From: Thermoplasmata archaeon
GTDB taxonomy: Archaea > Thermoplasmatota > Thermoplasmata > Methanomassiliicoccales > Methanomethylophilaceae
DNA length: 37,244 bases
Reading direction: 5' to 3'
Assembly: GCA_015063165.1 (NCBI GenBank)
Contig: SUSZ01000024.1
Span: forward strand, 1-37,244
Position numbers and translations under genes: made by a program. Below are positions 1 to 37,244 of the stretch, one piece after another (the first letter of the stretch is position 1; every line of letters begins with the position of its first letter). The notes beneath the pieces are model-generated. The model made no database searches. It saw nothing but the letters and a program-made list of their open reading frames with translations, and was not told the DNA's origin.

Positions 1-135
1 CCGGGCGGGCCTCTCGGCCCGCCCGACCAGCCTAACGTCGCGAAGCAAGGGAGCCCCGAAGGCTTCCCGCGATTCCCGGGCAGCCTGCCGTGCATCAAAC
101 GTAGCATCGAACGCCATTTCCATTTTTTGACATTT
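1..135. other. GC-rich structured segment followed by T-runs, cut by the window edge
   Basis: The first 25 bases form a perfect 10-bp hairpin (2-11 with 16-25, TCTC loop). A second hairpin joins 49-55 to 61-67, with one G-U pair, and CGCG blocks on either side could extend it. After base 115 the sequence turns abruptly AT-rich and carries two T-runs. A GC-rich folded block ending in T-runs suits the 3' end of a structured RNA or an operon end on the plus strand. I could not match it to RNase P RNA, SRP RNA or rRNA, and its 5' part is missing. Confidence 0.35.
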
Positions 136-426
136 TTTCATATCGTTCTGCATTTTTCGAACTCTATATTCGTTCTTGTTGTCATTTGAAGATGTCAGTG
201 TCGGATTTATGAGCCGGATTAAGCACTGACGGAAGTCTCTCCAAAAGAGCTCCCTTCTGTATAATCCGAAATGAGCCAGCAATTCGGATCCTGTCCTTGG
301 TTTCATAATCAAGCATGTACTATAGCGTACAATGTCCATTTTTTCGTGTTACGTCTTGTGAAAGTGAAACTTTTTCTCGCCATGTTTAATTATATTAGAT
401 GTATAGGCGTGCGAGAGGAGATTCAG
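136..426 (+). other. Intergenic region, no gene seen
   Basis: AT-rich DNA upstream of the first gene. It contains an inverted repeat, GTCAGTG (194-200) and CACTGAC (224-230), around a 23-base spacer that holds two similar GGATTT/GGATTA copies. An ATG at 271 is open into the downstream gene, but the added N-terminus would be 52 residues rich in Cys, Phe and His and unlike the rest of the protein. It would also run through the TATA box, so I treat it as non-coding. Confidence 0.5.
387..396 (+). promoter_or_regulatory. TATA box upstream of the 427 gene
   Basis: TAATTATATT lies 30-40 bases before the ATG at 427. Archaeal initiation 22-27 bases downstream would give a leader of only about ten bases. 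A purine-rich GAGAGGAG (413-420) just before the ATG can serve as ribosome binding site. Confidence 0.5.
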
Positions 427-2388
427 ATGGTGGAGCGTAAAGACATATCCGATATGAGTTTTGAAGAGTTCTTCAAGAAATCCGATGACGAGGGTTCTTT
501 GAAGAAGACCAAGACGTCGACCCCTTCGAAGGACAAGGCAGTCCAGGACGACGATTCAGGATTCGGTACTTCTACGCCCAAGATCAACTACAAGGATGGC
601 AGGTTCCAGCTTTACGTTCCTCGTTACAGAGGCAACGGCCCATTCAACACCGCAGTAGAGAGTGCTGTTGGCGTGATGCCTGTATCCCGCCTGGATTCCG
701 TTCGCATACGCGATTACCGCTTGACCCGCCCTACCACTCTCGATCTGACAGAGCTCGGGATATCTCCGATAGATGAGTTCACCCTCATCATCGATGAGAA
801 ACCCGCTTTCGTCAACAAGGGGAGGGATGTAGTCTACTTCAATTCCGAGGGACTCCCTGTGGGAAAGGCCTCCGGGGAGACTATAGTCGTAAGCCGTAAA
901 GGCACCCACCTCAGGCTCAACAAGGCCAGCCTTCTCAAGACCGAGGTCATCGGCACCACCGTCATCTCCTGGTACGATGTCGCAGCAGGGGGATCCGTCA
1001 GCATCGAGTCGGACGAGCCTGCGTCCGCTTCCGAGAAGAAGGCCGAGAAACCCAGCAGCAAGTCTAAAGCCAAGCCTTCCGAGCCCGAGACGAAGCCCGA
1101 GGAGAAGGCCTCTGAGCCAGCCAAGGCTTCCGCCAAGCAGACCAAGGCGAAGGGCGCAGCTGGAACCAGCGCTCCTAAGAAGCGCGTGAAGAAGCCCACC
1201 GTGAAGGTTTCCGTTTCGCTTCCCGTCGGCAACAAGGAGGCTTCTATCTCTGTTGCAGGCGACGTCATCCCTCTGTTCACCGAGTTCCCGTCCGCGACTA
1301 TCTCCGTCGAAGGATGCGAGCCCTCCGAGTGTACCATATTCGTCACCGACAGCAAGGGCGAGGTCGTTTACGGACGTCTGCCAGTCGAGGACGATCTCAT
1401 GGAGCTCAGGACCGGACAGGCCGACGGGCATCTCACCGTCACCGTAGAGAAGGAGGGAAAGACCCTCTCGTCCGCTTCGTACTTCCTCGTTCCCGACTTC
1501 TCCTGCTCCTATTCCGGCAAGGGGGACATCCCCGAGGACACCAACATGAAGTTCACCCTGTTCGGACAGGAGTACTCCAAGGACATCTACGACGACGATC
1601 TGGAAGGCCCTTACTATCACGGTGACGACGCGTTCAACGTTCTCTGGTCCGTCCCTGTGGTCACATACGACCTCGGCGAAGGCCCCAAGCCCTACGAGCA
1701 GCTTGTCCTCAACGCCGATGAGCTCAGGTCCAGCATGCTGGTGGTGAAGGTTCGCGGAGCCAAGAAGAAGAAGATGTACTTCGGCCCGGAATCCGGGAAG
1801 AAGGAGGACATCTCGAAGGACTGGGACACCGATTCGATCCACATCAACCTCCCGCCTCTTCTGGACCAGGTCTATGCCTCCACGAAGAGCTACTGTTTCT
1901 TCATCTCGATCAACTCGTCCCCCAACAAGAAGTTCATAATCGTCCGCAACCCCGAGAGCATCAAGGCCACCGTCGATGGCGACAAGGTAGTCGTCGAGGC
2001 CGTAGGGAACAGGTCCGAATACGTCTGCCGCATGTATCTTCAGGACAAGAGCTACGCCGACACCCCTCTCGTCGAGGGAACCAACGAGGTGAAGATCCCC
2101 GCTGATGCGGTGGAAGCCGAGATCATCGAGAACTTCCGCGGCGAGATGCGCAGGACCACCCCTGTGAAGGTCAGGCGCCTGCCGTTCGTCAGCAAGATCG
2201 CCGGCGACATGTGGCTGTACGTCAGCAAGGACAAGCGCATACCCATCCCAGACAACCTCTTCAAGAACGGGGTTCCCGATCTCGATGCGGTCGCCGCCTG
2301 GCATGGGAAGATCGTCAGCATGAACTCCGAGCTCAAGGTCGTCCCTCTGAACGACATGAAAGCCGCGTTCACCGACTTCAAGGGATGA
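427..2388 (+). CDS. Unrecognised large charged protein, beta-rich, with a Lys/Pro/Ala/Ser linker
   Basis: A 653-residue protein whose family I do not recognise. I chose the ATG at 427 because a TATA box and a GAGGAG motif precede it and because the upstream extension looks non-coding. The first 50 residues are acidic and basic and Ser/Thr-rich. A probable folded part follows (about 55-195). Next is a low-complexity linker rich in Lys, Glu, Pro, Ala and Ser (about 199-258). The C-terminal part (about 260-653) alternates hydrophobic and polar residues and suggests Ig-like beta domains. There is no signal peptide, membrane helix or catalytic motif, so it is probably cytoplasmic. The aminotransferase start lies four bases after its stop, so the two are likely co-transcribed, but this does not reveal a function. 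Confidence 0.7.
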   Translation: MVERKDISDMSFEEFFKKSDDEGSLKKTKTSTPSKDKAVQDDDSGFGTSTPKINYKDGRFQLYVPRYRGNGPFNTAVESAVGVMPVSRLDSVRIRDYRLTRPTTLDLTELGISPIDEFTLIIDEKPAFVNKGRDVVYFNSEGLPVGKASGETIVVSRKGTHLRLNKASLLKTEVIGTTVISWYDVAAGGSVSIESDEPASASEKKAEKPSSKSKAKPSEPETKPEEKASEPAKASAKQTKAKGAAGTSAPKKRVKKPTVKVSVSLPVGNKEASISVAGDVIPLFTEFPSATISVEGCEPSECTIFVTDSKGEVVYGRLPVEDDLMELRTGQADGHLTVTVEKEGKTLSSASYFLVPDFSCSYSGKGDIPEDTNMKFTLFGQEYSKDIYDDDLEGPYYHGDDAFNVLWSVPVVTYDLGEGPKPYEQLVLNADELRSSMLVVKVRGAKKKKMYFGPESGKKEDISKDWDTDSIHINLPPLLDQVYASTKSYCFFISINSSPNKKFIIVRNPESIKATVDGDKVVVEAVGNRSEYVCRMYLQDKSYADTPLVEGTNEVKIPADAVEAEIIENFRGEMRRTTPVKVRRLPFVSKIAGDMWLYVSKDKRIPIPDNLFKNGVPDLDAVAAWHGKIVSMNSELKVVPLNDMKAAFTDFKG

Positions 2389-2392
2389 GGCG

Positions 2393-3571
2393 ATGGCTCG
2401 CAGCTTCGCCAAGCTCGCATCGGGCACCATGGACTCGTTCATCATGAGCCTCGTGGACGTCGCCGCTCGCCCTGGGATGATCTCGTTCTCCACGGGGCTA
2501 CCGGACAACTCCCTGTTCGACATCGAAGGCCTCGCGAAGGCATCGGACGAGGTCCTGAGGGAGATGCGCGGGGACGCGCTCCAGTACGATTCTGCCACCG
2601 GGTACATCCCGTTGAGGAAACGCATAGCCGAGCGCTGCAGGAAGGAGCTCGGGTTCGACGCCACGTACGAGGACGTCATAATGACCAACGGCTCCCAGGA
2701 GTGCTTCGATCTTCTGGCCAGGCTGTTCCTGAATCCTGGCGACAGGATGGCTGTGGAGAACCCCGGCTACCTCGGCGCCATGCAGTCCTTCTCCGCCTAC
2801 GCCCCCGAGTTCATCGGCATAGACGTGGGTCCCGAGGGAGCCGACGCCGACCAGCTCGCCAGGGCCGTCGAGTCCGGAGCCAAGCTGTTCTATTCCATCC
2901 CGAACCACCAGAACCCGTCCGGGAACAGCTATTCCGAGTCCGTCCGCAGGAGCGTGGCCGATATCGTCCGCGGCTCACAGTGCCTCCTGATCGAGGACGA
3001 CGCTTACGGCGAGCTCGGATATTCCGGCCGCGCGGGGAGGACCATGAAGTCCATGGCTCCCGAGGACACCGTGCTGACCGGCTCGTTCTCCAAGACCATC
3101 TCGCCCGGAATGAGGATAGGCTGGATGGTCGTCCCCGAATGGATGAGGGCCCAGGCAGGCAGGTCCCTCGAGGCGATGTCGCTGCAGTCCGGAACGCTGT
3201 GCCAGAAGATCGTGGACCGCTTCCTCCAGGAGCATGACTACGACGAGTACCTCCAGGGCCTCCGCAGGTCATATTCCAAGAAGAAGGACTTCTTCCTCGA
3301 CATCATGGAGGACGAGCTCCCCGACTGCATGGAGTGGAACAACCCCAAGGGAGGCATGTTCGTCTGGCTAACCAGCCCCGAAGGGACCGACGCCATGCGC
3401 ATATTCAACGCCGCTCTGGACAGGAAGCTCGTGGTCATGCCCGGCAAGCCGTTCCATGTGAGGGGCGGGGAGAACACGCTGAGGCTCAACTTCGCCACGC
3501 CCACCGAGGACCAGATCCGCGCTGGCATGAAGGCTCTGGGCGACGCATGTCGCGACGTGCTGGGAATCTGA
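2393..3571 (+). CDS. PLP-dependent aminotransferase, class I/II (2-aminoadipate/MocR-like subgroup)
   Basis: A 392-residue fold-type I aminotransferase. The Schiff-base lysine is in GSFSKTISPGMRIGW (Lys234). The PLP-contacting EDDAYGEL (201-208) and the IPNHQNPSG segment (169-177) are intact, and a C-terminal RLNFATP supplies the carboxylate-binding arginine. The opening ISFSTGLPD resembles enzymes annotated as 2-aminoadipate, aromatic or branched-chain aminotransferases (LysN/AruH group). The DNA-binding domain of MocR regulators is absent. The specificity cannot be read from sequence. Aromatic or branched-chain keto acids are attractive because the window also holds ilvD and the tyrosine and phenylalanine branches. 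GATGAGG overlapping the previous stop is a plausible ribosome binding site. Confidence 0.85.
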   Translation: MARSFAKLASGTMDSFIMSLVDVAARPGMISFSTGLPDNSLFDIEGLAKASDEVLREMRGDALQYDSATGYIPLRKRIAERCRKELGFDATYEDVIMTNGSQECFDLLARLFLNPGDRMAVENPGYLGAMQSFSAYAPEFIGIDVGPEGADADQLARAVESGAKLFYSIPNHQNPSGNSYSESVRRSVADIVRGSQCLLIEDDAYGELGYSGRAGRTMKSMAPEDTVLTGSFSKTISPGMRIGWMVVPEWMRAQAGRSLEAMSLQSGTLCQKIVDRFLQEHDYDEYLQGLRRSYSKKKDFFLDIMEDELPDCMEWNNPKGGMFVWLTSPEGTDAMRIFNAALDRKLVVMPGKPFHVRGGENTLRLNFATPTEDQIRAGMKALGDACRDVLGI

Positions 3572-3611
3572 CCCCTTACACGTCATAAGGGGAGTGAACT
3601 TCCCCTATAAC

Positions 3612-3656
3612 TTATAAATACGATGTGAGAATGACGAGAGGTTAGACGCCAGTCTA
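3612..3656 (+). promoter_or_regulatory. str operon promoter and leader hairpin
   Basis: TTATAAATA (3612-3620) is a near-consensus archaeal TATA box. Initiation near 3640-3645 would leave a leader of about 60 bases before rpsL. The leader begins with a small hairpin (TAGAC, GCCA loop, GTCTA; 3643-3656). The ribosome binding site GAGGTGA (3691-3697) matches the 3' end of archaeal 16S rRNA. A role for the hairpin in ribosomal-protein feedback is possible but unproven. Confidence 0.65.
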
Positions 3657-3701
3657 TCGACCGCGTCAACTGAAGTTCCAACTATCACAAGAGGTGAGAA
3701 A

Positions 3702-4130
3702 ATGGGAAATGGTCTTTACACCGCAAGGAAAATGAAAGACGACCGTCAGAAGTTCCGCTGGCTCGACAGGGGATACAAGAAGAGGGTCCTCAAGCTCAGG
3801 GAAAAGTCCGATCCTCTCGAGGGATCCGCTCAGGCCCGCGGAATCGTTCTCGCAAAGGTCGGAGTCGAAGCTAAGCAGCCTAACTCCGCTATCAGAAAGT
3901 GCGTCAAGGTCCAGCTGATCAAGAACGGACGTCAGGTCACCGCTTTCGCCGTCGGAGACGGAGCCATCAACTTCATCGACGAGCACGACGAGGTCATGGT
4001 CGAAGGTATCGGTGGAAGGATGGGAAGGTCTTACGGAGATATCCCCGGAGTCCGTTACAAAGTCATCAAAGTCAACAACGTATCCCTCAACCAGATGGTC
4101 AGGGGTAAGACCGACAAGCCTGTGAGATGA
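3702..4130 (+). CDS. rpsL: 30S ribosomal protein S12 (uS12)
   Basis: A 142-residue archaeal/eukaryotic-type uS12, the decoding-centre protein of the small subunit. The diagnostic segment [17 protein letters not shown] near residues 56-72 is intact. So are the basic N-terminus and the C-terminal [14 protein letters not shown] region. Length and sequence match the archaeal form rather than the shorter bacterial one. It is the first gene of the str operon, and rpsG starts four bases after its stop. Expression is likely strong, given a good TATA box, a GAGGTGA ribosome binding site and codons biased toward GGA, CTC and GTC. Confidence 0.97.
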
Positions 4131-4134
4131 TATC

Positions 4135-4719
4135 ATGGCAGATGAAATCGTGGCACAGAAAGCACTGATCTTCGGAAAGTACGACACCACCGAGGTCGTC
4201 GTCAACGACGGAGGTCTCGCCAAGTACATCGACCTTACTCCCACCAACGTTCCCCACTCTGGCGGAAAGCACGCCAACAGGTGGTTCGGAAAGTCCAAGC
4301 TGAGCATCGTCGAGAGGCTCATCAACAACATCATGAGGACCGAGAAGTACACCGGAAAGAAGATGAAGGCGTACAAAGCCGTGTCCGACGCGTTCGACAT
4401 CGTCGCCGCCAAGACCAAGAAGAACCCCATCCAGGTTCTCATCGACGGCCTCGAGAACGCCGCTCCTCGCGAGGAGGTCACCAGGCTCCAGTTCGGAGGG
4501 ATCTCTGTTCCCAAAGCTGTGGACATCTCCCCTCAGAGGAGGCTCGACATCGCCCTCAGGAACCTGAGCACCGGTGTCGTCAATGCATCGACCAAGAACA
4601 AGAAAGCGATCCACGAGTGCCTCGCCGACGAGATCATGCTCGCAGCCAAAGGCGACATGACCTCCTATTCCGTCGCGAAGAAAGAGGAGATCGAGAGGGT
4701 CGCCCAGTCCGCCAGATGA
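4135..4719 (+). CDS. rpsG: 30S ribosomal protein S7 (uS7)
   Basis: A 194-residue archaeal uS7, which nucleates assembly of the 3' major domain of 16S rRNA. Recognisable parts are KLSIVERLINNIMRT (about 58-72), the conserved basic and PRRE-like region around residues 105-125, and the QRRLDIALRNL helix. The N-terminal extension of about 40 residues before the core is typical of archaeal and eukaryotic S7. The gene sits four bases after rpsL and 12 bases before fusA, with an internal GGTGAG ribosome binding site for the next gene. Nothing is odd about it. Confidence 0.96.
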   Translation: MADEIVAQKALIFGKYDTTEVVVNDGGLAKYIDLTPTNVPHSGGKHANRWFGKSKLSIVERLINNIMRTEKYTGKKMKAYKAVSDAFDIVAAKTKKNPIQVLIDGLENAAPREEVTRLQFGGISVPKAVDISPQRRLDIALRNLSTGVVNASTKNKKAIHECLADEIMLAAKGDMTSYSVAKKEEIERVAQSAR

Positions 4720-4731
4720 AGGTGAGTGAAC

Positions 4732-7017
4732 ATGGGACGTAGAGAGGACAACGCGAAGAAAGCGGTCGAACTGATGAAGCACCAGGAGCTCATCAGGAAC
4801 CTCGGAACCGCAGCGCATATCGACCACGGAAAGACCACTTTCTCCGACAACCTGATCGCAGGTGCCGGAATGATGTCTTCCGAGACCGCTGGAGAGCAGC
4901 GCTTGCTGGACTACGACGAGCAGGAGGCGGCCCGTGGAATCACCATCAACGCGGCTTCCGCTGCGATGGTCGTTCCTTACAAGAACCCCAAGACCAAGAA
5001 AGAGGAGCACTACCTCGTGAACCTCATCGACACTCCCGGTCACGTCGACTTCGGAGGAGACGTCACCAGGGCCATGAGGGCTCTGGACGGTGTGTACATC
5101 CTGTGCTGCGCCGTCGAGGGAATCATGCCTCAGACCGAGACCGTCATCAGGCAGGCTCTCAAGGAGAGGGTCAGGCCTATGCTCTTCATCAACAAGGTCG
5201 ACAGGGCCATCGTCGAGCAGCAGCTCACGCCCAAGATGATGATCGACAAGTTCTCGAAGATCATCACCCAGTTCAACCAGAAGATCATGGACATCCTCCC
5301 CGCCCCTCTGAACAAGGAGTGGCAGGTCAGCCTCCAGGACGGTACCGTCGCTCTCGGATCCGCCTTCAACAACTGGGCGGTCTCCATCCCCTACCTCCAG
5401 AGGCCCGAGGTAACCGCCAAGGCTCTCGAGCTGGCGCCTGAGATCAAGGGAAGCCTCAACGGCAAGCCCTTCAACCTCAACACCGTCTTCGAGATGTGCG
5501 GAATGCCCGACGGACAGGAGAAGCTCGCCAAGATCATCCCCATCGCGGACGTCGTCCTCGAGATGGCCATCAACCACATCCAGAACCCCGTCGAGTCCCA
5601 GAAGATCCGTATCCCCACCATCTGGAAGGGAGACCTCAACAGCGACATCGGAAAGCAGATGCTGAACTGCGACCCCAACGGAGAGGTCGCGATGATGGTC
5701 ACCAAGATCATCATGGACAAGCAGGCTGGAGAGATCGCTATCGGAAGGCTGTTCTCCGGAACCGTCACCAAGGGACAGACCCTGTACATCTCCGGAATGC
5801 CCAACCCCCAGAGGGTCCAGACCGTCGCTCTGATGGTCGGAGCCGACAGGACCCCCATCGAGTCCTGTAAGGCCGGTAACATCGTCGCGCTGACCGGACT
5901 CAAGGACGCCGTCGCGGGATCCACTGTCTCCTCGATCAAGGACATGGAGCCTTTCGAGAAGATGACCCACTACTCCGAGCCTGTCATCACCAAGGCCATC
6001 GAGGCTAAGAATATGGCGGACCTGCCCAAGCTGGTCGAGGTCCTTAGGGTCATCGCCAAGGCCGATCCTTCCCTGAACATCGAGATCAACAACGAGACCG
6101 GGGAGCACCTCATGTCCGGAATGGGAGAGCTGCACCTCGAGATCACCGAGTACAGGATCATCAACGAGCAGGGAGTCGACATCATCTCCTCGCCTCCTAT
6201 CGTCGTGTACCAGGAGTCCGTCTCCGGAACCAACGCCAACCCTTTCGAGGGTAAGTCCCCCAACAAGCACAACAAGTTCTACTTCCAGGTGGAGCCTCTA
6301 GAGGAGTCCGTCAAGGACGCCATCCGCAAGGGAGACATCGACGTCGAATCCAAGATCAAGGACCCCAAGGCCCTCGCCAAGCAGCTGATGGACCTCGGAA
6401 TGAACGACGTCGAGGCCAAGGGAGTCGTCGCGTTCAAGAACAACAACATGCTCGTCGACTGCACCAAGGGTATCCAGTACCTGCACGAGACCATGGAGCT
6501 CGTCAAGCAGTCCTTCGAGGAGGCCATGACCAAAGGACCTCTCGCCAACGAGAAGGTCGCCGGAGTCAAGGTCAAGCTCATGGACGCCAAGCTCCACGAA
6601 GACACCATCCACAGAGGACCCGCCCAGATCATCCCTGCAGTCAGGGACGGTATCTACGGAGCCATGTGCCAGGCAGGAAGGATACTGCTCGAGCCCATGC
6701 AGAAGGTCTTCATCAGCGTCCCTCCCGACTACATGGGAGGAGCCGTCAACCTGATCAACCAGCGCCGCGGAGCCATCCTGGACATGGGACAGGACGGAGC
6801 TGACTCCACCGTCACCGCGAAGTGCCCTGTGGCCGACATGTTCGGATTCTCGTCCGATATCCGTGGATCCACCCAGGGACGTGCCATCTGGTCCATCGAG
6901 AACGCCGGATTCGAGAAGGTCCTCCCCGACCTCCAGAAGAAGGTTGTCACCGAGATCAGGACGCGCAAGGGTCTGAACCCCGAGCCGTACGACGACCGCT
7001 ACTACTCCGGTCTGTAA
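4732..7017 (+). CDS. fusA: Translation elongation factor EF-2
   Basis: A 761-residue EF-2, the GTPase that drives ribosomal translocation. The G1 motif AHIDHGKT is at 28-35, followed by DTPGHVDF and NKVDRA. His627 (codon 6610-6612) in TIHRGPAQIIPAVR is the site converted to diphthamide in archaea and eukaryotes, which bacterial EF-G lacks. The open frame begins at a GTG at 4726, but that codon overlaps the GGTGAG ribosome binding site. The ATG at 4732 is therefore preferred. The protein is slightly longer than most archaeal EF-2 (about 730). It lies in the str operon with 12 bases between it and rpsG. Confidence 0.97.
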   Translation: MGRREDNAKKAVELMKHQELIRNLGTAAHIDHGKTTFSDNLIAGAGMMSSETAGEQRLLDYDEQEAARGITINAASAAMVVPYKNPKTKKEEHYLVNLIDTPGHVDFGGDVTRAMRALDGVYILCCAVEGIMPQTETVIRQALKERVRPMLFINKVDRAIVEQQLTPKMMIDKFSKIITQFNQKIMDILPAPLNKEWQVSLQDGTVALGSAFNNWAVSIPYLQRPEVTAKALELAPEIKGSLNGKPFNLNTVFEMCGMPDGQEKLAKIIPIADVVLEMAINHIQNPVESQKIRIPTIWKGDLNSDIGKQMLNCDPNGEVAMMVTKIIMDKQAGEIAIGRLFSGTVTKGQTLYISGMPNPQRVQTVALMVGADRTPIESCKAGNIVALTGLKDAVAGSTVSSIKDMEPFEKMTHYSEPVITKAIEAKNMADLPKLVEVLRVIAKADPSLNIEINNETGEHLMSGMGELHLEITEYRIINEQGVDIISSPPIVVYQESVSGTNANPFEGKSPNKHNKFYFQVEPLEESVKDAIRKGDIDVESKIKDPKALAKQLMDLGMNDVEAKGVVAFKNNNMLVDCTKGIQYLHETMELVKQSFEEAMTKGPLANEKVAGVKVKLMDAKLHEDTIHRGPAQIIPAVRDGIYGAMCQAGRILLEPMQKVFISVPPDYMGGAVNLINQRRGAILDMGQDGADSTVTAKCPVADMFGFSSDIRGSTQGRAIWSIENAGFEKVLPDLQKKVVTEIRTRKGLNPEPYDDRYYSGL

Positions 7018-7020
7018 ACC

Positions 7021-7066
7021 TTATATACCAAACCCTTTATCGCTAACGTATCATTCCTTCAGGAGG
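7021..7066 (+). promoter_or_regulatory. Internal promoter and ribosome binding site before tuf
   Basis: The 56-base gap between fusA and tuf contains TTATATA (7021-7027), a good TATA box. It also has AGGAGG (7061-7066) seven bases before the tuf ATG. An extra promoter here would allow EF-1A to be made in excess over the upstream proteins. Confidence 0.55.
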
Positions 7067-7073
7067 AAGAAAA

Positions 7074-8330
7074 ATGGCAGAGAAAGAGCACATGAATCTG
7101 GTCATCATCGGCCACGTCGATCACGGAAAATCCACCCTCACCGGAAGGATCCTGCTCGAGACCGGTGCAATCGACCCGCACATCGTCGAGAAATACAAGA
7201 AAGAAGCAGAGGAGAAGGGAAAGGGATCCTTCTACTTCGCTTGGGTCATGGACGGACTCAAGGAGGAGAGGGAGAGAGGAGTCACTATCGATGTCGCTCA
7301 CAAGAAGTTCTACACCGACAAGTACTACTTCACCGTCATCGACGCTCCTGGACACCGTGACTTCGTCAAGAACATGATCACCGGAACCTCCCAGGCCGAT
7401 GCCGCCATCATCACCTGCTCCGCTATCGAGGGACCCCAGGCTCAGACCAAGGAGCACGTCTTCCTCGCCACCACCCTCGGTGTCAAGCAGATCATCGTCG
7501 CTATCAACAAGATGGACGCCGTCAAGTACGACCAGGCCAAGTACGACGAGGCCGTCGCCGCGATGAAGAAGCTGTTCGCCATGATCGGAAACAAGGCCGA
7601 GAACATGCCCTTCATCCCCGTCTCCGCATACATGGGAGACAACATCAAGACCGCTTCCGCCAACACCCCCTGGTACAAGGGACCCACCCTCATCCAGGCT
7701 CTGGACCAGCTCGTCGTCCCCAAGAAGGAGACCGACAAGGCCCTCAGGCTGCCCGTTCAGGACGTCTACACCATCACTGGAATCGGAACCGTCCCTGTCG
7801 GACGTGTCGAGACCGGTATCCTCAAGCCCAAGACCAAGGTCATCTTCGAGCCCTCTCACGTCACTGGTGAGGTCAAATCCATCGAGATGCACCACGAGCA
7901 GATCCCCCAGGCCATTCCCGGAGACAACGTCGGATTCAACGTCGGCGGAGTCGCCAAGAACCAGATCAAGAGGGGAGACGTCGCCGGACCCGTCGACGCC
8001 GCTCCTTCCGTCGCTAAGACCTTCACCGCTCAGATCATCGTGCTGAACCACCCCTCGGTCATGACCGTCGGATACACCCCTGTGTTCCACGTCCACACCG
8101 CCCAGGTCGCGTGCCAGCTCGTCGAGATCATTTCCGCCCAGCGCGCTGGAAAGAAACTCGAGGACCTCAGCTTCCTCAAGAACGGTGACAACGCTATCGT
8201 CAAGTTCAAGCCCACCAAGCCCCTCGTCATCGAGCCCGCCAAGGAGTTCGGACCCCTTGGAAGGTTCGCCATCCGTGACATGGGACAGACCGTCGCTGCA
8301 GGTGTCTGCATCGAGGTCGAGAAAGCCTGA
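7074..8330 (+). CDS. tuf: Translation elongation factor EF-1 alpha
   Basis: A 418-residue aEF-1A, which delivers aminoacyl-tRNA to the ribosome. G1 is GHVDHGKST (13-21), followed by the DAPGHRDF G3 motif and the NKMD G4 motif. The extended switch I region ([25 protein letters not shown], read in parts) and [16 protein letters not shown] mark it as the archaeal/eukaryotic factor, not bacterial EF-Tu. Domains 2 and 3 follow with [13 protein letters not shown] and the C-terminal [11 protein letters not shown]. Its own TATA box and a perfect AGGAGG suggest high expression. rpsJ begins 11 bases after the stop. Confidence 0.97.
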
Positions 8331-8341
8331 AAGTGATTCAA

Positions 8342-8656
8342 ATGTCACAGCGTGCAAGAATCTCTCTGAGCGGAACCGACCCCGCGATGGTCGACAGCGT
8401 CTGCGCCCAGATCAAAGGGATCTCCCAGAGGACTGGAGTCGACATCCGCGGACCCGTTCCTCTCCCCACCAAGAAGCTCAAAGTCCCTTGCAGGAAGAGC
8501 CCCGATGGAGAGGGAAGCGAGACCTGGGACCGCTGGGAGATGCGCATACACAAGAGGCTCATAGACCTCGATGCCGATGAGCGCGCCCTCAGGCAGCTCA
8601 TGAGGATCAACGTCCCTGACGGCGTCAACATCGAGATCGTCCTCCGCAGCGCATAA
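8342..8656 (+). CDS. rpsJ: 30S ribosomal protein S10 (uS10)
   Basis: A 104-residue archaeal uS10 of the 30S head. [18 protein letters not shown] opens the fold. The [13 protein letters not shown] loop and the [14 protein letters not shown] segment are the family signatures. The open frame could start at a GTG at 8333, three codons earlier. The ATG at 8342 gives the usual archaeal N-terminus and a better position for the AAGTGAT ribosome binding site. It closes the str operon, as in most archaea, and is followed by a strong hairpin terminator. Confidence 0.95.
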
Positions 8657-8669
8657 ACTTGAAAATCAT

Positions 8670-8696
8670 GGGCGGGCAACCCCCGCCCTGTATTTT
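8670..8696 (+). terminator. Terminator of the str operon
   Basis: GGGCGGG (8670-8676) and CCCGCCC (8682-8688) form a perfect 7-bp GC stem with a CAACC loop. TGTATTTT follows directly. The hairpin lies 13 bases after the rpsJ stop and before the ilvD promoter. Confidence 0.8.
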
Positions 8697-8734
8697 CCAA
8701 CCCTTTTAGCCTTACACTTTACTTTTTGAAAACC

Positions 8735-8776
8735 AATATATCGTCGTTCCGCATGGCGTGCTACCCGATAACATGA
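8735..8776 (+). promoter_or_regulatory. ilvD promoter and start region
   Basis: AATATAT (8735-8741) is the likely TATA box and predicts initiation near 8760-8766, a few bases before the ATG at 8773. A seven-codon frame, MACYPIT (8753-8776), overlaps the ilvD ATG as ATGA. It would be transcribed only if initiation lies further upstream than predicted, so I do not call it a leader peptide. Confidence 0.45.
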
Positions 8777-10419
8777 GGAGCGATGCTGTCAAGAAAGGCA
8801 TAGACAAGGCGCCTGCCCGCAGTCTTCTTAGGGCGGACGGGCTTGCCGACGAGGATTTCGACAAGCCGTTCATAGGGATCGCGAATTCCTGGAACGATAT
8901 CGTCCCGGGACACATCCATCTGAACGAGATCGTGGAAGCCGTCCGCGAAGGCATCATAGAGGCTGGCGGAAGGCCGTTCGTGTTCGGAGTCCCGGCGGTA
9001 TGCGACGGCATCGCCATGGGCCACAAGGGCATGAGGTACTCCCTGATCTCCAGGGAGGTCATCTCCGACTGCTGCGAGGTCATGGTCGAAGGGCACGCCC
9101 TCGACGGATGGGTCGGGGTCAGCAACTGCGACAAGGTCACCCCCGGGATGCTGATGGCGATGGGGCGCATGAACGTGCCCGGCCTGATCGTCACAGGAGG
9201 CGCCATGGAGGTCGGAAAGGATGGGGACAGGTCTCTGGACCTCCAGTCCGTCTTCGAGGCCATAGGGGCCTACAGCGCGGGCAAGGTGGACGAATCCGAC
9301 GTCAAGAGGATCGAGTGCTCCGCCTGCCCCGGAAGGGGAAGCTGCTCCGGACTGTTCACAGCCAACACCATGGCCTGCCTCACCGAGACCCTCGGCCTGA
9401 GCCTTACCGGCTGCGCCACCTGCCTTGCGGACGATGTGAAGAAGCTCGTCATCGCCAGGGCCACCGGAAGGAGGATCGTGGAGCTCGTCAAGGCCGACAT
9501 GAAGCCCCGCGACATCGTCAGCAGGGAGTCCTTCCGCAACGCCATCCGCGTGGACATGGCCATAGGAGGATCTACCAACACCGCTCTCCACCTCCCCGCC
9601 ATCTCCAAGGACTTCGGATGCCCCGTGACGCTCGACGACTTCGACGAGATCTCCAGGGTCACCCCTCACATCACCAGCCTCAGGCCCGGCGGACCTTACA
9701 GCATCAAGGACCTGGACAACGCCGGCGGAATACCTGCGGTGCTCCACATTCTCAAGGACTCGCTCTCCGACGTCTCCACCGGCAACGGAAGGAGCATCGC
9801 GGAGATCGCCGCAGAGGGCAGGGTCCTAGACAGCGAGGTCCTCAGGGACGGAGCCAACGCTTTCCACCAGCAGGGCGGGATAGCCGTCTTGAAGGGTAAC
9901 ATCGCTCCTGACGGATCTGTCATCAAGCAGTCCGCTGTCAGCCCCGCTATGATGAAGTTCACCGGGAAGGCGAAGGTGTTCGATGGCGAGGCCGAGGCCG
10001 CGAAGGCCATCATGGATGGTTCCATCGTCCCTGGAGACGTCGTCGTCATCAGGTACGAAGGCCCCAAGGGAGCACCCGGAATGCCTGAGATGCTCTCCCC
10101 TACCAGCCTCATCGTAGGAAGGGGCTTGGGAGAGTCCGTGGCGCTCATCACCGACGGAAGGTTCTCCGGAGCCTCCAGGGGAGGGGCCATCGGGCATGTG
10201 TCCCCCGAAGCGTACGCTGGTGGCCCCATAGCGGCTCTCAAGGACGGCGACGTCATCGACATCGACATCCCTGCCAGGAAGCTGAACGTGAGGCTCTCAG
10301 ACGAGGAGATAGCCAAGCGCCTGGCCGAGTGCAAGAGGGTCGAGAGGCCTGTCGCGGGCGTCCAGAAGAAGTACCGCAAGCTCGTCTCGAGCGGAGCTGA
10401 CGGAGCATATCTCGAATAA
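8773..10419 (+). CDS. ilvD: Dihydroxy-acid dehydratase
   Basis: A 548-residue dehydratase of valine, isoleucine and pantothenate synthesis that converts 2,3-dihydroxy acids to 2-keto acids with an iron-sulfur cluster and Mg2+. The start [10 protein letters not shown] is typical of the family, so the ATG at 8773 is preferred to the in-frame GTG at 8758. Cluster-binding cysteines are likely in [10 protein letters not shown] (Cys119) and in [12 protein letters not shown] (Cys191). [10 protein letters not shown] and the C-terminal TDGRFSG motif are intact. At the third cluster position it has VPGHIHL, as in E. coli IlvD, rather than the TPCN seen in oxygen-stable [2Fe-2S] enzymes. This hints at an oxygen-sensitive cluster (inference). 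No other ilv gene is in the window. Confidence 0.95.
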
Positions 10420-10430
10420 ACTATGGACAT

Positions 10431-11807
10431 ATGTCGGTTTTCGCGAAATCCAACCCGGAACGGGACACGGCGGTGATGCTGGGGGACCCCAAGAAGGCCA
10501 TCCTAGTCACAGTCATCCCTTTCCTCATATCCACCGCGATCGGCCAGATCAACATGCTGGCGGACGTGGCGTGGTGCTCCGTTCTGGGTTCGGAGATCGT
10601 CAGCGCCGTCCAGTCCGTCAATCCCCTTTACTGGGTGGTCTTCGATGTAGGGCTCGGCATAGGGCTCGGATGCAACGTCATAATAGCGCATCGCATAGGG
10701 TTCGGAGACCGCGAAGGCGCCAAGCGGATAATATCCCAGGGAATCGTCCTTTCGATAGTCATCGCGCTGGCGATAGCCCCGATGCTCTTTCTTCTGATAG
10801 CTCCGATGCTGTCCTTCATGGGGGCTCCGGAGCTCACCGACCTCAGCACCCAGTATCTCACCCCTGTTCTGGCATTCAACGTCTTCCAGGTGCTCTCCCC
10901 CACCCTCTCTGGGTTCCTCAGAGGGGAGGGGGCGTCCAACAAGTCCAACTACGCCCTTGTGGCGGGGACCCTGGTGAACATCGTCCTCGATCCGGTGCTT
11001 ATGTTCGGATTGAACATGGGAGTCACAGGAGCGGGTCTCGCGACCGCCATGTCGGGCGTCGTGTCCGTCCTGATCATGCTTTACTTCTATCTGTCCAAGA
11101 GGACCACGATACCCCTGACATTCAAGGGATACAGGTTCGATCGCAAGGACACCACGGAGATCCTCTACCTCGGCCTCCCCAAGATGGCGGAGATGTTCCT
11201 CATGGACACCCTGGATGCGTTCAACCGTACGTTCCTGATAGCCTGCGGAGGGGTGGATGCCATCACGCTGTTCTCCGTGCCGTTCCGCCTGGTCATCCTG
11301 GTGGCTATGATACCCAACGCCTTCGCGATGGCTCTGACCCCTGTGGCTTCCGCCAACATCGGAGCTGGAAAGCCGGAGAATTCGGCGTATGCGTTCCGTC
11401 TGTGCATGAAGTACGCCCTTGCCATCGCCGGGACTCTTGTCGTGGCGTTCCTGGTGTTCGCGCCGTATCTGCTGATGCTGTTCACTACTTCGGAGTCCAT
11501 GATGGCGCTCAAGCCAGAGTTGGAGGTCATCCTCCGCATAACGATATTCATGGCGCCCATGATGAGTATTACGATGGTCTGCAACTCCATGCTGCAATCG
11601 ATGAAGAAGCCTATGGTGTCGCTGGTCATCACCACGTTCCGCACGGTATTCACCACGATCGCTTTCGCGGCGCTGAGCGGGACCTCCGTGGCGCTGATGT
11701 GCGTGGGCATGGTCGCTGTCGGCATAGTGTCCGCGGCCCTGGCCATCATTCTGACCCGCGGATACATCAAGAAGCTGATCGGTAGAAAGACGGCCAGCGT
11801 TTCGTAA
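10431..11807 (+). CDS. MATE family efflux transporter
   Basis: A 458-residue integral membrane protein with about 12 hydrophobic helices in two similar halves, the layout of MATE drug/organic-cation antiporters driven by Na+ or H+. The first helix begins ILVTVIPFLISTAIGQINMLADV. The FLRGEGASNKSNYALVAGTLVN segment after helix 4 is family-typical, and the second half repeats the pattern from about residue 230. The start ATG (10431) is preferred to an ATG at 10423, which is out of frame and closes after 17 codons. It lies 11 bases after ilvD and is probably co-transcribed. The substrate cannot be inferred. Confidence 0.88.
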   Translation: MSVFAKSNPERDTAVMLGDPKKAILVTVIPFLISTAIGQINMLADVAWCSVLGSEIVSAVQSVNPLYWVVFDVGLGIGLGCNVIIAHRIGFGDREGAKRIISQGIVLSIVIALAIAPMLFLLIAPMLSFMGAPELTDLSTQYLTPVLAFNVFQVLSPTLSGFLRGEGASNKSNYALVAGTLVNIVLDPVLMFGLNMGVTGAGLATAMSGVVSVLIMLYFYLSKRTTIPLTFKGYRFDRKDTTEILYLGLPKMAEMFLMDTLDAFNRTFLIACGGVDAITLFSVPFRLVILVAMIPNAFAMALTPVASANIGAGKPENSAYAFRLCMKYALAIAGTLVVAFLVFAPYLLMLFTTSESMMALKPELEVILRITIFMAPMMSITMVCNSMLQSMKKPMVSLVITTFRTVFTTIAFAALSGTSVALMCVGMVAVGIVSAALAIILTRGYIKKLIGRKTASVS

Positions 11808-11894
11808 TGAATGCATCCAGTGTTCGTTTTTCACCTGTTTTTCGCATCGGTCTCTAAGAGGGATGTGGGCTCTCATGTACCAATGTTTAAATAT
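11808..11894 (+). promoter_or_regulatory. MATE 3' region and tRNA-Ala promoter
   Basis: After the MATE stop two T-runs (GTTTTTCACCTGTTTTT) may end transcription. TTTAAATATA around 11886-11895 is a good TATA box centred about 30 bases before the tRNA. Confidence 0.55.
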
Positions 11895-11920
11895 ATCTTA
11901 CAAAGTAGGGGCGTCCCAGT

Positions 11921-11996
11921 GGGCTGGTAGATCAGCTGGAAGATCGCTTGCTTTGCAAGCAAGAAGTCGCGCGTTCAAATCGCGCCCAGTCCACCA
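11921..11996 (+). tRNA. tRNA-Ala (anticodon UGC)
   Basis: A 76-base sequence folds into a full cloverleaf. It has a 7-bp acceptor stem, a GATC/GATC D stem, the anticodon stem CTTGC/GCAAG with loop TTTGCAA, a five-base variable loop and the T stem GCGCG/CGCGC with a TTCAAAT loop. The anticodon is TGC. The third acceptor pair is G3-U70, the main identity element for alanyl-tRNA synthetase, which supports the call. The CCA end is encoded in the gene. There is no intron. A pyrimidine-rich tract after 11996 may serve as terminator. Confidence 0.97.
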
Positions 11997-12064
11997 CTCT
12001 CCTTCTTCTGATTGTTTTCATATCCCTACGTGTCATACCACATGTGTTTCAGAGGGAGCGACGC

Positions 12065-13429
12065 ATGAAATGCCCTAATTGTTCCGAAGATTTGGAGCTC
12101 GACGATGTTCTGGATTCCGGAACATGCTGGCATTGCGGCTTCGGGATCTCCCAAGATGATGTCTTGCGGCTATTCGACGGCAAGGAGCTGGAGGGCGTCC
12201 TGGACAGGCTCAAGGACGAGATGTTCATCCTGTACGAGTCGGGGGATGCTGCTGAGGCGCAAGCCCTCGCCAAAAGGATAATCCGCCTGGACGGCTCCGA
12301 TGCCGACGCATGGTACATGGATGGAGTCTGCACATTGGACCTCAGCGATTATCCCCACGAGACGGATTCGATGAAGGATGCCATGGATTCCTTCGGCAGA
12401 TTCAAGGATTTGACCGGGTTGGATGTCAACATCGACGCCGAGGCCTTCAAAAGATATCTCGAAGGCGCGGAGAAAGGCGATGTCCAGGCCCAGCGCAGGG
12501 TCGGCGTCATGTACAGCCGCGGGATGGGGATCGAGCAGTCCCAGGACAAGGCCATGGAATGGTTCCAGAAGGCCTATGGGCGTGGATTCAAGGATGTCCA
12601 TCAGGATATCTCCGACGCCCTCAGGATGATGGATTCCAGTCGTTACACGGTCCCCTCGTTCGTGGACGAGATATGGGACGGAATGTTCGAGAGGTCTCGC
12701 TTCGTTTCCGTCACGATTCCCGGATCGATCACGCGCATAGGCGACAGGGCGTTCGCGGATTGCGACAAGCTGGAATCCGTGGACCTTCCTAGTAATCTGA
12801 AGACCATCGGGAAGGAGGCGTTCTATCGCTGCGGGTCCCTGAGATCCGTAACGATACCCGAATCGGTGACATCGATAGGCCCTCATGCCTTCTACAACCA
12901 TGGGATGGAGAAGGCCACCGTTCTGAGCAAGCGCATCTCCGACAGCAGGTCCCGCTACATGAGGCCTGGGGAGGAGATCTTCTCCGAGCGCACCGAGGTG
13001 GACTGGGGGCTTCCGGAGACTGCTCCCGGCCATACGTCGTCTGCGCCTACTTACGTTCCCACGCCGGAGCCCGAGGATCTTCCAGCCATGGAAGCCGTCG
13101 TGGATAGGACATGGATCCGTGTAGGCATGGCGCTCACAGTAATGATCCCCCTGATAGTGCTCGGCATGATATGGAACGAGTTCTACGATGATCCTATCCT
13201 GGCCATGGTGCTGTCTGTCGCGCCCGCTATGTCTATGCTATTTCGTTTCAATTCCGGTATGCTGCTTATAGCTTGTGCCATAGATTCCCTTATGATTACC
13301 CTGAGCATGATTGTGGGGCTAGTCGACGGCACATTCTTCGCTTTGACGCTGGCGGTCATAATCGATCTGGTAGCCGTCATCGTCATGTTCCTCCTGGCAG
13401 CTATCTACCCCGGCAGAGCGAAGTCATGA
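12065..13429 (+). CDS. Zinc-ribbon, Sel1-like and BspA-type LRR protein with C-terminal membrane helices
   Basis: A 454-residue mosaic protein of unknown function. A zinc ribbon comes first (Cys3, Cys6, Cys21, Cys24). A helical TPR/Sel1-like region follows, with GDVQAQRRVGVMYSRGMGIE as the clearest Sel1 unit. Two or three BspA-type (LRR_5) repeats come next, such as ITRIGDRAFADCDKLESVDL and LKTIGKEAFYRCGSLRSVTI. About four hydrophobic helices end the protein, so the N-terminal domains probably face the cytoplasm. The ATG at 12065 is chosen because it places the first CPNC at the N-terminus. An upstream in-frame ATG at 11948 lies inside the tRNA and is impossible. The next gene is a paralog that begins seven bases after the stop. 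Confidence 0.8.
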   Translation: MKCPNCSEDLELDDVLDSGTCWHCGFGISQDDVLRLFDGKELEGVLDRLKDEMFILYESGDAAEAQALAKRIIRLDGSDADAWYMDGVCTLDLSDYPHETDSMKDAMDSFGRFKDLTGLDVNIDAEAFKRYLEGAEKGDVQAQRRVGVMYSRGMGIEQSQDKAMEWFQKAYGRGFKDVHQDISDALRMMDSSRYTVPSFVDEIWDGMFERSRFVSVTIPGSITRIGDRAFADCDKLESVDLPSNLKTIGKEAFYRCGSLRSVTIPESVTSIGPHAFYNHGMEKATVLSKRISDSRSRYMRPGEEIFSERTEVDWGLPETAPGHTSSAPTYVPTPEPEDLPAMEAVVDRTWIRVGMALTVMIPLIVLGMIWNEFYDDPILAMVLSVAPAMSMLFRFNSGMLLIACAIDSLMITLSMIVGLVDGTFFALTLAVIIDLVAVIVMFLLAAIYPGRAKS

Positions 13430-13436
13430 CCTATCG

Positions 13437-15002
13437 ATGATCGAGCCACATCCTGATTTCGAATTATTTTCGATTCTCGTTCGATTGGATTCAAATATCC
13501 GTCAGCCATGCCTATACCGGGATTCCGATGGGCCTCATATCGGTAATATTCCGTATTGCTTTGCTGAAGTCGCTCTGGATGATTCTGAAGACTATGGGGT
13601 TTGCATCGGCTGCGGTTTCAGGATCGAGATAGAGAAACCCGTCAAGGTCGGTTCTCCCGAACCGGTGCCTGAGAAGGAGACGGAGGAGCCGAAGGAGGCT
13701 GTCCCGCCGAAAGTCGACCACATTGACGAATCAGAGGTTCTGAAGGACGAGATGTTCTCTTATTTCGATTCCGGAAACCTTGCGAAGGCCCATGAGATCG
13801 TCAAGAAGCTGCTCTCGATGGACAGCACCGATGCCGACGCATGGTACATGGACGGGGTCTGCACCCTCGATAGGAGCGAGTATCCTCTCGAAACGGACTC
13901 CATAAAAGATGCTGTGGCCTCCTTCAAAAGATTCACGGACCTGACCGGTCTGGAAGTGAACATCGACGGCGAGGCCTTCAGGAGGTATCTGAAAGACGCT
14001 GGTAAGGGGGATCTCCAGGCCCAGCGCAGGGTAGGGGTCATGTACAGCCGCGGGATGGGGGTCGAGCAGTCCCAGGACAAGGCCATGGAATGGTTCCAGA
14101 AGGTTTACGATCACGGATGCGCGATAGTCCGCGCAGACATGTCCGACGCTCTCAGGATGATGGATTCAAAGCATTACACGGTCCCCTCGTTCGTGGATGA
14201 GATCTGGGACAGGATGTTCGAAGGGACCTCGTTCGTGTCCGTCACGATTCCAGAGCCGATATCCCGCATCGGGGACAGGGCGTTCGCGAACTGCGTCAAT
14301 CTGGAGAAGGTGGAGCTCCCCAGAACTCTGAGATCCATCGGGAGCGAGACGTTCTACCGCTGCAGGTCGCTCACATCGATGGACATCCCCATCACGGTCA
14401 GGATTATCGGCGACAGGGCGTTCTACCAGTCCGGAATGGAGGAGCCGCCCATGACGAGCCCTGATCCGCCTAAGAAGGAGTCTGTCTACAGGGGCCCCAC
14501 ATCCAAGCCATCGGGCATCCCCAAGCCCGAGCCTGCAGTCGGCACCGTACCGAGGCCCACGCCTGTATCGAAGCCTGCCCCGACTCCGACTTCCATGCCC
14601 AAGCCTGGCCCCAGTCCGGCTCCCGCTCCAAAGCCCAGCCCCGAATCGACCAGCGCTTACAAGCCCAAATCGAAATCGGACAGCATTCTGATAAAGGGCG
14701 ACCTGCTGGTCTTCAGGCTCGTGACCTCGATATTCCCGCTGATATGCATAGCGATGCTTCTGAGCACCTTCGGTTCGTTCATCGGGGCGGGCTTTTGCGT
14801 GGCTCCGGCCCTCGGCATCCTCTTGCGTGTTTCGGATAATCTGTCGGCCTTCTCGTGTTTCATCGACCTCATCCTGGCGATGTGCGGAATATTCCTGGGC
14901 TTCGCGTTCAGCGTGTTCCATATTCTGATGATCCTATGCATCATAGACGGCATAGCGCTGTACATGCTGCATAGGCTCGCCGGTAAGCTGGGATCGGCAT
15001 GA
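13437..15002 (+). CDS. Tandem paralog of the preceding gene, with a damaged zinc ribbon and a Pro-rich linker
   Basis: A 521-residue paralog of the 12065 product with the same Sel1-like region, LRR_5 repeats and C-terminal membrane helices. A long Pro/Lys/Ser linker (about residues 345-420) precedes the membrane part. The N-terminus is odd. Residues matching the zinc ribbon start about 40 codons in, at IPYCFAEVALDDSEDYGVCIGCGF. The first cysteine is replaced by Ile and the ancestral start methionine is gone. The roughly 40 residues upstream have AT-rich codons unlike the rest and may be former spacer now read as coding. No better ATG exists, so the true start could also be a non-ATG codon downstream. 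The gene ends at a shared terminator facing alaS. Confidence 0.7.
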   Translation: MIEPHPDFELFSILVRLDSNIRQPCLYRDSDGPHIGNIPYCFAEVALDDSEDYGVCIGCGFRIEIEKPVKVGSPEPVPEKETEEPKEAVPPKVDHIDESEVLKDEMFSYFDSGNLAKAHEIVKKLLSMDSTDADAWYMDGVCTLDRSEYPLETDSIKDAVASFKRFTDLTGLEVNIDGEAFRRYLKDAGKGDLQAQRRVGVMYSRGMGVEQSQDKAMEWFQKVYDHGCAIVRADMSDALRMMDSKHYTVPSFVDEIWDRMFEGTSFVSVTIPEPISRIGDRAFANCVNLEKVELPRTLRSIGSETFYRCRSLTSMDIPITVRIIGDRAFYQSGMEEPPMTSPDPPKKESVYRGPTSKPSGIPKPEPAVGTVPRPTPVSKPAPTPTSMPKPGPSPAPAPKPSPESTSAYKPKSKSDSILIKGDLLVFRLVTSIFPLICIAMLLSTFGSFIGAGFCVAPALGILLRVSDNLSAFSCFIDLILAMCGIFLGFAFSVFHILMILCIIDGIALYMLHRLAGKLGSA

Positions 15003-15011
15003 AGAAAAATC

Positions 15012-15038
15012 CCCCGTCCCTCGGAAAGGACGGGGTTT
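15012..15038. terminator. Bidirectional terminator between convergent genes
   Basis: CCCCGTCC (15012-15019) and GGACGGGG (15028-15035) form an 8-bp stem. On the minus strand the stem is followed by ATTTTTC, a strong stop for alaS. On the plus strand TTT follows, just after the 15002 gene end. Confidence 0.8.
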
Positions 15039-15044
15039 CAGGTT

Positions 15045-16823
15045 TCAGTCGAACTTACCGACGACGGCCTTGATGCGTCTGACGCCGGCTGCGGAGCTCT
15101 CCTCCTTCTTGATCTTGAATCCCTGGAGCTCCGAGGTGTTCTTGACGTGGGGGCCTCCGCAGATCTCGCAGGAGACGTCTCCCATGGTGTAGACCTTGAC
15201 CATCTCGCCGTACTTGTCGGTGAAGACTCCGATGGCACCGCGCTTCTTGGCCTCCTCGTAGGTCATCTCCTCGCATACCACGGGGATGGCTGCTTTGATA
15301 GCATCGTTGACGTACTTCTCGACGTTGGCGAGCTCCTCGGGGGTGCACTTCCTGTCGAGGTTGAAGTCGAATCTGAGCCTCTCGGCGGTGATGTTCGATC
15401 CCTTCTGCTGGATGTCGGGGCTGACGAACTTCCTGAGGGCAGCGTTGAGCAGGTGGGTGGCGGTGTGAAGCTTGGTGGTCTCCTCGCTGTGGTCCGCCAG
15501 ACCTCCCTTGAACTGCTGCTCCGCTCCGGAACGGGAGGTGTCCTGGTGGGTCTTGAACCTGCTGTTGAAGTCCTCCATGTCGACCTTCAGGCCTTTCTCG
15601 GCGGCGAGCTCCACGGTCATCTCGATGGGGAATCCGTAGGTGTCGTACAGCCTGAAGACGGTCTCTCCGTTCAGAACGGGGCTGTCCCCGTTCTCTGCGA
15701 CCATCTGGTCGAACCTTCTGAGCCCTTTCATGACGGCCTTGTGGAACTTGAGCTCCTCGTTGTTGATGTTGTTGATGATGAACTCCCTGTTCCTCTCGAG
15801 CTCGGGGTAGGCCTTGCTGTACTCGGCGATGATGCCCTCGGCGATCTTCTGCATGAAGGGCTGCTCGTATCCGAGCTTGGACATGTATCTGCTGGACCTC
15901 CTGATGAGCCTCCTGAGGATGTATCCCTGTCCCACTTTCGCGGGGACGACTCCGTCTCCGAGGATGAAGGTGGCGGCCCTCATGTGGTCCGCGATGATCC
16001 TGAACGCCTTGGTGTCGTCTGGGTTTTCTCCGTACTTCCTTCCGGAGATCTCCTCGATGTTGGAGATGATTCCCTGGAAGAGAGGGGTGTCGTAGACCGT
16101 CTCCTTCCCGTTGAGGATTCTGAGGATCCTCTCGAGTCCCATTCCGGTGTCCACGTTCTTCTGCTTGAGAGGGGTGAATTTGCCCTGAGCGTCCTTGAAG
16201 TACTGCATGAAGACATTGTTCCAGATCTCGGTGTACTTCCCGCAGTGGCAGGAAGGTCCGCAGTCGGGTCCGCATTTGGGCCTGCCGTCGTCGTAGAAGA
16301 TCTCGGTGTCGGGTCCGCAGGGCCCAGTCTGGCCGGCCGGCCCCCACCAGTTGTCCTCCTTTCCGTAGAAGAAGATCTGGTCGTCCCTCATCCCGTGGCT
16401 CTTCCAGATCTCGGCGGTCTCGTCGTCGCGGGGGATGTCTCCCTCTCCGGCGAAGGCGGTGACAGCGAGGCTGTTCCTGTCCATCTTGAGGACGTCGGTG
16501 AGGAACTCGTAGCTGAATCCGATGGATTCCTTCTTGAAGTAGTCCCCGAGGGACCAGTTGCCGAGCATCTCGAAGAACGTGAGGTGGCTGGCGTCTCCGA
16601 CCTCGTCGATGTCCCCGGTCCTCACGCATTTCTGATAGTCGGTGAGCCTCTTTCCTGCGGGGTGCTTCTCTCCGAGCAGGTAGGGGACGAGGGGATGCAT
16701 CCCGGCGGTGGTGAACAGGACCGTGGGGTCGTTCTCCGGTATGAGGGGGGCCGAGCTGATGAAGCTGTGCCCCTTCGATTTGAAGAAATCGATGTATTTC
16801 TCTCTCATTTCTTGAGCGTCCAT
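15045..16823 (-). CDS. alaS: Alanyl-tRNA synthetase, short form without C-Ala domain
   Basis: A 592-residue AlaRS; full-length enzymes have about 870-900. The class II catalytic core begins at MDAQEMREKYIDFF and includes LTFFEMLGNWSLGDYFK and VDTGMGLERIL. The editing domain has HTATHLL and CEICGGPH, supplying the His, His, Cys and His metal ligands. The protein stops right after GVRRIKAVVGKFD, where the coiled coil and C-Ala domain of other enzymes would start. A Cys-rich insert (KCGPDCGPSCHCGKYTEIWN) in the core could bind zinc. These features resemble short bacterial forms rather than standard archaeal AlaRS, which suggests transfer (inference). The start is the ATG at 16823, preceded on this strand by GGAGTG and a TATA-like CTATATTTTATC (about 16867-16878). 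Confidence 0.9.
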   Translation of the reverse strand: MDAQEMREKYIDFFKSKGHSFISSAPLIPENDPTVLFTTAGMHPLVPYLLGEKHPAGKRLTDYQKCVRTGDIDEVGDASHLTFFEMLGNWSLGDYFKKESIGFSYEFLTDVLKMDRNSLAVTAFAGEGDIPRDDETAEIWKSHGMRDDQIFFYGKEDNWWGPAGQTGPCGPDTEIFYDDGRPKCGPDCGPSCHCGKYTEIWNNVFMQYFKDAQGKFTPLKQKNVDTGMGLERILRILNGKETVYDTPLFQGIISNIEEISGRKYGENPDDTKAFRIIADHMRAATFILGDGVVPAKVGQGYILRRLIRRSSRYMSKLGYEQPFMQKIAEGIIAEYSKAYPELERNREFIINNINNEELKFHKAVMKGLRRFDQMVAENGDSPVLNGETVFRLYDTYGFPIEMTVELAAEKGLKVDMEDFNSRFKTHQDTSRSGAEQQFKGGLADHSEETTKLHTATHLLNAALRKFVSPDIQQKGSNITAERLRFDFNLDRKCTPEELANVEKYVNDAIKAAIPVVCEEMTYEEAKKRGAIGVFTDKYGEMVKVYTMGDVSCEICGGPHVKNTSELQGFKIKKEESSAAGVRRIKAVVGKFD

Positions 16824-16921
16824 GTCGTACACTCCATTCAATTGGGCCTGCCTATACAGAACATTTAGATAAAATATAGGGGCGGAGCCCCCGCGATGGA
16901 GCGCCGCGCGGAATGCTCGTT

Positions 16922-18154
16922 TCAGACCGCCCTCTTCAGGCAGTCCTCTATCGGGCCCGAGTCTATGACGACCCTGATGCCCAGGTTCTTCAGGACTTTG
17001 GACGGCATGGGCCCTATCTCTCCGACCACGACGCATCCGCAGTCTCCCAGGGAGGAGACTATCGACTCGATGTGCTTGCGGTGGCTCTGTCCGGAGACGT
17101 CCTCCTTCACGTCGACGAAGGCTTCTCCTGCAGGCTCGAACGACCCGTTCCTGGCCTTGTAGATGAGGAACCTCTTCGCGTTGCCGAATCCGGAGTCGAC
17201 GTTCTTTCCGTCCGCGGACGCCACGGCGTATCTGCTCGAGTCCCTGGTGCCTTCCAGGTTGATCATCTGGGGTCCAGGGCCGCAGCCGCTGGAGCATCCT
17301 CCCATGTCGGCGAACTCCTGGGACCTGTCCTCCCCGAGGAGGCCTATCGCATCGGCTCTGCAGTGCCTGCAGTGGCGCATCATCCTGACGTCCAGGGAGC
17401 ACTCGTCCATCAGCGCCTTCCTCTCCTCCGGGGTGGGAGCCCTCAGCCCTGCAAACGCGGTGCCTTCCACGGGTATCAGCGGGAGGATGTTCACGATGTA
17501 GACGCCCATCGACTTGACCTTCTTGACCAGCTCCGGGATGTGCTCGTCGTTGATCCCGGGGACCATCACGACGTTGATCTTCACCACCATGCCGAGCTCT
17601 ACGCATCTCCTGATGCCTTCGAGCTGCTTCTCGAGGAGGATCTCGGCGCCCTCCCTCCCTTCCAGCCTCTTCCCGTTCCAGACCACGAACTTGTAGACCT
17701 CGGCCCCGATGTCCGGATCCATCGCGTTCATGGTGACGGTGACGAACTTCACTCCGAGCGAATGGAGCCTGTCCGCGTTCTCGGGCAGCGCGAGGCCGTT
17801 GGTGGAAATGCAAAGGGTGAGATCGGGGAACTCGTCTTTGACCAGCTCGAGGGTGCGGAACGTGTTCTCGTTCGCCATCGGGTCCCCAGGTCCGGCGATG
17901 CCTATGACCCTCAGCTCGGGGATCCTCTCCTTTACCAGGCGGATCTTCTCCACAGCCTCTTCGGGCGAGAGGACCTCGCTTGTTACTCCTGGGCGCGATT
18001 CGTTGGAGCAGTCGTACTTCCTGTTGCAGTAGTTGCATTGTATGTTGCAAGCCGGTGCTACGGGAATGTGCATCCTGGCGAACTTGCGGTGGGCGTCCTC
18101 GTTGAAGCACGGGTGCTCCGACAGCGCTTTCATCGCATCGGTCTCGAGTGGCAT
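16922..18154 (-). CDS. nifB: Nitrogenase cofactor biosynthesis protein NifB with fused NifX-like domain
   Basis: A 410-residue radical SAM protein. NifB fuses two [4Fe-4S] clusters with a SAM-derived carbide to make NifB-co, the core of nitrogenase cofactors. Cys16 lies in EHPCFNEDAHRKFARMH. The radical SAM CX3CX2C motif is Cys36, Cys40 and Cys43 in PACNIQCNYCNRKYDC. Cys262 and Cys265 in MRHCRHCRADAIGLLGED bind substrate clusters. Residues about 305-410 form a NifX/NafY-like domain joined by a CSSGC-containing linker; many characterised archaeal NifBs lack this domain. No other nif gene is present here. A TATA-like CTTTATCC (18177-18184, minus strand) predicts a leaderless start. alaS lies 98 bases downstream with its own TATA. 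Confidence 0.92.
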   Translation of the reverse strand: MPLETDAMKALSEHPCFNEDAHRKFARMHIPVAPACNIQCNYCNRKYDCSNESRPGVTSEVLSPEEAVEKIRLVKERIPELRVIGIAGPGDPMANENTFRTLELVKDEFPDLTLCISTNGLALPENADRLHSLGVKFVTVTMNAMDPDIGAEVYKFVVWNGKRLEGREGAEILLEKQLEGIRRCVELGMVVKINVVMVPGINDEHIPELVKKVKSMGVYIVNILPLIPVEGTAFAGLRAPTPEERKALMDECSLDVRMMRHCRHCRADAIGLLGEDRSQEFADMGGCSSGCGPGPQMINLEGTRDSSRYAVASADGKNVDSGFGNAKRFLIYKARNGSFEPAGEAFVDVKEDVSGQSHRKHIESIVSSLGDCGCVVVGEIGPMPSKVLKNLGIRVVIDSGPIEDCLKRAV

Positions 18155-18176
18155 GGATGCATGCTATCGCGAGCGT

Positions 18177-18225
18177 GGATAAAGTTGTGTTCATCCGTCA
18201 GCGTTTGGCGTACGTCCAAATATGC
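18177..18225. promoter_or_regulatory. Divergent promoters of nifB and the DUF61 gene
   Basis: The 90-base gap holds a minus-strand CTTTATCC (18177-18184) centred about 26 bases before the nifB ATG. It also holds a plus-strand CAAATATGC (18217-18225) centred about 25 bases before the DUF61 ATG. Both positions predict leaderless messages. Confidence 0.5.
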
Positions 18226-18244
18226 GTCCCGTCAATCAAGGTTC

Positions 18245-18634
18245 ATGGACTTCGTCAAATCCATAATGTCCGATCTCAATAGGAACCTCGCAGTCAGCAA
18301 GCCCTCGCTCTTCGAGATGGAGCAGTCCGGGGACTATACCTACCGCACCAAGGACGGCTCCGTCATAGACATCGGGAAGGAGCAGTTCGAGGTCCTGTGG
18401 AACATCTGCGACGATTCCGAGAGGCTCCGTCTGCGTGTGCCCATCTACGTTTCCACGGACGTCTCGGGAGAGGTCAGCGCATGGAAGGTCGAAGGGAAGA
18501 TAGAGGCTACGGTGGTCGCCAAGCTTCTCGGCAAGCCGATCTTCCGCGACGACAGGGTTCGCCTGTACAATCCGGACCTCAAGAAGCTGAAGAGCCTGAT
18601 ACCCGATGCGTACATGGTGGTATTCACCCCGTAA
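18245..18634 (+). CDS. DUF61 (UPF0216) family protein
   Basis: A 129-residue soluble protein that matches the archaeal DUF61/UPF0216 pattern. It has an N-terminal NRNLAVSKPSLFEM helix and a YRTKDGSVIDIGKEQFEVL segment. LRVPIYVST, KVEGKIEATVVAKLLG and a closing RLYNPDLKKLKSLIP follow. The family is conserved in archaea and its function is not established. The ATG at 18245 is supported by a TATA-like sequence 25 bases upstream. A much longer open frame reading from 16913 is the antisense shadow of nifB. It is divergent from nifB and ends in a hairpin and T-run. Confidence 0.8.
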   Translation: MDFVKSIMSDLNRNLAVSKPSLFEMEQSGDYTYRTKDGSVIDIGKEQFEVLWNICDDSERLRLRVPIYVSTDVSGEVSAWKVEGKIEATVVAKLLGKPIFRDDRVRLYNPDLKKLKSLIPDAYMVVFTP

Positions 18635-18656
18635 TCGTATTTTTAATCGAGAATCG

Positions 18657-18693
18657 ATGGTCTTCAGACCATGCATCCAGCCCTTCTTTTTTT
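18657..18693 (+). terminator. Hairpin and T-run after the DUF61 gene
   Basis: ATGGTC (18657-18662) pairs with GACCAT (18667-18672) around TTCA. A seven-base T-run (18687-18693) follows. The T-run merges into the AT-rich promoter of the next gene. Confidence 0.55.
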
Positions 18694-18779
18694 ATAAATT
18701 ATTTATATGGTATGCATTGGATGTATAAGATATCTTTATACGGAATGGCTGGAATATACGTCTAACCCTAACTGTTAGG
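18691..18779 (+). promoter_or_regulatory. Promoter and operator-like palindromes of the surface binding-protein gene
   Basis: Two TATA candidates are present: TTTATAAATT (18691-18700) and CTTTATA (18734-18740). The second sits inside a dyad with arms GTATAA (18723-18728) and TTATAC (18736-18741). A perfect palindrome, CCTAAC-T-GTTAGG (18767-18779), begins about 29 bases after the centre of the second TATA box, at the expected transcript start. It ends 12 bases before the ATG. Its right arm runs into AGGTGG, the likely ribosome binding site, so it could act as a DNA operator or as an RNA hairpin masking that site. A very similar arrangement precedes the gene at 26127. Confidence 0.6.
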
Positions 18780-18791
18780 TGGGTAATTAAA

Positions 18792-21700
18792 ATGGAAAAG
18801 AACAAGATGATTGTCCTCATCGTCGCCGCCATCGCGATTATCGCGCTGATCGCGGCAGCGGTGTTGCTAACATCGGGGAACGGCGACAAAGATAAGAGCG
18901 TCACCGGCGTATCTTTGGATAAAACCAGCCTGAACCTCGAGGTCGGAGGAACCAGCACCCTCGTGGATACTGTTTCTCCCTCCGACGCAACCAACAAGAA
19001 CGTCACTTGGTCCACCAGCAACGCCTCCGTCGCTACCGTTTCGAGCGGAAAAGTGACAGCCGTGTCTGTGGGTGAGGCCACGATCACAGTGACCACCGAA
19101 GACGGCAAGAAGACCGCCACATGTAAGGTCACGGTCTCGGGATCCTCTGAAGTGAAAGCTACAGGAGTCGTCCTCAGCTCCAACTCGCTCAGCATTGAGA
19201 AAGGCGAGACCGCGACTCTGTCCGCTACCGTCATGCCTTCTGGAGCTTCCCAGGTCGTGAACTGGTCCTCCAGCGACGCTACAGTTGCCACCGTCAACAA
19301 CGGTGTCGTCACCGCTGTCGGCGCAGGAATCGCCAACATCTCCGCGACCACCACCGACGGCAGGATCACCTCCATCTGCGCGGTCACCGTCATCAGCACC
19401 GACGAGGTCGTCACCATCGACAAGGCCATCCTGAAGGTCTACGGAAACGCCAACGGCGACAAGGTCATCGACAACAGCGATGTGACCCTCATCCAGTCTC
19501 TGATCGATCTCGGAGCGACAGTCACAAGCGAGAACAAGATGGCCGACGCCAACAACGACGGCTACATCAACTCCGCCGATGTCGATGTCGTCAAGAAGAT
19601 CATCGCCCGCGAGTCCACTCCTATCTGGCACATCAACTACTTCGACCAGGACTCCAACGGGACCATGGACGACGTTCTCGTCCAGACGCAGTTCCCCATC
19701 AAGTCCCTGATCATGACCGGATCCTCCAACTCCTTCATGCTCCTCTGGATGCTCGGAGTGAAGGAGGAGGTCAAGGGCGCCTGCTACAGCAGCTCCGTGG
19801 ACACGTATTTCAAGAACTACTATCTCGACACCGACAAGGTCCAGAAGATCGGGACCTCCTCCACCACCCTCCCCTTCGAGAACGGAAAGGTCGGAACCTC
19901 CAACATCATCGCCGAGGAGAACGTCACCGCTGTCCTCACCGACTGGAACAGGACCTACATCACCAACTGGCAGGACTACGAGAACTTCGGAGTCGACGTC
20001 GTCAGGGTCTCCGCCGCCGCGGTCGACATGGATGTCTTCTCTCACGGAGCTCTCCTGCTCGGCCTCCTGCTCGACAAGGTCGACAGGTCTGTCGAGCTCA
20101 TCGACTTCTACAACGATGTCTACGCTCAGGTCGAGTCCAAGGTCACCAACCTCTCCGAGAGCGAGATTCCCAGATTCATCGCGTCCTCCATGACCGGATA
20201 CATCTCCGTCGGCGGATCCGATTACAACAAGGTCGGAACCATGGCCGGAGGAAAGTACGCTCTCGAGAACCTCGACACCGGAACCACCACCAGCATCAAG
20301 ATCGCTGACTACCCCGAGGTCTACAACAACAAGCTGTATAACTTCGACTACATCCTGCACCTCAGGACCGGCAACTTCTACGCCGACGCGGTCGACGCCG
20401 ACAACCTCTGGGACACCTACACTTCGGCATTCGGAGATTGGGAGAAGGGAACCGACGGCCAGTACATCATCTGCGGAGGAATGCCCGTCCCCATGAGGGT
20501 CGCCTATGCTCTCTCCGTCATGCACCCTGACCTCGCCTCCACCGACTGGGCCAACGACCTGCACCAGCAGCTCGTCGACAAGTTCTTCAACGGCGACAAG
20601 CTCGACATAGCCTCCATGGACTTCGTCATCCACAAGGCGTACAGCAGCGCCACTCTCATGGTGCTCGGAAACGCCAACGGGGACGACGACATCAACAACC
20701 AGGACGTCTACATCGTGAAGGGGATCATCGCTGGAAGCCTGAGCTTCGCCGACTACCCCATGGCTGACGCCAACAACGACGGAGTCGTCGACCAGAAGGA
20801 CGTCGACCTCCTTAACAGGATCATCAAGAGGGAGCCCGGCACCGTCTACGTCTGCTGTCTCGATGTCAACGGCGAAGACACCGTCGTCGCTGTCGACTAT
20901 CCCCTCAGGAACGTCGTGACCTACGCCACCAACATGCAGATGCCCGCGCTCTTCGCTAACGGCGGACAGTATATCGCTGGATACTTCTCCTCCACTTACG
21001 ATGTCGCGGAGGGATCCATCAGCGCCGGTGCCGTCGATCTCAAGGGAAGCGCAAGGACCATCACCGACGAGTCTTGGGCAAACTTCACCGCCCTCGATGC
21101 GGCTCTCGTCTCCTCCGGAGGAATCGGAGCAGTCCTCGTCGACCACAGCGGTGTCGCCCAGTTCACCGAGAAGCGCATGGCCGATCTGAAGGCCTCTGGC
21201 ATCCCCATGATCGACTACACCTCCGCTGACGCCACCGACGAGCTCCAGACCGTTCTCACCCTCGGATTCCTCTTCGGAGGAGACTGCGAGACCGTCGCAC
21301 GCGAGTACGCCAAGATCGGATGGGACGTCAAGGACGAGATCGAGAAGGCCGTCGGAAATCTTTCCAATGACGACAAGGTCTCCTACATCTGCGGAACCAT
21401 GTACATCTACGTCTGCGGTGAGTCCTCTTCCTTCAACACCTCTGCCGAGACCGCCGGAGGAATTCCCTACGCCTCCCTGAACTCCGAGTTCGCTTCCAAG
21501 TACACCAAGAACTCTACCAAGATGGAGTCCACCGAGGCCCTCTCCAATTACACTGATGCCGAGATCTTCATCAACAACCGTTCGATGGACTGGGGACTTA
21601 CCCAGGCCGAGACTGTTGAGATGATCAAGGATACCTGGGACCACGACAACAAGGGCGTCTCCTCTAGAGAGTACTTCAAGGACTTCGAGGACAAGCTCGT

Positions 21701-21902
21701 GTACGTCAACAATCTCCTCCCCGGCGGAGTCAAGCTCGCCTACATGGCCCACGCTATGTACGGCGAAGACTTCTCCAGAGAGTGGGCCGACAGCGTTCTC
21801 CAGGCCTACATCGACTGCGGAACCGTTCCTCTGAGCGGACAGACCCTCGACACCGTCCTTGCGCTCATCACCTTCGATGACTACAAGGCAATCGCAAACT
21901 GA
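18792..21902 (+). CDS. Membrane-anchored surface protein with two BIG2, two dockerin-like and two substrate-binding domains
   Basis: A 1036-residue extracytoplasmic protein, probably the binding component of the importer encoded next. A short charged N-terminus and one hydrophobic helix (about 7-27) anchor it; no lipobox cysteine is present. Two BIG2 Ig-like domains follow (about 37-116 and 122-201). Residues 213-275 form a dockerin-like pair of calcium loops (NANGDKVIDNSD 219-230, DANNDGYINSAD 252-263). The first FepB/BtuF-type binding domain spans about 276-612. A second dockerin-like pair (627-638, 659-670) and a second binding domain (about 683-1036) follow. Both binding domains end with a similar helical segment, so the dockerin-plus-binding unit was probably duplicated. 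The ligand is unknown; iron chelates, haem and corrinoids are the usual choices for this class. Confidence 0.82.
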   Translation: MEKNKMIVLIVAAIAIIALIAAAVLLTSGNGDKDKSVTGVSLDKTSLNLEVGGTSTLVDTVSPSDATNKNVTWSTSNASVATVSSGKVTAVSVGEATITVTTEDGKKTATCKVTVSGSSEVKATGVVLSSNSLSIEKGETATLSATVMPSGASQVVNWSSSDATVATVNNGVVTAVGAGIANISATTTDGRITSICAVTVISTDEVVTIDKAILKVYGNANGDKVIDNSDVTLIQSLIDLGATVTSENKMADANNDGYINSADVDVVKKIIARESTPIWHINYFDQDSNGTMDDVLVQTQFPIKSLIMTGSSNSFMLLWMLGVKEEVKGACYSSSVDTYFKNYYLDTDKVQKIGTSSTTLPFENGKVGTSNIIAEENVTAVLTDWNRTYITNWQDYENFGVDVVRVSAAAVDMDVFSHGALLLGLLLDKVDRSVELIDFYNDVYAQVESKVTNLSESEIPRFIASSMTGYISVGGSDYNKVGTMAGGKYALENLDTGTTTSIKIADYPEVYNNKLYNFDYILHLRTGNFYADAVDADNLWDTYTSAFGDWEKGTDGQYIICGGMPVPMRVAYALSVMHPDLASTDWANDLHQQLVDKFFNGDKLDIASMDFVIHKAYSSATLMVLGNANGDDDINNQDVYIVKGIIAGSLSFADYPMADANNDGVVDQKDVDLLNRIIKREPGTVYVCCLDVNGEDTVVAVDYPLRNVVTYATNMQMPALFANGGQYIAGYFSSTYDVAEGSISAGAVDLKGSARTITDESWANFTALDAALVSSGGIGAVLVDHSGVAQFTEKRMADLKASGIPMIDYTSADATDELQTVLTLGFLFGGDCETVAREYAKIGWDVKDEIEKAVGNLSNDDKVSYICGTMYIYVCGESSSFNTSAETAGGIPYASLNSEFASKYTKNSTKMESTEALSNYTDAEIFINNRSMDWGLTQAETVEMIKDTWDHDNKGVSSREYFKDFEDKLVYVNNLLPGGVKLAYMAHAMYGEDFSREWADSVLQAYIDCGTVPLSGQTLDTVLALITFDDYKAIAN
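19428..19616 (+). repeat. Dockerin-like module 1
   Basis: This encodes residues 213-275, with two 12-residue calcium loops of the D/N-x-D/N-x-D type, each followed by a helix (VTLIQSLI, VDVVKKII). It directly precedes binding domain 1 and matches module 2 (20649-20837) in layout and sequence. Confidence 0.8.
20649..20837 (+). repeat. Dockerin-like module 2
   Basis: This encodes residues 620-682, with loops NANGDDDINNQD and DANNDGVVDQKD and helices VYIVKGII and VDLLNRII. It directly precedes binding domain 2. The shared GNANGD...MADANNDG pattern shows common origin with module 1. Confidence 0.8.
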
Positions 21903-21914
21903 TTGAATGAAACC

Positions 21915-21930
21915 GGGGGGATATCCCCCC
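21915..21930 (+). terminator. Perfect GC palindrome between the binding-protein gene and the permeases
   Basis: GGGGGGATATCCCCCC is a perfect 16-base palindrome 12 bases after the binding-protein stop and 19 bases before the permease start. It probably acts as a partial terminator or as a 3' RNA stabiliser, giving more binding protein than permease, as is common in ABC importer operons. Confidence 0.6.
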
Positions 21931-21949
21931 ATTCCCTTATTGTGATAAC

Positions 21950-23038
21950 ATGCGGTATGGTGACGATTCCGAGAAAGAGCGCGTCATTGGCGAATACCAC
22001 CATCAGATCGCCAGGAAGATCATAGTCCTGATAGCTTGCATCATAGGGATCGTCGTCTTCGTGGGGCTCTTCTCTCTGAGCGTCTACGACAACATGACGC
22101 TTTCTGAGGTCTACGAGGTCATCTGGAACCACATAACCGGCGTGACCTATGAGCCTCGCAGCCGTTTCTGGTGGGCCGACCGTTACATCTGGAATACGGC
22201 CATGCCCCACGCGATCGCCGCCATCCTCGCCGGAGCCTCCCTCGCCGTCTGCGGAACTCTCATGCAGGCCGTCATGGGAAACCCTCTGGCAGATCCTTAC
22301 AGCACGGGAATCTCCTCTGGAGCGTGCTTCGGAGCCGTCACCGCCATCGTAATCGGAGTCTCCTTCGCGAGCTTCGCCAACGAGGTCGGCATAGTCGCCA
22401 ACGCGTTCATCGGAGCGCTGATTCCAGCTGCTCTGATCATCCTGATATCGGCCAAGATACGGATGACGCCGGCGACGCTGATCCTTCTGGGTACGGCTAT
22501 CTCTTACTTCTTCAATTCGATGATTACATACCTCATGGTCACAACCGATGCGGACACCCTCAAGAGCGCCTACATGTGGCAGATAGGGAGCCTCGACGGG
22601 ATGACCTGGGGATATATACCGATCATGCTCGGTGTCACCATAGTCGGAACGGTGTTCGTCCTGATGATGGCGAACAAGCTGAACGTCATGTCCCTCGGCG
22701 AGAAGAGCGCCATTAGTCTGGGAGTGGACGTACAGCGCTTCCGCACGGTATGCCTTCTGATCATGGCCTTCATGACCGCCGCCATCGTCTCTTTCACCGG
22801 AATCATAGGATTCGTCGGTCTCGTGGCGCCGCACCTCGTGAGGCTTCTGGTCGGCTCCGACAACAGGTTCGTGATGCCGATCTCCATGGCTGTCGGAGCC
22901 ATTCTGCTCCTGATAGCCGATTACACCGCGTACCAGCTGTCCAACATACCTGTGGGAGTGGTCATGAGCATCATAGGAAGCCCTGTGTTCCTCATCCTTA
23001 TAATGTACCACACTAGAAAGGCGGGTGTTCTGTATTGA
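21950..23038 (+). CDS. FecCD-family ABC transporter permease (first)
   Basis: A 362-residue membrane subunit of an iron-chelate/cobalamin-type (type II) ABC importer. About ten hydrophobic helices are visible. Family motifs include MPHAIAAILAGASLAVCGTLMQ, then NPLADPYSTGISSGA. The cytoplasmic coupling region and TGIIGFVGLVAPHLVRLLVG follow, the last of which contacts the ATPase. The longish N-terminus (MRYGDDSEKERVIGEYHHQ) is cytoplasmic. It starts 47 bases after the binding-protein gene, and its stop overlaps the next start as TTGA. It probably pairs with the second permease as a heterodimer. Confidence 0.93.
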   Translation: MRYGDDSEKERVIGEYHHQIARKIIVLIACIIGIVVFVGLFSLSVYDNMTLSEVYEVIWNHITGVTYEPRSRFWWADRYIWNTAMPHAIAAILAGASLAVCGTLMQAVMGNPLADPYSTGISSGACFGAVTAIVIGVSFASFANEVGIVANAFIGALIPAALIILISAKIRMTPATLILLGTAISYFFNSMITYLMVTTDADTLKSAYMWQIGSLDGMTWGYIPIMLGVTIVGTVFVLMMANKLNVMSLGEKSAISLGVDVQRFRTVCLLIMAFMTAAIVSFTGIIGFVGLVAPHLVRLLVGSDNRFVMPISMAVGAILLLIADYTAYQLSNIPVGVVMSIIGSPVFLILIMYHTRKAGVLY

Positions 23039-24099
23039 TCCTCGATAACGCCACAATAAGGAGGATGTACTCGTCCGAGAACAGGAAGCGCGTGCTGTGG
23101 ACTCTGGCTTTCGTGGCTTTGGCCGCCGTGATGTTCTTCATCACGCTGGGCTTCGGAGTCTACAACATCTCCGTCATGGACGCGATAGGTGTGTTCTTCG
23201 ACCATCTCTTCGGCAACGAGGTCGATCCCAGGGCGGACGAATACGTATGGAACACCAGGCTTCCTCGCGCGCTGGGCGCCATAATAGCGGGCGCAGGCCT
23301 CTCCATAGCCGGAGTCATAATGCAGAACGACTTCAAGAACCCCCTGGCGGAGCCTTACACGATGGGCATATCCTCTGGAGCGTTCCTGGGAGCCGTTCTC
23401 GGGATAATATTGAATATCTCTATCGTCCCGTTCGTCCCCGACGGAAGCAAGGTCATCGTGAACGCCTACCTGTTCTCGCTGCTCCCGGTGGCGATCATCG
23501 CCGCTTTCTCCAAGTTCAGGAAGCTGACGCCGATGAGCATGATCCTCACAGGAATCGCGGTCATGTTCCTGTTCAGCTCGATATGCCAGATCATAATGGT
23601 CACCGCTCCGTCGGAGAGCCTGGCCGACGCCTACGCCTGGAGGGTCGGATCCCTCGACAGGGTTCGCTGGGGCTCGATTCCCATGATGCTGGGGTCGACG
23701 TTGTTCTTCTCCGTGATACTGTATATGTTCGCGGGAAGGCTGAACGTGATGTACGTGGGCGACAGGAGCGTGAAGACACTGGGGGAGAGCCCTATGACCA
23801 TACGTCTGGTCACCATGATCCTCGCATCCCTCTTGACTGCGGGGATAGTGTCGTACACCGGAACCATAGGGTTCATCGGTCTCGTGGGGCCGCACGTCGC
23901 ACGCATATTCGTAGGTTCGAACAATCGCTACCTGATCCCGGCATCTGCCGCCTTCGGTGCAGCTTTCATACTGCTGGCCGACACGATCGCCAAGGTTTCG
24001 GGAATCAACGGGCTGCCCGTAGGGGTCATAAGCTCGATGGTAGGAGGTCCGCTGTTCATGTGGATCCTCATCAGACAGAGGAAGAACGTATGGGCTTGA
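23035..24099 (+). CDS. FecCD-family ABC transporter permease (second)
   Basis: A 354-residue homologue of the preceding permease. RLPRALGAIIAGAGLSIAGVIMQ and NPLAEPYTMGISSGA mark the family, and TGTIGFIGLVGPHVARIFVG is the ATPase-coupling segment. The frame opens with TTG at 23035, overlapping the previous TGA, with a GGCGGGTG ribosome binding site upstream. The next ATG (23065) has AGGAGG directly against it with no spacing, so the TTG start with translational coupling is preferred. The two permeases differ throughout, which points to a heterodimeric channel rather than a recent copy. Confidence 0.92.
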   Translation: MILDNATIRRMYSSENRKRVLWTLAFVALAAVMFFITLGFGVYNISVMDAIGVFFDHLFGNEVDPRADEYVWNTRLPRALGAIIAGAGLSIAGVIMQNDFKNPLAEPYTMGISSGAFLGAVLGIILNISIVPFVPDGSKVIVNAYLFSLLPVAIIAAFSKFRKLTPMSMILTGIAVMFLFSSICQIIMVTAPSESLADAYAWRVGSLDRVRWGSIPMMLGSTLFFSVILYMFAGRLNVMYVGDRSVKTLGESPMTIRLVTMILASLLTAGIVSYTGTIGFIGLVGPHVARIFVGSNNRYLIPASAAFGAAFILLADTIAKVSGINGLPVGVISSMVGGPLFMWILIRQRKNVWA

Positions 24100-24192
24100 G
24101 AGATTCTTTAGAACGCAAGGCGGCGGGTCGCGTTCCAGCGGCCGGAATAACATGTTTAACGAATCAGGATAGGAAATCCAGCAGGTGAGGGA

Positions 24193-25038
24193 ATGGAGCT
24201 TAAAATCAAAGATGTCAGCTTTTCGTATTCGAGCGTGCCTGTTCTTCACGACGTGTCCTTCGAGCTGGGCGGCAACGAGCTTGTGTCGATCCTTGGCCCC
24301 AACGGAGTGGGGAAGTCGACTCTGATACACTGTATCAACAAGATCTTGGCCCCCACCTCGGGAACCGTCCTGATAGACGGGAAGGACGTATCCGAGATAA
24401 AGCTCAAGGAGCTGGCCAAGCAGATAGGATACGTCCCGTACTCCGCCAACGACTCCTTCCCGCTCTCCGTCATAGACACCGTCATGATTGGAAGGCACCC
24501 TCACAGCAAATGGGGCACCCTGGACAAGGACCTCGACATAGTCTACGACACCCTCAGGATGCTCGGGATTTCGCACCTGGCCATGAGGCCTTTCAACGAG
24601 CTGTCCGCTGGTCAGCACCAGAAGGTCATGCTCGCCCGCGGACTGGTCCAGGAGCCGGAGATCCTCCTTCTGGACGAGCCCACCTCGAATCTGGATGTCA
24701 GGCATCAGCTGGATGTCACGAAGATGCTGAAGAGGCTCTCTCGCGAGAAGAACATCCTGATCGTGATGATCAGCCACGACATCAACATCGCGGCGAAGTA
24801 CTCGGACAAGATCATCCTGATGCACAAGGGGTCGGTGTTCGACATGGGGGAGCCGAACAAGGTGATAACGGCAGAGAACCTCCGCACCGTATATGGCGTG
24901 ACCGCAGAGATCACCAAGGATGACGACGCCCCTCATGTGATCCTCAAGGACGCCCTTCCCATGGACGAGGAGGAGGATGATGCCCGCATCGAGGACATCC
25001 ATACCTTCGAAAGCAAGAACGCCGAGACCCAATCCTGA
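24193..25038 (+). CDS. ABC transporter ATP-binding protein, FecE/BtuD type
   Basis: A 281-residue ATPase of the importer. Walker A is GPNGVGKST (about 35-43). The Q-loop region is GYVPYSANDS, the signature is LSAGQ (instead of LSGGQ), Walker B is ILLLDEPTSNLD and the switch histidine is in ISHDINIA. After about residue 240 the protein has an acidic tail (DEEEDD) not needed for catalysis. A 93-base gap without an open frame separates it from the second permease. AGGTGAGG precedes the ATG. It completes a binding protein, two permeases and one ATPase. Its 3' end converges on the regulator gene 51 bases away. Confidence 0.93.
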   Translation: MELKIKDVSFSYSSVPVLHDVSFELGGNELVSILGPNGVGKSTLIHCINKILAPTSGTVLIDGKDVSEIKLKELAKQIGYVPYSANDSFPLSVIDTVMIGRHPHSKWGTLDKDLDIVYDTLRMLGISHLAMRPFNELSAGQHQKVMLARGLVQEPEILLLDEPTSNLDVRHQLDVTKMLKRLSREKNILIVMISHDINIAAKYSDKIILMHKGSVFDMGEPNKVITAENLRTVYGVTAEITKDDDAPHVILKDALPMDEEEDDARIEDIHTFESKNAETQS

Positions 25039-25089
25039 CGATCAGGCAAATCCCGGTCATCAAGAACGGCGTCCTCTGCAGGGACAGGT

Positions 25090-25395
25090 TCACTGGTTGC
25101 CTTTTTCCGGGCTGCTGTTGCGAAGGCAGGATTCGATGGCACGGAGCATGTTGGCGACGTTCTCGCCTTCGGGGGTAAGGCTGACGAAAATCTTGAACGG
25201 CTTGACCTTCTCGCGGGTCTCCGTGAGCAGCCCGGCTTCGACGAGATCGGCGACCCTGGCCTGAACGGTCGAAGTCCCCTTCGCGATGCTTCTGGCGAGG
25301 TCGCCTTTCATCATTTTTCCGTTCTCGTTAAGGATCATCAGTATCTTGACAGTGTGGGTGTTCTCCAAGATGCTGGCCTTATAATCCGCGCTCAT
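25090..25395 (-). CDS. Winged-helix transcriptional regulator
   Basis: A 101-residue protein with a winged helix-turn-helix. Helix TVKILMILNENGKMMKGDLARSI is followed by a recognition region, GTSTVQARVADLVEAGLLTET, and a wing (KPFKIFVSLTPEG). The size and order resemble small MarR/ArsR-like archaeal regulators. No metal-binding cysteine cluster is seen. The open frame extends upstream in AT-rich sequence, but the ATG at 25395 has GGAGTAAGC before it, a TATA box about 40 bases upstream, and begins the real fold. It converges on the importer operon, so regulation of that operon or of the 26127 gene is plausible but not shown. Confidence 0.82.
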   Translation of the reverse strand: MSADYKASILENTHTVKILMILNENGKMMKGDLARSIAKGTSTVQARVADLVEAGLLTETREKVKPFKIFVSLTPEGENVANMLRAIESCLRNSSPEKGNQ

Positions 25396-25408
25396 GCTTA
25401 CTCCTACT

Positions 25409-25450
25409 ATTGTTATGTGAATTATAGTTATCTTTATAAAAAATAACAAT
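25409..25450 (-). promoter_or_regulatory. Regulator promoter flanked by an inverted repeat
   Basis: On the minus strand TTTATAAAG (about 25431-25439) is the TATA box. Perfect 8-base arms ATTGTTAT (25409-25416) and ATAACAAT (25443-25450) flank it, 34 bases apart. This spacing is about three helical turns and fits autoregulation by a dimeric winged-helix protein. Confidence 0.5.
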
Positions 25451-26068
25451 CTAAAACAGATGAAGTTGATGGTTTTCCGTTTCTGAACCACAATAATGGG
25501 AATAATTGCCCTTACTATTGTATTGGTATGTACGCTTTTCTTAATAGAATATTTTTGAGTTGAATTATAGAATCTGCATTTCATAATACATTGAAAGTTT
25601 TTACAGAAAGCAATTATTTCCGACCCATCGTTCTCGGAAAGGTTCAATCGAAGGATGATCGTCGTCTATTTCTTGTTTAGCATATATTGTGAATAATTGG
25701 ATTGTTTGAACGATGAAATAACGATGCTGGTATCGATCTGTTTATCGAGTCAGAATTCAAATTTTATCAATTTGAATCTCATAATCTAGTCTTATTGCGA
25801 TAAGTGTAATTTGACAATCAGGATACTGGAACATTCTATGGCGTTTCGGTCGTCTTTTTCAATGATTTGGAATATTGATGAGATGGTCGGGGACGCCCAG
25901 AGCTCCGAATGAGGTCCTTGACCGGACCGGTGCACGAACGGCAGCTCTTATGACGGACACGAGAAGTACTTGCCTTCGTCCACTTCGACACAGTCCCGCT
26001 CCTTCGTAGAATCGCTTTCGGGGAAGATTTGTCTTTAATTAGAAAGAATCTGCCCCTTTGCTAAATGC
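25451..26068. other. Long AT-rich intergenic region with a possible coding relic
   Basis: From 25451 to about 25860 the DNA is strongly AT-rich, with no credible gene on either strand. ACTATTGT occurs here (about 25513) and again near the regulator start (25406). From about 25887 to 26040 the GC content rises. One plus-strand frame reads as plausible protein (GRGRPELRM..., ...VLAFVHFDTVP...) interrupted by an in-frame TGA. It could be a decayed gene or mobile-element end, but I cannot identify it. Confidence 0.4.
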
Positions 26069-26116
26069 TTATTTAATCATACGGCCTAGAATGCTCGCAG
26101 CCTAAGCAGGCTTAGG
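26069..26116 (+). promoter_or_regulatory. Promoter and operator-like palindrome of the 26127 gene
   Basis: TTATTTAAT (26069-26077) is the TATA box. CCTAAGC-AG-GCTTAGG (26101-26116) is a perfect palindrome with a two-base centre. It starts 28 bases after the TATA centre and ends ten bases before the ATG. The right arm overlaps TTAGGAG, the likely ribosome binding site. Half-sites, spacing and overlap match those at 18767-18779. Confidence 0.6.
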
Positions 26117-26126
26117 AGAAAACTTC

Positions 26127-26957
26127 ATGGAAAAGACGAAAACGATGCTGATTGTGGCCATAGTGGCCATAGTGGTCATCGCGGCAGCCGCGGCCCTGAT
26201 GCTCAACAGCGGCGACAGCGGCGAGAAGTTCAAGGTCGACACTCTGTTCAAGGTGAAGATCGAAAGCGACGAATACTCCAAATTCACCGTCGACGGGGAC
26301 GGCCCCTGGGGCAGCTCTGAGGGAAGCTACGTCAAAGGGACGAAGCTTTCGCTGGTGGCGGTCACGGACGTAGGTCATTTCGGCGGGTACTACGCGGGTG
26401 ACAGGCTCCTATGCGCCGACGCATCCTACGAGCTCGTAATCGAATCCGACGTTTCCATCCGCCTGGTCACCAAGGACGTCGTCGTCCTGACTCTGAACGG
26501 GGACGGCTGCAGCCTGTACATGAACGGCGTAGGGATAGGCGGCGAGAAGGCGGTGACCGTTGGCACCCCTGTGACCGTCTACGCCGTCTCGGACGAGGGC
26601 AGGGTGGTGACCGGTTGGACCGGTTCCTACACATCCTCGTCCCCCGTATGCGCCTTCGTTGCCGACTCCGACGCAGAGCTGTCGGCGACCACCAAGGAGG
26701 TCTCCGGTCCCACGTCTGTCGTTACCGTCACCGTCGACTTCCCGGACCTAGGCAGCATAGTCGCCTACGGCCAGAACGTCGGCGACCGCTATTCCGTCAG
26801 GCTCGAGCAGTCCGAGGGTCATCTGCTGCTGTCAGCCGAACCTAAGGAGGGCCATTCCTTCAGCCATTGGCTGCTGAATCCGGGAGATCCCCTCTACGAT
26901 GCCAGCGTAGACGTCGTCCCCATCACCGAGGGGCTGAACATATTGGCTGTCTTCTGA
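26127..26957 (+). CDS. Membrane-anchored surface protein with divergent InlB B-like repeats
   Basis: A 276-residue protein of unknown function. The N-terminus (MEKTKTMLIVAIVAIVVIAA) is a signal anchor very like that of the binding protein at 18792; both start MEK and continue with a short polar Ser/Gly/Asp stretch. The rest is made of about three beta-rich units of 70-75 residues. They have the pattern of divergent InlB B-repeats, ending with phrases such as GRVVTGWTGSY and EGHSFSHWLLNPG. The protein is probably displayed on the cell surface. The operator-like palindrome shared with the importer gene suggests joint regulation and possibly an accessory role in capture of the same ligand (inference). 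Confidence 0.72.
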   Translation: MEKTKTMLIVAIVAIVVIAAAAALMLNSGDSGEKFKVDTLFKVKIESDEYSKFTVDGDGPWGSSEGSYVKGTKLSLVAVTDVGHFGGYYAGDRLLCADASYELVIESDVSIRLVTKDVVVLTLNGDGCSLYMNGVGIGGEKAVTVGTPVTVYAVSDEGRVVTGWTGSYTSSSPVCAFVADSDAELSATTKEVSGPTSVVTVTVDFPDLGSIVAYGQNVGDRYSVRLEQSEGHLLLSAEPKEGHSFSHWLLNPGDPLYDASVDVVPITEGLNILAVF

Positions 26958-27084
26958 AGCATCAACCATCGCAGGGGCCAGGCTCGAGACCCGTTCCGTG
27001 GTGCGGGGCGCGTCTCGGCTCCTGCCATCCGGATCCCCGCCATCGCCTGCTGGTTCCGGAGGGGCGATTCAGGCTTTCCCCTCG

Positions 27085-27400
27085 ATAATGTATTACGCCC
27101 TGTAAACACGCGTCAAACGGTACGGTATCGATGGACCAGACGCCCGTGCTGCCTACGACCATCTGCGTGAAGAGGGACAGCATGACCTTGTCTACTGGTA
27201 TGCCGTTGACTGAATCCTCCTTCTCCCTGGTCCTCGGCACGTCGTCATCGTGCTTACTGAGGACCTGATGTGGATCCTCATCATCAGTGCGATGAACTTG
27301 ACGAACAGATGGCCTTCGGCTCTCCCCTCGATGCCCGTTCTCGTTCTTCTGTCGTCTGGAGGGAAGGTCACCGTGAACATACGTGACGATGCGGACAATG
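27085..27400 (-). pseudogene. Decayed DDE-type transposase C-terminal fragment
   Basis: On the minus strand one frame reads RTRTGIEGRAEGHLFVKFIA and continues LMMRIHIRSS. After a one-base frameshift near 27260 the next frame continues KEDSVNGIPVDKVMLSLFTQ, then MVVGSTGVWSIDTVPF. The EGHLFVKFIAL helix after an Arg-rich strand, followed by a short helical tail, is the usual C-terminus of IS4/IS1634-like transposases. The catalytic DDE part is absent. The family assignment comes from pattern only. Confidence 0.45.
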
Positions 27401-27482
27401 TGAAAGATTTCCCGAAATGAGGTGAAACATCTCTATGTCCTGGGACAGAACAAGTATGTGGTGAGCATGTAATGTATAATTA

Positions 27483-27511
27483 TGTTCATCAATGAACAAT
27501 ATGATTAAATA
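27483..27511 (+). promoter_or_regulatory. trpB2 promoter with upstream palindrome
   Basis: TGTTCAT-CA-ATGAACA (27483-27498) is a perfect palindrome just upstream of the TATA box ATTAAATAG (27503-27511). The TATA position predicts initiation within a few bases of the ATG at 27535, a leaderless message. A palindrome upstream of TATA could bind an activator, or a repressor blocking TBP/TFB. Confidence 0.55.
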
Positions 27512-27534
27512 GAGAACGGCACTACTTCCATCTC

Positions 27535-28866
27535 ATGACAATACCGAAAGATGCAAGAATCAATCTGTCGCCAGAGGACATTCCCAAGAGATGGTACAAC
27601 CTGGCCTCCGACATACACGATCTGAAGCCCCCGCTCAACCCCGGAACCGGCGAGCCTGCCAAGCCTGAGGACTTCGAGGCGATCTTCTGTAAAGAGATCA
27701 TCAGGCAGGAGGGAACCACCGAGAGGTACATCGACATCCCCGAGGAGGTCCGCGACAACCTCATCTATCTCAACAGGCCCGCCCCACTGCAGAGGGCTTA
27801 CAGGCTGGAGAAAGCCCTGAAGACGCCTGCGAAGATTTACTTCAAGAGGGAGGACATGAGCCCCCTCGGAAGCCACAAGGGAAACACCGCTCTGGCCCAG
27901 GCCTATTACAACGCCGAGGCGGGAGTCCACACCCTGACCACCGAGACCGGCGCAGGACAGTGGGGAACCGCTCTGGCGATGGTCTCCAACCTCTACGGCC
28001 TGGATACCACCGTGTTCATGGTCAAGGGCAGCTACATGGCCAAGCCTCTGAGGAAGACCATCATCAACACCTACGGCGCCAAGATCTACGCCTCTCCCAG
28101 CGAGTACACCGAGTTCGGAAAGAAAGTCCTGAAGGAGCACCCCGAGACCTCCGGGTCTCTGGGAATCGCCATCTCCGAGGCCTGCGAGATGGCGGCCAAA
28201 GACCCCAACATCTGCTACTCCCTCGGAAGCGTGCTCAACCACGTCATGCTCCACCAGACCGTCATCGGACAGGAGACCATGCAGCAGATGGAGATCGGAG
28301 AGATCAATCCCGACTACGTCGTCGCATGCACCGGAGGAGGATCCAACTTCGCCGGAATGACCTTCCCCATGCTTGGAAAGAAGATCAGAGGAGAAGGATT
28401 CAAGGACACCCAGTTCGTAGCTGTCGAGCCCAAGGCGGCCCCCAGCCTCACCGAGGGAGAGTTCAAGTACGACTTCGGAGACACCGCCGGATTCACCCCT
28501 CTGCTGATGATGTACACCCTCGGAAGCGAGTTCATTCCGTCCGCCATCCACGCCGGCGGCCTGAGATACCACGGAATGTCCCCTCTCGTATCCGCAGCGT
28601 ACGACACCGGGCTGATAACCGCGAGGTCCTACGACCAGACCCAGACCTTCGAGGCTGGACTGCTGATGGCCAGGACCGAGGGCATCATCCCTGCGCCCGA
28701 GTCCTGCCATGCCCTGAAGGGAGCTATCGACCTGGCCCTCGAGGCCAAGGAGAAGAACGAGGAGAGGACTATAGTGTTCTGTCTGTCTGGACACGGGCTG
28801 CTCGACCTGTACGGATACGAGCAGTTCATGGACGGAACGCTCCAATCCTCGGACATCCACAGCTGA
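27535..28866 (+). CDS. trpB2: Tryptophan synthase beta chain, TrpB2 type
   Basis: A 443-residue PLP enzyme that joins indole and serine to make tryptophan. The lysine that binds PLP is Lys115 in GSHKGNTAL, and the phosphate loop is GGGSN (267-271). The long N-terminus (YNLASD...LNPGTGEPAKPEDFEAIF) and the LTTETGAGQWGTALA segment identify the TrpB2 branch. TrpB2 enzymes usually work without a TrpA partner and may salvage indole. No trpA or other trp gene is nearby. The ATG at 27535 fits a leaderless start. A hairpin terminator follows, separating it from the aromatic operon. Confidence 0.93.
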   Translation: MTIPKDARINLSPEDIPKRWYNLASDIHDLKPPLNPGTGEPAKPEDFEAIFCKEIIRQEGTTERYIDIPEEVRDNLIYLNRPAPLQRAYRLEKALKTPAKIYFKREDMSPLGSHKGNTALAQAYYNAEAGVHTLTTETGAGQWGTALAMVSNLYGLDTTVFMVKGSYMAKPLRKTIINTYGAKIYASPSEYTEFGKKVLKEHPETSGSLGIAISEACEMAAKDPNICYSLGSVLNHVMLHQTVIGQETMQQMEIGEINPDYVVACTGGGSNFAGMTFPMLGKKIRGEGFKDTQFVAVEPKAAPSLTEGEFKYDFGDTAGFTPLLMMYTLGSEFIPSAIHAGGLRYHGMSPLVSAAYDTGLITARSYDQTQTFEAGLLMARTEGIIPAPESCHALKGAIDLALEAKEKNEERTIVFCLSGHGLLDLYGYEQFMDGTLQSSDIHS

Positions 28867-28874
28867 TCTCAAAA

Positions 28875-28907
28875 GGAGGCTCTCGAAAGGGGGCCTCCCG
28901 AATTTTT
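28875..28907 (+). terminator. Terminator after trpB2
   Basis: GGAGGC (28875-28880) pairs with GCCTCC (28893-28898), and AATTTTT follows at 28901-28907. Confidence 0.7.
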
Positions 28908-28915
28908 CAGATAAG

Positions 28916-28941
28916 GATAAATAGTGTTCCGTGTTAACACG
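28916..28941 (+). promoter_or_regulatory. Aromatic operon promoter with palindromic operator
   Basis: GATAAATAG (28916-28924) is the TATA box. CGTGTTAACACG (28930-28941), a perfect 12-base palindrome, lies between it and the expected start near 28946-28950. A protein bound there would block initiation, so it is a good repressor site candidate for the whole operon. Confidence 0.55.
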
Positions 28942-28988
28942 TAGCACGGTGAAGGCACTAATACCGTCCTTCGCTATGGGGCGAACTT

Positions 28989-30041
28989 ATGGGACTCGAC
29001 GAGCTCAGAGAGGAGATCCGGAAGAAGGACGAGGAAATAGTGAGGCTCATAGCCGAACGCACTGCGATTGCGGTCAAGGTGGGCGAGGAGAAGAAGCGCA
29101 ACGGCCTTCAGATAAGGGACGCCAAGGTCGAGGAGAGCGTCAAGGCCAGATACGTCGCCATGGGTTCCGCCCAGGGCCTGAGCGAAGAGGTCATGGACCG
29201 CGTAGCTTCCGCTCTGATCAAGGAAGCCGTCGACGCCGAGTGCAGGGTTCCCGGAGCCAAGAGGGCCGGGAAGGCCGCTGTCATCGGAGGAGCCGGAAAG
29301 ATGGGATCCTGGACCGCCAGCTTCTTGAAGGAGTCCGGGTTCGACGTCTGCGTGGTCGATCCCTCCGTAGACAACGGCCTCACCGTAAAGGACTGCGCCG
29401 GGTGCGACCTCGTCGTAGTCTCCGTTCCCATAGACGCCACCGGCAAGGTCCTGGACGAGCTCGAGCAGACCTGCAGGCCGGAGACCCTCATCTTCGACCT
29501 GTCTTCGCTCAAGAGCCCAATCGCTCCCAAGCTGAGGAAGATGGCCAGATCCATGAAGGTCTGCTCCGTCCACCCGATGTTCGGACCTTCCGTGACGTCC
29601 ATGTACGGAAGGAACCTGATCGTCTGCGACTGCGGCAACCGCCAGGCCGTGGACGAAGCCGTCTCCCTGTTCGACGACAAAGGCGGGAACATCCGCGTCA
29701 TGGGCCTGTCCGAGCACGATTCATACATGTCGTACGTCCTCGGTCTGACCCATGCGGTCAACATAGCGCTCTTCACGGTCCTGGAGAGGAGCGGATACAG
29801 CTTCGAGGACCTCAAGAGCGTGTCTTCCACAACATTCAACAAGGGTCTCGACACCAACATGTCCGTCGCCTCAGAAGACCCTATGCTGTACTACGAGATA
29901 CAGCACCTCAACTCCCACAGGGACGAGATGTGGGACCTTTTCTCCGAAGCGGTCTCCGAGCTCAGGGAGGATTCTCTGAGCGACGATCCGAAAGGCTTCG
30001 TCGCGCTGATGGATGCCGGAAGGGAGTACTTCAGAAGTTAA
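28989..30041 (+). CDS. tyrA: Chorismate mutase / prephenate dehydrogenase fusion (T-protein)
   Basis: A 350-residue bifunctional enzyme that makes prephenate from chorismate and then 4-hydroxyphenylpyruvate for tyrosine. Residues 1-85 are an AroQ chorismate mutase of three helices (LDELREEIRKKDEEIVRLIAERT, read in parts) with catalytic Arg/Lys positions kept. The dehydrogenase starts with the nucleotide-binding loop GGAGKMG (100-106) and includes the catalytic-type His195 in SVHPMFGPS. There is no ACT domain, so feedback control by tyrosine would have to act elsewhere. It is the first gene of the operon and starts about 40 bases after the predicted initiation site. The mutase also feeds the PheA-like enzyme at the other end. 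Confidence 0.92.
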   Translation: MGLDELREEIRKKDEEIVRLIAERTAIAVKVGEEKKRNGLQIRDAKVEESVKARYVAMGSAQGLSEEVMDRVASALIKEAVDAECRVPGAKRAGKAAVIGGAGKMGSWTASFLKESGFDVCVVDPSVDNGLTVKDCAGCDLVVVSVPIDATGKVLDELEQTCRPETLIFDLSSLKSPIAPKLRKMARSMKVCSVHPMFGPSVTSMYGRNLIVCDCGNRQAVDEAVSLFDDKGGNIRVMGLSEHDSYMSYVLGLTHAVNIALFTVLERSGYSFEDLKSVSSTTFNKGLDTNMSVASEDPMLYYEIQHLNSHRDEMWDLFSEAVSELREDSLSDDPKGFVALMDAGREYFRS

Positions 30042-30080
30042 GATTATAATAGCATTAAGCAGAATCAGGGAGGATTTCAT

Positions 30081-30872
30081 ATGATGTACGGTAAAAGCAT
30101 ACGTATGGAGAGGATAACCGACAGGAAAACCGGGAATGCGGTCATCGTTCCTATGGACCATGGAGTCTCCGTGGGTCCTCTGGACGGCCTCATAGACATG
30201 AGGAAGACCGTCGACGAGGTTTCTAATGGTGGCGCGACAGCCGTTCTGATGCACAAGGGGTTGATCAGATATTCATACCGTCAGTCCGGGAGGGACGTCG
30301 GGCTCATCATGCACCTGTCTGCTTCCACCGACCTCGGTCCCAACAGGAACAGCAAGGTCCAGATCACCACGATCGAGGAAGCCATCAAATACGGGGCCGA
30401 CGCGGTCTCCATCCATATCAACTTCGGATCAGAGGACGAGCCCTCGATGCTCGAGCAGGCCGGAAAGATCTCCGAGCAGTGCACCGACTGGGGGATGCCC
30501 CTCATCATCATGGCCTACCCCCGCGGACCCGAAATCAAGAACTCTTTCGACCCCGAAGCCATCGCGCACTGCGCCAGAGCGGCTTCCGAGATCGGAGCGG
30601 ACCTCGTCAAGGTCAGCTACACCGGAGACATCGACACCTTCAGGGATGTGTGCAAGGGAGCCCTCGCGCCCGTCCTCATAGCCGGCGGACCCCAGATGGG
30701 CTCCGACCTCGAGATCCTCAACATGGTCCACGACTCCATGGAGGCCGGAGGACGCGGAGTCTCCATCGGAAGGAACGTGTTCCAGAACAGGAACGTACGC
30801 GGAATAACCAAAGCTATCTCCAGCATCGTCCTCGACGGATTCTCTGTCGAAGAGGCGTCCAAATTCCTGTGA
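30081..30872 (+). CDS. aroA': 2-amino-3,7-dideoxy-D-threo-hept-6-ulosonate (ADTH) synthase
   Basis: A 263-residue class I aldolase-like enzyme of the archaeal aromatic pathway. It condenses aspartate semialdehyde with a 6-deoxy-5-ketofructose phosphate-derived unit, replacing the DAHP synthase route. The Schiff-base lysine is Lys177 in DLVKVSYTGD. Asp26 and His27 (PMDHG) and Tyr146 (MAYPRG) line the active site, and GGRGVSIGRNVFQ binds phosphate. A GGGAGG ribosome binding site precedes the ATG at 30081, and a second ATG follows at 30084. The next gene, aroB', starts nine bases after the stop and uses its product. Confidence 0.93.
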   Translation: MMYGKSIRMERITDRKTGNAVIVPMDHGVSVGPLDGLIDMRKTVDEVSNGGATAVLMHKGLIRYSYRQSGRDVGLIMHLSASTDLGPNRNSKVQITTIEEAIKYGADAVSIHINFGSEDEPSMLEQAGKISEQCTDWGMPLIIMAYPRGPEIKNSFDPEAIAHCARAASEIGADLVKVSYTGDIDTFRDVCKGALAPVLIAGGPQMGSDLEILNMVHDSMEAGGRGVSIGRNVFQNRNVRGITKAISSIVLDGFSVEEASKFL

Positions 30873-30881
30873 GGCGAGAGA

Positions 30882-31892
30882 ATGGGAAGGTTGATGGTAA
30901 GGGCCGACAGGTCCGACGACGCATCGGTCAGGAAGAGCATGGTCACCAACGGCCTGGAGGCCGGGATAGGCAGGTTCATCCTGCGCAAGGGCGACGAGGA
31001 GTTCGAGAACCTGGGAAAGTTCGAATCGATATACACCGACGGTGGGGAGTTCGTCGATGACGCCTACGCCTTCGTCGACATCGGGACCCCAGAGGCCCAG
31101 GCTGTGGCTATGTCCATGGCCGGAAAGAAGAAGGCCGTCATCGTGACCACCTCGGACTGGACCATCATCCCTCTCGAGAATCTCATCGCCAAGTTCGGAA
31201 CTTCCGGAACCGAGGTCTACGCCTGCGCGTCCACCACCGAGGATGCCAAGCTGTTCCTCACCACAATGGAGAAAGGAGTCGACGGCGTCGTCATCGACGT
31301 GGCCGATCCCCTCAAGCTCCACTCCTTCGCGGACGTCGTGAGCGGCGGTTCGGAGTCGCTCTCGGAGGTGAAGGTCGTTTCGGTGACTCCCGTCGAGGTC
31401 GGCGACAGGGTCTGCATAGACACCTGCAGCATGATGGTCCCCGGAGAGGGAATGCTCATCGGATCGTATTCGTCCTGCCTGTTCCTGATCCAGTCAGAGA
31501 GCGAGGAGAACGGATACGTCGCCAGCAGGCCCTTCAGGGTCAACGCCGGAGCGGTCCACTGCTACATAGAGGTCCCCGGAGGAGGAACCAGATACCTCTC
31601 CGAGCTCTCCAGCGGCGACAGCGTCCTCATCTGCGGAAGGGACGGGAAGACAAGAGTGGCATCCATCGGCAGGTGCAAGGTCGAGAGGAGGCCTCTCCTC
31701 ATGGTCACCGCCACCGACGGGGAGAAGAGCTATTCGGTCATGCTCCAGAACGCCGAGACCATCAAGGTGGTCACCAGGGAAGGATCCAAGCCCGTCACCA
31801 AGGTCGAGCCCGGGGACATCCTCCTGGCCAAGCTGGGCAGCGGAGGAAGGCACTTCGGCATGTCCATCGACGAATCCATCACGGAGAAGTAA
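30882..31892 (+). CDS. aroB': 3-dehydroquinate synthase II
   Basis: A 336-residue NAD-dependent enzyme that oxidatively deaminates and cyclises ADTH to 3-dehydroquinate, the second step of the archaeal route. SDWTIIPLENLIAKF (about 89-103) is the family hallmark. VNAGAVHCYIEVPGGGTRYL and the C-terminal GKTRVASIGRCKVERRPLL complete the pattern. It is unrelated to bacterial AroB. The ATG at 30882 follows a GAGGCGAGAG stretch. Its stop is directly followed by the start of the fused aroD-aroE gene without any spacer, indicating coupled translation. Confidence 0.94.
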   Translation: MGRLMVRADRSDDASVRKSMVTNGLEAGIGRFILRKGDEEFENLGKFESIYTDGGEFVDDAYAFVDIGTPEAQAVAMSMAGKKKAVIVTTSDWTIIPLENLIAKFGTSGTEVYACASTTEDAKLFLTTMEKGVDGVVIDVADPLKLHSFADVVSGGSESLSEVKVVSVTPVEVGDRVCIDTCSMMVPGEGMLIGSYSSCLFLIQSESEENGYVASRPFRVNAGAVHCYIEVPGGGTRYLSELSSGDSVLICGRDGKTRVASIGRCKVERRPLLMVTATDGEKSYSVMLQNAETIKVVTREGSKPVTKVEPGDILLAKLGSGGRHFGMSIDESITEK

Positions 31893-33173
31893 ATGAGGGT
31901 CTGCACGACGTACGGGTCGCCTGTGCCGCTCAGAAAGGACGCATCCATACACGAGATCCGTCTCGACGTGTTCGACCGGATCCCGGAGGGCGTCGGGGAC
32001 GAGTCCCTGGTCACCCTCTGCGGGAAGGACCCTTCCGTGGTCCCCGCCTCTTTCGGAGGCCTGGTGGACGTCGGCGAGAGGGACGTGAAGATCCCCCACA
32101 GGAAGATCAGGTCCTTCCACGACTTCGAGAGGACTCCCGATGCGGATGCCATCCTCTCCATGCTCGGAGAGGGGGACCAGGAGATCTCCAAGGGGGCGTT
32201 CAAGGCATCCTCGTTCGAGGACCTGTTCTCGATACTGGACGCATCCAGGAGGATAGGCAGGAAGCATGTCCTCCTCGGCATGGGGCCTCTCGGCGAGGTC
32301 ACCCGCATAAGGCAGATGGTCCTCGGAAACGAGTTCACGTTCGGCTACGAGGGCGTGTCCACCGCTCCCGGCCAGTTCAGCGCCGACGAGATGGAGGCCC
32401 TCGGGGACGACTGCGTCCTCGTGGGGATAACCGGCCACCCGCTGTCGCATTCGCTTTCGCCCAAGATGCAGAACGCCGCCATGAGGCACTCCGGCATCAA
32501 CGGAAGATACCTGGTGTTCGACTCCCCCTCGCTGGACCGCGTGGAGGACGTCATCAGAGGATACGGGATAAGGGGGATGAACGTCACCATTCCGTACAAG
32601 CAGAAGATCATGGAGCATCTGGACAGGGTTTCTGGAGCCGCCGAGGAGGTGGGAGCCGTCAACACCGTCATCAACGACGACGGGGTGCTGTCCGGTGAGA
32701 ACACCGACGTCGCCGGCGTCATCCATGCGCTTTCCGGCGTAGAGCTCAAGGGAGCCAAGGCGCTGGTGATGGGTTCCGGAGGGGCCTCCAGGGCAGCCGT
32801 TTACGCTCTTATGAGCTCCGGAGCCGATGTCAAGGTCTCCGGAAGGAACGTGAAGACCGTAGTAGAGGTGTGCGGAGCCTTCGGAGCTGAGAGCCACCAG
32901 GGAGGAGTCGGCGGATTCGACGTGATAGTCAACTGCACCCCTATAGGTCTGGTTGAAGGCGAGTATCCCTCCGATCTTTCCGACCTCCGCTCCGGCCAGG
33001 CCGTGATGGACATGGTCTACGGCAGGAGGACGCCGCTCATATCCAGGGCCGAGGCCGCAGGATGCCGTCTGGCCGACGGGGCTGACATGCTCGTAGGCCA
33101 GGGGGCCGAATCCTTCAGGATGTGGTTCGGCAAGGAAGCGGACATGGGAGTCATGAGGAGCGAGCTGTCATGA
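31893..33173 (+). CDS. aroDE: Fused 3-dehydroquinate dehydratase (type I) / shikimate dehydrogenase
   Basis: A 426-residue bifunctional enzyme covering dehydroquinate to shikimate. The N-terminal dehydratase is compact (about 1-168, against 220-250 for most type I enzymes) but keeps the key residues. These are Glu21, Arg23 and Asp25 (HEIRLD), His76 (SFHDFERTP), Lys100 for the Schiff base, Arg138 (TRIR) and Gln161 (APGQF). The dehydrogenase (about 174-426) has GHPLSHSLSP (181-190), catalytic Lys236 (IPYKQ), Asp272 (ENTD), the NADP loop GSGGASRA (294-301) and GQGAESF. Its stop overlaps the shikimate kinase start as ATGA. Confidence 0.92.
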   Translation: MRVCTTYGSPVPLRKDASIHEIRLDVFDRIPEGVGDESLVTLCGKDPSVVPASFGGLVDVGERDVKIPHRKIRSFHDFERTPDADAILSMLGEGDQEISKGAFKASSFEDLFSILDASRRIGRKHVLLGMGPLGEVTRIRQMVLGNEFTFGYEGVSTAPGQFSADEMEALGDDCVLVGITGHPLSHSLSPKMQNAAMRHSGINGRYLVFDSPSLDRVEDVIRGYGIRGMNVTIPYKQKIMEHLDRVSGAAEEVGAVNTVINDDGVLSGENTDVAGVIHALSGVELKGAKALVMGSGGASRAAVYALMSSGADVKVSGRNVKTVVEVCGAFGAESHQGGVGGFDVIVNCTPIGLVEGEYPSDLSDLRSGQAVMDMVYGRRTPLISRAEAAGCRLADGADMLVGQGAESFRMWFGKEADMGVMRSELS

Positions 33174-33982
33174 CCGGGATAGGACGTTCCCACGGAGCCG
33201 TCTCGGTGATGAACGCGATCCCGTGCGGGATCGGCTCCACCATAGGCATAGGCCTGGCCACCGAAGCCAGGTTCGAGCCTTCGGATTCCATAGAAGTAAT
33301 TTTGAACGACAGGCCAGGGATGGATGACACCCTTGTCAGAACATGCGTTTCCAGGGCTCTGGACAGGATAGGCGAGTCCGAGGAGGGCTACAGGCTGAGC
33401 GTGTCCACCGAGATACCTCCGTCCATGGGCCTGAAGAGCTCCAGCTCGGTGTGCAACGCCGTGATCGCCGCGGTGCTGGACAACTACGGCTGCGAGATGG
33501 ACAGCCTGGACGCCATAAGGCTGGGCGTGGAATGCGCCAAGGCCTGCGGGGTCACCATCACAGGAGCCTTCGACGACGCATGCGGATGCGGTCTCGGAGG
33601 GCTCGTGGTCACGAACAATTCCAAGAACGAGCTCCTGTACAGGCTGGAGATACCGGATTACGACGTGGTGGTATGCCTTCCTGACAGGACGATCCCCAAG
33701 AACAAGGTGCCTGTGGACAGGTACAGGGCGTTCAAGGGGGAGTACGAGGCGCTCGTTCCGAAGATAAAGGAAGGATATCTCGAGGTGCTCACAGCCAACG
33801 GGGCTTTCGTGGAGGGCATCGTCGGGAAGTTGGGGATAGCGGAAAGGGCGCTGGAAGCGGGCGCCATAGCCGCAGGAATAACCGGCACCGGTCCCGCCAC
33901 GGCGGTTCTGGCCGATCCCGGGGACGGCAGAAGGATAGCCGACGAGCTGGGATGCCCGGCTCTTATCACGAGGACGTTATGA
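33170..33982 (+). CDS. aroK: Shikimate kinase, archaeal GHMP type
   Basis: A 270-residue GHMP-superfamily kinase that phosphorylates shikimate at the 3-hydroxyl. It is unrelated to the bacterial P-loop AroK. The ATP-binding motif EIPPSMGLKSSSSVCNA (81-97) is the family signature. The opening GRSHGAVSVMNAIPCGIGST and the C-terminal GITGTGPATAVL are typical of archaeal shikimate kinases. An upstream in-frame ATG (33122) lies inside aroDE, so the ATG at 33170, which overlaps the aroDE stop, is preferred. It in turn overlaps the aroA start by four bases, so the three genes are translationally coupled. Confidence 0.92.
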   Translation: MTGIGRSHGAVSVMNAIPCGIGSTIGIGLATEARFEPSDSIEVILNDRPGMDDTLVRTCVSRALDRIGESEEGYRLSVSTEIPPSMGLKSSSSVCNAVIAAVLDNYGCEMDSLDAIRLGVECAKACGVTITGAFDDACGCGLGGLVVTNNSKNELLYRLEIPDYDVVVCLPDRTIPKNKVPVDRYRAFKGEYEALVPKIKEGYLEVLTANGAFVEGIVGKLGIAERALEAGAIAAGITGTGPATAVLADPGDGRRIADELGCPALITRTL

Positions 33983-35232
33983 TGGACATCGTTTTCAACG
34001 GAGGAAAGGCGGAAGGGGTCGTTTCAGTCCCCGCGTCGAAGAGCTACACGCACAGAGCGATCATGATGGCGGCGCTGTCCCAAGGGAAGTGCGTCGTCAG
34101 GAAGCCGCTGGATTCGTTCGATACCAGGGCTACGGCCGAGGCCATGCGCTCGATCGGCGCGGTCATAGAGCCCTTCGAGGACGGGCTGTCCGTGGGCACG
34201 GAGAGGATTCATGCTCCGGACAGGACCATCGACGTGTTGAACTCTGGCACCACCATGAGGCTGATGACGGGTATAGCGGCCCTCTTCGGCTCCGAGACCA
34301 CCATAACCGGCGACGAATCCATCAGAAGGAGGCCCATGGGACCTCTCCTGGACGCGCTGGAAGGATGCGGGGTGTCCTGCACTTCCAACGATGGGAAGGC
34401 TCCGATAACGATCAGAGGCCCTGTCAAGAGCGACAGGATATCCATAGACGGCAGCATGAGCTCCCAGTTCGTGTCGTCCATGCTCATGATGGCACCCTTG
34501 GTGGGAAGGCCCATGGACGTGGTCATCGAAGGGAAGCAGGTGTCCCGTCCCTACATAGACGTCACCATATCGGTGATGGACAGGTTCGGGGTGAAGGTCG
34601 GAAGGACGGACGAAGGCTACCATGTGGAGCCTCAGAGATACGTTCCATGCGACTACACCGTTCCTGCCGATTTCTCGTCCGCTGCGTTCCCCCTGGTTGC
34701 CGGCGGCCTCTCCGGAAAGGTCTCCGTCGAAGGCCTGGATCTCCAGGATCCTCAGGGAGACAAGGCTATACTGGACATACTCAGGAACGCAGGGTGCGAA
34801 GTCAGCGTAGAGGACGGCAAGGTCACATGCTCCTGCACGGGAAGGCTGTCGGCCACCGATGTGGACCTCTCGGACATACCCGACCTGTTCCCCATAGTTG
34901 CGGTCCTCCTCAGCACCGCGGAAGGCACCAGCAGGCTCTACGGGGCCCCTCAGCTCAGGTTCAAGGAGAGCGACAGGATAGCTTCCGTCGAGAAGATGCT
35001 CTCCACGCTGGGGGCAGATATCCGCGGAACCGACGACGGATGCGAGATCAACGGGGTCAAGCGCCTTCATGGAGGGAGGATCGAGCACGGAGGCGACCAC
35101 CGCCTGATGATGGCCGCTTCCATAGCCTCGCTGGTAGCGGACGGCCCCGTGTCCATGGAGGACGACGGGTGCTGGAACGTCTCCTATCCCGGATTCGTGG
35201 AGCAGATGCGCTCTATCGGGATGAGGTGCTGA
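33979..35232 (+). CDS. aroA: 3-phosphoshikimate 1-carboxyvinyltransferase (EPSP synthase)
   Basis: A 417-residue enzyme that joins PEP to shikimate-3-phosphate. SKSYTHRA (20-27) carries the substrate-binding Lys and Ser. NSGTTMRLMTG, GDESIRRRPMG, DGSMSSQFVSSML and RFKESDRI are the expected motifs of the two-domain fold. The ATG at 33979 overlaps the aroK stop as ATGA and is followed by another ATG at 33982. A longer frame from 33952 has no reason to be used. One base separates its stop from the aroC start region. Confidence 0.95.
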   Translation: MMDIVFNGGKAEGVVSVPASKSYTHRAIMMAALSQGKCVVRKPLDSFDTRATAEAMRSIGAVIEPFEDGLSVGTERIHAPDRTIDVLNSGTTMRLMTGIAALFGSETTITGDESIRRRPMGPLLDALEGCGVSCTSNDGKAPITIRGPVKSDRISIDGSMSSQFVSSMLMMAPLVGRPMDVVIEGKQVSRPYIDVTISVMDRFGVKVGRTDEGYHVEPQRYVPCDYTVPADFSSAAFPLVAGGLSGKVSVEGLDLQDPQGDKAILDILRNAGCEVSVEDGKVTCSCTGRLSATDVDLSDIPDLFPIVAVLLSTAEGTSRLYGAPQLRFKESDRIASVEKMLSTLGADIRGTDDGCEINGVKRLHGGRIEHGGDHRLMMAASIASLVADGPVSMEDDGCWNVSYPGFVEQMRSIGMRC

Positions 35233-35233
35233 G

Positions 35234-36301
35234 ATGTACACGGTCGGCAACAAGCTGAAGATCTCCCTCTTCGGAAGGAGCCATGACGAGTTCATCGGAT
35301 GCTACGTGGAAGGCCTCCCCGTCGGGATGGAAATAGATCAGGACAGGATAGCCAGAGCCATGGAGCTCCGCAAGCCCAAGGACGGCATCGGAACTCCCCG
35401 CAAGGAGCCTGACGTGGTCCTTCTGGAGGAAGGCGTCGAGAACGGCAAGGTCACCGGGCGCGTCCTCATAAAGATAATGAACACCAACAGGAAGTCGTCC
35501 TCCTACAGCGGGTTCAACATAACCCCCAGGCCAGGACATGCCGATCTTCCTGCGCTGATGAAGTTCAAGGACTTCGACGTGAGCGGAGGGGCCCAGTTCT
35601 CCGGAAGGATGACCGCTCCTCTGGTCGCGGCTGGCGCGATAGCCTCCCAGTACCTGGAGTCAAAGGGCATCAGGATAGCGGCGTACACCAGGAGCATCAG
35701 AGGGATCGTGGATACCAAGGAGCGCTCCTTCGAGGAGATGGACGCTTCAAAGAGGTTCAAGACCCGTGCGGCGGACGAATCCCTGGACGAAAGGATGACC
35801 GAAGCCATCATAGCCGCCTCGGAGGACGGGGACAGCGTCGGCGGCGTCGTCGGATGCGTGGTCACCGGGCTCCCGATAGGGTTCGGAGGGATATGGTTCG
35901 ATGCTCTAGACGTGTCCATGGCGAGGATGATGTTCTCCATACCTGCCGTCAAGGGCGTGGAGTTCGGGAAGGGATTCGACATCGCATCCATGAGGGGCTC
36001 CGAGAGCAACGACCAGTATGCCGTGGAGGATGGAAGGATTGTGGCCCTCAGCAACAACATGGGAGGGGTCTGCGGAGGCATGAGCGACGGAATGCCGCTG
36101 ACCTTCGATGTGGCGTTCAAGCCTACCCCATCCATTTCTAAGAGGCAGAGAACGGTCAACCTGGAGAAGATGTGCGATGATCACATCGAGATCAAAGGCA
36201 GGCACGACCCTTGCGTGGTTCCCCGCGCGGTTAGCGTGGTGGAAGCCATGGCCGCGATAACGGTGATGGACCAGGACCTCTCATTCCAGCTTGACGAGTG
36301 A
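35234..36301 (+). CDS. aroC: Chorismate synthase
   Basis: A 355-residue FMN-dependent enzyme that makes chorismate from EPSP. GRSHDEFIGCYVEGLP (14-29) is the N-terminal signature. RKEPD, NTNRKSSSYSGFNITPRPGH and DSVGGVVGCVVTGLP are also conserved, as is RGSESNDQY near the C-terminus. The canonical GHAD region reads RPGHADL. It is the last gene of the operon. Its final 21 bases overlap the 3' end of the convergent prephenate dehydratase gene, and no hairpin separates the two. Confidence 0.95.
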   Translation: MYTVGNKLKISLFGRSHDEFIGCYVEGLPVGMEIDQDRIARAMELRKPKDGIGTPRKEPDVVLLEEGVENGKVTGRVLIKIMNTNRKSSSYSGFNITPRPGHADLPALMKFKDFDVSGGAQFSGRMTAPLVAAGAIASQYLESKGIRIAAYTRSIRGIVDTKERSFEEMDASKRFKTRAADESLDERMTEAIIAASEDGDSVGGVVGCVVTGLPIGFGGIWFDALDVSMARMMFSIPAVKGVEFGKGFDIASMRGSESNDQYAVEDGRIVALSNNMGGVCGGMSDGMPLTFDVAFKPTPSISKRQRTVNLEKMCDDHIEIKGRHDPCVVPRAVSVVEAMAAITVMDQDLSFQLDE

Positions 36302-36850
36302 GAATCTGGTCATGTTGTCGGGGTTGTCCTCGACGTTCTCGTTGGCGAGGAAGAGGCCGTAGTGCTCTCCAGCGTCTCTCCTGCATACCGCAGCGGAACC
36401 TGCAGGGAGCTTTCCCTCTGCGAGCATCTCAGCGGCGTACGCCGTGTCCTCGCACTCGACGAATTCGGCACCGGGGTACAGCCTCTCGAGGTTCTTCCTC
36501 GACTGAGCCAAGGCCTGCACGTGAGATACGAGTCTGATGACAGGGTCTTCAGCATTCTTCTTGAATACGCAGTGGTGGATGGGGGACCACATGAGATCGA
36601 GCTCCATGAGGTTCCTGACTCCTTTTTTCGACTCTTCCGATTCCAGAACGATCCCGGCGAACCTGTTCTCGACCGCCAGAACGCCGTAGTCGATCTCTCT
36701 TGCCACCAAGGCGTCGATGACGTTCTTGGCGGACATGAGGGGAACCAGAGCCACGTTTTTCAGATCGAATTTCTTGGAGAAGACAATCGCCATTTCTTCG
36801 CTGTTGGAAAAAGGAATGCCCATATAGCCTACTTTGACGGTGTCCCTCAT
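36281..36850 (-). CDS. pheA: Prephenate dehydratase, catalytic domain only
   Basis: A 189-residue protein with the pattern of the prephenate dehydratase catalytic domain, which makes phenylpyruvate for phenylalanine. Visible parts are GYMGIPFSNSEEMA near the start and YGVLAVENRFAG (the ENS-G motif, here ENR). SHVQALAQSRKNLERLYPGA follows, then NMTRFSLVKLE with the catalytic Thr-Arg-Phe. The ACT domain that normally senses phenylalanine is absent, so the protein is about 80-100 residues short of typical PheA. The mutase activity is supplied by the tyrA fusion. A minus-strand TAATTTATC (36914-36922) is its likely TATA box. Departures from the consensus leave some doubt about activity. Confidence 0.75.
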   Translation of the reverse strand: MRDTVKVGYMGIPFSNSEEMAIVFSKKFDLKNVALVPLMSAKNVIDALVAREIDYGVLAVENRFAGIVLESEESKKGVRNLMELDLMWSPIHHCVFKKNAEDPVIRLVSHVQALAQSRKNLERLYPGAEFVECEDTAYAAEMLAEGKLPAGSAAVCRRDAGEHYGLFLANENVEDNPDNMTRFSLVKLE

Positions 36851-37054
36851 TGAAAAGCCTCTATTCGATACGGATTCTTTGTTCCGTAGACTTGCCCTTT
36901 AAGCACGGTCACCGATAAATTACTTGTTCTTCTCGGTCCGTTACAGCTATTGCACTCATTGATTGGAGTCGGGTAAAGGCTTGTATCGATAATGTTTCTC
37001 TAAGCATGGCCAGCACATCGACAATTGAATGCTGGGTAGGCCGTCAAAAAGAAA
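36851..37054. other. Intergenic region upstream of pheA
   Basis: This stretch contains the minus-strand pheA TATA box (36914-36922) and otherwise no open frame. Beyond 36930 no gene is seen on either strand up to the plus-strand promoter at 37055. Confidence 0.5.
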
Positions 37055-37064
37055 GATATAAATA
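37055..37064 (+). promoter_or_regulatory. Strong TATA promoter pointing out of the window
   Basis: GATATAAATA preceded by an A-rich BRE-like stretch (AAAAAGAAA) is one of the best archaeal promoters in the window. Initiation is expected near 37085-37090. Confidence 0.6.
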
Positions 37065-37084
37065 AGATGTCGTTGTGCAGGGGA

Positions 37085-37244
37085 TTACGCGACGAAAGTT
37101 GCGATTCGATTGAAATTAAATCATGCACCCAGACAGAGGTCCTGTCCTGGGGAAGAGGCGTAGGGCTCCGTATTGGAGGATGAGGACGGATAAAGCCCGA
37201 TGATCGCCGAACATACGAAACCTGGACGTGTGCTAGATCATACG
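37085..37244 (+). other. Start of an unidentified transcript, cut by the window edge
   Basis: Downstream of the strong promoter lies a possible hairpin (37128-37136 with 37142-37151, one bulge). There is also a 26-codon frame (37123-37203) encoding a very basic peptide that contains GKRRRAPYWRMR. I do not recognise either as a known RNA or a small ribosomal protein. It may be a leader, a small RNA or a small gene. Confidence 0.3.

Follow-up and report, generated by a model that had tools for sequence, protein, structure and literature searches.

What NifB does in an archaeal genome in which no nitrogenase genes lie beside it is the question raised by a window of 37,244 nucleotides (the whole stretch of DNA that was analysed: positions 1 to 37,244 of contig SUSZ01000024.1, here C38, of assembly GCA_015063165.1), which encodes a NifB fused to a NifX-like domain. 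The initial annotation had left two branches: either nif genes lie elsewhere in the genome or the NifB product serves another role. The host genome, which is 99.86% complete and comprises 2.28 Mb in 67 contigs, has mcrA (C17:88938-90575), which identifies the host as a methanogen of Methanomassiliicoccales (family Methanomethylophilaceae). Among named relatives, the window NifB is closest to proteins of Candidatus Methanomethylophilaceae MAGs that come from the rumen of sheep (81% identity) and the rectum of water deer (66% identity).

The nifB gene of the window and its product

The features discussed below are the following.

16922..18154, minus strand: nifB, ATG start, 410 aa, radical-SAM NifB with a C-terminal NifX-like domain
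17309..18139, minus strand: NifB radical-SAM domain (residues 6-282), which holds the NifB motifs and cysteines
16931..17212, minus strand: NifX-like domain (residues 315-408), Pfam Nitro_FeMo-Co PF02579, 52.7 bits (cut-off 26.3)
17189..17191, minus strand: codon of Gly322, in the column of the cluster-binding H35 of A. vinelandii NifX
15045..16823, minus strand: alaS (alanyl-tRNA synthetase), next gene downstream of nifB, NF002436, 921.5 bits
Motifs of the window NifB, by residue: HPC 14-16; Cx3Cx2C 36-43; ExRP 52-55; AGPG 87-90; TxTxN 139-143; Cx2CRxDAxG 262-271

The reading frame is intact, has exactly the coordinates initially annotated, and lies on the minus strand, which that annotation had not named. 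Its product matches the NCBIfam nifB model TIGR01290 with 451.5 bits (cut-off 343.65), a score that excludes chance, and Pfam Radical_SAM with 84.1 bits over residues 30-212. All six NifB motifs of a published list (PMC5715403) were found in the translation, and Cys16, 36, 40, 43, 115, 252, 262, and 265 are invariant across the ungapped rows of an alignment of two-domain archaeal and bacterial proteins; the initial statement that the expected cysteines of NifB are all there is borne out. The NifX-like domain, first placed at about residues 305-410, is located by PF02579 at 315-408; against NCBIfam nifX (TIGR02663) it scores 26.5 bits, under the cut-off of 112.

In domain order and radical-SAM motifs, the protein resembles the two-domain NifBs of cyanobacteria, Pseudomonadota, and some Bacillota (43-49% identity), from which it differs in having Gly322 where they have a histidine, and in being encoded in a genome in which nifHDKEN were not found. 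With the single-domain NifBs of methanogens (6y1x, 7bi7, 7jma/7jmb) it shares the fold and motifs of the SAM domain, whereas their chains of 288-309 aa consist of that domain only and the window NifB adds a linker and the NifX-like domain. This contrast between single-domain methanogen and two-domain bacterial proteins, drawn in the initial annotation, agrees with passages of PMC5715403. The predicted structure (mean pLDDT 81.1, pTM 0.65, with weak stretches at 43-59, 285-301, and 352-356) has solved single-domain NifBs as its best Foldseek matches (6y1x, E-value 7.8e-32, TM score 0.94 by target length); because the Foldseek rows leave the aligned part unstated, the model is uninformative on the NifX part.

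The alaS gene was already named as the neighbour in the initial annotation. Of 18 host-family loci that we compared, 16 contain it together with nifB, the exceptions being L032, where the contig ends at nifB, and L035; it is absent from all of the nifB loci L036, L038, L039, and L260-L268, which are outside the host family (family membership was read off the SAM-domain tree, and the loci span a few kb). We took alaS as neighbourhood only and drew no functional link from it. Elsewhere in the window, positions 18792-25038, divergent from nifB, encode a protein of 1036 aa that has Big_2 Ig-like and dockerin domains, followed by permeases of the FecCD/BtuC type and an ATPase; L027 is the only compared locus in which these ABC genes upstream of nifB recur. 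Positions 11948-15002 hold two adjacent genes of the same make-up, with BspA-type leucine-rich and Sel1 repeats, directly after a tRNA-Ala gene.

Nitrogenase-like genes of the host genome

None of the genome's matches to Pfam NifH (PF00142) or Oxidored_nitro (PF00148) lies on contig C38, in line with the initial observation that nifHDK, nifE, and nifN are absent from the window. Genome-wide, there are seven PF00142 matches over the cut-off (six of at least 204 bits and one of 34.5) and twelve PF00148 stretches at six loci. The H-, D-, and K-type proteins encoded there, twelve in all, stay under the NCBIfam cut-offs for NifH, NifD, NifK, NifE, and NifN: the best scores of host proteins with the nifD, nifE, and nifK profiles are 64, 76, and 44 bits, and the K-like protein of C13 has no NCBIfam match at 1e-5. 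For comparison, two nif-bearing genomes of the order give 626-675 bits for NifD and 578-599 bits for NifE, and in one such genome the K-type and N-type proteins reach 417 and 254 bits, both under their own cut-offs.

At the C50 locus, the D-type protein is CfbD, which acts in coenzyme F430 synthesis (TIGR03282, 395.3 bits, cut-off 268.4), and the best model for the H-type protein is CfbC (342.5 bits, the cut-off of 402 not being reached). Besides this CfbC/CfbD-type pair, the nitrogenase-superfamily genes found in the host are those of five NifH-NifD fusions, each with a K-like partner.

L021:9020-11365: NifH-NifD/E fused protein
L022:3187-5346: NifH-NifD/E fused protein
L023:8633-10720: NifH-NifD/E fused protein
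L024:1227-3233: NifH-NifD/E fused protein
L025:8724-10817: NifH-NifD/E fused protein

Such fusions are widespread in the order, a full-length fused ORF being present at 25 of the 29 best-scoring further loci, and Cys95 and Cys130 of their NifH part, the Fe-protein cysteines, are invariant in 30 rows. They were known before, since a table in PMC4153887 names a "fused nifH/nifE" in Candidatus M. intestinalis.

The genome search for nifHDKEN proposed in the initial annotation, for which a full cluster would undo the orphan status of nifB, yielded no canonical set. Nitrogen fixation by this genome, for which no canonical nif genes were found, was rejected. The branch that placed nif genes elsewhere falls accordingly, as none of the twelve proteins reaches a Nif cut-off, and the branch that gave NifB another role is supported: NifB occurs across the order without nitrogenase, and a published client other than nitrogenase, the complex that activates methyl-coenzyme M reductase (MCR), is encoded in the host. 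The orphan status of nifB is real, yet known biology explains it with good support.

MCR activation and other possible clients of NifB

NifB is known in methanogens that have no nitrogenase (passages of PMC8809328 and PMC12176620). The relevant sections of PMC12176620, a 2025 study, describe three [8Fe-9S-C]-type clusters in McrC and Mmp7 of the MCR-activating complex, state that NifB is essential in methanogens even when they have no nitrogenase genes, and propose it as the probable maker of these clusters while asking for more proof of the carbide; its main text does not mention Methanomassiliicoccales.

In the host genome, the genes for A2, McrC, Mmp3, Mmp6, Mmp17, and Mmp7 are grouped on contig C17 at 70.5-77.9 kb, with mcrA at 88.9-90.6 kb. 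A2 (740.9 bits), McrC (295.3), Mmp3 (449.5), and Mmp17 (97.5) exceed their cut-offs. Mmp7 scores 305.3 bits, under its cut-off of 349.15, but matches the Mmp7 chain of 8s7v with an E-value of 8.8e-56; its gene is also picked up by second, weaker matches of the McrC model. Mmp6, with 124.4 bits, does not reach the cut-off of 125.95. The MCR activation set A2, McrC, Mmp3, Mmp7, and Mmp17 is therefore encoded in the host. The cluster ligands given for M. maripaludis in the part of PMC12176620 that lists them are C12, H49, C55, and H118 of McrC and H84, C90, and C143 of Mmp7, and all seven are kept in the host proteins when these are compared with the M. maripaludis chains (by our reading, the McrC chain numbering is shifted by 36 for a tag, which gives C or H at all four sites).

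The distribution of NifB in the order was examined in 147 genomes. Its radical-SAM domain is present in 125 (117 over the cut-off and 8 partial); nine others have weak or NifX-domain matches only, and 13 have no NifB match. Among good genomes, 71 of 74 have the SAM domain, as do all nine single-contig genomes, one of them with an in-frame TAG. This last gene, in a genome of the host family (L256, G034:C1, about 6027-7277, minus strand), has the TAG at the position of Glu65 of the window protein, where pyrrolysine insertion, read-through, or an error are possible explanations. Canonical nifD was found in only 6 of the 147 genomes, three over the cut-off and three at 614-625 bits; G015, which is one that carries it, has a second NifB gene, the two copies lying on C12 and C24 (L266 and L267). 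A different set of 13 genomes gave no match either to the NifH-NifD fusion or to the profile of nifD, and all 13 have NifB, 12 of them over the cut-off. Neither nitrogenase nor the fusions account for the retention of NifB, with the proviso that absence means not found: these 13 genomes show no CfbC or CfbD in those searches, so that distant relatives were missed.

Taken together, an activation complex encoded with seven of seven ligands and a spread of NifB that is independent of nif genes and of fusions make MCR activation the best explanation, and we estimate at about 0.8 the probability that the product of the window NifB serves methanogenesis through this complex rather than nitrogen fixation. 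On the NifB radical-SAM domain, two [4Fe-4S] clusters would be joined with a carbide from S-adenosylmethionine, which is known NifB chemistry. The product would be the [8Fe-9S-C] cluster (NifB-co or L-cluster), to be passed into McrC and Mmp7 of the complex of A2, McrC, Mmp3, Mmp7, and Mmp17, whose clusters would then hand electrons to coenzyme F430 of MCR. That the window NifB makes this cluster and that McrC and Mmp7 receive it is what we infer from the gene content. The role itself has already been proposed, and the present analysis extends the proposal to another order.

Several observations go against this role, among them the ten non-methanogens described below, which have NifB and neither mcrA nor McrC. 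One genome, G010, which is 98% complete, has mcrA and McrC and no NifB match, although the missing SAM domain of G010, G013, and G122, the three exceptions among the good genomes, is possibly due to assembly gaps. Also, nifB is not beside the Mmp genes in the host, where it adjoins alaS and carries a NifX-like domain, whereas in M. marburgensis it follows the Mmp genes according to PMC12176620. In favour of the role, at the level of the class, is a comparison of 400 genomes, 98 of the order and 302 others. McrC was detected in 97 of the 98 and none of the 302, mcrA (pieces included) in 88 and none, and NifB, counted from 139 bits upwards, in 87 and ten. Because mcr is confined to one order in this sample, the co-occurrence of NifB and MCR is a single contrast in the tree, not many.

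A different client would be provided by the host's own nitrogenase-like enzymes, if NifB mainly fed the five fused proteins and these used the L-cluster as NifEN does. These ORFs are 668-781 aa long, each has a K-like partner, and their D part aligns by hhalign with the profiles of NifE (E-value 5e-35) and NifD (4.5e-30). Of the P-site cysteines, 322 and 391 are invariant in the 30 rows and 297 is missing from one, and 27 rows have an extra N-terminal cysteine upstream. In the C27 copy, this residue stands 12 residues before Cys297, a spacing that resembles that of C25 and C37 in NifE; however, the C13 copy lacks the extra cysteine and the spacing differs in C31b and C40. Furthermore, in the C27 copy Phe and Asp stand opposite the cluster-holding cysteines of NifE and NifD, and Lys opposite the histidine of NifD, and the 30 fusion rows have no conserved cysteine at this site. 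With no cofactor-ligand cysteine at the usual cavity, a FeMo-co-like cluster is not expected there in the fusions. On the other hand, Cys25 of NifE receives NifB-co (passages of PMC13128457), and the likeness of the upstream cysteine to it keeps a fusion client alive at a low probability. Given the missing ligands and the 13 genomes that have NifB and no match to any fusion, a place in the fusion systems was not supported as the main role of NifB, and we consider it unlikely.

Outside the order, NifB occurs in ten of the 302 class genomes (257-365 bits, single-domain). None of these ten non-methanogens has a match to mcrA, McrC, or Oxidored_nitro, and no known client was found in them, so that NifB must have some further use there. 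In four, the gene immediately preceding nifB encodes an HGD-D protein.

L242, 2800-4233: nifB ORF behind the HGD-D gene (G159)
L248, 8516-9355: nifB ORF behind the HGD-D gene (G244)
L249, 7706-8692: nifB ORF behind the HGD-D gene (G254)
L250, 825-2258: nifB ORF behind the HGD-D gene (G259)

The copies of G159, G254, and G259 are 60-61% identical to that of G244. NF040772, the model of the double-cubane reductase (cut-off 350), gives 295.8 bits for the G244 copy and 319.7 bits for that of G159, both under the cut-off, their next best families being at 95.5 and 109.2 bits, respectively; a G170 protein passes it with 422.4 bits. Among 35 chosen genomes, a match of at least 296 bits was obtained in all ten NifB-bearing non-methanogens, in none of 14 genomes of the class that lack a strong NifB match (two at 108-119 bits), and in none of 11 genomes of the order, the host included. 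Seven cysteines are common to all ten reductase proteins, and in G286 (f23) the gene before the reductase encodes a NapH-type ferredoxin protein (76.8 bits, under the cut-off). Several points speak against a link between NifB and this reductase. In families f20 and f23, nifB lies elsewhere than the reductase gene. An E. coli control matches NF040772 and not nifB, which indicates that the reductase family as such needs no NifB, and as only four families are involved, the ten genomes are not independent. A NifB-fed double-cubane-type reductase in these relatives is accordingly a tentative proposal, which we hold to be doubtful on balance.

The surroundings of nifB vary among these genomes. In f23 (L244, L246, L247, and L251), it is beside HyuA/HyuB-type hydantoinase genes (families were scanned in L244 only), and a V4R-domain gene is present in three of the four loci. 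In f20 (L243 and L245), NifB is more divergent (258-272 bits) and has PQQ-propeller and FtsX-type genes as neighbours (the family scan covered L245 only); on its other side is a small gene without family match that has relatives in L242 and L248.

That ten relatives without MCR retain NifB together with such a reductase could suggest that, in Methanomassiliicoccales as well, the cluster is made for an enzyme other than the MCR activation complex, but the reductase has no match in any of the 11 genomes of the order tested, and MCR activation accounts for the pattern of the order without it, which makes this quite improbable. Least probable of all is that NifB is a relic of, or is kept for, nitrogen fixation whose genes the assembly missed: nif clusters do occur in the order (in one of the six nifD-bearing genomes, nifD and nifE exceed their cut-offs and are followed by K- and N-type genes), but the host genome is nearly complete and has no match over the Nif cut-offs, and 125 genomes with NifB against 6 with nifD is not the pattern of a relic.

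The NifX-like domain of the archaeal NifBs

With MCR activation as the preferred role, the second domain calls for an explanation of its own. No archaeal NifB-NifX fusion was known to the 2017 survey, as far as its relevant section goes (PMC5715403), and no earlier report of one was found in the literature searched, part of which was represented by excerpts. By the refuting condition that the initial annotation had set, many close archaeal homologs with the fusion, the architecture is not special to the host genome: such homologs run through the order, all of whose aligned NifBs extend into the NifX-like domain, L152 only partly. In an alignment of 138 NifB proteins, 127 extend past residue 380 of the window protein, and the 11 shorter ones comprise the ten single-domain NifBs from other Thermoplasmata and L152, which contains an unread base and reaches residue 370.

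The domain belongs to the family of the NifX/NafY cluster chaperones (PF02579). In passages of PMC13128457, His35 of A. vinelandii NifX binds the cluster, and the histidine is also present in A. vinelandii NifB; by our reading of the HFG motif, its column is that of Gly322. This column has His in 66 of 66 bacterial rows, whereas the 62 archaeal rows (in which the window's gene and some others were entered twice) comprise 37 Gly, 24 His, and 1 Pro (L065, outside the order). Gly is found in every row of the host-family clade, and the other families have mostly His, with Gly in G130 and G133, a pattern that requires two changes when placed on the tree built from the SAM domain only. The window NifB thus lacks the cluster-binding histidine of the NifX fold, which is no requirement for NifB identity, and in this the domain resembles NifY and NafX as these are described in PMC13128457.

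We read the NifX-like domain of the host family, from its sequence, as a carrier-like fold that appears to have lost its cluster ligand. Without the histidine that holds the cluster, docking or regulation is a likelier function than cluster carriage. A section of PMC5715403 reports that the Klebsiella NifB is functional without its NifX-like domain. The loss of this ligand in the host family is a new detail.

In the tree of the SAM domain (87 rows), Methanomassiliicoccales form one clade (96/86) near the bacterial two-domain NifBs. A single clade of all two-domain NifBs is not rejected (p-AU 0.133), and neither is a topology that joins the order to eight single-domain relatives (p-AU 0.15). 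Given that these opposite groupings both stand, that long branches meet in this tree, that other archaeal NifBs are represented by two PDB chains only, and that the NifX-domain tree rests on 107 columns, we claim no direction of transfer.

A broader scenario, which we put forward tentatively and regard as possible but doubtful, is that NifB would be a general supplier of carbide-containing 8-iron clusters in Thermoplasmatota, outside nitrogen fixation: for MCR activation in the whole order and, in non-methanogens with no match to MCR or the nitrogenase family, for a double-cubane-type reductase whose gene adjoins nifB or lies elsewhere in the genome. In the host family, the NifX-like domain would have been repurposed. 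That NifB and this reductase occur together raises the direct question of a new client; if true, NifB would have a third class of client in the reductase. Archaeal NifB-NifX fusions, of which the 2017 survey had none, are documented here in a methanogen order with many gut members, in which most genomes have nifB and few a canonical nitrogenase. For metagenomes of the rumen and gut, this means that nifB on its own should not be taken as a sign of diazotrophy. What looked like a nif orphan puts to the test the 2025 idea of a NifB cluster that was first, and still is, used for methane formation.
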